From Paraburkholderia sp. HP33-1 (GTDB lineage Bacteria > Pseudomonadota > Gammaproteobacteria > Burkholderiales > Burkholderiaceae), in contig NZ_JAJEJR010000002.1 in assembly GCF_021390595.1 (NCBI RefSeq), positions 248,001 through 312,000 on the forward strand: 64,000 nucleotides of DNA. The letters are read 5' to 3'. Positions 1 through 64,000 of this stretch are shown here, piece after piece. Every line of letters begins with the position of its first letter. Position 1 is the first letter of the stretch. The position numbers and the translations under genes were made by a program. The notes below the pieces were generated by a model that did not search any database, had not been told where the DNA came from, and worked only from the letters and a program-made list of their open reading frames with translations.

Positions 1-567
1 TTTCTGCCCCTGTCGTTTCAGCTCGTGCTAGCGTGTTATGTCGCGATGACACTCGTTTATTCCTTTCACCTGAAGCACGTAATGCTGGTAGATGTTTTCA
101 TGCTGGCCGCGCTTTATACCATCCGTATTGTGGCTGGCGGGACGGCCGTCAATGTTGTGCTGTCAGACTGGTTAATCCTGTTCTCGGTGATGATCTTTCT
201 CAGTCTGGCCATGGTAAAGCGTTATACGGAACTCCACAAAATGCAGCGGGAGGGTAAGGACTCTGCGGCGGGACGAGGTTATCTTACGGAGGACATGAGC
301 ATTGTGCGCACGTTCGGAATCGCGGCAGGGTATGTCGGGGTGGTTGTTCTTGCGCTTTATATGAATTCTGCCCCCGTCACGGTGTTGTATAGCCATCCCC
401 ACAGGCTTTGGCTTCTCTTTTTGCTGCTCCTGTACTGGATCAGCCGCGTCTGGATGGTTGCGTTCCACGGTCAGATGCATGACGATCCGATAGTCTATGC
501 CATCAAAAATCGGTCGAGCCTATTGATCATCATGCTTTGCGTAGCGTCAGTTCTTATCTCGATCTAA
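1..567 (+). CDS. UbiA-family prenyltransferase, 3' part (truncated by window edge)
   Basis: The reading frame is open from base 1, so the gene begins outside the window. About 188 residues are visible, with several hydrophobic helices. A loop after the third visible helix carries the sequence MVKRYTEL, and near the end comes DDPIVYAIKNR; both are typical of UbiA-superfamily polyprenyl transferases of the decaprenyl-phosphate phosphoribosyltransferase-like branch. In Burkholderiaceae such proteins, often fused to a HAD phosphatase, occur in exopolysaccharide loci; that link is family knowledge. The N-terminal Asp-rich prenyl-diphosphate site lies outside the window, so the substrate cannot be judged. 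The next gene on the same strand is an exported glycosidase, consistent with a polysaccharide locus. Confidence 0.78.
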   Translation, partial: FLPLSFQLVLACYVAMTLVYSFHLKHVMLVDVFMLAALYTIRIVAGGTAVNVVLSDWLILFSVMIFLSLAMVKRYTELHKMQREGKDSAAGRGYLTEDMSIVRTFGIAAGYVGVVVLALYMNSAPVTVLYSHPHRLWLLFLLLLYWISRVWMVAFHGQMHDDPIVYAIKNRSSLLIIMLCVASVLISI

Positions 568-981
568 AGAGAAGCGTTTCACTGCTCAGGTCGGTTTTCC
601 GCACTTGCCGCAACACATTTCGCCGCTTTTCGCCAAGGAGGTCGCAACGTATTGCTATTCATGGGAGGTGTTGTTCCCACCGTCCCTGTCTCTGCGCGGT
701 CCGTCGTGGGCTTCGGGGCATCGAGTGCTCGCGCGCAAGCAGTTGCTCATGCTGAAACTTCAGCACGTGCTATCCACCGACGAATCTTTGGCGATCGGCT
801 GGTGTCCCAGGTTTTCCAATGCGCGAATTGCAGGAGCCATCGCAGATCATATCAATCGCAGCGCTGCATTGCAGACCGCGAAAATGCGTGAAGCGTGATC
901 AGTCCTCTGGCCGATAACAGATTCGATCAGGCGCATTAGCCGGGAGCAGATTCGTAATCGACGGAGAGCTCAAGACACCCT
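568..981. other. Gene-poor gap, 414 bases
   Basis: Short open frames exist here (for example 605-898), but their translations are compositionally odd, have no recognisable domain and no good ribosome site. No tRNA or clear terminator hairpin was seen. The promoter of the following glycosidase gene may lie here but cannot be assigned. Confidence 0.5.
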
Positions 982-2415
982 ATGATCAGATATCACAGAC
1001 GATTTGTACTGCAGATGTTGGCGGCGCTCGGTTGGACAACACTGAGGCCGCTATGGCCGCCGATCGCCGCAGCTTCGACGCAGCACGGGTCCGCGTCACG
1101 GCCCGTAGGGCGACGGATTACCGACCTGATTGGGGCCAATGGCTGGGCCGGCTCCGCCCACGACGTCGCAATGTGGAAGGAAATGGGTATAAGTTGGGCA
1201 CGCGGGCCCGTAGGTCCAGGGCAAGCCCATGGTAGTTCGGACCCGATGCGGGTCGACAAGACGGAGAACAATAACGCAATCGACCTGCCGCCCATCGTCA
1301 TCCAGAACAACAACAACGGAATCCATACATTGTTGTTACTTGCCTACACACCCCTGTGGAACGCGAGCGTGCCAGGCGATTCAAAATCGGCACCCGTGGA
1401 TGTAAGGGCGTGGGAGCGCTACGTCGAAGCTGTAGTCCGGAAATATCACGCCCCGCCGTACAACCTGCGCTTTTTCCAGATATGGAACGAGGCGGCCGGA
1501 AAGCTTTCGGGCGGTTCGCCACAGGCATCGTTCTGGCACGGTGCCGCTCGTGCTGGCGACGGGGACGACTTGCATGGGCCCTATGAACGTGCGATGCAGG
1601 ACTACGTCGAGAAGATCCACATTCCGGCCGCGCGGATCATCCGCCGCTATGGCGCATACGTCGTCTACGGCGGTTGGCCGGACCAGGGGGGGCTCGAAAC
1701 CTTTAGCCAGTGGCTGGAGTACAGAAGTCCCCGGTACAACCAGCGGATGCTCGACTGTGTGGACTATCTGGATACGCATTACCTTGCGGTCAAAGACCTG
1801 GATTACCTCTACGAGCGTTATGTGAAGCAAGGTCCCGCACGTGGATTATGGCAAACGGAGATTGGCGATAGATATATGATCGACGATCACTATCTGCCGC
1901 GCTATTTCTTCGATCTCGCCGTGTGGGCGCTCGATCGAAACTGGGACGATTCCAACAAGTACGTATCGATGGTGTACCACTGGGACGGATATGAACCGTT
2001 TCGTCTTACGCACCGAGGTCCGCCCGCCAGAACGTACAACGTTTCGGGGGGGAGTCTGATCGTGTTGAACCAGACCGCCGGCGGCGTGCTGTCGCCCTTT
2101 CGACAGAAACTGCAGTTCGGTCCTGATGCATCCGGCAGCGCGCTGTACTCGGACAGGCAAATCGTGATGCAGGTGCGTGCACTGCCGGGCTGGCGCACGG
2201 TCGATGCGCCCGGGCTGGCTCCGCCTGCTTCGGGCCGCGTAAAGGTCCGGTTTATTGACGCGCTGTCAGGTTCAGTGTCTTCGGCGACGGATACCGAGTT
2301 GAAGTGGGACGATCAGGCTTTGCGTGTGCGTTTCAATGTACCCGCTCGTGTCAATGGCCATGGCGGACAAGGATCGGCAGAGCATCTCGCATATATCGTC
2401 GTGGGTCCAGAGTAA
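982..2415 (+). CDS. Exported clan GH-A glycoside hydrolase (GH39/GH5-like)
   Basis: This 477-residue protein begins with a basic N-terminus and hydrophobic stretch ending near an AAAS site, so it is probably exported. The central region has the beta/alpha-barrel hallmarks of clan GH-A: a candidate acid/base Glu at residue 170 in QIWNEA and a candidate nucleophile Glu at residue 293 in LWQTEIGD. Spacing and strand context match GH39/GH5-type retaining enzymes. About 140 residues after the barrel look like a beta-sandwich. The gene lies just downstream of a UbiA-type prenyltransferase, so a role in trimming or releasing an exopolysaccharide is a reasonable inference. The substrate is not readable from sequence. 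Family assignment is fairly secure at clan level and weaker at family level. Confidence 0.75.
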   Translation: MIRYHRRFVLQMLAALGWTTLRPLWPPIAAASTQHGSASRPVGRRITDLIGANGWAGSAHDVAMWKEMGISWARGPVGPGQAHGSSDPMRVDKTENNNAIDLPPIVIQNNNNGIHTLLLLAYTPLWNASVPGDSKSAPVDVRAWERYVEAVVRKYHAPPYNLRFFQIWNEAAGKLSGGSPQASFWHGAARAGDGDDLHGPYERAMQDYVEKIHIPAARIIRRYGAYVVYGGWPDQGGLETFSQWLEYRSPRYNQRMLDCVDYLDTHYLAVKDLDYLYERYVKQGPARGLWQTEIGDRYMIDDHYLPRYFFDLAVWALDRNWDDSNKYVSMVYHWDGYEPFRLTHRGPPARTYNVSGGSLIVLNQTAGGVLSPFRQKLQFGPDASGSALYSDRQIVMQVRALPGWRTVDAPGLAPPASGRVKVRFIDALSGSVSSATDTELKWDDQALRVRFNVPARVNGHGGQGSAEHLAYIVVGPE

Positions 2416-2589
2416 GAAGCTGTTCTGCACCGGCGTCTACAGCAGCCTGGTTGCACTTGGCGCTAGCGTAGTCCTAATCGGGAAACGCCCCAAAGACGCC
2501 GGCCAGCGTCTCGTCCTGACCGATCACATGCCGATCTCGATCTTCGCTATGCGGAGGTGCATGCAGTGCCGCCACGATGCGCAAACCGC

Positions 2590-4812
2590 TTACAAAGCCG
2601 CACGCAGCGCCTCGTCAACGACGGCAAGTCGAGTTGCGATGATCTTGACGAGAAACCGATGAAATTGTTGCGCGGCCGCTGGATGCTGTTGTTCGAGTCG
2701 AATGAGAGCGGTTGTCGACAAGCGGCGGACCCGCGTCGGCGTCTCGGCGATCACGTCCGCACTGCGCTGTTGCTGCGTGTAGACCGCCATTTCACCGACA
2801 ACCGTCCCCGGGCCAAACGAGCGCAGCCGGACCGACCGTCCATCGTCGAGCGGCAACGAGACCTGGACACGTCCTTGCTCGATGAAATACAGCGCGTCAG
2901 CCTGCTCCCCGCGACGAAACAGCACCTGCCCCGCAAGCAGGTCATGCACCTCGAGACACGCCAGCAGCGTGCTCAACGCGCTGGCCGTGAAATGCGGCGT
3001 GAGCATCGCGTGAAAGTCGTAGCCGTGGCCTGTCGCAGGCGAGTTCCCCGTGAGCAACTGGTCTTCGATCCACTCCAGACCGACGTCAAGCGAGTCGAAT
3101 TCATGAATCCGGAGATTGAGTGTCCCGGTCTTCGTGAGCAGATCGCGCGAGTGCGGCGGCAGCGCGGTTAGCACCAGGTCCGCGTTCTTCGCTGCGCATA
3201 GCTGCCTCAGCTTGACGAAGCTGATCGATACCGACGCGTCCATGCCCTGAGTCGACGCGAAATCGAGCACGACGAAACGGACCGGCACCGGATGGCTCGC
3301 GGCGAGCCGCCCACGCAGGCGGTGCAGAATCGAATTGGCCGTGCCGAAGAACAGGAACCCTTGCAGGCACATACCGCAGACCTGCGCACCGAGTTCGCGC
3401 AAAGACTGGCTCTCGTTGATGCTGCGTTCCACGTTGGACGTCCGTGTGCGCAGATCGAACTCCATGCGTATACAACTGACCCGGCCATACAGCAGCGTGA
3501 ACGTCACACACGCCGCAACGACGCCTACCGCCACGCCGACGACCACGCCGTAGGCGACGATGGTGCCGAGAATGGCAGGCACGAGCAGGTACTCGTACCA
3601 GCTGAGCTTCGCATACGCGCCCACGAGCCAATGCACGATCAGGCGCAGGCCCATGAAGAGCTGAAGGCCGACGAGCACCGGCACGGGAAAGAGCGCCACG
3701 ATATCGGGCGAAGTGCCAAGTACGACAAGGCAAGCGAGCGCCGCGAACACGCCGGCCACCCGGCTCGTGGCACCCACGCGCGCATTGAGCATCGAGCGAT
3801 TGAACGACTGGTAGCCGACCATTCCACCCAGCAGCCCGCTCGCGAGATTGGCAAGGCCCGCAGCCCGCATCTCACGATTGAGATCGACCTCCTCGCCCGT
3901 CACCGCGCCGATCGCCGTCGAATTCATCAGGATCGTGACAGCGGAAACCGTCGTGACCAGCAGGCTCTCTGGAAGGTGCGCGGCGACGGCCGGCCAGTCG
4001 ATGCCACCCTGCCCGAGTCGCGCAGCGATGTGCAGCTCCGGCAGCCCGGCAAGGTGCAGCGTGACGCGCGGCAGAAGCAGCCCCATTTCGCGCGCGTCGG
4101 CGATCGAGAGACCGGCAATGTGCAGGAGAACGTAGAAAAGCACGATCCCGAAACCCAACGTGAGGGGTAGCGCGGCAATGTGCTGCCAGGCGCGGGTCAG
4201 GACTGTCGTCATCACACCCACGACGAGCGCGGGAATCCATGTCAGCCAGTGAATGTGCGTCAGCAACGCCAGCATGTGCCAGTCCAGTGCCTCGCCCGTC
4301 ATCACGCGGAAGGCCCCGGCCAGCAGCAGATAGCCTGTTCCGGCGAGGAATCCGCCAAGCACCGGATACGGGAGGAACTGCAACGAGCGGCTGTGCCTCG
4401 ACGAGCCGATCGCATAGAGGATGACGCCCGTCACGACCGAACAGAGCGCAATTGCGATCAGCACGGTCAGGATCAGGGTCTGGGGGGAGCCGCCGTCCGC
4501 GCGCACGCTGCTGCCGACCCCTGCGGCGACGCCCGCAAGAAACGCCGCGGCATTGCTGTCAGGACCGCCGATGTTCCAACGCATCGAGCTCGTCAACGCA
4601 ATCACGAGCGCCGTGACGACGCAGCTGACGAGCGCGGTCGGCACGCCGAGCATCGCGTAGCGGGCAAGATCGGCGCTGAAGATCATCGTGCCGAGGCTCA
4701 TTGCGTAGCACAGCATGACGAGCATCGAAACCGCGCCGGCCGCCACGTCGGCAGGCAGGCCCGTGAAGCGCGAACGTAGCGGGATGTAGGAGATGGTCTT
4801 GCCCGGCTTCAC
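2590..4812 (-). CDS. SulP/SLC26-type anion permease with STAS and cyclic-nucleotide-binding domains
   Basis: A protein of about 740 residues in three parts: roughly ten to twelve membrane segments with SulP features (NIGGPDSNAAA near the start, GYQSFNRSMLN in the middle), a STAS domain (about residues 470-590, containing VVLDFASTQGMDAS), and a C-terminal cNMP-binding domain. The last has the phosphate-binding cassette pattern GEMAVYTQQQRSAD, with the Glu and Arg-Ser expected for cAMP contact. The GTG at 4812 is chosen because GGGGA lies eight bases upstream and the SulP region follows closely; an in-frame TTG at 4887 would overlap the divergent gene's leader. SulP proteins move sulfate, bicarbonate or dicarboxylates; the substrate is unknown. 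It is divergent from a nucleotide cyclase gene, suggesting second-messenger control of transport. Confidence 0.85.
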   Translation of the reverse strand: MKPGKTISYIPLRSRFTGLPADVAAGAVSMLVMLCYAMSLGTMIFSADLARYAMLGVPTALVSCVVTALVIALTSSMRWNIGGPDSNAAAFLAGVAAGVGSSVRADGGSPQTLILTVLIAIALCSVVTGVILYAIGSSRHSRSLQFLPYPVLGGFLAGTGYLLLAGAFRVMTGEALDWHMLALLTHIHWLTWIPALVVGVMTTVLTRAWQHIAALPLTLGFGIVLFYVLLHIAGLSIADAREMGLLLPRVTLHLAGLPELHIAARLGQGGIDWPAVAAHLPESLLVTTVSAVTILMNSTAIGAVTGEEVDLNREMRAAGLANLASGLLGGMVGYQSFNRSMLNARVGATSRVAGVFAALACLVVLGTSPDIVALFPVPVLVGLQLFMGLRLIVHWLVGAYAKLSWYEYLLVPAILGTIVAYGVVVGVAVGVVAACVTFTLLYGRVSCIRMEFDLRTRTSNVERSINESQSLRELGAQVCGMCLQGFLFFGTANSILHRLRGRLAASHPVPVRFVVLDFASTQGMDASVSISFVKLRQLCAAKNADLVLTALPPHSRDLLTKTGTLNLRIHEFDSLDVGLEWIEDQLLTGNSPATGHGYDFHAMLTPHFTASALSTLLACLEVHDLLAGQVLFRRGEQADALYFIEQGRVQVSLPLDDGRSVRLRSFGPGTVVGEMAVYTQQQRSADVIAETPTRVRRLSTTALIRLEQQHPAAAQQFHRFLVKIIATRLAVVDEALRAAL

Positions 4813-5080
4813 GTGAATTCCCCGAAGAATGCGAGGGCGAGATGGGACGCGCCGCCCAGTATCCGTCGGGCCTCGAAAGGCTGTCAAACAGCATGCGCCC
4901 TGGGAGTTGCAGACCTACACTGGGTATTCATCGGCTGAGTTGAATGCCGGCCAAGGGCCGATTGCATCGGCGAGCGGTGCGCCCGAGTTTCATCTGACGT
5001 TTGCGCATCGGGCCGCGCCAGCGCCAAATCGGTGCGGCAAACTCGCGTGTGCCGGTTGGCATCGAATGCAGGCGACGAAA

Positions 5081-8000
5081 ATGGACATCGCGCAATGGCT
5101 GCAGCGCCTCGGACTCGAGCAGTACGCGCTCGCATTCGCGGCGAACGACATCGACGTATCACTGCTCGCGCAGTTGAGCGATGCTGATCTGAAGGAACTC
5201 GGGGTGCAGTCGCTTGGCCATCGCAAGCGCATCCTTGCCGCCGCGGCGGCCGCGCAACCGTCAACGAGCGCATCGGCGCCGCCGCAGACGGACGCCGCCA
5301 CCCTTGCGCCCGCGGACGAGCGCAGGCAGGTCACGATCCTGTTTGCCGATCTCTGCGGCTACACGGCGCTCTCGCGCTCGCTCGATCCCGAAGACCTGCG
5401 CGCGCTAATCGGCCGCTACATGGCGCTGGTCGACGGTGTCGTCCTCGCTTATGGCGGCACGATCGACAAGCACATCGGCGATGCAGTGATGGCGCTTTTC
5501 GGCGCGCCGCGCTCGCATGAGACCGACACGCTGCGCGCGGCCCGGGCGGCGCTCGATATCCACGACGGGCTGACGCAGCTTGGCGCGCAGGCGGGGCGGC
5601 CTTTGCAGGCACACATCGGCATCGCGAGCGGCGAAGTGGTCGCCGGTGCGCTTGGCCGCGCCGACGCCCAGGACTACACGGTGCACGGCGATCCGGTGAA
5701 CCTCGCCGCGCGGCTCGTGGCCGCCGCACCCGCCGGCGAGATCTGGATCTCTGACGAGTCAGCACGCCTGCTCGACGAGGCCGCTGTGTGCGAGGCGATC
5801 GGCGAGCGGCTCTTCAAGGGCATCGACACGCCGGTCCGGGCCTGGCGGCTCGTTGCCATCGCGAGCGAACCCGTGAAGACGAGCCGCAGCCGCTTCGTCG
5901 GCCGCGAAGCCGAACTCGAGCAATTTCACGGTATCGTCCACGCGTGCGTGGCGAGGCACCGCGGCCATGTTCTCCATCTACGAGGTGAAGCCGGAATCGG
6001 CAAGACGCGGCTCGTCGAGGAAATGCGCCGCTACGCGCAGACCCAGGGCTTCACGCTGCATAAAAGCCTTGTGCTCGATTTCGGTGTTGGCAAGGGGCAG
6101 GACCCGGTGCGCGCGATCGTCGCCAGCCTGCTCGGGCTGTCGGCCAGCGCATCGGCCGACGCGCGGCAAGCCGCTGTCGCGCGTGCCGCGGAGCGTGGTG
6201 TCGTGAGCGAAGAGCAGCTCATGTTTCTTCAGGATTTCCTCGATCTGCCCAAAAGCAGCGAGTGGCAAGCGCTGTACGACGCAATGGATCATGGTGCGCG
6301 CCAGCGTGGCAAGCAGACGCTCGCTGCACGACTGGCCGAGGACGCCTGCGGGCAATCGGCGACGATGATCGTCGTCGAAGATCTGCATTGGGCCGACCGC
6401 GAAGCCCTCAGCTATCTTGCGGCTTTCGCGGCAGGCATCGTCAATGGGACGGGCTTGCTCGTGACGACTTCGCGTGTGGAAGGCGATCCAATTGATGCAG
6501 CCTGGCGCGCACGCTGCCGCGACACCCCGTTCGCCACGATCGACCTCGGGCCGCTGCGCAAGGATGAGGCACTCAACCTCGCGAGCAATTTCATCGACGC
6601 TACGCAGCGCGTCGCGCTCGCCTGCATCGAGCGGGCAGCAGGCAACCCGCTATTTCTCGAGCAACTGCTGCGCAATGCCGAGGAAGGCAGCAGCGGCAAC
6701 GTTCCCGCGTCGATCCGAAGCCTCGTGCTCGCGCGGATGGACAGGTTGGCGCCGCGTGACCGCCTGGCGTTCCAGGCGGCTGCCGTCATCGGTCAGCGTT
6801 TCGACCTCGCGTTGCTGCGCCGGCTCATCGACGACCCTGACTACGTCTGCGACGGCCTGCTCGCCAATGCGCTAGTTCTACCCGAGGGCGAGGATTTCCT
6901 GTTCGCCCATGCGCTGATCCAGGAGAGCGCATGGGCGACGCTATTGCGGGCGCGCCGGCGCGAGCTTCATCGCTGTGCCGCCGAATGGTTCGCACATAGC
7001 GATCCGACGTTGCACGCGCAGCATCTCGACCGGGCAGAGGACGAGCGCGCGCCCGGAGCCTATCTCGCCGCGTCGAACGCGCAACGTGCCGCCCATCGTT
7101 TCGAGGCTGCGCTGCGGCTGGCCGACCGGGGCCTCGAGATCGCGCAGACGGACGCGGACCGCCACGCACTGAGCTGCGCCAAGGGCGAACTCCAGCGCGA
7201 TCTGGGCGACATTGCGGGATCGATCGCCACGTACCGCGCGGCGCTCGCGGCTGCCACCAACGATGACGCCCGGTGCGACTGTCAGCTCGGGCTCGCGGAA
7301 GGCCTGCGGGTGAACGAAGGTCTCGACGAGGCGCTCGCCTTGCTTTCGGCCGCGCAGACGATAGCGGAACGCGACGGCCGGGTGGCCGACCTCGCAAGGC
7401 TTCACCACCTGCGCGGCAACATCCTTTTTCCCCTTGGCAGGATCGACGCCTGCTGCGCCGAGCATGAACGAGGGCTTACCTATGCACGGCGCCTCGGCAT
7501 CCCGGAGGCGGAGGCTCGCGCGCTCGGCGGCCTGGCGGATGCAGCGTACGCGCAGGGACGCATGCAAACCGCTTTTCGCCATTTCAGCGAATGCGTGGCG
7601 CTGAGCCGCAAGCACGGGTTCGGCAGCATCGAGGTTGCGAATCGTCCGATGCAGGGCTTCAGCAGGATCTACCTCAACGATGCACGGCAGGCGCGCGAGG
7701 ACGCGATCGCCACGGCACGCGCTGCCGCGTTGATCGGGCAGCCGCGCGCGCAATTGCTGTGCGAGACGCTGGGCGTGTTCGCCTGCCAGGAACTAGGCGA
7801 TGAGCAGGCGGCTCGCGTTCATCTGGAGCAGGAACTTCGGCTGATCAGGCAACTCGGCGCCCGCCGCTTCGAGGCACAAAATCTGGAGATGCACGGGCGG
7901 CTGTTGCTGGACAGCGGATCGAGAAGCGAAGCAGTGAAGAAACTTCGCGAGTCGATCGCGATCTCGCGCGAGGTGGGCACGCAGTTTTGCGGACCCAAGA

Positions 8001-8377
8001 CCCTCGGCGCGCTGAGCCGCGCAGTGGATGAGAACGTCGAGCGTGCGCGGTTGCTGGACGAAGGCGAAGCGCTGCTGCGACTCGGCGCGGTCGGCCATAA
8101 TCATCTCTGGTTTTACCGCGACGCCATCGAAGCGATGCTGGCCGCCGGCGATGCGCATGGCATGTTGCGTTACGTGAAGGAACTCGAGAACTACACCCAG
8201 CGCGAACCGCTGCCCTGGGCCCAGCTCTTTGCAGCGCGCGGCCGTGCGCTCGCGCTTGCCCTGCAGGACCCTGCGGGCGAACCGACGCTGCGCGAACTCG
8301 CGCGGGTGCGAACGGCGCTGCACGAGGCCGGTTTTCGGAATTACCTGAGCGCCGTCGATGTTGCTCTGGCGGCTTGA
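5081..8377 (+). CDS. SAM-domain class III adenylate/guanylate cyclase with AAA ATPase and TPR regions
   Basis: A protein of about 1098 residues. It starts with a SAM domain (residues 1-65, MDIAQWLQRLGLEQY), followed by a class III cyclase domain (about 85-260) with the metal Asp at residue 90 in FADLCGYT and the second Asp in HIGDAVMALFG. A P-loop ATPase domain has its Walker A GEAGIGKTR at residues 302-310 and a Walker-B-like IVVEDLHW. The C-terminal half is helical and TPR-like. The ATG at 5081 is preferred because the SAM domain begins right there; an upstream in-frame ATG at 4829 would add 84 non-conserved residues. Such proteins make cyclic nucleotide in response to an unknown cue. The divergent neighbour encodes a permease with a cNMP sensor. 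Confidence 0.88.
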   Translation: MDIAQWLQRLGLEQYALAFAANDIDVSLLAQLSDADLKELGVQSLGHRKRILAAAAAAQPSTSASAPPQTDAATLAPADERRQVTILFADLCGYTALSRSLDPEDLRALIGRYMALVDGVVLAYGGTIDKHIGDAVMALFGAPRSHETDTLRAARAALDIHDGLTQLGAQAGRPLQAHIGIASGEVVAGALGRADAQDYTVHGDPVNLAARLVAAAPAGEIWISDESARLLDEAAVCEAIGERLFKGIDTPVRAWRLVAIASEPVKTSRSRFVGREAELEQFHGIVHACVARHRGHVLHLRGEAGIGKTRLVEEMRRYAQTQGFTLHKSLVLDFGVGKGQDPVRAIVASLLGLSASASADARQAAVARAAERGVVSEEQLMFLQDFLDLPKSSEWQALYDAMDHGARQRGKQTLAARLAEDACGQSATMIVVEDLHWADREALSYLAAFAAGIVNGTGLLVTTSRVEGDPIDAAWRARCRDTPFATIDLGPLRKDEALNLASNFIDATQRVALACIERAAGNPLFLEQLLRNAEEGSSGNVPASIRSLVLARMDRLAPRDRLAFQAAAVIGQRFDLALLRRLIDDPDYVCDGLLANALVLPEGEDFLFAHALIQESAWATLLRARRRELHRCAAEWFAHSDPTLHAQHLDRAEDERAPGAYLAASNAQRAAHRFEAALRLADRGLEIAQTDADRHALSCAKGELQRDLGDIAGSIATYRAALAAATNDDARCDCQLGLAEGLRVNEGLDEALALLSAAQTIAERDGRVADLARLHHLRGNILFPLGRIDACCAEHERGLTYARRLGIPEAEARALGGLADAAYAQGRMQTAFRHFSECVALSRKHGFGSIEVANRPMQGFSRIYLNDARQAREDAIATARAAALIGQPRAQLLCETLGVFACQELGDEQAARVHLEQELRLIRQLGARRFEAQNLEMHGRLLLDSGSRSEAVKKLRESIAISREVGTQFCGPKTLGALSRAVDENVERARLLDEGEALLRLGAVGHNHLWFYRDAIEAMLAAGDAHGMLRYVKELENYTQREPLPWAQLFAARGRALALALQDPAGEPTLRELARVRTALHEAGFRNYLSAVDVALAA

Positions 8378-8782
8378 TGCGGGTGACGCAAACGATGCGT
8401 CGATTGCCATTTGCACGAAGGTCCTTTGCATATTCCGTGAGTAGTCGTCAGCGCTTGCAGCCATCGAGCCGGCGCGCTGACCTGCTATCGATTGACATGG
8501 ACGCTATCCCCGGCAAACCGGATCGAGCCCTTCCGCCCGCGAACGCTCCTACTGGCTTCGTGCGCGGCGCGCGCGAGCACAAGCTGAGAAACGCTGCCTA
8601 TTTCCGCGAATCGCACCAGGACGTTACCAACGGCGCCACACACGGCATTCACCCCGAGCACTTCGAGGAGATGTGCGACAGCGAGCGCATCTCTGCGCTC
8701 GTCTGCAACGCATAGGTTGAGGGGCTACCAATCTCCCAACGATTGCCGCCTTCGATGATCATAGTGAGGTATTCTCGATAAC
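8378..8782. other. Gap of 405 bases without a confident gene
   Basis: An open frame at 8374-8715 (113 residues) overlaps the cyclase stop and matches nothing I recognise. Its last 70 residues have ordinary composition, so it could be a small hypothetical protein or a remnant. The promoter of the LysR gene should lie in the last 100 bases; no element there is convincing. Confidence 0.4.
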
Positions 8783-9691
8783 ATGGATATCGGTGGCTTT
8801 GATCTCAATCTTCTGAAAGCGTTCGACGCCCTTTATGCGGAGCGTCACGTTACGCGCGCCGGGCTGCGTATCGGTCTTAGTCAGTCGGCGATGAGCGGCG
8901 CCCTTACCCGGTTGCGTGAGCTGTTCGAGGATGAGCTGTTCTTGCGGACGCCGTCGGGGATGCAGCCGACCCCACGGGCTCACGATCTTGCAGGTCCTAT
9001 ATCCAACGCGCTCCGACTTGTACGGGGTGCGTTACGGGCCGACGGTTTCGATCCAGCGACGGCTAGTGACGCGTTCACGATTGCGATGAACGACTATGCC
9101 GCTTTCGTTCTACTGCCGCCACTGTTGGCACGCCTTAGCATCGAGGCGCCTCACGTCGACGTGCACGTGCACGGGACGTTCGGTCGGGATGAAGCGCTCG
9201 AACTCCTCGACAGCGGCGAAGCAAGCCTCGCTATCGGCTTCCCGGTCGAAGCTTCGGCACGCATCCTCAAGCGCCCTCTGTTCAAGGAGGACTTTGCGTG
9301 CGTAGCGCGTCCTGAGCACCCCGCGTTTGCGCACGGTGCTAACCTCGACGCCTTCACGGCTGCGCCTCATCTCCTGATATCTCCCGAGGGCGACCGCTCA
9401 AGTCTGGTCGATCACGAGCTCGCCAAGCTGGGGCTCGGACGGCGTGTGGTACTGAGCTTGCCGCAGTTTCTGGTCGCACCCTTCGTGATCGCTGAGACCG
9501 ATCTCGTCGCGACGCTCGCCTCCCGTGTCGCTCGGCGCTTCGCAGCGACTGGGGTCGGCATCTCCGTACATCAACCGCCAATCGAACTGCCCAGTTGGAC
9601 GCTTGCGATGATGTGGCATCGACGTGCGGACACTCACGCGGCCACTTGTTGGCTGAAAGACGTCATCGCCGAGGTCGCCGCCTCGGTTTGA
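8783..9691 (+). CDS. LysR-family transcriptional regulator
   Basis: This 302-residue protein has the standard LysR layout. The N-terminal winged helix-turn-helix (DLNLLKAFDALYAERHVTRA, then LSQSAMSGALTRLRELFEDE) is followed by a two-lobed substrate-binding domain. The DLNLL start and LSQSAMS recognition helix are typical of the NodD/LinR/PcpR-type branch that responds to aromatic or phenolic effectors. The ATG opens directly into the conserved helix. It lies upstream of, and on the same strand as, an NAD-dependent epimerase and a DoxX-like gene, which are plausible targets. The effector is unknown. Confidence 0.88.
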   Translation: MDIGGFDLNLLKAFDALYAERHVTRAGLRIGLSQSAMSGALTRLRELFEDELFLRTPSGMQPTPRAHDLAGPISNALRLVRGALRADGFDPATASDAFTIAMNDYAAFVLLPPLLARLSIEAPHVDVHVHGTFGRDEALELLDSGEASLAIGFPVEASARILKRPLFKEDFACVARPEHPAFAHGANLDAFTAAPHLLISPEGDRSSLVDHELAKLGLGRRVVLSLPQFLVAPFVIAETDLVATLASRVARRFAATGVGISVHQPPIELPSWTLAMMWHRRADTHAATCWLKDVIAEVAASV

Positions 9692-9794
9692 CGTCATCGG
9701 TGCAAGCGATATCAGTACATCAGAACTTACGATTTCCGTTTGGAATCGCAGCCCACTACCATTGCCCACATCGACATTGGAAGAGGTAACGGAC

Positions 9795-10685
9795 ATGCGT
9801 GTATTGGTGACGGGAGCAACGGGGTTGATCGGGGGAGCTGTAGCGCGTCGCTTGATGGCGGGCGGCCATGAGGTCGTGGGACTCGCCCGTTCGGAAATGA
9901 GTGCGAGCAAGCTGACCGGCGAGGGCTTTGCGGTGACGCAAGGCGACCTTGCCGACTCGGCGAGCGTCGCTTCTGCCGCTCGTGCCGTTGACGCGGTTAT
10001 ACATGCCGCCTCGCCGAACGACCAGAATACGGCAGCTTATGACAAAGCTGCGACGCGCTCGATCATCGAAGCGCTGCGCGGTACGGGCAAGCGTTTCGTC
10101 TATACAAGCGGTTGTCTAATCTACGGATCAACCGGCGATACCCCCGCAACTGAAGATAGCCCGCTGAATCCAGTCGAGCTCGTGCGCTGGCGCCAGGAGC
10201 TTGAGGACGAGGTCCTCGCGGCTGCGACCGCCGGTGTTCACCCGAGCGTAATCCGGCCAGGCTGGGTTTACGGCAACTGGGGTGGCGCCACAATGATGAT
10301 GTACGGCACGGCCAAGGAATACGGCGTGGCGCGCTTCGTCGGTGACGGGCGAAACCGCTGGTCGACGGTGCACGCTGACGACCTCGCTGACCTCTACGCG
10401 TTCTCGCTTGAACGGGCGCCGGTTAGCTCAGTCTTCAACGGCGTTCACGGAACGGCGACACCACTTATCGAAATCGCGCGCGCGGCGAGCGAGGCCGCCG
10501 GCGCCGAGGGACGCGTAGAGGCATGGCCGCTCGACGAGGCGCGGCAGTCGCTCGGGGCATTCGCCGACGCGATTACCTGCGATCAGGTCGTCTCCGGGGA
10601 AAAGGCAAAACGCGAGCTTGATTGGCGTCCGTCGCGACGCTCGATCGTCGAGGAGTTGCGTTCCTACGCGTCGGCGGCCGCCTAA
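9795..10685 (+). CDS. NAD-dependent epimerase/dehydratase (extended SDR)
   Basis: About 296 residues with an N-terminal Rossmann fold: the dinucleotide motif VTGATGLIGGAVARRL starts at residue 4, followed by DAVIHAASP. The catalytic Ser/Tyr region is atypical: YTSGCLIYGSTG supplies a Ser and a Tyr, but the usual YxxxK spacing is not obvious. This resembles atypical SDRs (SDR_a5/NAD(P)-binding type) acting on small carbonyls. The start at 9795 has AAGAGG nine bases upstream. An in-frame ATG at 9762 lacks a ribosome site and would place residues before the Rossmann strand. With the LysR regulator before it and the DoxX-like protein after, it could belong to a small stress or detoxification unit. 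Confidence 0.85.
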   Translation: MRVLVTGATGLIGGAVARRLMAGGHEVVGLARSEMSASKLTGEGFAVTQGDLADSASVASAARAVDAVIHAASPNDQNTAAYDKAATRSIIEALRGTGKRFVYTSGCLIYGSTGDTPATEDSPLNPVELVRWRQELEDEVLAAATAGVHPSVIRPGWVYGNWGGATMMMYGTAKEYGVARFVGDGRNRWSTVHADDLADLYAFSLERAPVSSVFNGVHGTATPLIEIARAASEAAGAEGRVEAWPLDEARQSLGAFADAITCDQVVSGEKAKRELDWRPSRRSIVEELRSYASAAA

Positions 10686-10837
10686 GCACGCGGTGCCTCT
10701 TCAACCGCCCGCCCCTTGGCTGCAAGGTCCACGCGCAGTGGGCTCGCTTGCAATGAATGAAGCGTCATGCAGCTTTCCTACGTTTCCGTCGCAGTGCGCG
10801 AGCCCGCGCACTCGCCAAAATCTTGTGGGTCGCTTAA

Positions 10838-11158
10838 ATGCTACATACGTTCTCGATCTGGCTTCTCGTTGTCGCTTTTTTCGGTGCGGGGCTGTTCAAC
10901 GCGATCGGCACGCCCGCCACACAGGACAACTTTGTCCGCTGGGGGTATCCACGATGGTGGCAGCGTGCCACCGGTATGCTGGAGATGACGAATGCCGTCT
11001 TGATCGCAGTTCCCGTCACCCGTGGGTTGGGCCTGATCTTTGGTGCCGTCATCATCGCCGCAGCGGTTTTGACCGTCTTGCGTCACCGGGAGTTTTCCCA
11101 CCTTGCTCCGCTCAGCGTCTTCCTGGTTATGCTCACACTGGCGGGAATCACATTGTAG
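10838..11158 (+). CDS. DoxX-like family membrane protein
   Basis: A 106-residue protein with four predicted hydrophobic helices. The pattern FFGAGLFNAIGTPATQDNF followed by WGYPRWWQRATGMLEM is characteristic of DoxX-like (DoxX_2) proteins. Members are small inner-membrane proteins sometimes linked to quinone or thiol redox chemistry; no catalytic residues can be assigned. It starts 152 bases after the epimerase gene on the same strand and may be co-transcribed. Codon usage is ordinary. Confidence 0.82.
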   Translation: MLHTFSIWLLVVAFFGAGLFNAIGTPATQDNFVRWGYPRWWQRATGMLEMTNAVLIAVPVTRGLGLIFGAVIIAAAVLTVLRHREFSHLAPLSVFLVMLTLAGITL

Positions 11159-11280
11159 GAACGCAACGCTTAATCCCGTGCGCGCGAGTCACGATGCCCG
11201 TGCGCGGTGTTCTTAACTGGGCGAAGCTGACCTTCGAATGTCCGACCTCATCGCTGGCAGAGCGGCTGTTGGTGGCCGGT

Positions 11281-11384
11281 ACTGGAAAACCGCTACACGT
11301 ATGTGCTCACGCGCTTATTACATGATGGCCCCGTGCGTGGTTGGGGCGATTGCACTGATCTTCGTCACCGAAACGCGCGGGTGA
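11281..11384 (+). pseudogene. Remnant of an MFS transporter C-terminus, frameshifted
   Basis: Two adjoining frames each give a piece of a familiar MFS tail. Bases 11282-11314 read LENRYTYVLTR in one frame. From 11301 another frame ends YYMMAPCVVGAIALIFVTETRG followed by TGA at 11382. The second piece strongly resembles the final transmembrane helix and VTETRG end of major facilitator transporters. The join needs a frameshift and nothing upstream supplies the rest of a transporter, so this looks like the last 30 or so residues of a deleted gene. No mobile element was seen next to it. Confidence 0.5.
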
Positions 11385-11492
11385 TCGTTGCGCGGGCAGG
11401 GCATTCTGGGGAGCAGGAAGTGATTCGTTGAAGTGAGCTCGCGTGGCCGGCCGCGTATCGGTGCGGTTCGGCCACGCGCGATCGAAAGGCGT

Positions 11493-11882
11493 CTATTTCA
11501 GCAGGCTTTCCGCGAGCCGCGATTTCAGCATTTCGTATTTCTGCCGCGACGTATCCGCAAAGGCCGCCTCACGACTTGACCGAGTATCGTCGAACGGAAT
11601 CGGCTCGGCAAACTGGCTGATTGTCAGATCCCATCGCTTGCCCTCGATCAGGTTGTAGAAGTGCGTGCCGCCCGACGTGTGCGTCGTCAGAATTTCTCCA
11701 CCGAAGTAATCCTGAGCGATCAACGCCGTGACGCTGCAATGGTTCAGCGCCGGATTCGTTGCCGACCACACGTGAATGGGACTCGACGTATCGGTGGACC
11801 ACACGCGTGCAAGGGCACGATACAGTTCGATAGGCGTGGCAAAGGTCTTCGATACGGCGGGGGTCTGTGCTTCCTGTGGCAT
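11493..11882 (-). CDS. YunG-like small protein
   Basis: About 129 residues, starting at ATG 11882 with GAAGGA upstream. The pattern with NHCSVTALIAQDYFGGEILTT followed by GTHFYNLI is that of the YunG family: a short alpha/beta protein with a Cys and His that recall a papain-like or transglutaminase-like fold. The biochemical role is unknown. A frame continues upstream to 12053, but that part spans an intrinsic terminator hairpin and has no family resemblance. The gene is downstream of the arabinofuranosidase gene on the same strand, separated by the hairpin. Confidence 0.7.
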   Translation of the reverse strand: MPQEAQTPAVSKTFATPIELYRALARVWSTDTSSPIHVWSATNPALNHCSVTALIAQDYFGGEILTTHTSGGTHFYNLIEGKRWDLTISQFAEPIPFDDTRSSREAAFADTSRQKYEMLKSRLAESLLK

Positions 11883-11928
11883 GGCGGCAATCCTTCGTTC
11901 GATGAGCGGATCAGGTCGTAGAAAACAA

Positions 11929-11956
11929 AAAGCCCCGTCGTTGCGGGCGGGGCTTT
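11929..11956 (-). terminator. Intrinsic terminator or attenuator hairpin before the YunG-like gene
   Basis: On the minus strand AAAGCCCCG and CGGGGCTTT form a nine-pair stem with a ten-base loop, followed by TTTGTTTTC. It lies about 195 bases after the arabinofuranosidase stop and 47 bases before the YunG-like start. It can end the upstream transcript or attenuate the downstream gene. Confidence 0.75.
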
Positions 11957-12149
11957 CTGGCGCATGGCGCTGCGAATGATGTCTAGCGGCGTATGCGTAT
12001 GCGAGTCTCCACAGGCAGTCCCACGCGGGCATGCGCATGATGATGCTTCGCAATCGTGTGGGACATGAGGGCTTGCTTGGTGAGCGAGTGTGCCTTCAAT
12101 CGCGCGACGCGTCAACGAATGATCCGTTGCTACGTCGCGCTCATCGTGC

Positions 12150-14177
12150 TCAGGACTTTGCGCCGCTCAGAATCGCGAGGCTCGGGCAGTAATGCGTTGC
12201 GCTCAGATAAGCGGCCTGCTGCGAGCGCACGCCTGCGCTGTTCGACGTGGGCGGATCGATGAACACCTGCGCATTGTTCGATCCTGCCGGAGCCGTCAGC
12301 GTCATCGTCACTTTCCACCAGTTGCCGGATTTCACCGCGCTCAGCGCCGTCGCCTGTCCCGCGCCCCACGTACCGCGCACGATCGCGCCGGTATTCGTGT
12401 TCAGCACCCAGCCGAACTCGGTGCCGCTCGGATCGTCGGTCTGGATCGAGCCGCCGGGGAACACCGTCGCGTTGGTGGTGGCGAGCACGTAGTCGGTGAA
12501 CGTGTACGACTGGCCGCCTTGCACGCGGATCACTTCGTGGATGTTCGACACGGACGAACCGTTCGTGCTCGTGACCGTCGCCGCGCCGCGATTCACGCCG
12601 GAGGTGTCTGTGGCGGGCACGGCGGTGCCGCCGTTCGATTGCGACCATGCATCGGGCGTGGCGAGACTGAGCGGCGAGTCGATCAGGTTGTTCGCGTAGC
12701 AGGTCGACGCGGCCGCGTTGGACGGCGGGCCGTAGAAGCCCGCGATGCTCGATTGGATCGCGTTGTCGGTCGTATGGGACGTTGCCTTCGTGATGATCGC
12801 GCCTTCGAAGAACTGAATCGGCGCGGCGCTGCCGTCGCCGCCTTCGCCGAGCGACAGACCACCCTGCCATTGGCCGTTGAACGCATGGCCCGCGTCGTTG
12901 CCGAAGTTCAGCGCTTCAGGCGGCGCCTGATCGTATAGCGACGTCAGCACGCTTTGCGAAGCGGCCCCGCCTTTGACCACGAAGAGATTCGAGGCGGTGA
13001 CGGGCGAGTACTTCGACAGGACCGTGACGAACTTCTCGTTCGCCGGCTGCTGCGGGCCGTACAGATAGACGCCGGCTTCCGCATCGACGCCCGGCCAGTT
13101 GGTATCGAGCGCATTGCAGACCGGGTCCTTGACGTTCGACGGCTGGATGGAGTCGCCGTCGCAATAGCCGAACACGGCCGCGTTGCCGTTCGAGAACGCG
13201 AGCGCGAACATTTCGCCTTGCACTTCGCCGTGCGAATAGGTGCTGGGATTCGCGCTGTTTTCCATGTTGCCGTAGGTGCCGCAGCAGGTCGACGATTGGC
13301 TGTAGTGCGCCCCGGCCACCATGTACTCCGCGATTTCGCTATCGCCGATCGACTGGTTCACCGTGCCGAAGCGATTGCGATAGGCCTGGCCGGCCAACGT
13401 GCCGAGCGCCGGAATCTGCACGCCGTTCGTCGTGACGAACGCGAGCGTGGCCGGCGTGCCGGGAAGTGCGGGCAAGTCGTTGCCAATCGTCAGTTGCTGC
13501 GTCGGCGCTTGCGTGGTCAATGCAGTCGGTGGTTGCTGCAGTTGCACGGTCAAGGTGCCGGCGGTGCCGGGCAGGGTGATCGTGGCGAAGCCATTGAGGA
13601 CCGGCACGGTGGTTGTTTTGCCGCCGTTCTGTACGCTCAGTGATTCCGTGCCGTCCTGGTTGAGTGCGAGTGTCGCCGGTACGTTGCCGAATGCGCCGCC
13701 CTTCAATGGCGCGACCAGATCGATCTGGTCGTAGATGTAGGTGACGGAGCAGGTCGTGTTGTTGCAGAAGGATTGCGTGCTCTGCACATTCGCGGAGCCG
13801 ACCAGCGAGCGGTCGCCGCCCTTTAGCGTGCTGTTGGTGTACGGATAGACGTCGAGCGTCGTGTTATCGGACGCGCGTCGGATCTGGAACAGTGGGCCGT
13901 TGTAGTTCTTCGTCAGTAGACGGGTCACGCTGTGCGCCGCGGAGCAGGGCGTGTTGGCCGTGGCGGCGGCGTCGCAAGGTAGCGCAATGGTGGTCGCCCC
14001 GCTGTTGTCCACCGACGCATTGGAATTCGATTGCGACGCGCTATTGGACACTGCTGAGTTCGAGGTGGCCGCATTCGCAATCGGCGCTGTCGACGCGCCG
14101 CTATTGTCGCCATTGCACGCGGCGAGTCCGACGGCCATCACCAGCCAGACCGCCACTAATCCAATTCTTCTGGACAT
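12150..14177 (-). CDS. GH54-type alpha-L-arabinofuranosidase B, lipoprotein
   Basis: About 675 residues. A hydrophobic signal ends in the lipobox LAAC, so the protein is probably a lipoprotein. A Ser/Asn-rich linker follows. The catalytic region shows GH54 signatures: LPCDAAATANTPCSAAHSVT, PLFQIRRASDN, YIYDQ, the vicinal cysteines TCCGTYGNMEN (Cys298-Cys299), and GEGGDGSAAPIQFFEGAI. By family comparison the nucleophile is probably Glu367 (DAEAGVYLYG) and the acid/base Asp448 (GGDGS). The C-terminal 150 residues form a separate beta-rich, possibly carbohydrate-binding domain rather than the usual CBM42, which I do not recognise. AGGAGG precedes two adjacent ATGs (14180 and 14177); spacing favours the second. 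It would release arabinose from plant arabinan or arabinoxylan. Confidence 0.82.
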   Translation of the reverse strand: MSRRIGLVAVWLVMAVGLAACNGDNSGASTAPIANAATSNSAVSNSASQSNSNASVDNSGATTIALPCDAAATANTPCSAAHSVTRLLTKNYNGPLFQIRRASDNTTLDVYPYTNSTLKGGDRSLVGSANVQSTQSFCNNTTCSVTYIYDQIDLVAPLKGGAFGNVPATLALNQDGTESLSVQNGGKTTTVPVLNGFATITLPGTAGTLTVQLQQPPTALTTQAPTQQLTIGNDLPALPGTPATLAFVTTNGVQIPALGTLAGQAYRNRFGTVNQSIGDSEIAEYMVAGAHYSQSSTCCGTYGNMENSANPSTYSHGEVQGEMFALAFSNGNAAVFGYCDGDSIQPSNVKDPVCNALDTNWPGVDAEAGVYLYGPQQPANEKFVTVLSKYSPVTASNLFVVKGGAASQSVLTSLYDQAPPEALNFGNDAGHAFNGQWQGGLSLGEGGDGSAAPIQFFEGAIITKATSHTTDNAIQSSIAGFYGPPSNAAASTCYANNLIDSPLSLATPDAWSQSNGGTAVPATDTSGVNRGAATVTSTNGSSVSNIHEVIRVQGGQSYTFTDYVLATTNATVFPGGSIQTDDPSGTEFGWVLNTNTGAIVRGTWGAGQATALSAVKSGNWWKVTMTLTAPAGSNNAQVFIDPPTSNSAGVRSQQAAYLSATHYCPSLAILSGAKS

Positions 14178-14581
14178 CATGACCTCCTCATGTGGAACCT
14201 CTGATCGGGTGGAAATGCTTAGGTGTACGGATAGAGGTAAAGAATCGTTCGGCTCGCCGATAACTCGCGAGGCGGCAGGCCGGGTCGCCGCCAAACGTCG
14301 GGCAGGTAATAATATTAGTCAACAATATCGATTTGACGGCTTAGGGTAATCCCGTATGCGGATTCCATGAAAACGAAATATTCGAGCCGTCATAGGGCGT
14401 AAGCAATCCGCATAAGCAATGAGCTCTGCCGAATTATTACTAATATAGTGATCGACGCGGCGCGCGCCGCGTCGATCCAGGGCGAGGACGTAAAGCGAGG
14501 CGATGGATGGAAATGAAAGTGACGCGCGGCGAATCAGGCGTTCAACCGCGCATGGCATGCGCCGATCGACTTCAACGCAAT
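14178..14581. other. Intergenic region with two AT-rich inverted motifs
   Basis: This is the upstream region of the arabinofuranosidase gene. Two AT-rich patches stand out in otherwise GC-rich DNA: GTAATAATATTAGTC at 14306-14320 and AATTATTACTAATATAGT at 14432-14449. They share the words ATATTAGT and TAATAAT in opposite orientation. They may be promoter or operator elements of the leftward gene. No gene was found in the gap. Confidence 0.4.
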
Positions 14582-15280
14582 TCAACCACCGGACAAAACT
14601 GAATCCTCGATTTCGTAGCGTTCAGTGCCAACAGAAATCAGATTGATGCCGGCATTCTTGCGGGTGATCGTGTCGCCGGGCATCGGCCGATCGCTCGCGG
14701 AAGCAGCGGTGCCGATCACCCGGCCGCTGACGCCGAAGAAGATCGCCCGCGTCGCGCCATCGGGCCAGTAGACCACGACGGTTGTCGACCGATCGCTGTG
14801 ATGCACGACGCCGAACTTGCACATCGTTCTGGTCTGTCCGTTGCCGCGCTCGCAGGGTAGAGTGCCGCTCGCGCTAATAGGCGACTGCTTCTCCGGCGTG
14901 TGGCTCTTCTGCGAACCGGCTAAGCCGCCTTCCGTCGAAATCGAAATCAGCGTCACGCCATCCGCTGCGCCGACGACGCGCGCATGCCGCTCATGCGTGA
15001 CGATCGCGCGCACGGCGGCGCTATCGCTCGAGCCCGGACAGCCGACCAGCATCGCCATATGGTCGAGATAGTTGACGGTCGCAGCGGACTCGCCGAGCCG
15101 CCGGCATGCATCGCCTGCGTGCGGATAGCCATTGCCGAGCACGACGAACGACGCGGGCCATTCGAACTGCTTTTCCGTACCAGCGGCCTGCGCCGAAGCG
15201 GAAGCGCCGCCGGCACCGAAAGCAATCGCCGTCATCGTCGCGTGCAGCATCGAAGCAAAACACCGGGTCGCGGGTCGCAT
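14582..15280 (-). CDS. Exported protein of unknown function
   Basis: About 232 residues. The start at 15280 has GAGGAG eight bases upstream and is followed by an N-terminal signal-like stretch ending in ASASAQA, so export to the periplasm is likely. The rest contains several Gly/Ser segments and a few cysteines but no domain I recognise. Its start lies 20 bases after the stop of the TPR gene, so the two are probably co-transcribed at the tail of the respiratory cluster. A longer open frame upstream is an artefact of GC-rich DNA. Confidence 0.65.
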   Translation of the reverse strand: MRPATRCFASMLHATMTAIAFGAGGASASAQAAGTEKQFEWPASFVVLGNGYPHAGDACRRLGESAATVNYLDHMAMLVGCPGSSDSAAVRAIVTHERHARVVGAADGVTLISISTEGGLAGSQKSHTPEKQSPISASGTLPCERGNGQTRTMCKFGVVHHSDRSTTVVVYWPDGATRAIFFGVSGRVIGTAASASDRPMPGDTITRKNAGINLISVGTERYEIEDSVLSGG

Positions 15281-15300
15281 CGAGGTTCTCCTCGGCTTGC

Positions 15301-16077
15301 TTACGTCCGTGCCGCGCCCGACGCCAACGCGGCCTGCGCACGCTGCAGCCACTCGCGATTGTGTTCGTGCGTCTGACGCGGCCAATGTTTGGCATCCTGA
15401 ACGATTTCCGTATAGAGGGCGCCGGCGCGGCGTCGGTCGGCATCGTCCGGCTGCGCGGCGAGCCACTCGGCGAACAGGCAGCGCGGCGCGACGTCGTTCG
15501 CGCAGGTCAGCGCCTGTTCGAATGCCGCGCGTGCGCCGGGCGCGTTCAGCGCGGCCAGCGTGCGCGCATAGAGCAGGGCCGGCTCGCCCTGATTGCGCGC
15601 CTGCGGATTGACCGAGAACAGCTTCGCCAAGGTCGCGTCGGCGGCCGTGGAGTCGCCGAGCGCGAACTGCGAGCGCGCGAGACCGAGCAGCAGCGCGGGA
15701 TCGTTCGCGAACGGGCCGTTCGCCGCGGTCTGGAAGTGTTCGAGCGCTTCGCGTGGATTACCGGCCGCGAGCAATGCTTCGCCGAGCCGCATCCGATGCT
15801 GCACGGTCGGCGCACGGTCGAAATTGGCGCGCGCTTCACGCAGCGCGCGATTCGGATCGACGAGTTGGGTAATCGCCTGCGTGGCCACGCGCGCGCCGCG
15901 CGTATGGCGCAAGCCCGGCAGATAGATCGCGAAGAAGTACACGACGCTGCCGAGCAGCGGAAAAGCAAACAGAATGAAGAGCCAGTAGATGCCCTGGTTA
16001 TTGCGCATCGCGTGAACGGCGAAAAAGATCGCAACAAAAACGTGAAGACCAATTCCAAAGAAGTAGGGCATATCCAT
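15301..16077 (-). CDS. Membrane-anchored TPR protein
   Basis: 258 residues. Two hydrophobic segments at about residues 5-25 and 30-52 (the second in YWLFILFAFPLLGSVVYFFA) resemble the PLDc_N-type membrane hairpin. A cytoplasmic or periplasmic region of repeated helical pairs follows, with TPR-like spacing (RMRLGEALLAAGNPREALEHF, LARSQFALGD). TPR proteins usually act as scaffolds. The gene sits between a 33-residue membrane peptide and an exported protein, all on the same strand as the oxidase genes, so an assembly or stability role is possible but not shown. Confidence 0.72.
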   Translation of the reverse strand: MDMPYFFGIGLHVFVAIFFAVHAMRNNQGIYWLFILFAFPLLGSVVYFFAIYLPGLRHTRGARVATQAITQLVDPNRALREARANFDRAPTVQHRMRLGEALLAAGNPREALEHFQTAANGPFANDPALLLGLARSQFALGDSTAADATLAKLFSVNPQARNQGEPALLYARTLAALNAPGARAAFEQALTCANDVAPRCLFAEWLAAQPDDADRRRAGALYTEIVQDAKHWPRQTHEHNREWLQRAQAALASGAART

Positions 16078-16114
16078 TCAACCTTCGAGCGAAAAGCGCG
16101 CCGCGAGCCCGCTC

Positions 16115-16216
16115 CTAATGCAGCGAACCGGCCCGCAGATACGCGAACAGAAGCGACAGCGCCACGACGATCACACCGGTCGCGACGACAAGACGATTGG
16201 CCAACAGTCGACGCAT
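16115..16216 (-). CDS. 33-residue single-pass membrane peptide
   Basis: A short frame starts at ATG 16216, preceded by GGAG with good spacing, and ends with TAG at 16115. The peptide has a basic start (MRRLLANR), a single hydrophobic helix of about 18 residues and a short polar tail. It fits exactly between the flavocytochrome stop (16227) and the TPR start (16077). Small one-helix subunits are common in oxidase operons, so it may be an accessory subunit. This is a prediction from layout and ribosome site only. Confidence 0.55.
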   Translation of the reverse strand: MRRLLANRLVVATGVIVVALSLLFAYLRAGSLH

Positions 16217-16226
16217 CGCGATTCTC

Positions 16227-17552
16227 CTAGACGAAGCTGTAGCGCTCGGAATGGTAGCGGATGCGCGGCACCTTCATTTCGGCGAGCGCCGTTTCGATCG
16301 CGTCCATCATCGGGTCCGGGCCGCAGATGAAGTACTCGTGATCGGCAAATTCGGGCGGCAGATGACGCCGGAACATCGCGGCGTCGATGCGCCCGGTTTC
16401 GCCGCTCCAGCCTTCGGGCGGGTCCGACAGCACATAGACGATACGCAGATCGAGCCGCGTTTTGTGCGCATCGAGTTCCTCGCGGAACGTCAGCGAGTCC
16501 CACGTCTTGCCGCCGTACAGTAGCACGAGTGGACGTTGATCGCCGCGATCGGCGAGCGTGCGGATCATGCTCATCATCGGCGTAATGCCGATGCCGCCCG
16601 CGATCAGCACATGCATGTCGGTCGGATGGCCGATCGTGAACGCGCCATAGGGTCCGTCCAGATACACGCGCTGGCCCGCCTCGAGCGTCTTCACCGTGCT
16701 CGTGAAATCGCCGAGATTGCGGATCGTCATTTCGACGCGGCCATTCGCGTTCTCGGCGCTCGACGAGAACGAAAACGGATGTCCGGTGATTCTGAATGGG
16801 CTGCCCCACACGTTGAGCCAGCCGAACTGGCCAGGCTTGAAGCGAAAGCCCGCGTGGCCGTCGGGCTGCATCACGAGAGTCGTGGTGTCGCCGCGTTCGG
16901 CGCGCACTTCCGTGATCCGGTAGGGACGCCTGAGCATGAAGAGCGGCTTGAACAGGCGCACATACAGCAGCAGCGCGATCCAGAAGATCGTCATGCAGAT
17001 CCACAGGGTGCGCTTGAGCGGATCGGTCAGATAGAAGCCCCAGCCGATCATATGCAGCACGCCGCCGAAGATCGCAACGAGCGCGAGCCCGATATGCGAC
17101 AGATGCCATAGTTCGTAAGGGATCTTCAGTTGCTTGCGCCATAGCGCGGTGATCACCAGCACGATGACCGCGCCGATCGACAGGAACGCGAACCACGCGC
17201 CCCATGGCACGTCGAGCAGCGAATCGGGCATCGCGAGCTTTTCCGAGCGGATCGCGAACAGGATCAGCGGATGCACGACGACGAGGCTGACAGCGAGCAG
17301 CGACACACGTCGATGGAAATGGTAGATGACGTCCTCGCCCCATGGCTCGGTCACATGGCGAAAACGCGCGGTGAGGCCGAATTGCAGGCCCATCATCGCG
17401 AGGCCGGAGTAGCCGAGCGCCACCGAGAACTCGGTGCCGAAGTTGCTCGCGGGCGGCAGCGTGCCGGCCAGCAGCGCGAACAGCGGCGCGAGAATGAACA
17501 GCAGGTAGATGGCCGACCAGATTGCCTTGCGCGCGAGATCTTGAGACTGCAT
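16227..17552 (-). CDS. Ferric-reductase/NADPH-oxidase-like flavocytochrome
   Basis: 441 residues. The N-terminal half has six hydrophobic helices with paired His residues (YHFHRRVSLL, VHPLILF, LWHLSHIGLAL, LHMIGWG) expected to hold two b-type haems. The C-terminal half is a ferredoxin-reductase module: FAD-binding RITGHPFSFSS, the NAD(P) motif AGGIGITPMMSMIRTL, and a final FICGPDPMMDAIE with an aromatic end (RYSFV). It should carry electrons from cytosolic NAD(P)H across the membrane to a metal, oxygen or quinone. It follows the oxidase genes by 51 bases on the same strand. It is not a haem-copper oxidase subunit, so its presence in this operon is notable. Confidence 0.87.
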   Translation of the reverse strand: MQSQDLARKAIWSAIYLLFILAPLFALLAGTLPPASNFGTEFSVALGYSGLAMMGLQFGLTARFRHVTEPWGEDVIYHFHRRVSLLAVSLVVVHPLILFAIRSEKLAMPDSLLDVPWGAWFAFLSIGAVIVLVITALWRKQLKIPYELWHLSHIGLALVAIFGGVLHMIGWGFYLTDPLKRTLWICMTIFWIALLLYVRLFKPLFMLRRPYRITEVRAERGDTTTLVMQPDGHAGFRFKPGQFGWLNVWGSPFRITGHPFSFSSSAENANGRVEMTIRNLGDFTSTVKTLEAGQRVYLDGPYGAFTIGHPTDMHVLIAGGIGITPMMSMIRTLADRGDQRPLVLLYGGKTWDSLTFREELDAHKTRLDLRIVYVLSDPPEGWSGETGRIDAAMFRRHLPPEFADHEYFICGPDPMMDAIETALAEMKVPRIRYHSERYSFV

Positions 17553-17603
17553 CAGTGCTCCTCCATACCGGCGGGCGGCGGATGGCTCGCGCTCAGTGCA
17601 CGT

Positions 17604-17939
17604 TCAGACGCAGGTGGTGAGCAGCAGCGCGGGCCCGAACGTGATCACGGTCGCGGCCAGCGCCGCGATCAGGGTCCAGACAACGACGGTGTGCATGAAC
17701 GAGCTGATTTGCTCGGGGCCCGGGTCGCGCTTTGCGGCGCGATAGCGCCACAACCAGCCGATCGCGATCAGATGCAGCAGCAGGATGATCGCGAGACTCG
17801 TGCGCAGCGGTCCGGCCGGCCACGCGAACGCGCAGCCGATCGCATGCAGCGCATACAGGATCACGAACGCGAGACACCAGATCGTGAAGCCGACGGCGAG
17901 CCACCACAACCGCAGTGGCGAAAGCGGACGCGCACTCAT
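17604..17939 (-). CDS. Small membrane protein of the oxidase operon
   Basis: 111 residues with three hydrophobic helices and no recognised domain. Its ATG at 17939 overlaps the stop of the fused oxidase gene as ATGA, indicating translational coupling. A longer frame extends upstream inside the oxidase gene, but that part is a shadow. Placement and topology are what one expects of a subunit-IV-like or assembly protein; the function is inferred from context alone. Confidence 0.72.
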   Translation of the reverse strand: MSARPLSPLRLWWLAVGFTIWCLAFVILYALHAIGCAFAWPAGPLRTSLAIILLLHLIAIGWLWRYRAAKRDPGPEQISSFMHTVVVWTLIAALAATVITFGPALLLTTCV

Positions 17940-20473
17940 GGTCTGGCTCCCAGCATGGCGACAAGGCTCGGCAGCGCAAGCACGAGTCCAAGTGCGATGA
18001 CGCCCGTCGCAAACGTGTAGTCGAGCCACAGTCGCGTGAGGCGCAGATCGGTCAGGCGTCGCGCGGAAACGAAGCCCGCGCCGACACGCAGCACGTTGCT
18101 GATCAGGAACAGCAGCCCGACGCCCGCGTGAACCGCGATATACGTGAGCAGCGCCGCGGCCGTCGCGCCGAGCGCGTGCTCGCGCGGGTTCGGTGTCACA
18201 CCGTTGATCAGCATCACGCAGGCGGCGAGCGCGACGATCAATGCGATGGCAGTCAGCCCGATCGTGCCGTGCGGTTTGCGCTCCGCCGCGGCGGCGTGCA
18301 GCGAGCCATGCGCGGCGGCCGCTGCGACCGCGAGCGCGACGACCGCGATGAGCGCGAACAGGCGGCTCGGATGCGGCGTCACCGCCGCCGGCCAGTTCGG
18401 CGCAGCGATCCACAGGTAGAACGTGCCGAAGATCAGCGACGTGAACAGCGTGCCGTTCGCGACGAGCGCGCAGACGAGCGACAGCCACGGCGGCGAGCCG
18501 GACACCTCGGTATGCGGCGGCACACTGACGCCGCGCCCGACCGGCAGCGCGCCGTAATCGCGTGCAAGGCCCGCGCTCTGGCCCGCGTAGATGAACAGGC
18601 CAAACGTCACGAACGCTAACGCGACCGACAGCAGATAGAACTTGAACAGCATCGCGAGTACCGCCGCACCCGTCACCAATGCGGTGACGAGCGGCAGATA
18701 GGTCGAGTTCGGCAGCACGATCAGCTGTTCGGGCTCGCCCGAGGTCATATGCACGCCGAGCGCCTCCTGCCAGCCGTTGCGCGTGAAGCCGAGGTAGCCT
18801 TCGCCGCGCGCGAGCGAGGTTGCGAGCTGGCCCGGGGGGACGTTTTCGGTTTCGGCATCGATGTGCGGAATCGACGCGAACGCATAGGGGGTGGGCGGGA
18901 TCGGGATCGCCCATTCGAGCGTGGTCGAGTCCCATGGATTTCGCTGTACGCGCCGGCCGAATCGCAACTGCACGATGATGTCGATCACGACGAGAGCGAA
19001 GCCGATCGTCATCACGAAGCTGCCCACCGACGACAGCAGATTGAGCCAGTTCCAGCCTTCATCGCCGCTATAGGTGAAGACGCGCCGCGGCATGCCGCGC
19101 AGGCCGGTCAGGTGCATCATGAAGAACGTCATGTTGAAGCCGATGAACACGAGCCAGAACGCCGGCACCGACAGCTTGTGCACGGCCGTGCGCCCGGTCA
19201 GCAGCGGCAGCCAGTAATAGAACGCCGCGAGCATAGGAAACGCGAGCGCGCCGGCCACCACGTAGTGCATGTGCGCGACGACGAAGTAGGTGTCGTGGGC
19301 CTGCCAGTCGAACGGCACGATCGCGAGCATCACGCCGGTCAGGCCACCGCACGTGAACACGAAGAAGAAGCCGAAGATATACAGCATCGGTACATCCCAG
19401 CGCGGCCGGCCGTGCGACAGCGTGGCGAGCCACGCGAAGAACTGGATCGCGGTGGGCACCGCGACGATCGCCGAGCCCGCCGAGAAGAACGCAAGCGCCA
19501 GATGCGGAATGCCCACCGTGAACATGTGGTGCACCCAGATGCCGAAGCTCAGGAACGCGAGGGCGATGATCGCGACGACGATCGTGCGATAGCCGATGAG
19601 CCGGCGTCGCGCGAACACCGGGATCATCGTCGACAACACGCCGGCCATCGGCAGGAAGATGATGTACACGTCCGGGTGTCCGAACAGCCAGAACAGATGC
19701 TGCCACAGCAGCGGATCGCCGCCGCGTGTCGGATCGAAGAACGGCAGGTTGAACGCGCGCTCCACCTCGAGCAGGATCGAGCCGAGAATCAGCGGCGGAA
19801 ACGCGACGATCATCATCATCGCGGTCACGAGGATGTACCACGCGAAGATCGGCATGCGGTCGAGCGACATGCCCGGCGCGCGGATCTTCAGGATCGACAC
19901 GACGATTTCCATCGCGAGCGACAGCGCCGAAATCTCGACGAACGTGATGCCGAGCAGCCAGACGTCGGCGTTCAACCCCGGCGTGTACACGTTGGAGCTG
20001 AGCGGCGTGTACATGAACCAGCCGCCGTCGGGCGCGCTGTGCAGAATCAGCGAGACGGTCAGGATCGTGCCGCCGAACAGATAGCACCAGTAGCCGTAGG
20101 CGGTCAGGCGCGGAAACGCGAAGTCGCGCGTGCCGAGAATCTTCGGCGTCAGATAAACCGCGAAGCTTTCGACGATCGGGATCGCGAACAGGAACAGCAT
20201 CATCGATCCATGCATCGTGAAGACCTGGTTATAGGTCTCCACGTCCATGAAGTTCGCATGCGGCGTCGCGAGCTGTACGCGCGTGAGCATGCCGAGAATC
20301 CCGGCGATCGCGAAGAACACGAACGACGTGATCATCATGCGCATGCCGAGGATCGTATGGTTGACCGCGGCGAGCTTTTTCAGGCCCGGCCCGCAGTCCC
20401 AGATCGCGGCAAGCTGGCGGTGCAGCCGCAGCGCGTTGATGCCCTGTGATGGCGGCTCGACGGGCACACTCAT
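17936..20473 (-). CDS. Cytochrome c oxidase subunit I-III fusion
   Basis: 845 residues. The first 540 or so form a haem-copper oxidase subunit I: His ligands in TMHGSMMLFLF, the active-site FGHPDVYIIF with its His-Tyr pair, the CuB His pair GIWVHHMFTVG, and the haem ligands in VVAHMHYVVAG. The C-terminal part (about 600-845) has extra helices and a subunit III-like region, as in the fused CaaA of Thermus. The canonical gating Glu of the xGHPEVY motif is Asp here. The start at 20473 overlaps the CoxB stop as ATGA. The enzyme reduces oxygen to water with cytochrome c and pumps protons in the inner membrane. Confidence 0.92.
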   Translation of the reverse strand: MSVPVEPPSQGINALRLHRQLAAIWDCGPGLKKLAAVNHTILGMRMMITSFVFFAIAGILGMLTRVQLATPHANFMDVETYNQVFTMHGSMMLFLFAIPIVESFAVYLTPKILGTRDFAFPRLTAYGYWCYLFGGTILTVSLILHSAPDGGWFMYTPLSSNVYTPGLNADVWLLGITFVEISALSLAMEIVVSILKIRAPGMSLDRMPIFAWYILVTAMMMIVAFPPLILGSILLEVERAFNLPFFDPTRGGDPLLWQHLFWLFGHPDVYIIFLPMAGVLSTMIPVFARRRLIGYRTIVVAIIALAFLSFGIWVHHMFTVGIPHLALAFFSAGSAIVAVPTAIQFFAWLATLSHGRPRWDVPMLYIFGFFFVFTCGGLTGVMLAIVPFDWQAHDTYFVVAHMHYVVAGALAFPMLAAFYYWLPLLTGRTAVHKLSVPAFWLVFIGFNMTFFMMHLTGLRGMPRRVFTYSGDEGWNWLNLLSSVGSFVMTIGFALVVIDIIVQLRFGRRVQRNPWDSTTLEWAIPIPPTPYAFASIPHIDAETENVPPGQLATSLARGEGYLGFTRNGWQEALGVHMTSGEPEQLIVLPNSTYLPLVTALVTGAAVLAMLFKFYLLSVALAFVTFGLFIYAGQSAGLARDYGALPVGRGVSVPPHTEVSGSPPWLSLVCALVANGTLFTSLIFGTFYLWIAAPNWPAAVTPHPSRLFALIAVVALAVAAAAAHGSLHAAAAERKPHGTIGLTAIALIVALAACVMLINGVTPNPREHALGATAAALLTYIAVHAGVGLLFLISNVLRVGAGFVSARRLTDLRLTRLWLDYTFATGVIALGLVLALPSLVAMLGARP

Positions 20474-21186
20474 TTCTTCACCTCCCCGTTGGCGGCGGCG
20501 CTTTTGACTGCGGCCGGAAAATCTTCCGGACGATCGACGATTACGGTGAAGTGCATCTGCGCGTGTCCGGTGCCGCAAAACTGGTTGCATTGTCCGGCGT
20601 ACTGGCCGGGCTGATCGGCCTCGATGCGCAGCAGGTTGTGGTGGCCCGGCACCGCGTCGATCTTGCCCCCGAAGCGCGGAATCCAGAAAGCGTGCACGAC
20701 GTCCATGCTGGTCACGGTGATATCGACCGGCGTACCGGCTGGCAGATGCAGCACGTTCTCGGTTTCGACGTTGCCGAGCTCCGGATAGCGGAAGGTCCAG
20801 CGCCATTGCTGCCCGATCGCCTCGATGCGCGCGGGCGCGTGCGCGCGCAGCGGCAGCAGCAATTCGCCCGCGTACAGCGCGTAGCAGATCAGCGGGATCA
20901 GGATCACCGCGGGCAGCACGAGACCGCCGAGCACGATCCAGCGCGCGGGCGACACCTGCGAGCCCCAGCCCGGCCGGAAGACTGTCATCAGGAACAGCAC
21001 GAGCACCATCGCGAACAGGATCGCCGCGCCCGCCAGCATCACCCACCACAGGCCGGCGATCGACGCCGCGGCGGGGCCCGACGGCTCGAGTGTCGAAAGC
21101 GGCCCGGCGCAGCCGGACAACGCCGCGAGCGATCCTGCTTGGACCACCCGACGCAAGCGGCTATGATGGTTTGCACCATCCGGCAT
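20470..21186 (-). CDS. coxB: Cytochrome c oxidase subunit II (CuA), lipoprotein-type
   Basis: 238 residues. The N-terminus is basic and hydrophobic with a lipobox-like LSGC, then two membrane helices and a cupredoxin domain. CuA ligands are present: the first His in MDVVHAFWIP and the cluster CNQFCGTGHAQM with Cys, Cys, His, Met at correct spacing. The usual Glu between the two Cys (CxExC) is Gln. QQWRWTFRYPE is the conserved aromatic electron-entry segment. No fused cytochrome c domain is present. The start at 21186 is only 21 bases from the divergent DUF2231 start, so the promoter must overlap that gene. It takes electrons from cytochrome c and passes them to subunit I. Confidence 0.9.
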   Translation of the reverse strand: MPDGANHHSRLRRVVQAGSLAALSGCAGPLSTLEPSGPAAASIAGLWWVMLAGAAILFAMVLVLFLMTVFRPGWGSQVSPARWIVLGGLVLPAVILIPLICYALYAGELLLPLRAHAPARIEAIGQQWRWTFRYPELGNVETENVLHLPAGTPVDITVTSMDVVHAFWIPRFGGKIDAVPGHHNLLRIEADQPGQYAGQCNQFCGTGHAQMHFTVIVDRPEDFPAAVKSAAANGEVKK

Positions 21187-21207
21187 TTGACGCAAGGGCA
21201 CACCACT

Positions 21208-21720
21208 ATGGCTAACAAAGGCAATCCTGGAACCGGGACGCGAAGCGAGGTGTTGCTCGAATTGTCGCGGCTCGACAAGGGCTCGGCGGTGGCGCTCGTC
21301 GGCCATCCGATTCACGTGATGATGGTGCATTTCCCGATCGCGTTCGTCGTCGCGACGTTGGGCGTCGACGTGATCTACTGGTGGACTGGCGACCCGTTCT
21401 GGGTCCGCGCCGGCCTGTGGGCCGCCGGCTTCGCGTTCTGGAGCGGCGTGGCCGCGAGCGTGGTCGGCACAGCCGAGCTGCTGCTCGTGCGTGGCATCCG
21501 TCTGAAGGAGGCGAGCTGGTCGCATGCGGTCGCCGCGATGACCCTCGTTGCGCTCGCGGGTGCGAACTGGGGTGTGCGGCTTCTGTACCCCGACCAGATC
21601 CTGCCGCATGGGCTTGTTCTGTCGGCGCTCAGCTCCGTGATGACGGGCTTCGCCGGCTGGCATGGAGGCAAGCTCGTGTTCGATCATGGCGTGGGAATTC
21701 TCGTTTCGCCGAAGGAGTGA
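21208..21720 (+). CDS. DUF2231-type membrane protein
   Basis: 170 residues with four predicted helices. The signature GHPIHVMMVHFPIAF, with the repeated His-Pro and His-Phe-Pro, marks DUF2231, a family of inner-membrane proteins often found near haem-copper oxidases and possibly haem-binding. The start at 21208 is chosen because residues before it overlap CoxB's first codons. The 3' end overlaps the convergent CopD-like gene by 37 bases. It is the only rightward gene inside the oxidase block. Confidence 0.8.
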   Translation: MANKGNPGTGTRSEVLLELSRLDKGSAVALVGHPIHVMMVHFPIAFVVATLGVDVIYWWTGDPFWVRAGLWAAGFAFWSGVAASVVGTAELLLVRGIRLKEASWSHAVAAMTLVALAGANWGVRLLYPDQILPHGLVLSALSSVMTGFAGWHGGKLVFDHGVGILVSPKE

Positions 21721-22196
21721 TGCAGCCACCGGCCGAGTCCGCCGGGCTCGAACAGATGCGGGACGAACAGGTTCGAGTCGATGTGCGGCTTGGCCAGCAC
21801 GATCCAGATGATCGCGACGATAACGATCAGATAAGCGACGGTCAGCGCAATCGCCGAGATCCGGCTGAAGCGGCCGTCGGGCAGATAAAGCTCGTGCAGT
21901 ACGAGACCGGCCAGCACGTGCAGCATCGCCATGATGCCGACGAACACCATCTTCGCGGTGAACCATTCGACGAAGGTGGCTTGCAGAAAGATCAGCACGG
22001 TGCCGCTCGCAATCGCAACGAAAGCGGCGGGCGAGGTCAGTTCGACGAACACGAGCCGCGTGATGCGGTGCAGCCGATCGAGCTCGGTGCCGGCCGCGAG
22101 CCCGCGACGCTGCCAGAACAGATACGGCAAGACGATCAGGCCGCCCGACCATATCGCGATCGCGGCCAGATGAATGAATTTCAGAAGGGTCGTCAC
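21684..22196 (-). CDS. CopD-like membrane protein
   Basis: About 170 residues with four helices. The start (KFIHLAAIAIWSGGLIVLPYLFW) and RHRITRLVF-like His-containing loop resemble the CopD superfamily, which includes copper-import and haem-linked proteins. It begins with GTG at 22196, overlapping the TGA of the CtaG gene (GTGA), so the two are translationally coupled. With CtaG upstream and the CuA/CuB oxidase beyond, a role in copper supply to the oxidase is a reasonable inference. A longer upstream frame is a shadow of CtaG. Confidence 0.75.
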   Translation of the reverse strand: MTTLLKFIHLAAIAIWSGGLIVLPYLFWQRRGLAAGTELDRLHRITRLVFVELTSPAAFVAIASGTVLIFLQATFVEWFTAKMVFVGIMAMLHVLAGLVLHELYLPDGRFSRISAIALTVAYLIVIVAIIWIVLAKPHIDSNLFVPHLFEPGGLGRWLHHSFGETRIPTP

Positions 22197-22918
22197 AGCG
22201 CGGGCTCTCTGACACGCAGGCTTGACCAGACGAGCGAAAGTCCTGCCGCGAGATACGGGATCATCGCCAGTACCCACATCAATAGTCCGGCGAGTTGCTG
22301 GTCGGCGAGCGGGGTGAGCCCCCAAGCGGCGGTGGTCGCGAAGTGCACGACGTAAAGCGGCACCGGCGCGAACACGATCAACGCGCCGAGCAGACCCATA
22401 TGGCCGATCGTCGCGACGAGCGCGATTAATGCCGGGCCGGTCGGCAGAAGCGGTGAGAAGATGCTGCGCCACATGAGCCAGGCACTGCCAAGCAATGTGA
22501 ACTGCATCACCCAGTAGCCGGGCACAGTCGATAGTCCCCACGCATACGGCCCCGGCGCATGCCACAGCCAGATGATGACCGCATGCGAGGCGACTACAGG
22601 CACGAGCGGCGGATGCACGAGGCGCGGCAGCGGAAACGCGAGCGCGAGCAGCGGCGCGACGGCAGCGATCAGAATGACGTGATGGGTGACGCGTGCGGAA
22701 AACAACGCTGACGACAGCGCGCAGAGCGGCGACACGAACACGATAACCATCAGCACGATAGCCACCCATGCCGCCCGTGCATTCGCCGCGCGGCCGCTGG
22801 CCACGATCCATGCGAGGGCCGCGAGCGCGAGGAGCAATGGTGGATCCGTATTCCAGCGAAGCCACAAGCTCTCGGGGACAGCCGCGGGACCACAGTAGGC
22901 GACGGGAAAATATGGCAT
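22193..22918 (-). CDS. ctaG: CtaG/caa3-type cytochrome oxidase assembly protein
   Basis: 241 residues with seven hydrophobic helices. The pattern matches the caa3_CtaG family: MVIVFVSPLCALSSALFSAR, THHVILIAAVAPLLAL, and the His-Met-rich GHMGLLGALIVFAP. Family members are needed to insert CuB or to assemble caa3-type oxidases; this is distinct from the Cox11-type CtaG. It is the first gene of the leftward oxidase block and is coupled to the CopD-like gene. Confidence 0.85.
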   Translation of the reverse strand: MPYFPVAYCGPAAVPESLWLRWNTDPPLLLALAALAWIVASGRAANARAAWVAIVLMVIVFVSPLCALSSALFSARVTHHVILIAAVAPLLALAFPLPRLVHPPLVPVVASHAVIIWLWHAPGPYAWGLSTVPGYWVMQFTLLGSAWLMWRSIFSPLLPTGPALIALVATIGHMGLLGALIVFAPVPLYVVHFATTAAWGLTPLADQQLAGLLMWVLAMIPYLAAGLSLVWSSLRVREPAL

Positions 22919-23241
22919 GGCGCGATATCTTCAACGAAGTCCAGGTGCTTCTTTAGTACACGCAATAAAACATGCGGCAGAAAACACCTTTGAATTGTCG
23001 GAACGGCTCACGATTCAGGTGATCGCTCATGTACTCTAGCCCAAATAAACTGTTTAGGGACAGCTATCTGAACCTTGCAAGTTTTTGCGTGACAGATTGA
23101 TGGCGGTTTGCCAGTGGCGGCTCCTGCGCGCTGGCTAAAAGCCGGTTAGTAATCGAAACAAGTTTGCAATGGTGCGGTGCAATACATCAGGGTCCATCCT
23201 GCCCGACGTAATATGACGAAAGCATGTGACGGAGGTGCGCC
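22919..23241. other. Intergenic region upstream of ctaG
   Basis: 323 bases with a lower GC content than the flanks. It should contain the ctaG promoter (leftward) and that of a 52-residue gene (rightward). No clear FNR/Anr site or palindrome was found. Confidence 0.4.
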
Positions 23242-23400
23242 GTGTTTCACGATCCCATTCAGATTCCGGCAATGATCGAATTGACATTGCTTGTGATCGT
23301 GCTGATTGTTGTCAGCATCGTACGCGCGAGGCGGCAAAGGGAGCGGGCGCGCAATCGCGCAATCGCGGAGCAGGGAAGATCAGATAAAACGCGAATGTAA
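23242..23400 (+). CDS. 52-residue membrane peptide
   Basis: The GTG start at 23242 is preceded by GGAGGTG, one of the best ribosome sites in the region. The peptide has a short polar start, one hydrophobic helix rich in Leu/Val/Ile (residues 11-27), then a strongly basic, Arg-rich tail and a TAA stop. This is a typical small single-pass inner-membrane protein with a cytoplasmic tail. No family is recognised. It is isolated between ctaG and the GST gene. Confidence 0.55.
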   Translation: MFHDPIQIPAMIELTLLVIVLIVVSIVRARRQRERARNRAIAEQGRSDKTRM

Positions 23401-23512
23401 TATTCGCTTTTACTGCATCTTTTAATGCTTCCCTGCTGAGATCTCTTGCGGCTTTTTGCCGTTTCCATCGATGGACTTTCGGCGTGGCGGGCAGCCACCA
23501 CGCCAGCCGACT

Positions 23513-24416
<904 letters not shown>

Positions 24417-24562
24417 GGTGTGTTAGTCGTGGAGGGCGCTCTTCCAGCGCATGAGCGTACGAGCATAGCGGTCCACCATTTGCTGCATTTCCCGGAGAAG
24501 CGGTTGACAAGCGTCAGACCTTACGAACTTTTGCGGGGCGACGAACAAAATCACGAGGGGGC

Positions 24563-24590
24563 TTCAAAAATTTTTATTTGCTGCTACAAT
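24563..24590 (+). promoter_or_regulatory. Probable promoter of tRNA-Leu
   Basis: TTCAAA at 24563-24568 and TACAAT at 24585-24590 with a 16-base, T-rich spacer. The -10 box ends 11 bases before the mature tRNA. Confidence 0.55.
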
Positions 24591-24601
24591 TGCGGCCCTC
24601 T

Positions 24602-24686
24602 GCCCAGGTGGCGAAATTGGTAGACGCACTATCTTGAGGGGGTAGCGCCGAAAGGCGTGTGGGTTCAAATCCCGCCCTGGGCACCA
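24602..24686 (+). tRNA. tRNA-Leu (anticodon GAG)
   Basis: An 85-base cloverleaf. Acceptor stem GCCCAGG pairs with CCTGGGC, followed by ACCA (CCA encoded). The anticodon arm CTATC-TTGAGGG-GGTAG gives anticodon GAG, reading CUC/CUU. A long variable arm (CGCCGAAAGGCG) marks class II tRNA, and the T arm is GTGGG-TTCAAAT-CCCGC. It is complete and has its own terminator. No duplicated 3' end or integrase nearby suggests use as an integration site. Confidence 0.97.
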
Positions 24687-24720
24687 AAATTTGTTCCGGC
24701 ACCTTTCCGCTGGAATCCTG

Positions 24721-24757
24721 AAACCCGCGTTGGCGTTAGGCCGCGCGGGTTTTTTCG
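24721..24757 (+). terminator. Intrinsic terminator after tRNA-Leu
   Basis: AACCCGCG and CGCGGGTT form an eight-pair stem, followed by TTTTTTCG. Confidence 0.85.
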
Positions 24758-24912
24758 TTCTCGGGCGGTCCCGTCAAGCGTAGGAGCGCCGTGGCCGGGT
24801 CGCCGAGTGCCTCCTTGATCTGGATCAGTCGATGTGATGCTTCCCGCTCAAGATGCAGAAAACATAGCCGTTAATGAAGTGACCGTACAACTTCTGAAAT
24901 CGACGGCGGGTT

Positions 24913-26469
24913 ATGCGCAACATTACGGTTCGAAGCAGTCTCCTTTGCGTCCTCGTGGTCTTCGCGACGATGATCCTGTTTGGCGGCATCGTAGGCGTGT
25001 TTGCGCTGGGGCGCGCGAACGCGAGCGCGCAACGTCTGCATGTCATCGCGGCACAGGAAATTCTTTCGAACGATGCCTATAAGGACACTGCGCGCACACG
25101 GGCTGCACTGTCGCGTGCCTATTCGGCGCTGAAGGAACGCAATGATGCGGCCGCGCGCGATATCGCGTTGCAGAGCGCCGCCAAGACGCTTGGACTTGCC
25201 GAGCAGGAGACCGAAGCATTCCGCAACGCGCCGCATTTCGATGGCCAGGACGATGCCCTGAAGCAGCAACTGGTCGAGTCGTCGAACGCACTCGTCAAAC
25301 TGCTCCATAGCGCGTCGGACGCGCTGCGTAACAACGACATACCCACTTTCGCGACGATCAACGATCGCGACGTCACGTTGGCGGGTCAGGTCTTTTCCGC
25401 GAACCTGGAGAAATTCCAGCGCACGTCGAACAGCATGTCGAACGACGCGATTGCGAGCGGCAACACCGAATACAACTGGGTCGTTACGATGGTTGTAGTG
25501 GGCGTGAGCGTCGCGCTCGCGCTGATCGTCGTCACGTATCTCGTGCTGCGCGCATTCGTGACGCGTCCGCTCGACGAAGCCGCAAAACTGCTCGATCGGA
25601 TTGCGTCGAACGACCTGACGGTGCGCATTCCCGAAGCGGGCAGCAACGAAATCGGTCAGTTGTTCGGCTCGATGAGCCGGATGCGGACGGGTCTGTCGCG
25701 CACCGTGTCGAGCGTGCGCGAAAGCTGTGAGGCGATTTACGGCGGTGCGCAGGAGATCGCAGCAGGCAACCTGGATCTGTCGAGCCGGACCGAACAGCAA
25801 TCGGCGTCGCTCGAAGAAACGGCGGCCAGCATGGAAGAACTGACGTCGACGGTCAAACAGAATGCCGAAAACGCGGTTCAAGCCAGCAAGCTCGCATCGA
25901 ATGCCGCCGACGTCGCGCAACGCGGCGGCGATGTGGTCCAGCGTGCAGTACAGACGATGACCGCGATTCAGACCAGTTCGCACAAGATTGCCGAGATCAC
26001 CGGCATGATCGACAGCATCGCGTTCCAGACCAATATTCTCGCGTTGAACGCGGCTGTCGAATCGGCGCGTGCGGGCGAGCAGGGTCGCGGCTTCGCCGTG
26101 GTCGCGGGCGAAGTCCGGACGCTCGCGCAACGGAGTGCGGGCGCGGCGCGCGAGATCAAGGAGTTGATCGGTGCATCGGTCGAGGATGTGCGCAACGGCA
26201 GTGAACTGGTCGGGCAGGCGGGCGCCACGATGAGCGAAATCGTCGGCGCGGTGCGCAGCGTCGCGGCCATCATGTCTGAGATCACATCGGCGACGGTCGA
26301 ACAGAGTTCGGGGATCGAGCAGGTCGGTCTCGCCGTCAGCCAGATGGATCAGATGACGCAGCAGAATGCAGCGCTCGTCGAGGAAGCGGCTGCGGCTGCG
26401 GGTGCGCTCGAACACCAGGCGCAGTCGATGAAGGAAGCGGTTGCGGTGTTTCGCGTGGCGCGGGTTTGA
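24913..26469 (+). CDS. Methyl-accepting chemotaxis protein
   Basis: 518 residues in the order: membrane helix (residues 8-32), periplasmic four-helix sensor of the Tar/TarH type (33-190), second helix (about 196-217), HAMP domain, then the cytoplasmic signalling hairpin. The highly conserved tip is present: [20 protein letters not shown] followed by [20 protein letters not shown]. Methylation helices with EE/QQ pairs lie on both sides. No C-terminal NWETF-type pentapeptide is present, so CheR docking would be in trans. The ligand is unknown. It stands alone between tRNA-Leu and a PLP-enzyme pair. Confidence 0.93.
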
Positions 26470-26539
26470 TCGGCGCGAATCACGGGCGCAATTGATCGAA
26501 GCGAGCGACAGGCGCGATCGAAAGCCGGAACTCGATCGC

Positions 26540-27559
26540 TCAGAACTCGTTCCGATAGGCAAATAGCCCAGGAAGCCCGCCGCTCATCACAAACAGAATC
26601 TTCTGTCCGGCCGGATACTTCCCGGTGCTCACGTTTTCGACCAGCCCCGCGAATGCTTTGCCGCTATACACGGGATCGAGCAACAGACCTTCTGTCGATG
26701 CCATCAGACGAACCGCCGCGCGCATGCTATCGGTGGGGATACCGTAGCCGGGTCCGAGCTGCGCTTCGTCGATCGAGATGGCGTCATCACTCACGCTCAG
26801 GTTTGGGTCGATCAGTTGCGCCGTCTGAACCGCTTTATCTAAAGTAACCGTGCGCGCATGGCCGGCATTCCCATATACCGTGAAAGCGGCAATCCGCGAC
26901 GGATCCAATCCCAGCGCGACAAAACCCGCGACCAGCCCCGCATGCATCCCGCCGCTTCCGTTCGGCACCACGATGCGATCGAATTCCAGCCCATGCGCGT
27001 GCGATTGAGCGACGATTTCAGCGGCGCAGTCCGCATAACCGAGGCAACCAGTCGGACTCGATCCGCCCAACGGACACACATAGACATTACGGCCCTGTGC
27101 GCGCAACTCGTTCGCGCGTTCTTCGGCGAATTGCAGCGCGTTGGCCGTGCCGGGAAGATCGTGCACGCGTGCATCGAATAGCGCATCGAGCAGCACGTTG
27201 CCGTTCTCCATATAGTCGTGGTCGGAGCGTGGCACGGTCCTCGTCAGCACCAGCTCGCATTGAAGTCCGACGCGCGCCGCCGCCGCCGCCGTCAGGCGCG
27301 CGTGATTCGATTGACGCGCGCCGACGGTAATGATCGTGTCCGCGCCACGCGCGAGTGCTTCGCCAATCAGGAACTCAAGCTTGCGCAACTTGTTGCCGCC
27401 GCCGCCCAGCCCGGTCAGATCTTCGCGTTTGACATAGACGTCCGCGCCGCCAAGGCGGGCACTCAGACGCGCAAGGTGCTGAATGGGCGTCGCACCTTCG
27501 AGCAGCGTGCGGCGCGGAAACTTAGATAAATCGAGGCGGGGCGATGAGGCCGGGTTCAT
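26540..27559 (-). CDS. D-cysteine desulfhydrase / ACC deaminase family PLP enzyme
   Basis: About 339 residues of the fold-type II PLP family. The Lys that binds PLP is in GGGGNKLRKLEFL, preceded by the conserved VKREDLTG. The phosphate-binding region is GSGGMHAGL. The SNHARLTAAAAA and GGSSPTGCLGY motifs fit D-cysteine desulfhydrase (DcyD) better than true ACC deaminase, but the two cannot be separated with certainty by eye. The product would be pyruvate, ammonia and sulfide. The start is uncertain: ATG 27559 lacks a clear ribosome site, and a TTG at 27616 has AAGAGA. The upstream gene ends 78 bases away on the same strand, so an operon is likely. Confidence 0.82.
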   Translation of the reverse strand: MNPASSPRLDLSKFPRRTLLEGATPIQHLARLSARLGGADVYVKREDLTGLGGGGNKLRKLEFLIGEALARGADTIITVGARQSNHARLTAAAAARVGLQCELVLTRTVPRSDHDYMENGNVLLDALFDARVHDLPGTANALQFAEERANELRAQGRNVYVCPLGGSSPTGCLGYADCAAEIVAQSHAHGLEFDRIVVPNGSGGMHAGLVAGFVALGLDPSRIAAFTVYGNAGHARTVTLDKAVQTAQLIDPNLSVSDDAISIDEAQLGPGYGIPTDSMRAAVRLMASTEGLLLDPVYSGKAFAGLVENVSTGKYPAGQKILFVMSGGLPGLFAYRNEF

Positions 27560-27637
27560 GGTCGTATGCGGGCGATTGAGTTGAAAAAGACGCGCGTATT
27601 CATTTGCCTGACGCAATGTTCTCTTCGAATTGAGTGC

Positions 27638-28834
27638 TCAGTGCGTCAACGTTCGTATCCCAGCCAGTAATTTATCAATTTCGGCGTCGCTGGTCAGATA
27701 GCTGACCGACGCGCGCGCGATCTGTGTCAGCCCTCGGCTCGTCATATCGAATGGCGTGTAGGCGACGCCATTCGAGCCGATCGTGATGCCTTGCGCCGCC
27801 AGCGCGCGTCGCACGGAAAGTGCATCCATTCCGGTGACGTTGAACGACACAAGCCCGGATCGTTCGATACCCTGGTCGAGTACGGACACACCTGGCATCA
27901 CGGCCAATTGCTCGCGCAATGTCTGCGCGATCCGATCGATCTGCGCGCGGATGTTATCGATGCCGATCTCCAGTGCCTCGTGCAATGCGTTCGCCAAGCC
28001 GCAATGCAGCGCCAGCGATGCTTCCGACGATTCGAAACGCGCGGCATCATCACGCAGAACTGGTTCGCCGTTGGCGTCGAGGGGCGCGGAATACGTGTCG
28101 ACGAAGGCCGGCATCAGGCGGGGCAGAAAGTCTTGCCTGATGAACAACAACCCGGTGCCGCGCGGTCCGCGCAATGCCTTGCGCCCCGCGCCTGCAAGCA
28201 CGTCGCAGCCGAGTTCGATCACGTCGACCGGAAGCTGTCCGACGGCCTGCGCAGCGTCGATGAAGTATGGAATACCGTGACGGCGTGCTATCTGACCGAT
28301 TGCGGCTGCCGGATTGATCAGTCCGCCGTTCGCAGGCAGCCACGTCAGCGCGATCAGCCGGACCCGGTCGTCGAGCATCGCTTCGAGCGCGCGAGGATCG
28401 ACCCTGCCGCTGGCGTCGGACGGAATGACCTCGATCGACGTGCCCGCGCGCTGCGCCAGATGACGCATCGTCGCGAGATTGCCGCCCCATTCGTGCCGAG
28501 CAACGAGAATGCGTTGTCCCGCGTGCCACGGACCCAGTGCCGCGAAAGCTGCGCCCCAGCCAGGCGAGTTACCCGTCGTCAACGCGATCTCGGTGGGCTG
28601 CGCGTTAAGCAGTTGCGCGGCGAGCGTGCGTGCGCGCTCGGTGTGTTCTCTACCGGCCGCGCCGGCTTCCATTGGCCCGATCGACGCTTCGCGGGACAGA
28701 TGAGCGTGGATTGCGTCCAGCGTGGCAGCGGATGGCAGCGACCCGCCGGCATGATTGAAGTGCGTCGTGGTACGAACGCCTGGCGTGCGAGCGCGTAACG
28801 CTTCAACGGTGGCGGGCGACAGCGGAAAAGACAT
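27638..28834 (-). CDS. Class V aminotransferase-fold PLP enzyme (cysteine-desulfurase/epimerase-like)
   Basis: About 398 residues. The N-terminal FNHAGGSLPS motif, the Asp of the FIDAAQAVGQLPVDV segment and the PLP-binding Lys in AGAGRKALRGPRGTG fit aminotransferase class V proteins near isopenicillin-N epimerase and selenocysteine/cysteine-lyase-like enzymes. No catalytic-loop Cys as in IscS is evident, so a desulfurase role is unlikely. The start at 28834 has GGAG six bases upstream. It lies directly upstream of the D-cysteine desulfhydrase-like gene; both PLP enzymes may act on a sulfur amino acid or a D-amino acid. Confidence 0.8.
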   Translation of the reverse strand: MSFPLSPATVEALRARTPGVRTTTHFNHAGGSLPSAATLDAIHAHLSREASIGPMEAGAAGREHTERARTLAAQLLNAQPTEIALTTGNSPGWGAAFAALGPWHAGQRILVARHEWGGNLATMRHLAQRAGTSIEVIPSDASGRVDPRALEAMLDDRVRLIALTWLPANGGLINPAAAIGQIARRHGIPYFIDAAQAVGQLPVDVIELGCDVLAGAGRKALRGPRGTGLLFIRQDFLPRLMPAFVDTYSAPLDANGEPVLRDDAARFESSEASLALHCGLANALHEALEIGIDNIRAQIDRIAQTLREQLAVMPGVSVLDQGIERSGLVSFNVTGMDALSVRRALAAQGITIGSNGVAYTPFDMTSRGLTQIARASVSYLTSDAEIDKLLAGIRTLTH

Positions 28835-29077
28835 GACGGCTCCGGGATATGAGTTGATCGACGCATGAGCCAAGCTAATGCGTTCACACCAACGAGTCCT
28901 GTCGCGCCGTTTGCATCATCCATGAGCAGAATGCGGTCGCGGCGGCTTCGAAGGCGCGCAGAGAGAGGAGCGAAGGTAAGGGACGGGTGGAACGCATCGA
29001 ATCGAGCGATAACAGCATGAATGAAGTCTGCCGTTATACGCCCGAAGCGACGCAAATAGAACCCTTACCATCCAGCT

Positions 29078-30373
29078 TCATTCCTGCCACGCCTCCCCTT
29101 CCGGAAACCAGTACCTATCCAATGACCCCTCCAGCATCTCGATGCTATACCCGGCTCTTTGCGGCGGCATATAACGCCCATTGCGAATCACGACGGGATC
29201 CACGAAATGCTCGTGCAAATGATCGACGTATTCGAGCACGCGATTCTCCAGCGACGCCGACACACAGATATAGTCGAACAGAGAAATATGCTGCACGTAC
29301 TCGCACAAACCGACGCCGCCGGCATGTGGGCACACCGGCACACCGAACTTCGCGGCCATCAGCAGCACGACGATCACTTCGTTCAGTCCGCCGAGCCGGC
29401 AACTGTCGATCTGGCAAAAGTCGATTGCGTCGGCCTGCAGCAGCTGCTTGAACATCACGCGATTGTGGCAATGCTCGCCGGTTGCAACCCCGATCGGGCT
29501 GAGCCGCCGGCGAATCGCCGCATGACCGAGGATGTCGTCGGGACTCGTGGGTTCCTCGATCCACCACGGGTCGAACTCGGCGAGGCGGCGCATGTTCGCG
29601 ATCGCTTCATCGACGTCCCACACCTGGTTCGCGTCCATCATCAGCTTCAGATTCTCGCCGATCTCTTCACGCAGAATGCGCGCGCGCCGCACGTCTTCTT
29701 CCAGATCGCCGCCGACCTTCTGCTTGAAATGCGTCCACCCCTGCGCGACACCTTCGCGCGCCAGGCGGCGAATCTTGTCGTCGTCGTAACCGAGCCAGCC
29801 CGCGGATGTCGTATAGGCCGGATAGCCGTTCGCGAGCATTTCCTGTTCGCGCTCGCCTTTGGTTTTGGCATGCCGGTGCAGCATCGCGAGTGCTTCCTGC
29901 GGCGTGATCGCATCGGTCACGTAGCGAAAGTCGAGGCAGCGCACGAGTTCTTCTGGACTCATGTCGACCAGCAGTTTCCAGACCGGCTTGCCGACGGCTT
30001 TCGCCCACAGGTCCCACACTGCATTGACGACCGCCGCGGTGGCCAGATGGATCGCGCCTTTGTCCGGTCCGATCCAGCGTAGTTGGCTATCCGAAGTAAA
30101 TGAGCGCCAGAAAGCGCCCATATTCGCGGCGATATCTTCGAGCTTTCTGCCGACGATCAACGGCGTGAGTGCATTCACGGCCGTCACGCAGATTTCGTTG
30201 CCGCGCCCAATCGTAAACGTGAGGCCGTGGCCGGTGAGATTCGGCGTGTCGGTTTCGAGTGTGACGTAAGTGGCGGAGTAGTCCGGCGCGGCATTCATCG
30301 CGTCGGAGCCGTCCAGCGAACGTGAGGTGGGAAACCGGATGTCCCTAACGGACAGCCTTGTGATCGTAGTCAT
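29078..30373 (-). CDS. L-fuconate dehydratase (enolase superfamily)
   Basis: About 431 residues. This is a mandelate-racemase-type enolase-superfamily enzyme: the catalytic KxK is in HFKQKVGG, metal ligands follow in MMDANQVW, WWIEEPTS and ATGEHCHNR, and the catalytic His is in CPHAGGVGLCEY. The motif set and length match L-fuconate dehydratase, which turns L-fuconate into 2-keto-3-deoxy-L-fuconate in non-phosphorylating fucose breakdown. GGAGGG lies eight bases before the ATG at 30373. The gene is divergent from a GntR regulator and a sugar ABC transporter, which together form a fucose or related sugar unit. Other pathway enzymes are not in the window. Confidence 0.88.
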   Translation of the reverse strand: MTTITRLSVRDIRFPTSRSLDGSDAMNAAPDYSATYVTLETDTPNLTGHGLTFTIGRGNEICVTAVNALTPLIVGRKLEDIAANMGAFWRSFTSDSQLRWIGPDKGAIHLATAAVVNAVWDLWAKAVGKPVWKLLVDMSPEELVRCLDFRYVTDAITPQEALAMLHRHAKTKGEREQEMLANGYPAYTTSAGWLGYDDDKIRRLAREGVAQGWTHFKQKVGGDLEEDVRRARILREEIGENLKLMMDANQVWDVDEAIANMRRLAEFDPWWIEEPTSPDDILGHAAIRRRLSPIGVATGEHCHNRVMFKQLLQADAIDFCQIDSCRLGGLNEVIVVLLMAAKFGVPVCPHAGGVGLCEYVQHISLFDYICVSASLENRVLEYVDHLHEHFVDPVVIRNGRYMPPQRAGYSIEMLEGSLDRYWFPEGEAWQE

Positions 30374-30500
30374 CTGAGCACCCTCCGGGGCAATGGCTAT
30401 CGGCTTGTGGTCTGCAAGCGCAGACGGATCGGTTTCGTGCGCACGTTTTCTGTGTGCGCTTTCCTGCTGCGCGTACGGGTAAGCCCGCAGTTCCCAGATA

Positions 30501-30528
30501 CCAGGCATCCCTAGGCATTGCCAGGCAT
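30501..30528. repeat. Three helically phased direct repeats (AGGCAT, 10-bp period)
   Basis: The words CCAGGCAT, CTAGGCAT and CCAGGCAT begin at 30501, 30511 and 30521, exactly ten bases apart. They lie between the divergent fuconate dehydratase and GntR genes, just upstream of the GntR -35 box. Ten-base phasing puts each copy on the same DNA face, as for cooperative binding of a regulator. Confidence 0.65.
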
Positions 30529-30537
30529 TTGTACGCG

Positions 30538-30575
30538 TTGACAACACGGCATTCACTTTCTAGCATGCTAGCATG
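30538..30575 (+). promoter_or_regulatory. GntR promoter with overlapping palindromic operator
   Basis: TTGACA (30538-30543), a 17-base spacer and TAGCAT (30561-30566) form a strong sigma70 promoter. CTAGCATGCTAG (30560-30571) and CATGCTAGCATG (30564-30575) are perfect overlapping palindromes covering the -10 box and start site. This fits autorepression by the GntR protein, whose coding region starts shortly after. Confidence 0.7.
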
Positions 30576-30597
30576 TCTTCCCGAAATCAAGGCCTCC

Positions 30598-31326
30598 GTG
30601 AATTCCTCAGCCGAACTGGAGAATGCCGCTGACAATCCTTATGTCGCACTGCAAAAGATTCGCGGCGGCGAGCGCGGTAGCTTGACCGACGCGGTTGAGG
30701 CGGCGTTGCGGGAAGCGATTGTTACGTTGGCGTTGGAACCCGGCCTGATGATCGACAAGATGGCCGTGTGCGAACGGATGGGCGTGTCGCGCTTTCCGGT
30801 GTCGTCCGCGTTGGCGAGGCTTGCGCATGCGGGTCTCGTGGAGGTTTTGCCGCAGCGCGGCACGCGCGTCAAACCGATCGCGCTCGACGACATCCGCCAG
30901 CATCTGTTCATTCGCAGCGCGCTGGAAGTCGAGACGGTGCGCGGCGTGGCGCTGATGCACGACCGGGCGACGCTCGATGCATTGGCCAGCAATCTCGACC
31001 AGCAGCGCATTCTGGCTGGAAGTGGCGAACGTCTGGCGTTTCACGCGCTCGATCTGGCTTTTCATGAAATTCTGCTCGACGCGGTGAAGCTGCCGCGCGT
31101 GAAGGAAATCGTCGCGGTATCGCGCAATGCGCTGGACCGCGCGAGGCAATTGCTTGCAAGTCCAGAACGGCTCGTGCATACGCTGGAAGAGCACGAGAGC
31201 ATCTTCAAGGCCCTTTGCGCCGGCGACGGCGATGCGGCCGCGAAAGCGATGCACGATCATCTCGACCAGGTGGTCACAGAATTGCACCGCTCCGCGAAAG
31301 CGAGGCCGGATCTGTTCGAGCCTTGA
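30598..31326 (+). CDS. GntR-family (FadR/FCD) transcriptional regulator
   Basis: About 242 residues. It has an N-terminal winged helix (DAVEAALREAIVTLALEPG, then MGVSRFPVSSALARLAHAGLVEVLPQRGTRV) and a C-terminal helical FCD ligand domain with metal-site residues in FHEILLDAV and HESIFKAL plus MHDHL. The GTG at 30598 is preferred: an upstream ATG at 30565 lies within the -10 box of a well-formed promoter and so would precede the transcript start. AAGG precedes the GTG. It probably controls the divergent fuconate dehydratase and the downstream ABC transporter in response to a sugar acid. Confidence 0.85.
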   Translation: MNSSAELENAADNPYVALQKIRGGERGSLTDAVEAALREAIVTLALEPGLMIDKMAVCERMGVSRFPVSSALARLAHAGLVEVLPQRGTRVKPIALDDIRQHLFIRSALEVETVRGVALMHDRATLDALASNLDQQRILAGSGERLAFHALDLAFHEILLDAVKLPRVKEIVAVSRNALDRARQLLASPERLVHTLEEHESIFKALCAGDGDAAAKAMHDHLDQVVTELHRSAKARPDLFEP

Positions 31327-31417
31327 ATGAAAGCTGTTATGAAAGCCGTTGTTCAAGTCGTAAAGACCACCATTGTCAAGGCGTTGGTGATATAGGCAGC
31401 CGTCGGCAGATCAGCAC

Positions 31418-32935
31418 ATGAACTCACTCATTTCCGTCAACAGGCTTTGCAAGAGCTTTCCGGGCGTAAGAGCGCTTCATGACGTCCGCTTCGACCTCGT
31501 GGCCGGCGAAGTCCATGCGCTGATGGGCGAGAACGGCGCGGGCAAATCAACGCTGATGAAAATTCTCGCCGGCGTCTATACGCGCGATTCCGGCGAAATC
31601 TTCTTCGACGGCAAGCCCGTCGATTTTCAAAGTCCGCGCGACGCGCAGGCGGTCGGCATCGGCATCATTCATCAGGAACTGCAACTGATGAATCACCTGA
31701 GCGTCGCGCAGAACATCTTTATCGGCCGCGAGCCGCGCAAGGGTCTCGGTCTCTTTCTTGACGAAGATAAACTGAATGCGCAGGCTCGCGAGATCCTCGC
31801 CCGCATGCACGTGAATCTCGATCCGCGCACGATGGTCGGCACGTTGACGGTGGCGAGTCAGCAGATGGTCGAGATCGCGAAAGCGCTATCTTTCGATTCG
31901 CGCGTGCTGATCATGGACGAGCCCACGTCCGCGCTCAATGAAGCCGAAATCGCCGAGTTGTTCCGGATCATCCGGCAATTGAAAGAGCGCGGCGTCGGCG
32001 TCGTCTATATCTCGCACAAGATGGACGAGTTGAAGCAGATCACCGATCGCGTCACGGTGATGCGCGACGGCGAATACGTGGCCACCGTGCCGACCGAGGG
32101 CACCAGCGTCCAGACGATCATCGGCATGATGGTCGGACGCACGCTAAGCGATATCACGCCCGTCGAGAGCGCGCCGGAGAAAGGGGAACTCGCGCTCGAA
32201 GTGAGAAATCTCGTCGCGGGTCCGCTCGTGCGAGATGTGAGTTTCGAATTGCGCAAGGGCGAAATACTCGGCTTCGCCGGCTTGATGGGCGCGGGCCGCA
32301 CGGAGGTCGCGCGCGCGGTGTTCGGTGCAGATCCGGTCGAATCGGGCGAGATTCTCGTGAAGGGCATGAGGGTGTCGATCAAAAAGCCGAGCGATGCGGT
32401 CAAGCGTGGCATCGGCTACCTCTCCGAAGATCGCAAGCGCTTCGGTCTCGCTACTGGCATGGATGTCGAATCGAACATCGTCATGTCTGATCTCGGCAAG
32501 TTCCTGTCATTCAATATGTTCCTGCGCAGCGGGCAGATTCGCAAAAGAGCGCAGCACTTCATCAAGCTGCTCGCGATTCGCACGCCGTCCGCGACGCAGC
32601 AGGTGCGGCTTCTCTCGGGCGGCAACCAGCAGAAGATCGTGATTGCGAAATGGCTCGAGCGCGACTGCGATGTGCTGTTCTTCGACGAACCGACACGCGG
32701 CATCGACGTCGGCGCGAAGAGCGAAATCTACAAGCTGCTGCGCTCGCTGGCGTCGCAAGGCAAGGCGATCGTGATGATCTCGTCCGAGCTGCCGGAAGTC
32801 CTGCGCATGAGCGACCGCATCGTCGTGATGTGCGAAGGCCGCATCACCGGCGAGCTTTCCGCCAGCGAAGCGACGCAGGAGCGCATCATGCATCTCGCGA
32901 CGCAGCGCGAAACCCTGAAAACGGCGCAAACCTGA
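31418..32935 (+). CDS. Sugar ABC transporter ATP-binding protein (RbsA/MglA-type)
   Basis: 505 residues with two ABC domains in tandem. The first has Walker [13 protein letters not shown] and Walker [15 protein letters not shown]. The second has a degenerate P-loop ([12 protein letters not shown]) and a signature region [16 protein letters not shown] with [12 protein letters not shown]. This is the layout of CUT2-family ATPases that power ribose, galactose or similar sugar uptake. It is followed by permease and binding-protein genes, and preceded by the GntR gene at 91 bases, so all may be one transcript. The neighbouring fuconate dehydratase suggests L-fucose or a related 6-deoxy sugar. Confidence 0.93.
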
Positions 32936-32948
32936 AGAGGTCTACGAC

Positions 32949-33977
32949 ATGACATTGCAAACGGATACCGCGACGCTGGATAGCGAAAGGCGCACTTCCG
33001 GCCTGAAAGCGCGCATCTTCGCGCCGACCGCGGTGCAAAAGCTGCTCGCGTTCACGAGCCTGATCCTGCTGCTGGTTTTCTTCAGCTTCGCGTCGCCGGC
33101 ATTCATGCAGATGGACAACATCCTCGGCATTCTGCAAGCGACTGCGGTGAACGGCGTGCTGGCTATCGCCGCCACCTTCGTGATCATTACCGGCGGCATC
33201 GATCTGTCGGTCGGCACGTTGATGACGTTTACGGCCGTCATTTGCGGGGTGTTTCTTACCTACTGGCATTTGCCGATGTGGACCGGCGTACTCGCGGCAC
33301 TCGCGACCGGCGCGGTGTGCGGCACGGTATCGGGCACGTTGACCGCGAAAATGAAGATCCCGCCGTTCATCGCGACGCTCGGCATGATGATGCTGCTCAA
33401 AGGGTTGTCGCTCGTGGTGTCGGCGGACAAGCCGATCTATTTCACCGATACCGAGAACTTCTACCGTATCTCTCAGGACTCGCTGATCGGCTATTTCCTG
33501 CCGAGCGTGCCTATTCCGAATGCGGTGCTGATCCTGTTCTTTCTTGCGATCGTCAGTTCTATTACGCTCAATCGCACCGCACTCGGCCGCTATACGTTTG
33601 CGCTCGGCAGCAATGAGGAAGCGGTGCGGCTCTCGGGCGTCAATGTCGATCGCTGGAAGATCGCGATTTACGGCGTGGGCGGCTCGATCTGCGGCATCGC
33701 GGGCCTGCTGATCGCGTCGCGCCTAAATTCAGCGCAACCGGCGCTCGGCCAGGGCTACGAGCTCGAAGCGATCGCGGCGGTCGTGATCGGCGGCACGTCA
33801 TTGAGCGGCGGATCGGGCACGATCCTCGGTACCATCATCGGCGCTTTCATCATGAGCGTGCTGACCAACGGACTGCGCATCATGTCGGTCGCGCAGGAGT
33901 GGCAGATCGTCGTGACGGGGCTGATCATCATTCTGGCGGTGTATGCGGACATCCTGCGGCGCAGCCGGAGAAGTTGA
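32949..33977 (+). CDS. Sugar ABC transporter permease (RbsC-type)
   Basis: 342 residues with eight to ten helices. The permease signatures [20 protein letters not shown] near the start and [20 protein letters not shown] and [17 protein letters not shown] further on are those of CUT2 permeases. It begins 13 bases after the ATPase gene, with AGAGG at good spacing. Confidence 0.92.
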
Positions 33978-34106
33978 CGCGGGAGCAAGGAAGCAACGCA
34001 AAAGCAGGGAAAGCAGCAAACGCAGAAGCAGGAGAGAGAGGGGCACGCGAAGGCTCCCTCGAAAGCTCGATAGCGGCTTGTTAGCCCATCCATTGGAGGA
34101 GGCCCC

Positions 34107-35048
34107 ATGTTTAAGAGAAGACTAATCGGTATCGTGGTTGGTGTCGGTGCGCTCGTCGGCGGAAGTTGTCTCGCGTATGCGGACGAGCCGTATATTCCGC
34201 TGATTTCGAAGGGCTTCCAGCATCAGTTCTGGCAGGCCGTCAAATCGGGCGCCGAGCAGTCCGCGCAAGCGAACAGCGTCAGGATCACGTTCGAGGGACC
34301 GGAAACGGAAGCGATGGTCGACAAGCAGATCGACATGCTGTCGGCCGCGCTCGCGAAGAAACCGCAGGCGCTTGGTATTGCTGCGCTCGACAGCAAGGCA
34401 GCCATTCCCTTGCTCAAGCGCGCCCAGAACGACAAGATTCCCGTGATCGCATTCGACTCGGGCGTCGACAGCGACATTCCGTTGACCACCTGCGCGACGG
34501 ACAACCTCGCCGCCGCCGCGCTCGCCGCCGACAAGATGGCCCAACTGATCGGCAATTCCGGCGAAGTCGCCGTGATCGTGCACGACCAGACTAGCCGCAC
34601 CGGGATTGATCGCCGCGACGGATTCGTCAATCAGATGAAGTCGAAGCATCCGAGCGTCAAGATCGTGTCCGTGCAATATGGCGCCGGCGATCACCTGAAG
34701 TCCGCGGAAATCGCCAAGGCAATGATCCAGGCGAATCCGAACCTGAAAGGCATCTTCGGCGCGAACGAAGGTTCGGCGGAAGGCGCAGCGATCGGCGTCA
34801 AGGAATCGGGCAAGAAGCTTGTGCTGATCGGCTTCGACTCCGGCAAGGAACAGAAGGAGAACATCATGTCGGGCCTGATGGCCGGCGCGATTACGCAGAA
34901 TCCGGTCGGTATCGGCAAATGCGTGGTCGACTCGGCGGTCAAGGCGCTGCATGGCGAGAAGCTGCCGAAGAAGGTCGATACCGGTTTCTACTGGTACGAC
35001 AAGACCAATATCAACGATCCGAAGATCGCAGCGGTGCTGTACGACTAA
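34107..35048 (+). CDS. Periplasmic sugar-binding protein (RbsB-type)
   Basis: 313 residues. The signal peptide ends near LAYADE, followed by a periplasmic-binding-protein type I fold of the peripla_BP_4 kind (YIPLISKGFQHQFWQAV, FDSGVDSDIPLTTCATDN, KGIFGANEGSAEGAA, LIGFDSGKEQKENI). GGAGGAGG lies five bases before the ATG. The 129-base gap before it is purine-rich and holds no terminator, and a terminator follows the gene, so it is the last gene of the transporter unit. Confidence 0.92.
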   Translation: MFKRRLIGIVVGVGALVGGSCLAYADEPYIPLISKGFQHQFWQAVKSGAEQSAQANSVRITFEGPETEAMVDKQIDMLSAALAKKPQALGIAALDSKAAIPLLKRAQNDKIPVIAFDSGVDSDIPLTTCATDNLAAAALAADKMAQLIGNSGEVAVIVHDQTSRTGIDRRDGFVNQMKSKHPSVKIVSVQYGAGDHLKSAEIAKAMIQANPNLKGIFGANEGSAEGAAIGVKESGKKLVLIGFDSGKEQKENIMSGLMAGAITQNPVGIGKCVVDSAVKALHGEKLPKKVDTGFYWYDKTNINDPKIAAVLYD

Positions 35049-35097
35049 GCGAAGCTGACGATCACGCCTCGGCAAGCCGGGGCAGCCGCAATCATCA

Positions 35098-35128
35098 GGG
35101 AGGAAGAGCCACGCTCTTCCTCTTTTTT
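35098..35128 (+). terminator. Intrinsic terminator of the sugar ABC operon
   Basis: GAGGAAGAGC and GCTCTTCCTC form a perfect ten-pair stem with a three-base loop, followed by six T. Confidence 0.93.
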
Positions 35129-35275
35129 ATTGTCCGGCCGCAGCGTCGGAATCACGCGCAAAGTCATTTCACGCCATTGCATGAATTAATCTGATATTTT
35201 ACGGGAGTGTAATCGTTGCACGATCCATCCATTCGCATGCCGATTGGAACCCACTAACCGTCAAATGCGCAGGTC

Positions 35276-37225
35276 ATGGCTTTTACAGAACCCAGGTCTC
35301 CATTTTTCAAGTGGGTCGTGTCCTCCTCGCAGAACCTGAGCCCGGAAAACCGGCAGATTCTGCTGGCCAATCTGTTTACACGAACCGCCTCGATCATTTT
35401 CGCGTCGATCTGCGAAATCAGCGTTTGCGCGACCGCCTACTACCTTTATCCGATTCCGCTGTATGCCGCGTGGGGCATCGCGGTCGTCGCCTTGCTGATG
35501 GCGCGGCTTATGCTGATCTGGATATGCCGCACGCGTGCGGCGCAGCGGTTGCCCACGCCGACTTCCGCGTTTCTTTTCGCGAGTCTCTTGTGGAGCATGC
35601 TATTTGGATTCGGCACATTGCTTTGCAATATCAGCGGAAATCCCACACTTTTTCTGCTCGGAAACGTTTGCGCGGTCGGTGTGATCGGCGGATTGGCGGG
35701 ACGCAATGCGGGCACGCCGCGGCTCGCGTTAATGCAGATGGTCTTTATTCTCGGCTTGCTGAGTATCGGCGCGGCGATGTCGCCTGGCAACGGCAAGCTC
35801 GTGCTGCTATTTCAGGTACCGTTTTGCGCGGCCGGTTTTTTCACGGTTGCGCTGCGCAGTCATCGCGACACCGTCGCGTTGCTGCTCGCGCGTGAAAACA
35901 GTCATCGTCTGGCTCGCCAGGACAGCCTGACCGGCTTGCCGAATCGCGCGCGTATCAGCGAGCTATTGCTCGAACGCACGGGCAAGAGTTCGACGCATCA
36001 GGATCAGTCGTTCGCGGTGCTGCTGATCGACCTTGATGGCTTCAAGGCGATCAACGACAGTCTCGGCCATGCCGCCGGCGACCAGATTCTCCAGGAAGCG
36101 GCGACCCGTTTGCGGGATCTGCTGCCGAGCGGCGATCAGGTTGGGCGGCTGGCGGGCGACGAGTTCGTCGCGATCTCGGACGGCGCCGGGCAGCTTCGCG
36201 ACGTGCGCGTGCTGGCCGATCGCATCGTCAGAACGCTGGCGCGGCCGTTCGTGCTGAGCGAAGCGCTCGTGCATATCGGCGCGAGCGTCGGCATCGCGCT
36301 CTATCCCGAGCATGCAAAAACGGGCCAGCAATTGCTGATCTGCGCGGATCGTGCGTTGTATAGCGTCAAGCGCAGCGGCAAAAGCGCGTTCGCGATTTTC
36401 GATGCTGAAAAGCACGCGTCCGATGAAAGCCTGAGCCTGCTGCGCAGCGATCTGGAAGGCGCGCTGAAGTCGTTCAACGGTTTGCGCATGGAGTATCAGC
36501 CGATCATCGATCTGAATACGGGTGCGGTGGCGGGGCGCGAGGCGTTGATTCGCTGGACGCATCCGACGCGCGGCGAGTTGCCGCCGTCCGCGTTCATTCC
36601 GACCGCCGAGCGCACCGGCCTGATCCTGGCATTGGGAGAATGGGCACTATTGCAATCGTGCGCGGAGGCGGTGACCTGGCGCGACAAGGTGATCGTTGCC
36701 GTCAACGTATCGCCGGTGCAGTTGCGCGAGGATTCGTTCGCATCGACGGTGACGGCGATACTCCGGAAAACGAGGCTTCCGCCGACGCGGCTCAATCTCG
36801 AGGTCACGGAAACGGTACTGTTGAACGACGACGAAGTGACCCGCCGCAATATCACCAGGTTGCGCGCATTGGGCATCGGGCTCGCGCTCGACGATTTCGG
36901 CACCGGCTTTTCGACGATGTCGACGCTCGTGCGCTTCTCGTTCGACAAGCTGAAGATCGACAGCTCGTTCGTCCGCGAGTCCGTGCATGGGCGCGAATCG
37001 GCGGCTGTGGTGCGGGGCATCGTCGCGCTCGCGCGTGAGATCGGCATGCCGACCACGGCCGAGGGCATCGAAACCCAGGAGCAGCTCAATTTCGTGCGCG
37101 TATGCGGTTGCACGCATGCGCAGGGTTTTCTGCTCGGCAAGCCGATGTGCAGCGGAGAAATCGAGCGCAGCGAAGCGGTGCTCGACGCGCGTGTCGCCGA
37201 CAAGGCCGAGCCCGCGGACCTCTGA
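35276..37225 (+). CDS. Membrane GGDEF-EAL protein (c-di-GMP turnover)
   Basis: 649 residues. About six hydrophobic helices occupy residues 25-200. A GGDEF domain follows, with the metal segment LLIDLDGFKAINDSLGHAAGD and the signature AGDEF, a variant that can be active. An EAL domain then carries GREALIRWTHP, the Asn of NVSPVQLR, LDDFGTGFST, LKIDSSFV, TAEGIETQEQL and the Gln of QGFLLGKP. All phosphodiesterase metal residues seem present, so hydrolysis of c-di-GMP is likely; cyclase activity is possible. The sensed signal is unknown. It follows the sugar ABC operon but is separated by a terminator. Confidence 0.9.
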   Translation: MAFTEPRSPFFKWVVSSSQNLSPENRQILLANLFTRTASIIFASICEISVCATAYYLYPIPLYAAWGIAVVALLMARLMLIWICRTRAAQRLPTPTSAFLFASLLWSMLFGFGTLLCNISGNPTLFLLGNVCAVGVIGGLAGRNAGTPRLALMQMVFILGLLSIGAAMSPGNGKLVLLFQVPFCAAGFFTVALRSHRDTVALLLARENSHRLARQDSLTGLPNRARISELLLERTGKSSTHQDQSFAVLLIDLDGFKAINDSLGHAAGDQILQEAATRLRDLLPSGDQVGRLAGDEFVAISDGAGQLRDVRVLADRIVRTLARPFVLSEALVHIGASVGIALYPEHAKTGQQLLICADRALYSVKRSGKSAFAIFDAEKHASDESLSLLRSDLEGALKSFNGLRMEYQPIIDLNTGAVAGREALIRWTHPTRGELPPSAFIPTAERTGLILALGEWALLQSCAEAVTWRDKVIVAVNVSPVQLREDSFASTVTAILRKTRLPPTRLNLEVTETVLLNDDEVTRRNITRLRALGIGLALDDFGTGFSTMSTLVRFSFDKLKIDSSFVRESVHGRESAAVVRGIVALAREIGMPTTAEGIETQEQLNFVRVCGCTHAQGFLLGKPMCSGEIERSEAVLDARVADKAEPADL

Positions 37226-37254
37226 TATCCGTTACCGACATGATCGAGGTGGTA

Positions 37255-37674
37255 ATGCCGTCTCCCCTGCAATTCCAGCTGCGAATCACCGCATCGGCGG
37301 AACTGGCGACCTCGCTGCGCTCGGACCCTTCGTGCGCGGCGCATCCGGCGCTTCGCGCCATTCTGCAAACGCATCACGCAATGCTCAAATGCCAGTTCGA
37401 TGCGTTCGCAGACTATGTCAGCGAAGCGGAAAGAATGGGCACCGAGAACTACCCGCTTTATCAATGGACCCGGCAGACGATCGAGAACCCGGAGAAGAAA
37501 GCAAAGTACCTTCAATCGTTCACGCTCTATGTGAATGGCGACGAAGTTTATGACAAGGACGTCGCCGATCCATTGGAGGCCGGCTTGTCGAAGCTGATCG
37601 ACACGAACGGCATTCTTCGCGTTTCGAGGTACGACACGAATCCGGCGAACAATCCGCAGCCGCCTGCGCGGTAG
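37255..37674 (+). CDS. Conserved hypothetical protein
   Basis: 139 residues, no membrane segments. The ATG at 37255 has GAGG with five-base spacing; an in-frame ATG at 37240 lacks this. The protein is mixed alpha/beta with a WTRQTIENPEKKAKYLQSF segment. No family is recognised. It begins 29 bases after the GGDEF-EAL stop on the same strand, so co-transcription is likely. Confidence 0.6.
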   Translation: MPSPLQFQLRITASAELATSLRSDPSCAAHPALRAILQTHHAMLKCQFDAFADYVSEAERMGTENYPLYQWTRQTIENPEKKAKYLQSFTLYVNGDEVYDKDVADPLEAGLSKLIDTNGILRVSRYDTNPANNPQPPAR

Positions 37675-37880
37675 TCGCAGCAAGCGCTTGAATTTCAGTC
37701 CGAAAGCTTCATGGATGGGGTCTTTGAGCGCCTTCTTATCTACGCGCATCTGGCGTTGCCGTTTCCAGTGCAGGTCTTCGCTCGGGCTCTCGACTGCATC
37801 AATCGGGCACTAGAGGTTCTTTTTACTATTTCGGAACGCGCCATACAGTTTAGCGAGAGCTTCCACACCCGGCGTCGAAG

Positions 37881-38885
37881 TCACGGAGAATGAACAGGTT
37901 TGAGCGTTGCTGCAACAAACTCGGCAACCGCCTTCCTCGCCTCGGTGGCTGCCTTCTCGTTATATGCAAGGGTGGCGCCGCGTTGGACGCAAGGGTCGTT
38001 GTACGAGAAAGGCTGTCTGGTGGCGGTGTTGTAAAGCTGCCCGTTTTCCCCTTCCTGCCACTGGCACTTCAGCGTCGCCTGCGCTTGTGGAAGTACCAGA
38101 GGGGTTTTATATGCCCGCCCATCAAAGAGGTGCCCCGCCCCTTGATATTCAATAAGCTGCACGTCCTTTCCTTTTGCCTTCAATCTCTGGATATATGTGC
38201 GGCACGCCTCGATGGGGACGTAGTCATCCGCGGTTCCCTGAAATACCCGGACCGGTTGCGCTGATATGTCATCGTCGTCTCTGTATGAATAGTTGCACGG
38301 CGGATAGAAAGCGACGTAGGCAGCAAAGCGGGCCTCTGACGGCAAGAGGTGCGCCTTCTGAAACCGCATCATGCTAGCGTAGAGGGCGCTCTGAGCGCCT
38401 CTGGAGAAGCCCATCAGCATCACGCGGCTGGAGTCGATTCGCGGATGCTTCGCCAGCAGCGCGAGGGCGCGGTAGGCATCCTCCGTCTGCGCGAGTCGAC
38501 CAAGCTGGGACTGGTCATTATTCATGTTGATGATGCCGCGACTCGTGAAGCTGTCAACGACGAACGTCGCAACGCCCATCGAGAGAAATTCCTGCTCCCA
38601 ATCGAGGACAAGGCCACACGGACCGCATGACCCGTGAAGCAGAATGACAAGCGGGAATCGTTCGTTACCAGCACGTGGCAGGCGCAATTCACCCGCGATA
38701 GTCACCGGCTTACCGTCTTCGTGTCCGGTCAGGAACTCCTGGTCCGTCAGGGTCAATGATTCAAACGGAATGACTTCCATCTTGGCCACTTGCGCTTCTA
38801 CGTCTGCAGACAGTGCTGAGGCCAGCATGCAAAAAGCGAGAAGAGCTCGCCGAAACCAGGGGCTGGACCATCCGGGCGTGGTCAT
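37881..38885 (-). CDS. Exported dienelactone-hydrolase-like alpha/beta hydrolase
   Basis: About 334 residues. An N-terminal signal (LLAFCMLASALSADVEAQ) suggests export. The alpha/beta-hydrolase core has an oxyanion region LLHGSCGPCG, nucleophile elbow GFSRGAQ, acid Asp in GTADDYVPIEAC and His in GAGHLFDG, as in the dienelactone hydrolase family. Several Cys may form disulfides. The start at 38885 has GAGGAA upstream. The substrate is unknown; an ester or lactone is likely. Confidence 0.82.
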   Translation of the reverse strand: MTTPGWSSPWFRRALLAFCMLASALSADVEAQVAKMEVIPFESLTLTDQEFLTGHEDGKPVTIAGELRLPRAGNERFPLVILLHGSCGPCGLVLDWEQEFLSMGVATFVVDSFTSRGIINMNNDQSQLGRLAQTEDAYRALALLAKHPRIDSSRVMLMGFSRGAQSALYASMMRFQKAHLLPSEARFAAYVAFYPPCNYSYRDDDDISAQPVRVFQGTADDYVPIEACRTYIQRLKAKGKDVQLIEYQGAGHLFDGRAYKTPLVLPQAQATLKCQWQEGENGQLYNTATRQPFSYNDPCVQRGATLAYNEKAATEARKAVAEFVAATLKPVHSP

Positions 38886-39606
38886 GGCAGATTCCTCGAT
38901 AATCACCGGCAAAGCAGGGCTCTCCGTACAACAAAACGGATGCATTGAAACATCGACCGGGAAATGGGAACTGGTAATGCAGGACGGATTTTCTTCTGCT
39001 AACTATTGTGTACCTGGCAACCAGTCAACACCGGATTAGGAGTTACACAAATATCGGATAACGACTACGATTTTCGCGAAGAAGAGTAGTCGCCTGAGTC
39101 TGCCAAAGCCCCACTGCCGATCGCGCTTACCATGCCAGAGCCGACACGCTCTTGACGTATGCGGCGGCGACAGACAACAAGCCTCTACGACGGAAATTGT
39201 TGTAAGCATAGTTTCGATTTGGCTACACGATGCCTTCGAATCCCATTCGGAATCCGCCAACATTTCGCAGGCGTAAGCCATTTCAAGGCTGAAACGTCAC
39301 ACGGCTTGGGTCATTGTGAAATCGGTCAATAGATTGGCTCTTTGGCACGAGTCCGGCAGACTTAATTGCTCCCCGACAGGCTCAGTTGCGTTCTTTCAAT
39401 GCGCGCGATTGAATCGCACGCATGCAACCGGCATTTTGTTCTTATCAGCGTTTCGAATTCGACCATCTCCCCTCTTTGTTCGCTCGAAGTTTTCATCGGG
39501 CTGTCATCGCCGTCCGGCTACGATCGTTCGTCATTTTCCGTCCGCGCCGGCGCCGCGGGGCAATGTTTTGCGCGGGCGTTCTTCCACCTGAACAACCATA
39601 CCGGAC
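38886..39606. other. Long intergenic region (721 bases)
   Basis: No convincing gene. Short frames (for example 39036-39281 leftward, 81 residues) have no recognisable similarity. The right end has a candidate Pho box and -10 box for the purple acid phosphatase gene. The rest has moderate GC content. Confidence 0.5.
39490..39524 (+). promoter_or_regulatory. Candidate Pho box and -10 of the phosphatase gene
   Basis: TTTTCAT (39490-39496) and a perfect CTGTCAT (39501-39507) are separated by four bases, the PhoB half-site spacing. Eleven bases on, TACGAT (39519-39524) could be the -10 box. This is the architecture of a PhoB-activated promoter, lying about 83 bases before the start codon. Confidence 0.55.
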
Positions 39607-41313
39607 ATGTCGAACAGAAAAATCGTCAAGGCGACGCCCGCCGATGAACACGGCGCATCCATCGTTTCGCGTCGCGGGTTTCTGAAGTTCGCCGGCGTAT
39701 CGGGTCTCGCGACGGCGGCGGGCGCACTCGCATCGGCCGCGCGCGGCGCGGCGAGCGGCGCACCCGATGGCACACCCGAACAGATTCACCTGACCTGGGG
39801 TAGCGACCCGACCAGCGAAGTCACGGTGTCGTGGTCGTCGCTCGCGCCCGCGGTCAATCCGCAGGTTCGCATGAGCGGCACCGACGGTGCCGAGCGCGCG
39901 AAGCAGACGGTTCACGCGGTTCAGGGCACATACACCGACGGCATCAACGGCGAGGTCGTGTTCAACTATCACGCGCGCGTGCGCGACCTGAAAGCCGACA
40001 CGAGCTACCAGTACGAAGTGACGGCCGACAACGACAGCAACGCGTCGCAGCCCTTCACCGCGAGTTTTCGCACCGCACCGCGCGGCCGCGCGCCATTTCG
40101 CTGGACCAGCTATGGCGATCTCGCGACCCCGAATACGAAGTGGGTGCTGTCGTCGCCGCAAAGCCGCTTCGCCGTGCAGGCGGTCGAGCGCTTTCAGCCG
40201 CTGTTTCATCTGTTGAACGGCGACTTGTGCTATGCGAATCTGAACCCGATGCACCAGCCCGATGTGTGGCGCGACTTCGGCAACAACATCCAGACGTCGG
40301 CGTCGAACCGGCCGTGGATGCCGTGTCCCGGCAATCACGAGCTCGAATTCAACAACGGTGAGCAGGGGCTCGCGTCGTATCTGTCGCGCTACGTGCTGCC
40401 CGATAATCACACGCGTTTTCCGGGCCGCTGGTACAGCTTTCGCGTCGGCTCGGTGCTGTTCGTTTCGCTCGATGCGGACGACGTCGTCTATCAGGATGCC
40501 GCCGCGTTCGTCGCCGGCCCCGCGCCGCTGACGCCGGTCGCAAGTACCGGCAATCCGCCCATTCCGGCGGGCACGTCTCTATACGTGCGCGGCTATAGCA
40601 ATGGTGAGCAGACGCGCTGGCTCGAACAGGTGCTGCAACATGCGTCGCACGATCACGACGTGGACTGGATCATCGTGCAGATGCATCAGGACGCGCTCAG
40701 TTCATCGAAGACCGGCAACGGTTCCGACAAGGGTATTCGCGAAGCGTGGCTCCCGCTGTTCGATCGCTACGGCGTGGATCTCGTGCTGTGCGGTCACGAT
40801 CACGACTACGAGCGCAGCTATCCGGTGCGCGGCTGCAATCACAACAAGGGCGCCGACATCGCGACGGGACGCCCGGTCGATACGTTGCAGCCTAAGCCGA
40901 TCATGTCGGCGGTATCGGCGGGCGCATCGACGTTCGATACGAGCCACGGCACGATTCACCTGATTCTCGGTGGCGGCGGCACGAGCGCGCCGCTCGACGT
41001 GTATGGCGTCGATACCGGCACCGGTCTGCCGCAGGCGCGCATTTTCACGAAACCGAATCGCCCGGTGCCGTCGACGACCGCGGGTACATTCGTGCGCGCG
41101 AGCGCCGATGCGGTCGAAGACGCGATCTGGTCTGCGCAACGCGACACCGGCACCGGCTACGGTATCGCGGTGTTCGATTACGATCCAGGACAGCCGGGTG
41201 GCGACACTACGATCACGATGAACTACTACCATGCGCCGGGCGCGGATCAGACACCGACACCGGACTATGAGCTGTTCGAGACGATCGAGTTGAAGAAGAA
41301 GCGGCGCGGGTAA
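39607..41313 (+). CDS. Tat-exported purple acid phosphatase
   Basis: 568 residues. A twin-arginine signal (SRRGFLKFAG at residues 22-31) is followed by a fibronectin-like domain (about 58-160) and a metallophosphoesterase domain. The metal-binding motifs are in order: YGDLATP, NGDLCY, GNHE, VQMHQD and GHDHDYERSYP. This is the purple acid phosphatase layout with a dinuclear metal site folded before export. It should release phosphate from organic phosphoesters outside the inner membrane. A candidate Pho box upstream supports induction under phosphate limitation. A terminator follows. Confidence 0.9.
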   Translation: MSNRKIVKATPADEHGASIVSRRGFLKFAGVSGLATAAGALASAARGAASGAPDGTPEQIHLTWGSDPTSEVTVSWSSLAPAVNPQVRMSGTDGAERAKQTVHAVQGTYTDGINGEVVFNYHARVRDLKADTSYQYEVTADNDSNASQPFTASFRTAPRGRAPFRWTSYGDLATPNTKWVLSSPQSRFAVQAVERFQPLFHLLNGDLCYANLNPMHQPDVWRDFGNNIQTSASNRPWMPCPGNHELEFNNGEQGLASYLSRYVLPDNHTRFPGRWYSFRVGSVLFVSLDADDVVYQDAAAFVAGPAPLTPVASTGNPPIPAGTSLYVRGYSNGEQTRWLEQVLQHASHDHDVDWIIVQMHQDALSSSKTGNGSDKGIREAWLPLFDRYGVDLVLCGHDHDYERSYPVRGCNHNKGADIATGRPVDTLQPKPIMSAVSAGASTFDTSHGTIHLILGGGGTSAPLDVYGVDTGTGLPQARIFTKPNRPVPSTTAGTFVRASADAVEDAIWSAQRDTGTGYGIAVFDYDPGQPGGDTTITMNYYHAPGADQTPTPDYELFETIELKKKRRG

Positions 41314-41350
41314 AGCGGTAGTTATTTTTCTCGAACGTCTCCATACCACC

Positions 41351-41380
41351 GAGGGCCGCTCATCGCGAGCGGCCCTTGTG
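41351..41380 (+). terminator. Hairpin terminator after the phosphatase gene
   Basis: AGGGCCGCTC and GAGCGGCCCT form a ten-pair stem, followed by a T-rich TTGTGCTTGTG. Confidence 0.75.
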
Positions 41381-41514
41381 CTTGTGCGCTCACCGCAAGA
41401 GCAACCACGCATTCATTTTGTTACACGTCTTACTGCCACAGACCGTCGTGGTTACAAAGACCCTTCGGAAGCCCCGCTATACTCGGCGCCGTCTCACTAA
41501 AACAAAGACCCGAT

Positions 41515-41955
41515 ATGTCGAAGAAAATCATCCAGATGGTTGCCGTGGCGGCATTGAGCGCCGCGGCGTCGTTGCCGGCACTCGCCGGCGATATGAACAA
41601 CGCGCTCGGCGGCGCGCTCGGTGGTGTGGCCGGCGCGGCAGTCGGCGGCGCGGTGGGCGGCAGCACCGGCGCGGTGATCGGTGGCGCAGTGGGCGGCGGT
41701 GCGGGTGGCGCGGTCACGTCGAATCGCCGCGAACGTACCGGCGCGATCATCGGCGGCGCGCTTGGTGGCGGAGCGGGCACCGCGGCCGGCAATGCGATGG
41801 GCGGCCGCACCGGTGGCCTCGTCGGCGCGGCGCTCGGCGGTGGCGCGGGCTCGGCGCTCGGCGGCAACATCTCGCGCTCGAACTCGTACGCCAACGACTA
41901 CTCGCGCGGCTACCATTCGGACAGGCACCACCACAAGCATCGTCACTACGACTGA
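41515..41955 (+). CDS. Exported glycine-zipper protein with His-rich tail
   Basis: 146 residues. A signal peptide ends at ALAGD. The middle consists of Gly/Ala repeats with GxxxG spacing (GGALGGVAGAAVGGAVGG and similar), which form glycine-zipper membrane helices. The tail is rich in His and Tyr (HSDRHHHKHRHYD) and could bind metals. Such proteins are often outer-membrane or envelope stress proteins; the function is unknown. The ribosome site is weak. Confidence 0.75.
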   Translation: MSKKIIQMVAVAALSAAASLPALAGDMNNALGGALGGVAGAAVGGAVGGSTGAVIGGAVGGGAGGAVTSNRRERTGAIIGGALGGGAGTAAGNAMGGRTGGLVGAALGGGAGSALGGNISRSNSYANDYSRGYHSDRHHHKHRHYD

Positions 41956-41973
41956 TACGGCCTGGCATCGGCG

Positions 41974-42014
41974 GGGCCGGTCCGCATCCGCATCACAGGC
42001 GAATGCGGCGGCCC
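41974..42014. terminator. Possible hairpin between convergent genes
   Basis: GGGCC/GGCCC and CCGCAT/ATGCGG pair across a loop between the glycine-zipper gene and the NHL gene. No T run follows on either side, so intrinsic termination is uncertain. Confidence 0.35.
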
Positions 42015-42021
42015 TTGTCCA

Positions 42022-43173
42022 TCACGCATGCAGAACCAGTTTCTGAATACGCCAGTTCAGCAACTCGGCAACAAATAATACGTTCTCCGAAGGACACGCC
42101 ATCTCGTGGATCCAGCCGAACTGTTTCGGCTGTTTGCCCGCTTTGCCGAGTACGCCGAGCACTTTGCCGTCGAGCGTCATCTTGTAGATGCGGCCCGGAA
42201 ACGCGTCGGCGCAATAGAGCACCTGCTTCGGTCCCGGCGAAATGCAGATCGCCCACGGCGAGCCCGGCGCGAGCGTGCCCGCCGCGAGGTCCGCTTCGCT
42301 CGGCATGTTGCCGATTGCGGGACGCGCGTCCGGCGGCACCGGCACGTCGATCGTGAACTGGCGCAGGAACGTGCCCTCGGTATCGAACACCTGGATGCGC
42401 CGGTTGCTGCGATCCGCCACATACACATGGTCGTTCGCGTCGACCGCGATGCTATGCGGCGTATGAAACTGCCCCGGACCCGTGCCGCGATCTCCCCATG
42501 ACTTCAACCAGTTGCCGTCGCGATCGACCTTCGCGACGCGCGAATTGATATAGCCGTCACTGATATACGTGTTGCCCGCCTTGTCCCACGCGACGTCGGT
42601 CACCTGACGAAAGCGTCCGGGCTCGGATGGCAGCGGCGGATTCAGATGCTTGAGCGGCGCAGTCTCTTCGTCCGACGCATCCTGCTTGCGGCCAAACACC
42701 ATCGCGACGCGTCCTTCCGGCGTGAACTTGATCACCATGTCGGAGCCTTTGTCGGTGACCCAGATGTTGTCGTGCCGGTCCACCTTCACCGCGTGCGCGA
42801 ACGACCACGCATACAGGTTGTGGCCGATCTCGCGCACGAAGCGTCCGTCGGGTGCGAACTCGAGCAGTTGCGCGGCAGCCGCGCCGTATGCGGGCCCGGT
42901 TGAGTTGCCGCGCGAAAGCACGAAGATGTGGCCATGCGAATTGAGCGCGACGCCAGAGCATTCACCGAAGTACATGCCGTTGGGCAAACGTACGGGATTG
43001 GGAATCGAGTCATAAGCAATCGCGGGCACGGTAGGTGTATCCGCCGCGAACGTGGACGGCATCGCGAGCCCGGCGGCGCTGCCCGCCAGCAGGCTCATGA
43101 AAGTCCGGCGGCTCATGGCCCGATGCTCGGGACTGCCACAGCACGCACACAACGACTCGTATCGTTCGCCCAT
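42022..43173 (-). CDS. Tat-exported NHL-repeat beta-propeller protein
   Basis: About 383 residues. The sequence has at least five NHL-type blades (HSIAVDANDHVYVADRSNRR, VAWDKAGNTYISDGYINSR, and others), a six-bladed propeller as in peptidyl-alpha-hydroxyglycine lyase. A twin-arginine-like segment MSRRTFMSLLAG appears at about residue 20, preceded by a Cys-rich stretch LCACCGSPEHR. The start at 43173 has AAGGAG with good spacing, so the N-terminal extension before the RR motif seems real. The role is unknown; the lyase active-site residues cannot be confirmed by eye. Confidence 0.75.
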   Translation of the reverse strand: MGERYESLCACCGSPEHRAMSRRTFMSLLAGSAAGLAMPSTFAADTPTVPAIAYDSIPNPVRLPNGMYFGECSGVALNSHGHIFVLSRGNSTGPAYGAAAAQLLEFAPDGRFVREIGHNLYAWSFAHAVKVDRHDNIWVTDKGSDMVIKFTPEGRVAMVFGRKQDASDEETAPLKHLNPPLPSEPGRFRQVTDVAWDKAGNTYISDGYINSRVAKVDRDGNWLKSWGDRGTGPGQFHTPHSIAVDANDHVYVADRSNRRIQVFDTEGTFLRQFTIDVPVPPDARPAIGNMPSEADLAAGTLAPGSPWAICISPGPKQVLYCADAFPGRIYKMTLDGKVLGVLGKAGKQPKQFGWIHEMACPSENVLFVAELLNWRIQKLVLHA

Positions 43174-43344
43174 TCGTCGTCTCCTTGAATAGTCCGTCAC
43201 CTGAAATGTGCAGAAGCAATCCTAGTGCACAAAACGTTCAATAGCGAACCACGCGAAGACCTGCGCCTCTTTGCTACTATGTAAGACCGCGACTGGTTTG
43301 GTCCGCTTTTGTCCCGCATGGTCCCATCACACAAGGAGATTCGA

Positions 43345-43638
43345 ATGAGCAAAGGTTATTGGGTGTCGTCGTACCGCAAGACAAACGACCCGCAGAAACT
43401 GGCTGCCTACGCGCAACTGGCTCCGGCCGCGGTGGCGGCTGCGGGCGGCAAGTTCCTCGTTCGCGGCGTGGCGGACGAGACGCGCGAGCAGGGCGTGAAG
43501 GAGCGCACGGTCGTGATCGAGTTCCCGACGTACGAGCAGGCCGTCGCCGCTTACGAAAGCGAGGCGTACAAGGAGGCGCTGGCCGCGTTGGGCGATGGCG
43601 TCGAGCGCGATCTGCGCATCGTGCGCGGCACCGACTAA
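43345..43638 (+). CDS. DUF1330 protein
   Basis: 97 residues. The pattern YWVSSYRKTNDPQKLAAYAQ followed by VVIEFPTYEQAVAAYESEAY is that of DUF1330, a ferredoxin-like alpha/beta fold in the dimeric alpha/beta-barrel group. AAGGAG precedes the ATG at 43345. The function is unknown; relatives bind small hydrophobic molecules. Confidence 0.87.
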   Translation: MSKGYWVSSYRKTNDPQKLAAYAQLAPAAVAAAGGKFLVRGVADETREQGVKERTVVIEFPTYEQAVAAYESEAYKEALAALGDGVERDLRIVRGTD

Positions 43639-43693
43639 AGCGCGACCCGCATACGAACACTGCGCGGCGCGGCCGCGCAGCATCGATGGCAAC

Positions 43694-44545
43694 TCACTTC
43701 ACCGCCCCCAGCGCGAGCCCCTTCACCATATAGCGCTGCAACCACGCAAACACGATCGAAACCGGCAACGTCGCGCCCAACGTCGCGGCCATCACCAGAT
43801 GCCATTCGACCACGTACTTGCCCGCCACCATATCGGTCACCTGCACCGTCAGCGTCTTGTTCTCCGGCGAGCGGATCAGCGTATAGACGACCGCGAACTC
43901 GTTCCACGCGTTGATGAACGTGAAGATCGCGGTCACGACGATCGCCGGCACCGCGAGCGGCAGAAATACCTTGAACACCGCGCGTGTGCGGCTGCAGCCT
44001 TCGAGCCACGCGGATTCCTCGAGATCCTGCGGCACGGTCTGAAAGTACGACGACAGCATCCACACCGCGAACGCGATATTGAACGCTGCGTAAGACACGA
44101 TCACGCCGATCCTCGAATCGACCAGGTTGCCGTCGCCCCACGGAATCATCGCCGCGAGCCGGAACAGGCCGACCACGAGCAGGATCGGTGACAACATCTG
44201 CGTGACGAGCAGGAACTGCCGATACAGGCCGCGTCCGCGAAACGGAAAGCGCGCGAGCGCGTAAGCGGCAGGCAGGCTCACCGCGAGTGCGAGCGCGGTG
44301 GACAGAAAGCTGATGATCGTGCTGTTACGCAGCGCAACACCGAAGTTGGCCGCGTCCCACATGTCGACGAAGTTGCGCCACTGCCACTGCACCGGCAGCC
44401 AGCGCGCCGGGTAGACGAAGATCTCCGAGGCCGGCTTGACCGCGGTGAAGAACATCACCGCGAACGGAAACAGTATGACGATCACGAGCGGCGTCAGCGC
44501 GAGCCAGCACCACAGCGAGCGTTTGGTCTTCGCGCTCAGACTCAT
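43694..44545 (-). CDS. Sugar ABC transporter permease (MalG-type)
   Basis: 283 residues with six helices and the EAA-loop DLEESAWLEGCSRTRAVFKVFLPLAVP. It belongs to the CUT1 binding-protein-dependent permeases. Its ATG at 44545 overlaps the stop of the partner permease gene as ATGA. The ATPase gene lies across the divergent centre on the plus strand. Confidence 0.9.
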   Translation of the reverse strand: MSLSAKTKRSLWCWLALTPLVIVILFPFAVMFFTAVKPASEIFVYPARWLPVQWQWRNFVDMWDAANFGVALRNSTIISFLSTALALAVSLPAAYALARFPFRGRGLYRQFLLVTQMLSPILLVVGLFRLAAMIPWGDGNLVDSRIGVIVSYAAFNIAFAVWMLSSYFQTVPQDLEESAWLEGCSRTRAVFKVFLPLAVPAIVVTAIFTFINAWNEFAVVYTLIRSPENKTLTVQVTDMVAGKYVVEWHLVMAATLGATLPVSIVFAWLQRYMVKGLALGAVK

Positions 44546-45432
44546 GCCGGCACTCCTTCTTTCGCGCGTTGCAGACGCAGATAAGCGATCGAGAACACGA
44601 ACAGCATCACGAGCATGATCAGCGAAACCGCGGCCGCTTCGCCGGGGCGTCCGAGCCGGAAGCCGAGTTCGTACAGATAGGTGACGAGAATGTGCGTGCT
44701 GTTGTCGGGGCCGCCTTGCGTCATCACCCAGATGATCGGAAACGAGTTGAACACGTAGATCACGTTCAGCAGGATCGCCATGTTGATGAACGGGCGCAAC
44801 AGCGGCATCGTCAATTGACGGAACTGCTGCCAGGCGCTCGCGCCGTCGATGCGCGCCGCTTCGTAGATATCGCCCGGCACCGAAGAGAGGCCACCGAGAA
44901 AGATCGTCACCGTGAACGGAATCGACACCAGAATGCCGACTGCGATTTCGACGGGGAACGCGAATTCGGGCGTGGCGAGCCAATGAATCGGCCCCCCGAT
45001 CAGGCCGAGCCGCTGCAGCGTGACGTTGACCATGCCGTAGTCGTCGTTGAAGGCCCAGCGCCAGACGACGGCGGTCATCGTCAGCGAGACGGACCACGGC
45101 AGCATCACGATCGTGCGCGCGATGCCGCGACCGTGAAAGTCCTGATTCAGAATCAGCGCGACAGGCACTGAGATCAGCACCGTGCCGCCCACCACGCACA
45201 CGGTCCAGATGATCGTGCGGCGTACGGATGCGAGAAACACCGGGTCCTGGAACACGGTGATGAAGTTCTGTACACCGGTGAAATCGCGGATCGCACCGAA
45301 GCGCGACACCTCGTGCAGCGATTGCCACACGATGTTAAAAATCGGATAGCTGATGATGAACAGCGCGAGCACGAGGCTCGGCGCGATCAGCAACCACGGC
45401 GCGTGCGCGCGCGGAGAAACGGAACGGCTCAT
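44542..45432 (-). CDS. Sugar ABC transporter permease (MalF-type)
   Basis: About 296 residues with six helices and the EAA-loop GDIYEAARIDGASAWQQFRQLTMPLLRP. The start at 45432 is chosen because conserved helix 1 follows within about 15 residues; upstream in-frame ATGs (for example 45501) add unconserved Arg-rich sequence. No strong ribosome site is seen at either. It pairs with the MalG-type permease. Confidence 0.87.
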   Translation of the reverse strand: MSRSVSPRAHAPWLLIAPSLVLALFIISYPIFNIVWQSLHEVSRFGAIRDFTGVQNFITVFQDPVFLASVRRTIIWTVCVVGGTVLISVPVALILNQDFHGRGIARTIVMLPWSVSLTMTAVVWRWAFNDDYGMVNVTLQRLGLIGGPIHWLATPEFAFPVEIAVGILVSIPFTVTIFLGGLSSVPGDIYEAARIDGASAWQQFRQLTMPLLRPFINMAILLNVIYVFNSFPIIWVMTQGGPDNSTHILVTYLYELGFRLGRPGEAAAVSLIMLVMLFVFSIAYLRLQRAKEGVPA

Positions 45433-45606
45433 GCGTGCTTGATCGTAAGACGTGTCCGCCTTCAAACGACGGACGCGACGGAATGGGCCGGGAGAGTGCA
45501 TCGTGCTGTGTCGGGTCGATGGGCCGGTGGCGCGGCGGAGCGCGTGACGTCGTCGTAACGGCGCCGCGCGTTTCCTGTTCAACTCTTTACTGCCAAAAGT
45601 CGCGTA

Positions 45607-46839
45607 TCAGTGACCGAGCGACTTGTTCGCCTGCGCAGCCGCAGTCTTCAACGCGTCAGCCGGTTGCGCCTTGCTCAGGTAGACCGCCTGCATCGAATCG
45701 GTCACGGCCTTCGCGGTGTCTTCCCAGCCGGTCACGGTCGGTGCGAAGTGAGCCGTGGGCAGCAGCGCGATGAATGCCTTGACGTCCGGATCGTTGAACG
45801 CCGGGTCCGCCGCTTCGGCCTTCGTGGTCGGCAGGAAGCCTTCAGTCGTCGTGAACTCGACGCGCGGTTCCTTCGTGAACAGATAGTCGAGGAACTTCCA
45901 CGCGGTCTTCTTCACCTTCGAGTTCTTGAACATCACGATCGAGTCGGTGACCGCGTAGGTGGCGTGCGTCGTGCCCATCGGTACCGGATCGATGCCGTAC
46001 TTCAGGTTCGGCGCTTCCTTCTTGATCTGCTTGGCGAGGAACGGCGCGGAGATCACCATCGCGACGCGGCCCTGCTTGAACAGGTTCTGCACGTCTTCGC
46101 GGCTATAGCCGGTGACGCCCGGTTGCGTGAGCCCTTGGTCGATCATCTGCTTGTACATCGTCGCGGCCTTCACGCCCGCCGGCGAATCGAACGCGGCCTT
46201 GCCGTCCTTGCCGACCACGTCGCCGCCCATCGTCCACAGCGCGTAGTAATAGTAGACGTCGGTTTCGATTTCCTTGCCTTGCAGACCGAAGCCGGCGATG
46301 CCTTGCGCCTTCAGCTTCTTCGATGCATCGATCACGTCGTTCCAGGTCTTCGGGCCGTCGGGGTAGCCGACCTTCGCGAGCATGTCCTTGTTGTAATACA
46401 GCGCGCGCGCGGAAGCGGCGATCGGCAGGCCGTAGGTCTTGCCGCCGATCTGGCCGGGAGCCAGGAACGGGCCGATGAAGCGGGCCTTGAAGTTCGCGTC
46501 CATATAGCCGTCGAGCGGCTCGGCGACGTCGTCCTTCACGAAGTCGAGGAGCCAGCGCGTGCCGACGATCGCGAGGTCCGCGTTGGCGCCGCCTGAGATG
46601 TCCGTTTGCAGCTTCTGTTGCAACGTGTCCCAGTTCACGTCTTCGATCTTGATGGTCGTGCCGGGGTTGGCCTTCTCGAAGTTGCGGGCCATTTTCTCGA
46701 AGTACGGCGCGGTCGCGTCGCTGTAGTGCGCGACCGTCACGCGGACCGTTTCGGCGTGGGCCGAGACGGCGATACCTGCAAACGCGAGCGCCACGGCGAC
46801 TTTGCCTAGCGCGAGGGAAGCACGGGCATGCAACGACAT
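45607..46839 (-). CDS. Sugar ABC transporter substrate-binding protein (CUT1)
   Basis: 410 residues. The signal peptide ends at VSAHAE. The mature part has the extracellular solute-binding fold of family 1 (MalE/UgpB-like): VAHYSDATAPYFEKMARNFEKANPG at the start, and GKTYGLPIAASARALYYNKDML as the conserved SBP_bac_1 segment. AGGAGAG lies eight bases before the ATG. It is the first gene of the leftward transporter unit. Substrate probably a sugar or polyol. Confidence 0.92.
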   Translation of the reverse strand: MSLHARASLALGKVAVALAFAGIAVSAHAETVRVTVAHYSDATAPYFEKMARNFEKANPGTTIKIEDVNWDTLQQKLQTDISGGANADLAIVGTRWLLDFVKDDVAEPLDGYMDANFKARFIGPFLAPGQIGGKTYGLPIAASARALYYNKDMLAKVGYPDGPKTWNDVIDASKKLKAQGIAGFGLQGKEIETDVYYYYALWTMGGDVVGKDGKAAFDSPAGVKAATMYKQMIDQGLTQPGVTGYSREDVQNLFKQGRVAMVISAPFLAKQIKKEAPNLKYGIDPVPMGTTHATYAVTDSIVMFKNSKVKKTAWKFLDYLFTKEPRVEFTTTEGFLPTTKAEAADPAFNDPDVKAFIALLPTAHFAPTVTGWEDTAKAVTDSMQAVYLSKAQPADALKTAAAQANKSLGH

Positions 46840-46903
46840 TTTTCTCTCTCCTGTGGGTGGTTTGCTGCCGTCGCCGGCCGCCATGGGTAAATTGTTTGAA
46901 AAA

Positions 46904-46944
46904 ATCCTACATGACGCAAAATAGCTTGTCACGTAGGGTCTACG
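46904..46944 (-). promoter_or_regulatory. Promoter of the sugar-binding protein gene inside an inverted repeat
   Basis: On the minus strand GTGACA (46932-46927) and TAGGAT (46909-46904) are 17 bases apart. The ten-base arms CCTACATGAC (46906-46915) and GTCACGTAGG (46928-46937) pair with one mismatch and cover both promoter boxes. A second palindrome CGTAG-GGT-CTACG (46932-46944) overlaps the right arm. It is probably the operator of the RpiR regulator encoded at 49173-50036. Confidence 0.65.
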
Positions 46945-47158
46945 ATATTTTTTCTCGGGCCGTTTTGTGCATAAGATGCCGTAAAGCATGGGGTATTCTG
47001 CACTACGCGATGATATGGAAACCCACTCTTCGGGATAACCCGGCAGCCGTCGCCGGTTGTCCATGTAAGAAATTTACAGCGTGACGGGCGGAGCAGGCCG
47101 GGTGGCGGAAGGCGACGGCAACACGGCTGAATCGGCCGGGCGAACGAGCGAGGATCAC

Positions 47159-47932
47159 ATGGATCGTGTCGTGTTGGTAACGGGCGCATGCGGCGGTATC
47201 GGCCGCGTGTTATGCGAGCGCTTCGTCGGGGAGGGCGATACGGTGCTCGCACTCGACATCGACGCTGCCGCACTGCGATCGCTGGGCGCGCAACTCGGCG
47301 CGGACAAGGTCGTGTCGGTCGCGGTCGATCTCGGCGACGCCACCGCAGTGCAGCAAGCGGTGGCCGCGGCGGTCGCCGGGCGCGGGCCGGTCGACGTGCT
47401 GGTTGCGAATGCGGGCGCGGCGCTCGGCGCGTCGCTCGCGACCACCGACGCCGCGAGCTGGCAGCGCGACATCCATCTGAATCTGAACGGCACGTATCAC
47501 ACGGTCGAGGCGGTGCGCGCGTCGATGATCGAACGGCAGCACGGTGTGCTCGTGCTGATCGGTTCGGTGAACGGTCTCGCCGCGCTCGGTCATCCCGCGT
47601 ATAGCGCGGCGAAGGCGGGCCTTATCAGCTATACGAAGGCGCTCGCGCTCGAGCTGGGTCGCTACGGCATTCGCGCGAACATCGTGTGTCCGGGCACCGT
47701 GAAAACGCAGGCGTGGAAGGCGCGTGTCGACAAGAATCCGCAGGTGTTCGAGGAACTGAAGAAGTGGTACCCGTTGCGCGACTTCGCGACGCCTGAGGAC
47801 ATCGCCGACGCGGTGCTGTTCCTCGCGTCGCCGCAAGCGCGCGTGATCACCGGCGTTGCGTTGCCGGTCGACGGCGGCTTGATGGCGGGCAACCGCCTGA
47901 TGGCGCAGGAGCTGACGCTCGAGTCGTTCTGA
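47159..47932 (+). CDS. Short-chain dehydrogenase/reductase (polyol or sugar)
   Basis: 257 residues, classical SDR. The cofactor motif VTGACGGIGRVL is at residue 6, NAGA at about 87, the catalytic Ser in LIGSVNGLAALGH and YSAAK for Tyr and Lys, and PGTVKTQAW after it. The Asp in ALDIDAAAL suggests NAD rather than NADP. It begins the rightward unit with the ATPase and RpiR genes, suggesting oxidation of the imported sugar or polyol. GAGG lies six bases before the ATG. Confidence 0.9.
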   Translation: MDRVVLVTGACGGIGRVLCERFVGEGDTVLALDIDAAALRSLGAQLGADKVVSVAVDLGDATAVQQAVAAAVAGRGPVDVLVANAGAALGASLATTDAASWQRDIHLNLNGTYHTVEAVRASMIERQHGVLVLIGSVNGLAALGHPAYSAAKAGLISYTKALALELGRYGIRANIVCPGTVKTQAWKARVDKNPQVFEELKKWYPLRDFATPEDIADAVLFLASPQARVITGVALPVDGGLMAGNRLMAQELTLESF

Positions 47933-47994
47933 GACGCGCGGCGCGTGCGATACGACACCCGCAATACAACACGAAGCAAGACGATGAGGACAGC

Positions 47995-49077
47995 ATGGCA
48001 GCAGTGCAACTGAGCGGCATCTTCAAACGCTATGGCGACACCCAGGTCGTGCACGGCATCGATCTCCACATCGACGACGGCGAGTTCGTCGTGCTGGTCG
48101 GTCCGTCTGGCTGCGGCAAGAGCACGCTGATGCGGATGGTGGCCGGGCTCGAGGAAATCAGCGGCGGCGATCTGATGATCGGCGGCACGCGCGCGAATAC
48201 GCTCGCGCCGCAGCAGCGCAACATCTCGATGGTGTTCCAGAGCTACGCGCTGTATCCGCATCTGTCGGTGTACGACAACATTGCGTTCGGCCCGAGAATT
48301 CGCAAGGAGTCCTCGGCAAAATTCAAGCCGCGCATCGACGCTGCCGCGAAGATGCTCAATCTCAGCGGCTATCTGGACCGTTTGCCGCGCGCGCTGTCGG
48401 GCGGCCAGCGGCAACGCGTCGCGATGGGCCGCGCGGTGGTGCGCGAGCCGTCGTTGTTCCTGTTCGACGAGCCGCTGTCGAATCTCGACGCGAAGCTGCG
48501 CGTGCAGATGCGCACCGAAATCAAGGCGCTGCATCAGCGTCTGAAGAACACGGTGATCTACGTCACGCACGATCAGATCGAAGCGATGACGATGGCCGAT
48601 CGAATCGTCGTGATGAACGCGGGGCGTATCGAGCAGATCGGCCGGCCGCTCGAACTGTACGATCGTCCGGCGAATCTGTTCGTTGCGAGCTTCCTCGGCT
48701 CGCCGTCGATGAATTTCGTCGAGGGCGTGATCGTCAATCGCACGCAGGGCCAAGGCCTCGCGTTGAAACTCGCGGACGGCACCGAGGTCGCGCTCGAAGG
48801 CGCGCCCGCGTCGGCCGTGGTCGGTGCGAAGGTCACGCTGGGCGTGCGGCCCGAGCACATCGAGATCACGACGCAGATACCGGATGCCGCGCTCGACGTC
48901 GAAGTGATCGAGCCGACTGGCGCCGAGACGCACTTGTACGGGAAAATAGGCGCCGCCGACTGGTGCGTGACCACGCGCGAGCGCTCGAAGATCGAGCCCG
49001 GTCAGCGTGTCGCGCTGCGACTGCCGGCCGAACACATCCATCTGTTCGATACGGAGAGTGGACGCAGGCTGGTCTGA
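47995..49077 (+). CDS. Sugar ABC transporter ATP-binding protein (MalK/UgpC-type)
   Basis: 360 residues. Walker A GPSGCGKSTLMR, Q-loop QSYALYPHL, signature LSGGQRQRVAMGRA, Walker B LFLFDEPLSNLD and the H-loop VTHDQIEAM are all present. The C-terminal TOBE/OB region (about 240-355) with GVRPEHIEI is typical of MalK/UgpC. It energises the permease pair encoded on the other strand. GAGGACAG precedes the ATG. Confidence 0.95.
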   Translation: MAAVQLSGIFKRYGDTQVVHGIDLHIDDGEFVVLVGPSGCGKSTLMRMVAGLEEISGGDLMIGGTRANTLAPQQRNISMVFQSYALYPHLSVYDNIAFGPRIRKESSAKFKPRIDAAAKMLNLSGYLDRLPRALSGGQRQRVAMGRAVVREPSLFLFDEPLSNLDAKLRVQMRTEIKALHQRLKNTVIYVTHDQIEAMTMADRIVVMNAGRIEQIGRPLELYDRPANLFVASFLGSPSMNFVEGVIVNRTQGQGLALKLADGTEVALEGAPASAVVGAKVTLGVRPEHIEITTQIPDAALDVEVIEPTGAETHLYGKIGAADWCVTTRERSKIEPGQRVALRLPAEHIHLFDTESGRRLV

Positions 49078-49172
49078 ACCGCGCGCCGCTTGAACGTGAA
49101 TCAAGCCGATTCGAGCCGGAGGAGCGGCGAGCGACGCGGATCCACATGTAAACAGACCCTAAGGAATACCGG

Positions 49173-50036
49173 GTGTCCGCACCGAACTTGATTCCCCACA
49201 TCCGCAGCGCACTCGCAAGTCTGCGGCCCGCCGAGCGCAAGGTCGCCGACATGGTACTCGCCGACGTCGACTTCGCGATGCGCGCGAGCATCACCGAACT
49301 CGCGCAGCGCGCCGACGTGTCCGAGCCTTCCGTCACGCGTTTTTGCCGCGCGATCGGTGCGCACGGTCTGCGCGACTTCAAGATGCAGCTCGCGCAGAGC
49401 GTCGCGGGCGGGCTGCCGTATGCGTCGACCGCGGTCGCGCGCGGCGACGACGTGCAGACCTTGATGGACAAGGTCGGCGAAGCGGCAATCGACGGCATCA
49501 CGCATGCGCGCGGCGCGCTCGATCCGGCCGTGGTCGAGAGTGCGATCGCGGCGCTTGCGAGTGCCCGGCGCGTGTTTTTCTTCGGTGTGGGTTCGGGCTC
49601 GGGGCTCGTCGCGCAGGACGCGGCGCTGCGCTTTTTGCGCATCGACATCGCGGCGGCAGCGTTTACCGACGGTCATTTGCAACGTCTTTACGCGGGCCTC
49701 ATGGAGCCCGGGGACGTCGCGTTTGCCATCTCGCATTCGGGACGTAGCGTCGAAGTGAACGAGAGCATCCAGATCGCGAAGGAGCGCGGCGCGACGACGA
49801 TCGCGCTGACCAACGTCGGCTCGCGGCTCGCATGGCTCGTCGATATTCCGCTGCTGCTGCGCGTGGCGAGCCCGATCGATCCGAACACGCCGGGCGTGTC
49901 GAGGCTTGTGCATCTGTGCATCATGGACGCGCTTGCGATCGGCGTCGCGCTGAAGGCCGGGCCCGAGACGCTGGAAAAGATGCGGCATGCGAAGGCGCGG
50001 CTCGTGCCGCATGAGCCGGAAGGGGCGGGCGGGTAG
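49173..50036 (+). CDS. MurR/RpiR-family transcriptional regulator
   Basis: 287 residues. An N-terminal HTH_6 domain (LASLRPAERKVADMVLADVD, ITELAQRADVSEPSVTRFCRAIG) and a C-terminal SIS sugar-phosphate domain (about 125-260, FFFGVGSGSGLVAQDA and ISHSGRSVEVNESIQIAKERG). It begins with GTG at 49173 preceded by AAGGAA. Regulators of this family bind sugar phosphates and usually control neighbouring sugar genes. The inverted repeat over the transporter promoter at 46904-46944 is a candidate target. Confidence 0.93.
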   Translation: MSAPNLIPHIRSALASLRPAERKVADMVLADVDFAMRASITELAQRADVSEPSVTRFCRAIGAHGLRDFKMQLAQSVAGGLPYASTAVARGDDVQTLMDKVGEAAIDGITHARGALDPAVVESAIAALASARRVFFFGVGSGSGLVAQDAALRFLRIDIAAAAFTDGHLQRLYAGLMEPGDVAFAISHSGRSVEVNESIQIAKERGATTIALTNVGSRLAWLVDIPLLLRVASPIDPNTPGVSRLVHLCIMDALAIGVALKAGPETLEKMRHAKARLVPHEPEGAGG

Positions 50037-50086
50037 ACAGGCCGCGGCTGATTTCGCAAAGCGCAAGCTGAAGCGCGCAGGGCCCG

Positions 50087-50731
50087 TTATGAATTGTCGC
50101 GCGTGTCGGCCGAGTGTCTGCCCTGGAAGACCGGCAGCCGCCAGCGGTAGCGCAGCGACGCGAGCCGCACCATCACGCACGCGAGCGTTGCGACCCACGG
50201 CGTCCACCAGGCCGTCCAGCCCGCATAGGAAAAGCCCACTTGCACCGCCGCGCCGAACAGCGCGGCCGATGCATAGATCTCGCGCTCGAGAATCGCGGGC
50301 ACGCGCGAGAGCACGACGTCGCGCATCACGCCCCCGCCCACCGCACTGACGATGCCGAGCAGAATCGCGAGCTCGGCATTGTGGCCATACACGAGCGTTT
50401 TCTGCGCGCCCGACACCGCGAACAGGCCCAGTCCGATCGCATCGAAGAACAGCACCGGCTGACGCAGCCGGCGCACCTGCGGATACGCGAGAATCGTCAC
50501 CGCCGACGCGGCGAGCGCGGTGGCCAGATAGCGCCAGTTCGACAGCCCCGCGGGCGGGATCGCGCCGATGCACAGGTCGCGCACGATGCCGCCGCCGCAC
50601 GCGACCATGAAGGCGATCACGACGATGCCGAACAGGTCGAGCCGTCGCTGACGCGCGGCCACGGCGCCGCTGATCGCGAACACGAAGGTACCGATCAGAT
50701 CGAGAATGGTATAGACGGCGTGTGAATTCAC
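50087..50731 (-). CDS. TRIC-type (UPF0126) membrane protein
   Basis: About 214 residues with seven helices. Two repeats each contain the family's GGG motif: MVACGGGIVRDLCIG and SAVGGGVMRDVVLSRVP. This is the trimeric intracellular cation channel/UPF0126 family; bacterial members conduct monovalent cations. The GTG at 50731 puts the first helix near the N-terminus, but no ribosome site is clear. An upstream ATG at 50773 would add an Arg-rich leader. Confidence 0.85.
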   Translation of the reverse strand: MNSHAVYTILDLIGTFVFAISGAVAARQRRLDLFGIVVIAFMVACGGGIVRDLCIGAIPPAGLSNWRYLATALAASAVTILAYPQVRRLRQPVLFFDAIGLGLFAVSGAQKTLVYGHNAELAILLGIVSAVGGGVMRDVVLSRVPAILEREIYASAALFGAAVQVGFSYAGWTAWWTPWVATLACVMVRLASLRYRWRLPVFQGRHSADTRDNS

Positions 50732-50878
50732 TGAGTGGTTTCGTGTTGGTCGAGCCAGGTGCCGGCGGCGCACAGCATAGCCCCGCTATCGACCGTCATA
50801 CCCTGTGCCGGTACGCAGGCATTATAGGCAAGTAGTTGAAATGTTCAGCTACCTGGATGGAGCGCACTTCCTGTTCAA

Positions 50879-51406
50879 TCAAAGCTGTTTGCAATAGAAC
50901 GTCGTTCCGCAGAACGCGCCGTCAGGCATCAGCGCGTAGTTCGGTACGCTGCCCACGCGTTGCCAGCCGGCGCGCTGATAGAGCCGCTCGGCCTCGCCGC
51001 CGGTCACGGTGTCGAGCACCAGAACCGACTTTTTCTCTGCCTGCGCGATCCGATCGATCTCACGCATCAACGCATGACCGACACCGCGCCTGCGTGCTTT
51101 CCTATGCACGAGCATCTTCGCGACATCCGCGCGATGCGGTTGATTTTCGGGCTGCGTGGTAATCAACTGCACGGTGCCGACGATATCGCCACTGCGATCT
51201 TCGGCGATCAGCAATGCGCGCTCGCCGCGTGCCACGCTTTGCGCGACCTTGCCCCAGAACGCGAGCGCGGTGTCACGCGAGATCGGCAGCATGAAGCTGA
51301 CCGACGCTCCGCCTTCCACGCAGTCGATCAACACGTCGGCGAGCGCCTCGGCGCAGGCCGCCGCTTCATTCGCACCAACAAGCCGTATGGTCACGTTATC
51401 GCTCAT
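50879..51406 (-). CDS. GNAT-family N-acetyltransferase
   Basis: 175 residues. The GNAT acetyl-CoA segment is VHRKARRRGVGHALMREI, followed by VLDTVTGGEAERLYQRAGW. The substrate is unknown. The ATG at 51406 overlaps the stop of the XRE-cupin regulator gene as ATGA, so the two are translationally coupled. The regulator probably controls this enzyme. Confidence 0.87.
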   Translation of the reverse strand: MSDNVTIRLVGANEAAACAEALADVLIDCVEGGASVSFMLPISRDTALAFWGKVAQSVARGERALLIAEDRSGDIVGTVQLITTQPENQPHRADVAKMLVHRKARRRGVGHALMREIDRIAQAEKKSVLVLDTVTGGEAERLYQRAGWQRVGSVPNYALMPDGAFCGTTFYCKQL

Positions 51407-51990
51407 CCGTTTCTCCGTTCGTTGATGGGTGCCGTGCACAGCGCAACGAGATAACGCGCGCGTTTGCGAGTGGGGTTGCGGAACACGATCGGGCTATCGA
51501 GCCGCATCGCCAGGCAGTCGCCTGTCTTGAGTCGCCAACTGGTGTCGCCGACCGTGATTTCCATCGAGCCGTCGAGCATCCACACCTGTTGATGAATGTC
51601 TGCGTCACGTGCGCCGGTTTCGTAACTGACGCGCTGGCCCGCGGGGAAGTTGACCTCCACCAACTGGATCGCCGAGCGCGCGGTCGGCGACAGGTGACGC
51701 CGCACATAACCGGAGTTCGGATCGGTCCACACCGCCTGCTCGGCCGCGCGACTGACCGGTGACGGTTCGGCAGCAGGCGCGCCATCCTGCTCGAATAGCG
51801 ACGCGAGGGGCACGTTCAACGCGGTCGCGAGTTTGTCGAGCACGGTTGCGGTGGGACTGCTTTGCCCACGTTCGATCAGCGAGATATTCGAGCGGCTGAC
51901 TTTGCTGCGCTCGGCCAGTGCATCCAGCGACCAGCCTTGCGCGTCGCGCAGTTCCCGGATGCGGCGTGCGATCAGGGCATTGATGTCCAT
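51403..51990 (-). CDS. XRE-cupin transcriptional regulator
   Basis: 195 residues. An N-terminal HTH_3/XRE domain (RIRELRDAQGWSLDALAERS, VSRSNISLIERGQSSPT) is followed by a C-terminal cupin domain (about 110-190) with the DADIHQQVWMLDGSMEI metal/ligand strand. Such regulators often control amino-acid or polyamine acetylation and catabolism. The coupled downstream GNAT gene fits this. A promoter and a 14-base palindrome lie just upstream, suggesting autoregulation. Confidence 0.9.
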   Translation of the reverse strand: MDINALIARRIRELRDAQGWSLDALAERSKVSRSNISLIERGQSSPTATVLDKLATALNVPLASLFEQDGAPAAEPSPVSRAAEQAVWTDPNSGYVRRHLSPTARSAIQLVEVNFPAGQRVSYETGARDADIHQQVWMLDGSMEITVGDTSWRLKTGDCLAMRLDSPIVFRNPTRKRARYLVALCTAPINERRNG

Positions 51991-52008
51991 GTGTTCCAGT
52001 TTAAGAGA

Positions 52009-52050
52009 TACTGTGTCCAGTAAACTAGAGGCTGATTTTTTTGTTGTCAA
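52009..52050 (-). promoter_or_regulatory. Promoter and operator of the XRE-cupin gene
   Basis: On the minus strand TTGACA (52050-52045), 17 bases, and TAGTTT (52027-52022) form a sigma70 promoter. It is followed at once by the palindrome TACTG-GACA-CAGTA (52022-52009), placed over the transcript start. A related ACTGGAACAC lies 21 bases downstream, next to the start codon. Confidence 0.6.
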
Positions 52051-52125
52051 TACCGAGGCAAGAGGCCCGCGCGCGGCACGGGTCAACGCCTACGGCCTAC
52101 ATCAAGGCGCGCATGGCCGTGTGCC

Positions 52126-53304
52126 TCAAACCAGCGATCCCTGCAGGTTTGCGCGGGGATTCGGTGTGACTTCAGCATTCGACGCCATCCTGACCGCCGG
52201 AGTATCGACGGGCAACGCCGCGAGCTTTTCGCGCAGGGGGCTTGTCATGCTCTCGAACGCGATCCGCTGACTGGTCGTGAGCGGCGAAGCGCCGGTTCGG
52301 CTTGTCAACGTGAGCGGATCGATCGGTTGATCACGCTCACGCACCTCGAAATGCAGGTGGGGCCCCGTGGCCGTGCCGGTACTGCCTACCGCGCCGAGCG
52401 ATTGTCGTTCAGTCACCGACGTGCCGACGCGCAGATTGCGGGCAAAGGCCGACAGGTGCGCGTAGTGCGTCGTATAGCCTCGCGGATGACTGAGCACGAC
52501 GATGTTGCCGTATCCGGGTTTGAAGCCAACGAACCGCACGGTTCCTGCTGCGGCCGCGACGACAGGTGTCCCCTTCGATGCGGCAAAGTCCACGCCCGTG
52601 TGCATGTGATACTTGCCTTTGACTGGATGGGTTCGGTAACCGAATGGCGAACTGACCCGAACGTAGTCGAGAGGCATCGTAAATGGCTTGGCGGAAAGCC
52701 GCTGTCCACTGAATGAGTAGTAGTCTCCGTTGGTGTGCCCCGGCGCGATAAACCACACGGCCTCGTAGACCTCGCCGCCTGACCGGAGTTGGACGGCCGT
52801 CAGGCGCATGCGCTGTGTGGTCGTATCGTCGCGTCCGTAGAGAACCTGGTAGGTGTCGCCCTTCTTCGCTGGCGCTGCGAGGTCGAGCCCAGGGGCAAAA
52901 ATACGCGCGATTTGTTCCTGTACATCCACCGGCACGCTGGCTCGCACCAGCGTGTCGCGCAACGTGCCTTCGATCCGCCCCGCGTAAGAAACACTATCGG
53001 CCTCCGGCATGACAAGCGACGCAGCGTCAGATAGCTGAGTTTCTCTGGCTTCGCTAACAGACCCGTCGACAACCGGAACAGTCACTTCAAGGTCCGGCGG
53101 CGATTGGGTTGCGCTCGATGTGTTCAGCCGACTGGCGATGTCCGATTCCACGACCCAATCCGACGTGCCCAGCACCGCAACGATGCCGCATAGCAGAACG
53201 ACACGTGCTGAAGACTTGAATCGGCCATTCGCCAAATGACCCACATTGGAGGAAATGGCGTGAGCGCTGGAGCAGGTATGACGTAGATAGGGAAAGCGCA
53301 TCAT
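52126..53304 (-). CDS. M23-family peptidase (LytM-type)
   Basis: About 392 residues. An N-terminal hydrophobic anchor (residues 30-50) leads to a periplasmic linker and an OapA/LysM-like region, then an M23 domain with zinc motifs YHMHTGVDFA and GPHLHFEV. The sequence SSPFGYRTHPVKGKYH is the family's conserved entry. These enzymes cut peptidoglycan cross-bridges or activate amidases. The start at 53304 has GAGGT at good spacing; a second ATG follows directly. Confidence 0.88.
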   Translation of the reverse strand: MMRFPYLRHTCSSAHAISSNVGHLANGRFKSSARVVLLCGIVAVLGTSDWVVESDIASRLNTSSATQSPPDLEVTVPVVDGSVSEARETQLSDAASLVMPEADSVSYAGRIEGTLRDTLVRASVPVDVQEQIARIFAPGLDLAAPAKKGDTYQVLYGRDDTTTQRMRLTAVQLRSGGEVYEAVWFIAPGHTNGDYYSFSGQRLSAKPFTMPLDYVRVSSPFGYRTHPVKGKYHMHTGVDFAASKGTPVVAAAAGTVRFVGFKPGYGNIVVLSHPRGYTTHYAHLSAFARNLRVGTSVTERQSLGAVGSTGTATGPHLHFEVRERDQPIDPLTLTSRTGASPLTTSQRIAFESMTSPLREKLAALPVDTPAVRMASNAEVTPNPRANLQGSLV

Positions 53305-53997
53305 TGCAATACCTCGCAGTCGGAATAAAGGGGCTGCAGGCATGAATGACATTGCTTGAAACACAGCAGAAACCCAATAGACAGAGGGTTACACGTTCGC
53401 GCTACACAACCCGGTAAGAGGAGCCTTTAGTCTATGAATCGCGGCTACCCCCGAATATCGGGGGAATCCGATTTTTGAGATGAGTTCGGTGTAAGCAAGG
53501 GCGATTGCACCCTATATGCCAGCCCCGAATTCCAGCGCGAGCTGACCTCGTATGGCATGCGCTGCTTGATGAGGTGCAAGGGCAGTTGTTGGGATAACGC
53601 GCCGCCGCAAAGGCCCATGCTTGGGGTGCAGCGAAGCGGTCCACATCGCACGTACATTTTTCCGCACCCGCGAATATGAATAAAAATTCGGATAGAAATT
53701 GCCGATTCGGTATGCGAATTTAATTCGTCAACTTTCAATTAGCTTGTGTCGGAAAAGCCTTACGCCTCATTACGCATAAAATTACATGTATTAGTAGAAG
53801 TACTGATGCTGTAGTCAGACTACATTCCTACATTAACCACCACGAAGAGTCGCTACAGCCCATCCAGTTGCGCCGATTCTTCTTCCAGCAGGCAAACGTT
53901 TGCAGTCATCGCTGCATGCCTGTTTTCGCGTCCGCTTCCCACCCACCCGACGCGCTCCGCTGCCCCCAACGAAAAGCACAATTTCGGAGAGACAACT
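53305..53997. other. Long AT-richer intergenic region (693 bases)
   Basis: No convincing gene. A palindrome CCCCCG-AATAT-CGGGGG lies at 53448-53464 without a good T run on the minus side. The part at about 53640-53830 is notably AT-rich and may contain the promoter of the beta-glucosidase gene, but no box pair is convincing. Confidence 0.45.
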
Positions 53998-56214
53998 ATG
54001 CAGAAGAAACTTTGGCCGGCCGTCGCGATAGCGGCGGCTGTGAGCGCTGCTGCGCACGCGGAAACCCCCACTCCCGGGCTCGACTTCGCGCCCATGTCGA
54101 CGGTGCCGAACGCATTCGCGTCGGCGGCGGCGCATCGGCGCGCGGAAACGCTCGTCAGCAAGATGACGATCGACGAAAAGCTGCAGTTCATTCATTCCGA
54201 GTACGCAATGTATGCCGTGCCGGGCGGCGGCGCGGGCTACATTCAGGGCGTGCCGCGCCTCGGCATTCCCGACCTGAACATGGTCGACTCCGCAACCGGA
54301 TCGGGCAGCACCTCGCAAGCATCGACGACCTTCCCGGCGACGCTCGCAGTGGCGGCTAGCTGGGACCCGGCGCTGTCGTGGAACTTCGGCAAGCAGATCG
54401 CGATCCAGTTGCGTCAGCAGGGCTTCGGCATGGGGCTCGGCGGCGGCACGAACCTCGCTCGTGAGCCGCGCGGCGGCCGGCTCTTCGAGTATCAAGGAGA
54501 GGATCCCGTGCTAGCCGGCGAGATGCTTGCGGCGCGCACCGACGGCACGCAAAGCCAGAAGGTCATCGCGACGATCAAGCACTACATGGGCAACGAGCAG
54601 GAACATAACCGCGGTGGCGGCAACAGCCAGATCGACGAGCGCACGATGCGCGAGATCTATCTGCTGCCGTTCGAAATCGCCGCGCGTCGCGCGCAGCCTG
54701 GCAGCGTGATGTGCAGCTACAACGAGGTCAACGGCACCTATGCCTGCGAGAATTCGCACATTCTCAGCGACGTGCTGAAGAACGACTGGCACTTCGAAGG
54801 TCAGGTGCAGTCGGACTGGGGCGCGACGCATAGCACGGCACCCGCGATCAATGCCGGTCTCGACGAGGAAGAAGATGTCGGTACGACCGTCTATCTGACT
54901 CCGACACTGGTCAAGCAGGCGATCGCGAACGGCTCGGTGTCGACCGCGCGCCTCGACGACATGGTCGAGCGCAAGCTGTACGTGATGATCCGCACGGGTG
55001 TGATGGACGATCCGCCGAAGGGCGGCGCGACCATCGACTTCTCAGCCGCGAGAGCATTCACGCAGTCGGTCGAAGAGCAATCGATGGTACTTCTGAAGAA
55101 CGCCAACAATCAGCTGCCGCTCGCCGCTGGCTCGTTGTCGCGTATCGCGGTGATCGGCGGCCACGCCGACGCAGCGGTGCTGACGGGCGGCGGCTCGGGC
55201 AATACCCGCGATCCGGTGACGGGCGCGTTCGCTGGTTGCGGTGGCCTGACGTTCGGCACGTCGACGGGCTGCAGTTGGTGGACCAACCCCTGGCTGAAGC
55301 TCCCCACGCCGATCGTCTCGGCGATTCAGGCCCTCGCGCCGCAGGCCACGGTGACGTTCGCCGGCAACAGCGATCAGCAGTCGCCGTTTGCCGCTTACAC
55401 GCAGCAGCAGATCACCCAGGCGGCGACGCTGGCGGCCAACTCCGATGTCGCGATTGTGGTGGTCGCACAGCCGGCTGGTGAGGACATCGGCGATCAGCCG
55501 AGTCTGGAACTCGCGAATCCGACCAACCAGGATGCGCTCGTCGAAGCGGTCGCGGCGGCCAATCCGCACACGATCGTCGTCGTCGAAAGCGGCAACCCGG
55601 TGCTGATGCCGTGGAAGGATAACGTGTCGGCCATCGTCGAAGCGTGGTACCCGGGCGAAGGCGGCGGCAACGCAATCGCCAACGTGCTGTTCGGCAAGGT
55701 CAATCCTTCCGGCAAGCTGCCTGTCACGTTCCCGGTGCGCGACCAGGACACACCAACGTGGGGCACGAATGGCGCGTTCGCGGCGAACCCGGTCTATTCC
55801 GAAAAGCTCGACATGGGCTATCGCTGGTACGACTCGCAGAACATCACACCGATGTTCGAATTCGGCTACGGCTTGTCGTACACGCACTTCGCGTACTCGG
55901 GTCTGTCGGTCCAGCATCTGCCGGGCGGCCTGATCGACGTGTCGTTCAACGTGCGTAACGATGGCCGCGTCGCCGGCGCGGAAGTGCCGCAGGTGTACCT
56001 CGGCGTGCCGTATCAGGGTGAACCGCCACGGCGTCTCGTCGGCTGGGACAAGGTTGGTCTGAATCCCGGCGAATCGCGTCGTGTGCACGTGGTCGTGACG
56101 CAGCGCATGCAGAGCGTGTGGGATACGACGAACAACCGCTGGCTCTACGTGCCGGGCAGCTCGGTGTACGTCGGTGCATCGTCGCGCGACATCCGTCTGC
56201 AGGGGAACAGCTAG
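53998..56214 (+). CDS. Exported GH3 beta-glucosidase
   Basis: 738 residues. The signal peptide ends near AAHAE. The TIM-barrel domain has the substrate Arg/Lys-His region IATIKHYMGNEQE and the nucleophile Asp273 in VQSDWGATHS. The second domain (about 375-560) carries VLLKNANNQLPL and other alpha/beta sandwich features. A fibronectin-like domain ends the protein (EFGYGLSYTHFAYS and after). GGAGA precedes the ATG. It should hydrolyse beta-linked gluco- or xylo-oligosaccharides in the periplasm or outside. The acid/base Glu is not assigned. Confidence 0.92.
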   Translation: MQKKLWPAVAIAAAVSAAAHAETPTPGLDFAPMSTVPNAFASAAAHRRAETLVSKMTIDEKLQFIHSEYAMYAVPGGGAGYIQGVPRLGIPDLNMVDSATGSGSTSQASTTFPATLAVAASWDPALSWNFGKQIAIQLRQQGFGMGLGGGTNLAREPRGGRLFEYQGEDPVLAGEMLAARTDGTQSQKVIATIKHYMGNEQEHNRGGGNSQIDERTMREIYLLPFEIAARRAQPGSVMCSYNEVNGTYACENSHILSDVLKNDWHFEGQVQSDWGATHSTAPAINAGLDEEEDVGTTVYLTPTLVKQAIANGSVSTARLDDMVERKLYVMIRTGVMDDPPKGGATIDFSAARAFTQSVEEQSMVLLKNANNQLPLAAGSLSRIAVIGGHADAAVLTGGGSGNTRDPVTGAFAGCGGLTFGTSTGCSWWTNPWLKLPTPIVSAIQALAPQATVTFAGNSDQQSPFAAYTQQQITQAATLAANSDVAIVVVAQPAGEDIGDQPSLELANPTNQDALVEAVAAANPHTIVVVESGNPVLMPWKDNVSAIVEAWYPGEGGGNAIANVLFGKVNPSGKLPVTFPVRDQDTPTWGTNGAFAANPVYSEKLDMGYRWYDSQNITPMFEFGYGLSYTHFAYSGLSVQHLPGGLIDVSFNVRNDGRVAGAEVPQVYLGVPYQGEPPRRLVGWDKVGLNPGESRRVHVVVTQRMQSVWDTTNNRWLYVPGSSVYVGASSRDIRLQGNS

Positions 56215-56234
56215 TTAGCGTGACGGTGTAGCGA

Positions 56235-56264
56235 ATGCGGGCGCGGGAGGTTGCGCGCCCGCAT
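56235..56264. terminator. Perfect hairpin between convergent genes
   Basis: ATGCGGGCGCG and CGCGCCCGCAT form an 11-pair stem around an eight-base loop. It sits 20 bases after the GH3 stop and 11 bases after the amidohydrolase stop on the other strand. No T run follows. Confidence 0.5.
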
Positions 56265-56274
56265 GCATTGCTGA

Positions 56275-57741
56275 TTACGCTTTCAGCGTGTTCTTGTAGA
56301 ACTTCCCGTCCTTCATCACGATGCGCAGGTTCTGCTCCGGGTTTGCGATCAGGTCGAGATTCTCGAGCGGATTGCCATCGACGAGCAGCAGATCGGCGTA
56401 CGCACCTTCCTCAAGTACGCCGAGCTTGCGCGGATACGGATTGCGGTGACCGGACAACGCCAGCAGTTGGCCATTGGTGCCCGTTGCCATCCCCAATGCT
56501 TCGGCTGGGCTATACCAACGCTTCATGTGCGTGAGCATCGTGCCTTGCCGCGTGGCGATGAGCTGCGAAAAGAGCAGGTCAGAGCCGAATGCGACCTTGA
56601 TGCCATGCTTGCGGGCCAGTTTGAAAGCGTTGTCGGTGCCCGCAACCACTTCAAGAAACTTTTCGCGGCTCTGTGGGGCGAGCGGGCCCACGTCCTCTTC
56701 ACTGACGAACGGCTGCGTGCTCAGCCACGTACCGTTCTTCGCCATCAACGCCGCGGTCTTGTCGTCCATCAGATGACCATGCTCGATGCACTGCACGCCC
56801 GCCGCAACGGAGCGCTGAACCGCTTCGGGCGTGTACGCATGCGAGAGGATATAGGTGCCCCAGTCGGCCGCCGTTTCGACCGCCGCGCGCAGCTGCTTTT
56901 CGGTGAAGGTGAGCATGTCGAGCGGACTGCGCGGCGTCGATACGCCACCGGATCCGACCAGTTTGATCTGCGTCGCGCCCTGAATGAACTGCTCGCGCAC
57001 GCGCAAGCGCACTTCGTCTTCGGTGTCGGCGATCGCGGCGCCGCCATCCCGTTCAATTTGACTGACCTGATTGCTGGTGCGTGGCAGTTCCGACAGCGCG
57101 CGAAAATCGCCGTGGCCGCCGGTCGTAGTGATCATCGCGCCGGACGGATAGATGCGCGGCCCGGAAATCATGCCGCTATCGATTGCCTGCTTCAGCGCGA
57201 ACGATGGACCGCCCGCATCGCGTATCGTCGTGAAGCCGCGCAATAGCGTGCGTTCGGCTTCAGCGCTCGCCGCAAGATGGACCAATGCAATGTCGGATTG
57301 AAGGATGACCTGAATCGGCACCGCCGCGAGCAGCGCATGCCAGTGCATGTCGATCAGTCCGGGCATCATCACCTTGCCACCGCAATCGACGATGGTCTTG
57401 CCCTCGATCGAAGCGGGCTGTCCCTGACCCAGCTGGCTGATGCTGTTGCCCTCGACAACCAGATAGAGGCCGTCGCGCAATGTCGACGATCTGCCGTCGA
57501 ACAAACGAAAGTTCGTGAATAGCACCGGTTTCGCGGGCGGTCCTGGCGGTTGGGTGCTTTGAGCATTGGCAAGACCGGGCAGAACCAGACTCAGCATCGA
57601 GGCCGCGAGTCCGGTGACAAAGCCGCGGCGTGACAGGTCGGCGCTGATACGGCGGTTTGCATATTGCGCTTGAGACTTGTCACAAAGACAGGAAAACGAA
57701 GGACTGACTGTTTTATTGCCGATGTACTTTCCTGAAGGCAT
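56275..57741 (-). CDS. Tat-exported amidohydrolase
   Basis: 488 residues. A twin-arginine signal (LSRRGFVTGLAAS at residue 36) follows an unusual 35-residue extension. The amidohydrolase barrel has the HxH metal pair in GLIDMHWHALL, the Lys for carboxylation in TQIKLVGSGG, His residues in LSHAYTPE and IEHGHLMD and the Asp in VAFGSDLLF. It resembles imidazolonepropionase-like or prolidase-type members. The likely substrate is a small amide or dipeptide. Confidence 0.85.
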   Translation of the reverse strand: MPSGKYIGNKTVSPSFSCLCDKSQAQYANRRISADLSRRGFVTGLAASMLSLVLPGLANAQSTQPPGPPAKPVLFTNFRLFDGRSSTLRDGLYLVVEGNSISQLGQGQPASIEGKTIVDCGGKVMMPGLIDMHWHALLAAVPIQVILQSDIALVHLAASAEAERTLLRGFTTIRDAGGPSFALKQAIDSGMISGPRIYPSGAMITTTGGHGDFRALSELPRTSNQVSQIERDGGAAIADTEDEVRLRVREQFIQGATQIKLVGSGGVSTPRSPLDMLTFTEKQLRAAVETAADWGTYILSHAYTPEAVQRSVAAGVQCIEHGHLMDDKTAALMAKNGTWLSTQPFVSEEDVGPLAPQSREKFLEVVAGTDNAFKLARKHGIKVAFGSDLLFSQLIATRQGTMLTHMKRWYSPAEALGMATGTNGQLLALSGHRNPYPRKLGVLEEGAYADLLLVDGNPLENLDLIANPEQNLRIVMKDGKFYKNTLKA

Positions 57742-57985
57742 AGCTCACCCGTAAGGTAGATCACCGTGCATCGAAAGCCGCCATCTGACTACATTTCACA
57801 ATTGGCGACGCGAAAGTCAAGCCAGCAAAGAGTATCGTCCATAACTGAAGATGGCAAATCCGGTTGGCGCAATACAAGCATCGAAACTACCTCTTCTGGT
57901 CAGTCGGTTAAAACGCAAGCCCCCATGTGCCGGATTGCTCGGGCGCAAGGGGGCTTTCCCGTTCTATGCGTCGGTAAACCGTTCG

Positions 57986-58525
57986 TCAATTCTTCTGCGC
58001 AAGCAGCGCCTGAATCTTCGCTTCGGTCTGCGCGTAGTCGCCTTCTCCGAAGTGTGTATAGACGATCTCGCCTTTCTTGTCGATCAGATAGAACGCGGGC
58101 CAGTACTGATTGTTATACGCGTTCCAGGTCGCGTACTGGTTGTCCTGTGCAACCGGATAGCTGATGCCGAGCCGTTTGAGCGCGGTCTTCACGTTGCCGG
58201 TGTCGCGTTCGAACGGATACTCGGGCGTGTGCACGCCGATTACCGTGAGTCCCTGATCCTTGTACTTCTGATTCCAGTTTTTCACGTAAGGCAGCGTATT
58301 GACGCAATTGATGCAGCTATAGGTCCAGAAGTCGACGAGTACCACCTTGCCGCGCAACTGCTGCAATTTGAGCGGCTCGCTATTGAGCCATTGCGTAATG
58401 CCGGTCAACTCGGGTGCGGGCGGCCCACTTTCTTGCTGCGCAGCGACGGCGGCCGTACTCGTCGCGATCAACGCGCAGGCGGCGAATGCCGTGGACAGTG
58501 CGAAGTTTTTCAATCGGGGAGTCAT
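57986..58525 (-). CDS. TlpA-like periplasmic thioredoxin
   Basis: 179 residues. The signal peptide ends near AVAAQ. The thioredoxin fold has the active-site CINC in [11 protein letters not shown] and the cis-Pro in [11 protein letters not shown]. It matches the DipZ/TlpA-type thiol-redox proteins. Its start is one base after the ccdA stop, so the two are coupled. CcdA would supply electrons from cytosolic thioredoxin to this protein. Confidence 0.9.
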
Positions 58526-58526
58526 G

Positions 58527-59243
58527 TCAAATTCCTTTGAGTGAGGGGAAAAGGCCGGCGAGCCGCGCGTACAGCAGCACGTCGTATTGCAGATAGATGG
58601 CGAGCGCGGTCAGCATCACGAGTACGCCGAAGACCTGTTGCAGACGTTCAGCGTGACGTGCGACGACGCGTACATGGCGCGTCACGTAATGACCGCCATA
58701 GATGATCACGAGCATCGGAATCGCCGCGCCGATCGCATAGAGCGTGAGCAGCAGTGTTGACCAGCCGAGATCCTGCGCCTTCACGACGAGGACGAGGATC
58801 GAAGCGAGCACGGGGCCGGCGCAGGGTGTCCATACCGCACCGAGCGACATGCCGAGTACGAAGCCGCCTGCATTGCCGGTGCCGGGCTGGGTGCCCGGCG
58901 CAATGATCCCGCTGATGCGATCGAGCGGACCCTGCAGTTGCGCGACGAGCCAGTCGTAGGGACGCGGCCAGATACGCAGGAGTCCGGACAGTGCGAGCAA
59001 CGCAATGCCGGTATTGCGCAATACCTGTTGCGCGACATGCACCGTGCTCGACACCGCGCCCAGGAGCAGCGCGAATGACGCGAAAGTCAGGATAAAGCCG
59101 GCGACGATAAAGAGTGGCCGCGTGCGGCTCGGTTGTTCGACGGAAGTGCCGAGCAGGATCGGCATCACGGGCAGCACGCAGGGGGAGGCAATCGTCAGCA
59201 ACCCGGCGAGCAGGGCGAGCGGGGTTTCGAGAGTACTGTGCAT
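58527..59243 (-). CDS. CcdA/DsbD-type cytochrome c biogenesis membrane protein
   Basis: 238 residues with six helices. The redox Cys in [13 protein letters not shown] (helix 1) and in [14 protein letters not shown] (helix 4) are the CcdA signature. It passes electrons across the inner membrane to the TlpA-like protein encoded next. The ATG at 59243 starts directly before helix 1; earlier ATGs add a Cys-containing leader without family resemblance. Confidence 0.9.
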
Positions 59244-59350
59244 GATTGGCGTTCCGTTGGCTGGGATGGCCGTATTGGAACGCCCGCACGTATCTGGTTT
59301 ATGTCGGCAATCAGGCGGGTTTGCAATGTTGTGTGTCTGCATGCTGCGCA

Positions 59351-59368
59351 GATACATTGCGACACAAA
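59351..59368 (-). promoter_or_regulatory. GATACA-type tandem repeat upstream of ccdA
   Basis: GATACATTGCGACACAAA is a 10-base tandem repeat (GATACA-TTGC-GACACA). A near copy lies at 61676-61693 upstream of the DUF4148 gene, in the same orientation relative to the downstream gene. The period suits an OmpR/PhoB-type response regulator. Confidence 0.4.
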
Positions 59369-59423
59369 TCGCCCGACGTGCCGATTTCCGAGGTGGTCGA
59401 TGCAGTGGTATCCGAACGCCGGA

Positions 59424-60395
59424 CTAGCGCGTCTTGCGTTTGCGTGCAGCGGCTCCCGCTGCACTCGCTCCTTTATTTACCCTGGACGTGGAGAACATCG
59501 GCATGCGCTCCTGAATCCACCGCAGCAATTCGAGCGGTCCCGGCGCGAGCGGGCGACCGGTTTTGACGAGCACACGGGCCTGCGCGCCGGAAAAAAGCGG
59601 ATGTGCAATGGGTACCGTCGTCAATTCGCCGCTCGCGATTTCGCGGTAAGCGGCGAATTCGCCGATCAGCGTCATGAAGTTGTCGACCGTGACGAAGCGC
59701 TTCAATGCACTCAATGAGTTGGTGGTCAGCGTCGCGCGAATCGACACGTTTTCCGCCAACTCCGTCATCTTGACGACATGACCGATCCCAAACGTTGGCG
59801 GCATCAGTGCAAGCGGCCACGCGCGCAGATCGTCGAGCGTCGCGGGTTTCTTGCGCTTCGCGAGGGGATGGTCGCTTCGCAGCAACAACACCACGGGCTG
59901 TAGCGAACTCGCGCGAGATTCGACCCGGGCATGCGGCGGCGGATTGTACGCGAGCCCGACGTGTGCCCGACTTTCCGCGACCTCTTCCTGGATCGCATCG
60001 ACCGCGAGCATATCCAGGCCGATCTCGAGTTCAGGATATTGGGCACAAAATGGCGCGAGAACATCGTCGACCAGCGTATCGACGAAGCCTTCGCTGACCG
60101 CAAGCCGGATCTGCCCGCGCTGCAGGCCTTTTAAAGCATGCAACTGATCTTCGAGCTTCTCCTGCTGCGAACGATAGCCGCGCCAGAATTCGAGCAGGTG
60201 CGTGGCCGCCTCGGTTGGCTTGACTCCGCGCGGCTGCCGCTCGAACAGCACGGCGCCGAGTTCGTCTTCGAGCAGCTTGATCTGACGCGTAATTACGGAG
60301 GGCGACGTATTGATGCTCTCGGCGGCGCCACGTATGGTGCCGTGCGTGAGCACCTCGTTGAAATAACGAAGGCGTTGCTGATTGATCTCTCGCAT
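59424..60395 (-). CDS. LysR-family transcriptional regulator
   Basis: 323 residues. The HTH ([39 protein letters not shown]) and a two-lobed ligand domain are clear, and the C-terminus is basic (AARKRKTR). It is divergent from an epoxide-hydrolase-like gene, the likely target. The upstream space has GTTGC-N7-GCAAC sites. Confidence 0.9.
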
Positions 60396-60420
60396 GTTTT
60401 TACTCGGCTGCGGTTAATGT

Positions 60421-60456
60421 GTTGCCCGTAAAGCAACGATACGTGAACTTAGTTGC
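60421..60456. promoter_or_regulatory. Candidate LysR operator
   Basis: GTTGC (60421), GCAAC (60433) and GTTGC (60452) form an inverted pair plus a third half-site in the divergent space. Position 26 bases upstream of the LysR start fits autoregulation and control of the rightward gene. Confidence 0.45.
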
Positions 60457-60601
60457 TCTTGCTGCTGCCAGCTTACGCTGCCACTATTCATCTCAAGCGT
60501 TGCGACAAAGGTAAACCGGGTCTCGCGCGCGGCTGCGCGATTTCGCGCGCGAACGGACCCGATCAATTCAGTATCACACCCTGATTGAAAGGAGAATGAC
60601 C

Positions 60602-61645
60602 ATGTCGGATCAGATTAATGGACGTCGCCGTCGCTTTCTCGGAACGGCCGTTGCGGGTATCAGCCTGCTCGAATTGGGACTGAGCGGCCTCGCGCATGCG
60701 CAATCGGCCGATACGGCCGGCAATGTGAAAGCGGGTACGCGCATCGCGTCGTTCGAGAACATTCGTTCGATCAATGCCGGCACGCTGAACGTCAGCTACG
60801 CGGAAGCGGGTCCGCAGAACGGACCCGTGGTCATCCTTCTGCACGGCTGGCCGTACGACCCCTACAGCTTCGCCGAAGTGACGCCGTTGCTCGCGGCGGC
60901 CGGTTATCGCGTGATCGTGCCTTATCTGCGCGGCTACGGCGGCACGCGTTTTCTGTCGGCGGATACGCCGCGCAACGGTCAACAGGCGGTGGTCGCGGTC
61001 GACCTCATCAACCTGATGGACGCATTGAAAATCGACAAGGCCGTGCTCGGCGGCTTCGACTGGGGCGCGCGTACGGTGAATATCGTCGCCGCGTTGTGGC
61101 CGCAACGCGTGAAGGCGATGGTGTCGGTGAGCGGATATCTGATCGGCAGCCAGGAAGCGAACCGCGCGCCGTTGCCGCCTAAGGCCGAGCTTGCGTGGTG
61201 GTATCAGTTCTATTTCGCCACCGAGCGTGGCCGCGCGGGTTATGAAGCGAACCGTCATGACTTCAACAAGCTGATCTGGCATACCGCCTCGCCGAAATGG
61301 AATTTCGACGACGCCACGTTCGAGCGCTCCGCCGAATCGTTCAATAACCCGGACCATGTTGCCGTGGTGATTCACAACTACCGCTGGCGTCTGGGGCTCG
61401 CGCAGGGCAAGCCGCAATACGACGAACTCGAAAAGCGCCTAGCGACCGGACCGACGATCGCGGTGCCGACCATCACGCTCGAAGGCGACGCGAACGGCGC
61501 CGCGCATCCCGAGCCCGCAGCATACGCGAAGAAGTTTACCGGCAAGTATCAGCACCGCAATATCAGCGGCGGCATCGGCCACAACCTGCCGCAGGAAGCA
61601 CCGAAAGCCTTTGCGGATGCGATTCTCGACGTCACGCGGCTTTGA
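60602..61645 (+). CDS. Exported epoxide-hydrolase/dehalogenase-like alpha/beta hydrolase
   Basis: About 347 residues. A Tat-like signal (GRRRRFLGTAVAGISLLELG) precedes the alpha/beta-hydrolase core. The oxyanion HGWPYDPYSF and the nucleophile Asp153 in GGFDWGAR (Asp instead of Ser) are typical of epoxide hydrolases or haloalkane dehalogenases. The His is in GGIGHNLPQEAP. The ATG at 60602 is preferred because AAAGGAG lies seven bases upstream; an ATG at 60596 is too close. The reaction would be hydrolysis of an epoxide or C-halogen bond via an ester intermediate. Confidence 0.85.
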   Translation: MSDQINGRRRRFLGTAVAGISLLELGLSGLAHAQSADTAGNVKAGTRIASFENIRSINAGTLNVSYAEAGPQNGPVVILLHGWPYDPYSFAEVTPLLAAAGYRVIVPYLRGYGGTRFLSADTPRNGQQAVVAVDLINLMDALKIDKAVLGGFDWGARTVNIVAALWPQRVKAMVSVSGYLIGSQEANRAPLPPKAELAWWYQFYFATERGRAGYEANRHDFNKLIWHTASPKWNFDDATFERSAESFNNPDHVAVVIHNYRWRLGLAQGKPQYDELEKRLATGPTIAVPTITLEGDANGAAHPEPAAYAKKFTGKYQHRNISGGIGHNLPQEAPKAFADAILDVTRL

Positions 61646-61675
61646 TGCGATATCCGAAATGCCTCGAAGCGCTTT

Positions 61676-61693
61676 TTTGTATCGCAATGTATC
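61676..61693 (+). promoter_or_regulatory. GATACA-type tandem repeat upstream of the DUF4148 gene
   Basis: TTTGTATCGCAATGTATC is the reverse complement of GATACA-TTGC-GATACA-AA, nearly the same as the site upstream of ccdA. Confidence 0.4.
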
Positions 61694-61746
61694 AACACCG
61701 TACGCGGACAAAGACGCTTGCAGAAACAGGGGGTGACGAAAACATT

Positions 61747-61835
61747 GCAGATACGTTGGCGCGTTCAAATGTCTTCACGCAAGGTTGATTCACAACGTTG
61801 CGTGTGAATCAGGCGGGACATGACAGCGTATCTGC
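61747..61835. repeat. Nested inverted repeats upstream of the DUF4148 gene
   Basis: Outer arms GCAGATACG (61747-61755) and CGTATCTGC (61827-61835), nine perfect pairs, enclose inner arms TGATTCACA (61786-61794) and TGTGAATCA (61803-61811), also nine perfect pairs. They lie 65-150 bases before the start codon. Operator or folded leader are both possible. Confidence 0.55.
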
Positions 61836-61899
61836 GTTGATGGCTTCGCGTCCCGCTCAATCATTTAATCCCTAGTGGTTTGATATCCGGAGAAGACTC

Positions 61900-62247
61900 A
61901 TGAAATTCGTTCAATCGCTGATCGTCGCCGCACTCGTTGCCGCTCCCGTCGTTTCGTTCGGGCAATCGCAGCCGCAACAGGCTCTTACCCGGGCTGAAGT
62001 CCGCGCGGAACTGGTCCAGTTGGAAAAGGCCGGCTACAGCCCCGCGAGCGACAACGCGCAATACCCGAACAACATCGAGGCAGCGCAGGCGCGTATCAGC
62101 GCGGGCCATGACGCGACCGCTTACGGTGGCGCCGCGAACGGCGGTTCGGGTTCGGGCTCGCGCACGCAGATGAAGCATGCGGCGGCGGACGACGCGAACG
62201 ACGGCTCCAACGTGATCGGCCTCGGTTCGATCTACGCGCATTCGTGA
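61900..62247 (+). CDS. DUF4148 exported protein
   Basis: 115 residues. The signal peptide ends near SFGQ. The LTRAEVRAELVQLEKAGYSP segment is the DUF4148 signature, a family largely confined to Burkholderiaceae, and YPNNIEAAQARI follows. The tail is Gly/Ser-rich. The function is unknown. Its long upstream region is rich in repeats. Confidence 0.9.
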   Translation: MKFVQSLIVAALVAAPVVSFGQSQPQQALTRAEVRAELVQLEKAGYSPASDNAQYPNNIEAAQARISAGHDATAYGGAANGGSGSGSRTQMKHAAADDANDGSNVIGLGSIYAHS

Positions 62248-62315
62248 TCGGGTGTAAATCTGCACGCTGTCCGCGCGAATTGACTCGCATCGAAGCGCGG
62301 ACGGCTCATACCGAC

Positions 62316-62528
62316 AAGCCGTCGTGCTTCGTCGCGCCGATTCAACGTGACTTCGGGCAGCGCCACGTCCGCGAAGCCGAGCTTCTGCTGATCGAGCAAC
62401 GCGACATAGCTGAGGAGATACGCTTCGTTTCCGAGCTGCCGCGAGCGATTCCAGCAAGCGGTGGTCGACATGCCGACCTGTTCGGCACGCTCCGCGTCCG
62501 GGACAACCGTCCGGACCGCAGTCCTCAC
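62316..62528 (-). pseudogene. Remnant of an Lrp/AsnC-family regulator
   Basis: The leftward frame reads VGMSTTACWNRSRQL, then YVALLDQQKLGFADVALPEVTL. These match the Lrp/AsnC recognition helix (LSTTACWNRV) and the start of its RAM domain. The N-terminal helices are degenerate, the link between the two blocks is altered and the sequence ends after the first RAM strand, so only about 70 of about 150 residues remain. Confidence 0.6.
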
Positions 62529-62622
62529 GATCGGCGATCCTGCGCGGCCACAAGCCGCCCATCGGGGTCTCGCCGCATTGGTCTATCGAACTCTCTTCTG
62601 CCCGCTGATTCGCCGGTTAATT

Positions 62623-62667
62623 AAAACGGCACCCGTCGCGCACATAACACGAGCAGGGTGCCGTTTT
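62623..62667 (-). terminator. Strong terminator after the peptide gene (bidirectional)
   Basis: AAAACGGCACCC and GGGTGCCGTTTT form a 12-pair stem with a 21-base loop, T-rich on both strands. It lies 26 bases after the stop of the leftward peptide gene at 62693. Confidence 0.85.
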
Positions 62668-62692
62668 TCCAATTGCGGGCACGTCGCGCGTC

Positions 62693-62899
62693 CTATAGAT
62701 AAGTTCCTTTAATGCGGCCTTCGAAGATCGCGGTGTTGATGTCCCAATCGTCGACGGTACCCGTGCCGCCGCCGTCCACCGTGACGACGACCGAGCGGCC
62801 GCCGCGCAGCGTCTTCATCTGATCGACGGTCAGTGCTTTTTCGTGTGATGGGTCCCCCGCGCAACGCGGTAGGTCTTTGATGATCACAGTGGCTTTCAT
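62693..62899 (-). CDS. Double-glycine-leader peptide (C), 68 residues
   Basis: The N-terminus has VIIKDL followed by the leader ALTVDQMKTLRGG. Relative to the GG (-2,-1), Leu is at -12, Met at -7 and Leu at -4, which is the classic double-glycine export leader spacing. The predicted core after GG is 34 residues, Gly/Thr/Val-rich with DDWDINTAIFEG, without Cys. AAGGAG lies eight bases before the ATG. It is the last of three similar minus-strand genes. A strong terminator follows. The leader has one Cys. It may be an unmodified bacteriocin-like peptide, a modified-peptide precursor, or a small secreted protein. Confidence 0.65.
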   Translation of the reverse strand: MKATVIIKDLPRCAGDPSHEKALTVDQMKTLRGGRSVVVTVDGGGTGTVDDWDINTAIFEGRIKGTYL

Positions 62900-63245
62900 G
62901 GCATGTCTCCTTGACTTGGAAAGGCGAGCACCGTGCGGCGCCCGCTTCTATTTCCGCAAGGCCCATGCCAATGTGAGAGGACGTAAGCCGCAACCTGGAG
63001 CGGGGGCCGCCATGCAAAGCCTGGTAAGGATGTCCGCTATAGGTCCGTTGAATCGCACTGGAAACGACTGCGATCACGAGTCGAAGTGTTCGCGCGGGTC
63101 CCACGAGTCGCGTGCGATTGGTTGGGGCGCAGCGCAGCGTCGCGCATGCCGAACCCCGGAGTGCAGGACGCAATCGGAAGCGCAAACAGAAACGGCACGC
63201 GCTATGTGCGCGTGCCGTCATGGTGAAACGCCCCGACGAGCCGAG
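62900..63245. other. Intergenic region between peptide genes, with a hairpin terminator
   Basis: 346 bases. At 63191-63217 ACGGCACGCG and CGCGTGCCGT form a ten-pair stem with T-rich sequence after it on the minus strand (TTTCTGTTTG), ending the transcript of the middle peptide gene. The rest should hold the promoter of the last peptide gene; no convincing pair of boxes was found. No other gene is supported. Confidence 0.6.
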
Positions 63246-63464
63246 CTAGCGGCGCTGCCGTTTGCGCGGCGAGGCTGCTTCGGCGATACGCTCATGCGCG
63301 GCCGGAAAGCCTGGAGGATATTCGACGACGCGCGTCGCGGCCGGCACCAGCGGTGCGGCGAGACTCGAGCGCGCGCCCACGCGCGCGCCGCCGACGATCG
63401 CGGCCATCGCCTCGCGGTCCAGTTGGACGCTCTCGGTCAGATCCTTGATGATGAGCTTGGCCAT
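63246..63464 (-). CDS. Double-glycine-leader peptide (B), 72 residues
   Basis: The leader LIIKDLTESVQLDREAMAAI ends in VGG. Leu at -12, Met at -7, Ile at -4 and GG at -2/-1 match the other two. The core after GG is 46 residues, Ala/Pro/Arg-rich with a basic end (SPRKRQRR) and no Cys. GGAG lies six bases before the ATG. A stable hairpin with a T run stands just before its ribosome site, and a terminator follows its stop. Confidence 0.68.
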   Translation of the reverse strand: MAKLIIKDLTESVQLDREAMAAIVGGARVGARSSLAAPLVPAATRVVEYPPGFPAAHERIAEAASPRKRQRR

Positions 63465-63486
63465 AACGGCTCCAGAAAAACGCTCC

Positions 63487-63517
63487 GGCGGCCGGACCCT
63501 TTCGGATTCCGGCCGCC
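63487..63517 (-). promoter_or_regulatory. Terminator-like hairpin directly before peptide gene B
   Basis: GGCGGCCGGA and TCCGGCCGCC form a ten-pair, very GC-rich stem with an 11-base loop on the minus strand; GGAGCGTTTTTC follows, and the ribosome site of gene B comes right after it. It can end transcripts of gene A or attenuate gene B. A possible -10 (TATACT, 63574-63579) lies upstream. Confidence 0.6.
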
Positions 63518-63659
63518 GCGCTTGGAAGGTATTTGGAGTCTTGTTCGTTGTACTGAGGTCTCAACGCACTATCAGTATAGGAAATCCGATCGCGCCGCGC
63601 TTGGCCGTGGTGTTGCCGAGGCAGTGAAGGAACCTGCGTTCCTCCGTTGCCGCCTCGCC

Positions 63660-63947
63660 TTACACGACGGAGAAGTTGGCTCCCCAAAGCGTGGGGTCGA
63701 CGTTCAGCTTCAGCGGCACGAAACCCGCGCCGATCACACCGATGTTGTTGAGCGCTGCGACTTGGACGTCTTGCTGCTGAACCAGATTCTGATTGACTGT
63801 GACGTTGACATTGGCGATGCCGGCAAGGCTGCCGAGACCGCCCGCGGGGGTGGGCACCTTGCTGCCGGTGCCGCCGGCGATCCCGGACATGGCCCGGCGG
63901 TCGAGTTCGCGGGTGCCGGACAGATCGCGAATCATGAGGGATGACAT
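63660..63947 (-). CDS. Double-glycine-leader peptide (A), 95 residues
   Basis: The leader MIRDLSGTRELDRRAMSGI ends in AGG. Leu at -12, Met at -7, Ile at -4 and GG at -2/-1 again fit. The core is about 69 residues, rich in Val, Asn, Gln and Gly with no Cys (ANVNVTVNQNLVQQQDVQVA), and resembles a beta-rich or self-assembling segment. GGAG lies eight bases before the ATG. It is the first of the three genes within the window; earlier members or processing genes could lie beyond base 64000. Confidence 0.68.
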   Translation of the reverse strand: MSSLMIRDLSGTRELDRRAMSGIAGGTGSKVPTPAGGLGSLAGIANVNVTVNQNLVQQQDVQVAALNNIGVIGAGFVPLKLNVDPTLWGANFSVV

Positions 63948-64000
63948 GGCGTTTCTCCAAAGAAGTACGGAAAGCGGACATGAATGGCGCGCGGCGGAGC

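What the first reader, a model, noticed from the sequence alone, without database searches (positions are those of the whole stretch)
62693..63947. Three tandem double-glycine-leader peptide genes with one shared leader and unrelated cores
Seen: three consecutive minus-strand genes with good ribosome sites encode peptides of 95, 72 and 68 residues. All begin with an I-x-DL motif (MIRDL, IIKDL, IIKDL) and reach a GG preceded by Leu at -12, Met at -7 and Ile/Leu at -4. After GG the sequences share nothing. Known: this residue spacing is that of leaders removed by C39-type peptidase ABC exporters and of some RiPP precursors. Inference: one export or modification machine handles several different peptides. 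No such machine is in the window, and the cores lack Cys, arguing against lanthipeptides and disulfide bacteriocins.
Basis: partly seen in the sequence, partly recalled or inferred. Interest (0 to 1): 0.88.

Follow-up and report, generated by a model that had tools for sequence, protein, structure and literature searches.

The report
Exported peptides of a Paraburkholderia secretion system
Three small genes in a bacterium of the genus Paraburkholderia most likely make peptides that one nearby secretion machine trims and exports together; related sets, with the same machine and the same kind of gene switch, occur in many related bacteria, and what the peptides do outside the cell is not yet known.

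Summary
The three genes are real and conserved. They belong to a set of at least six GG-leader peptides around a type I exporter operon whose transporter starts 13.6 kb past the window end: outer-membrane channel, FHA protein, HlyD adaptor, PpiC-type isomerase, cNMP-C39-ABC transporter, then a sigma-54 activator. In 144 genus genomes all 109 with the exporter carry the leader, against 3 of 35 without; in 220 family genomes, 65 of 65 against 3 of 155. Fifteen genus genomes whose best match is a weaker C39-ABC-like transporter carry none. Three peptide families (A, D, E) often have a sigma-54 -24/-12 site at a fixed distance. Two corrections: the 68-residue peptide (D) keeps the GG spacing but is not recognised by a profile of the other leaders; its own sigma-54 site (7 of 7 D genes, own included) ties it to the set. 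The core of the 95-residue peptide (B) is weakly related to two families outside the window. No modifying enzyme was found among nine neighbours. Most likely function, inferred: Asn/Gln-rich surface or matrix proteins, like cyanobacterial EbfG; bacteriocin and signal readings stay open. New variant of a known kind; nothing was tested experimentally.

The parts
63660..63947 (-). Peptide B, 95 aa; predicted leader 26 aa (to GG), core 69 aa, 21% Asn+Gln in the family, no Cys; related cores in other Paraburkholderia, Aromatoleum, Noviherbaspirillum and Caballeronia loci
63870..63947 (-). GG leader of B (MSSLMIRDLSGTRELDRRAMSGIAGG)
63246..63464 (-). Peptide C, 72 aa; leader 26 aa, short basic core (family K+R 15%, P 12%), variable between genera
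63387..63464 (-). GG leader of C (MAKLIIKDLTESVQLDREAMAAIVGG)
62693..62899 (-). Peptide D, 68 aa; GG spacing kept, but leader not recognised by the profile of the others; 34-residue core highly conserved; found in own genome and 6 of the 20 genus genomes fetched (a lower bound)
62955..62970 (-). sigma-54-type -24/-12 site TGGCATGGGCCTTGCG upstream of D, at the same place (69-71 nt before ATG) in 7 of 7 D genes, own included
63191..63219 (-). terminator-like hairpin (12 pairs) after C, probable end of the A1-B-C unit
63484..63496 (-). short terminator-like hairpin (5 pairs) just before the C gene; possible attenuator, not tested

Best explanation
The three genes encode precursors of secreted small proteins. 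They belong to a set of at least six (A1-B-C probably one operon; D, A2 and E each with its own promoter) that surrounds a dedicated type I secretion system. A sigma-54 activator encoded right behind the exporter probably turns on the peptide promoters (inferred); a neighbouring Ser/Thr kinase, PP2C phosphatase and FHA protein probably tune the system (inferred from position), and the cyclic-nucleotide-type domains on the exporter may gate it (inferred from HetC). The leader docks on the C39 domain, which cuts after GG while the ABC motor passes the core through the HlyD adaptor and the TolC-type channel to the outside (established for the family, inferred here). The most likely role of the Asn/Gln-rich, weakly charged cores (A, B, E) is to assemble on the cell surface or in a matrix, as the EbfG proteins do; C and D would be minor, accessory or regulatory secreted components. 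My odds: export of B and C 0.85, of D 0.65; matrix or surface role about 0.5. The figure below is for export of the set by this machine.
For: Exporter operon past the window with C39, ABC and two cNMP stretches. The six profile leaders of the genome (E <= 1.1e-11, but they are the profile's own rows) lie around it and the next genome match is weak (E 0.045). Genus sample: exporter 109 of 144, all 109 with leader, 3 leader-only, 32 neither; the 15 genomes whose best match is weaker (E 1e-131 to 1e-147; 36-38% identity in the 9 of them that the list shows) have no leader. Family sample: 65 of 65 exporter genomes with leader, 3 leader-only, 152 neither. One genus leader-only genome (G115) has the same cluster on a contig whose end cuts hlyD. 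Sigma-54 site (>= 9 of 10 letters): D 7 of 7, A 89 of 122, E 69 of 93, against 0 of 140, 13 of 2440 and 15 of 1860 shuffled. Gene order OMF-FHA-HlyD-PPIase-exporter-activator is kept in most of the Caballeronia, Cupriavidus and Aromatoleum loci compared. Core dN/dS below 0.5. E found in 20 of 20, C in 18 of 20 fetched genus genomes. EbfG1-3 form amyloid and EbfG secretion needs the C39 cysteine of PteB (PMC9981879 passages; PMC4997328 part 1).
Against: D is not recognised by leave-one-out leader profiles. Three leader-positive genomes of the family sample (G577, G587, G607) have no exporter orthologue, only 27-43% ABC matches; G130 has one weak leader ending in GD and no exporter. In the class sample G348 has a leader hit without orthologue, and 6 genomes with a 35-39% relative of the exporter lack this leader, so the link holds for close orthologues only. 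Four of 80 named exporter loci showed no leader within the stretch held, and three loci (L142, L143, L155) lack OMF, FHA and HlyD beside the exporter. For the matrix role there is only composition and analogy: no Pfam, NCBIfam or PDB match above cut-off, and structure models are of low confidence. The weak family matches that exist are to GG-leader bacteriocin or RiPP models. Co-occurrence counts are not phylogenetically independent.
Confidence: 0.8

Rival explanations
1. The peptides are bacteriocins of the class II microcin kind, or contact-dependent like Cdz of Caulobacter, exported by the same machine to harm competitors.
For: GG leader plus C39 T1SS is the microcin arrangement (PMC13174018 passages); Cdz proteins are small, aggregate on the surface and use a type I system (PMC5380434 passages); C cores are basic (15% K+R) and vary between genera; E and F have sub-threshold matches to bacteriocin models, in the leader and first core residues (E 0.0055-0.26).
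Against: No clear immunity candidate: a simple scan of three stretches found hydrophobic short ORFs only as two frames with signal-peptide-like starts and one frame antisense to another gene; the scan missed gene C, so it is not exhaustive. Core families A, B and E recur over genera with core dN/dS below 0.5 where measured, unlike fast-changing toxins (recalled). No glycine-zipper repeat was seen by eye, though B has a moderately hydrophobic stretch.
Confidence: 0.2
2. The peptides are signals: sigma-54-induced secreted peptides sensed by the producer or kin, with the kinase/FHA/phosphatase set as part of the response.
For: Neighbouring kinase, PP2C, FHA protein and sigma-54 activator; the HetC analogue binds ppGpp and is thought to export a signalling peptide (PMC10986499 passages).
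Against: Tandem copies of one family in some genomes (8, one cut by the stretch end, in L036 and 5 in L037) and cores mostly of 34-85 residues suit structural proteins better; I identified no receptor but did not search for one.
Confidence: 0.2
3. RiPP precursors: an enzyme modifies the cores before export.
For: The PPIase matches TIGR04500 'putative peptide maturation' at E 4e-28, below its cut-off; a caspase-FGE protein lies in the locus; D, A2 and F have sub-threshold matches to the rSAM-RiPP leader model TIGR04149 (E 0.07-0.15).
Against: The rest of the genome was not searched for such enzymes.
Confidence: 0.07
4. D alone is a cytosolic or regulatory small protein that merely resembles a GG peptide.
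For: Leave-one-out E 230; found in only 6 of 20 fetched genus genomes besides the own one (a lower bound because the profile and the stretches can miss it); acidic core unlike A, B, E.
Against: Same sigma-54 site as A and E at 69-71 nt in 7 of 7 D genes, same locus, GG spacing kept, and IIKDL start invariant except one I-to-V.
Confidence: 0.3

Closest known systems
EbfG1-4 / PteB of Synechococcus elongatus (PMC4997328, part 1 of 5 read; PMC9981879, passages)
   Same: Four clustered ~9-10 kDa precursors with GG motifs; a C39 peptidase transporter whose cysteine is needed for efficient secretion; mature forms of 6-7 kDa
   Different: Cyanobacterium; sequence relation of the cores not tested (EbfG sequences not fetched); secretion and amyloid shown there, only inferred here; sigma-54 and kinase/FHA parts not mentioned in what I read
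HetC of Nostoc PCC 7120 (PMC10986499, passages)
   Same: N-terminal cNMP-type domain, C39 peptidase and ABC exporter in one protein
   Different: HetC substrate unknown; here two cNMP stretches, a full T1SS operon and adjacent peptide genes
Cdz system of Caulobacter (PMC5380434, passages)
   Same: Two small surface proteins exported by a type I system
   Different: Glycine-zipper repeats and immunity protein CdzI, neither identified here
PCAT (PDB 4ry2, 6v9z), HlyB (7sgr), ComA (8hf4)
   Same: C39 or C39-like plus ABC part aligns from about residue 307-315 to the end (the name PCAT1 is recalled)
   Different: No cNMP part aligned; other substrates
Class II microcins (MccV type; PMC13174018, passages)
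   Same: GG leader, C39 T1SS
   Different: No immunity gene identified; recurrent Asn/Gln-rich cores

Membership tests
C39 peptidase-containing ABC exporter (PCAT) | C39, ABC membrane and ATPase domains in one protein | tested here: met
   PF03412 E 4.8e-39, PF00664, PF00005
C39 peptidase-containing ABC exporter (PCAT) | Catalytic Cys-His-Asp and upstream Gln of C39 (pattern recalled) | tested here: met
   Own protein read (QAEEMDCGAAC, HYVIVYG, DP); a loose motif search hit 75 of 80 named loci, the other 5 not examined
C39 peptidase-containing ABC exporter (PCAT) | Substrates with a leader ending in GG | tested here: met
   B and C by profile; D by spacing only; cleavage not testable
HetC-like exporter | cNMP-type domain in front of C39-ABC | tested here: met
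   PF00027, 2 stretches
HetC-like exporter | Ligand (ppGpp) control | not testable with these tools
   needs a binding assay
EbfG-like matrix proteins | Secreted, needed for biofilm, amyloid-forming | not testable with these tools
   only composition and analogy; AlphaFold models of low confidence
Class II microcin | Adjacent immunity protein | tested here: inconclusive
   no clear candidate, but the scan is simple and missed gene C
Class II microcin | Antibacterial activity | not testable with these tools
   needs an assay
RiPP / lanthipeptide | Modifying enzyme in the locus | tested here: not met
   none above cut-off among nine neighbours; the kinase matches LanL and LanKC far below cut-off, over its kinase stretch
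NHLP export system (TIGR03796) | Score above NCBIfam cut-off | tested here: not met
   563.8 bits against 853.3
HlyB-type T1SS ATPase (TIGR01846) | Score above NCBIfam cut-off | tested here: not met
   612.1 bits against 725.55
sigma-54 regulon | -24/-12 element at fixed distance and an activator with GAFTGA nearby | tested here: met
   GAFTGA read; dependence on rpoN not tested

The most novel reading that the evidence does not exclude
Paraburkholderia and relatives carry a sigma-54-switched, kinase/phosphatase-tuned and nucleotide-gated type I system that builds a mixed extracellular fibre or coat from several different GG-leader proteins: a proteobacterial counterpart of the EbfG matrix, separate from curli and Fap, with C and D as nucleator, cap or regulator.
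Probability: 0.3. Interest if true: 0.78.

Novelty: new variant of a known kind. Interest (0 to 1): 0.6.

Why it matters
It turns an isolated observation at a window edge into a defined secretion locus, present in 109 of 144 sampled genomes of the genus, with an identified exporter, a predicted switch and several peptide families that neither Pfam nor NCBIfam recognises above cut-off (one member each of A1, A2, B, C, D, E and F scanned). In six paper searches aimed at it (listings seen) I saw no description of this system; most subscription journals and all supplements were out of reach. If the cores assemble outside the cell it would be a new route to a matrix in these bacteria; if they kill or signal, it is a new peptide repertoire. 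Single-gene deletions would decide.

Tried and rejected
Rejected: lanthipeptide or disulfide bacteriocin for B, C and D (no enzyme among the nine neighbours scanned, no Cys). Chance leader: rejected for B and C by profile, co-occurrence and conservation. 'D is just another copy of the leader': rejected by leave-one-out; kept as a member on promoter and position only. 'All cores are unrelated': A, B and E share a weak C-terminal pattern (hhalign probability A-E 81%, A-B 65%, B-E 61%); F, C and D do not.

Led nowhere: structure models of A2 (pLDDT 65, pTM 0.27) and D (pLDDT 41); PDB search with the peptides; annotation in two plasmid records (no features listed in the stretch); Rfam on window 61500-64000; term searches of the main text of two P. 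phymatum rpoN papers (none of the terms; supplements not readable). A 5'-UTR inverted repeat before A genes is invariant rather than covarying, so its structure is not proven.

Rows dropped and limits: of 298 leader hits, 2 without a GG-like end and 2 with cores of 15 residues or fewer were dropped, 294 were clustered, 291 given a family letter (3 Aromatoleum peptides not), 290 used for the sigma-54 count. Family letters come from my own sequence patterns: at least one B-type core sits in A and several A-type cores from Aromatoleum sit in F. Unnamed-genome loci and named loci overlap (L027 and L078 lie on contigs of equal length and place), so peptide counts are not independent. Shuffles kept base composition only. 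All dN/dS values of a family share one reference; leader values are noisy, up to 1.6 for B. The match list was capped, so the 15 weaker genomes were got by subtraction and only 9 show their identity.

Full report
Where it lies. The window is G000:C2:248001-312000 of a 7.35 Mb genome in 4 contigs.

The observation. The three minus-strand genes are present with the stated lengths and motif positions. I call them B (95 aa, 63660-63947), C (72 aa, 63246-63464) and D (68 aa, 62693-62899). Neither Pfam nor NCBIfam has a match above cut-off. Extending past the window end shows three more: A1 (window-extended 64036-64308, minus), A2 (70561-70845, plus) and E (82818-83105, minus); these too have no match above cut-off, only sub-threshold ones to GG-leader models (ComC, TIGR04149, lactococcin G-beta) and to unrelated families. 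A1 is the first gene of the run A1-B-C, so the window edge hid it.

The machine. From about 71 to 81 kb in window-extended coordinates lie, on the plus strand, an outer-membrane efflux protein, an FHA-domain protein, a HlyD-type adaptor, a PpiC-type isomerase and a 1,022-residue protein with two cNMP-type stretches, a C39 peptidase, and ABC membrane and ATPase domains. A sigma-54 activator with a GAFTGA motif follows directly, then a PP2C phosphatase on the other strand; a Ser/Thr kinase and a caspase-FGE protein lie between A1 and A2. The genome has one other match to the C39 family, a 248-residue frame on C1, not studied further.

Leader and exporter go together. In 144 genus genomes the full-length exporter (>= 75% identity) is in 109 and the leader profile (E <= 0.1) in 112; 109 have both, 3 the leader only, 32 neither. 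Fifteen genomes have only a weaker match (E 1e-131 to 1e-147; 36-38% identity over about residues 315-1018 in the 9 shown); none has the leader. Of the 3 leader-only genomes, G115 is 86% complete and its leaders sit beside the same operon on a contig whose end cuts hlyD; in G129 the exporter match lacks much of the C39 stretch and the C-terminal end, and one A-type peptide gene is split between two frames while the E-type one is whole; G130 has one weak hit ending in GD. In 220 family genomes the counts are 65 exporter, 68 leader (E <= 1e-5), 65 both, 152 neither; the 3 leader-only genomes have no orthologue even at E 1e-40, only 27-43% ABC matches, and stay unexplained. In 274 class genomes the leader (E <= 1e-3) is in 4 (own, G306, G339, G348); own, G306 and G339 have the exporter at 68-100% identity, G348 does not; 5 genomes with a near-full-length 35-37% relative and 1 with a 39% relative without the N-terminal part lack the leader. 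In the own genome the six leaders, which are the rows of the profile, lie in C2:310798-331105 around the exporter; the next match is weak (C3, E 0.045). These counts are not corrected for relatedness.

Other hosts. A scan of named genomes kept the best 80 of 302 exporter relatives: Paraburkholderia, Caballeronia, Cupriavidus, Noviherbaspirillum, Herbaspirillum, Aromatoleum and a few others. In 76 of these 80 loci at least one leader lies within the stretch held; L111, L143, L155 and L157 show none. The order OMF-FHA-HlyD-PPIase-exporter-activator is seen in most of the loci compared that are long enough, but L142, L143 and L155 (Noviherbaspirillum, Herbaspirillum) have only PPIase, exporter and activator together, without OMF, FHA and HlyD.

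How alike are the leaders. Leave-one-out profiles find A1, A2, B, C and E at E 1.2e-9 to 1.1e-5 but miss D (E 230), with a search size of 150,000 ORFs that I assumed. D keeps Leu -12, Met -7, Leu -4 and GG, and its core is highly conserved in the own genome and the 6 of 20 fetched genus genomes where I found it. In the same 20, E was found in 20, C in 18 and B in 11 (B undercounts by at least one misfiled core).

The switch. I scored TGGCAC-N5-TTGC with fixed GG and GC in the 250 bases before each gene. Sites with 9 or more of 10 letters: D 7 of 7 (69-71 nt before ATG), A 89 of 122, E 69 of 93, F 7 of 27, B 0 of 16, C 0 of 25; shuffled upstream sequences gave 0 of 140, 13 of 2440, 15 of 1860, 2 of 540, 0 of 320 and 2 of 500 (shuffles keep base composition only). 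In the own genome A1, D and E score 9 and A2 scores 8. This fits one operon A1-B-C and separate D, A2 and E units; a terminator-like hairpin follows C. In the window as a whole the site is not over-represented (4 matches with up to one mismatch, 6 expected), but the only exact match is the one before D. With a looser pattern and no shuffle control, such sites also precede leaders in the distant genomes G339, G306 and G348 (1 of its 2), 3 of 4 in Burkholderia stagnalis and 2 of 5 in Caballeronia sp. SBC2.

The cores. B, C and D are unrelated to each other; A, B and E are weakly related at their C-terminal halves. A, B and E hold 20-21% Asn+Gln and 4-9% charged residues; C is basic; D is acidic, 34 residues and conserved. 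Core dN/dS against four relatives: B 0.22-0.49, C 0.09-0.44, D 0.20-0.35; E against its four 0.07-0.22 (one shared reference per family). Structure models were of low confidence.

Reading. Co-export by this machine is well supported by genome evidence and shown by no experiment. The closest analogue is the EbfG set and PteB of Synechococcus elongatus: small precursors with GG motifs and a C39 transporter whose cysteine is needed for efficient secretion (PMC4997328, part 1 of 5 read), three of four forming amyloid (PMC9981879, passages). The exporter architecture is that of HetC, whose cNMP-type domain binds ppGpp (PMC10986499, passages). I therefore favour a surface or matrix role at about 0.5, bacteriocin 0.2, signal 0.2. 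No RiPP enzyme was found among nine neighbours, and no clear immunity candidate by a simple scan. Six literature searches (listings seen) showed no description of this locus in the open library searched.

Noticed in passing
L003:3354-3372 (-) and L003:9497-9515 (+), just downstream of the sigma-54 sites of A1 and A2: Inverted repeat CGAGCA...TGCTCG in the 18 A-gene upstream stretches that I picked; 95% of pair cells formed but no two-sided changes, so hairpin or operator cannot be told apart. It is absent or degraded before some A genes printed (e.g. L039, L042, downstream tandem copies).
   Followed up: partly
L036:17121-20000 (+), L037:18300-19673 (+): Tandem arrays of family F peptides (GGGFASP...IPTIQNFGG): 8 in L036, the last cut by the stretch end, and 5 in L037.
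   Followed up: no
L003:5991-8105 (-): Protein with caspase (C14) and FGE-sulfatase domains between the peptide genes; role unknown.
   Followed up: no
L005:7922-8323 (+): Second C39 match of the genome: a 248-residue frame, beside an Asn-containing protein with a signal-peptide-like start (L005:8478-9287); possibly an amyloid locus of Fap type (recalled, not tested).
   Followed up: no
G129:C6:92914-95316 and L046: Exporter match in G129 lacks much of the C39 stretch and its C-terminal end, and one A-type peptide gene is split between two frames; described only.
   Followed up: no
L021:1378-1578 (-): Lone weak leader peptide of 66 aa on contig C3 of the own genome (MNTLNIHDLDKF..., E 0.045).
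   Followed up: no
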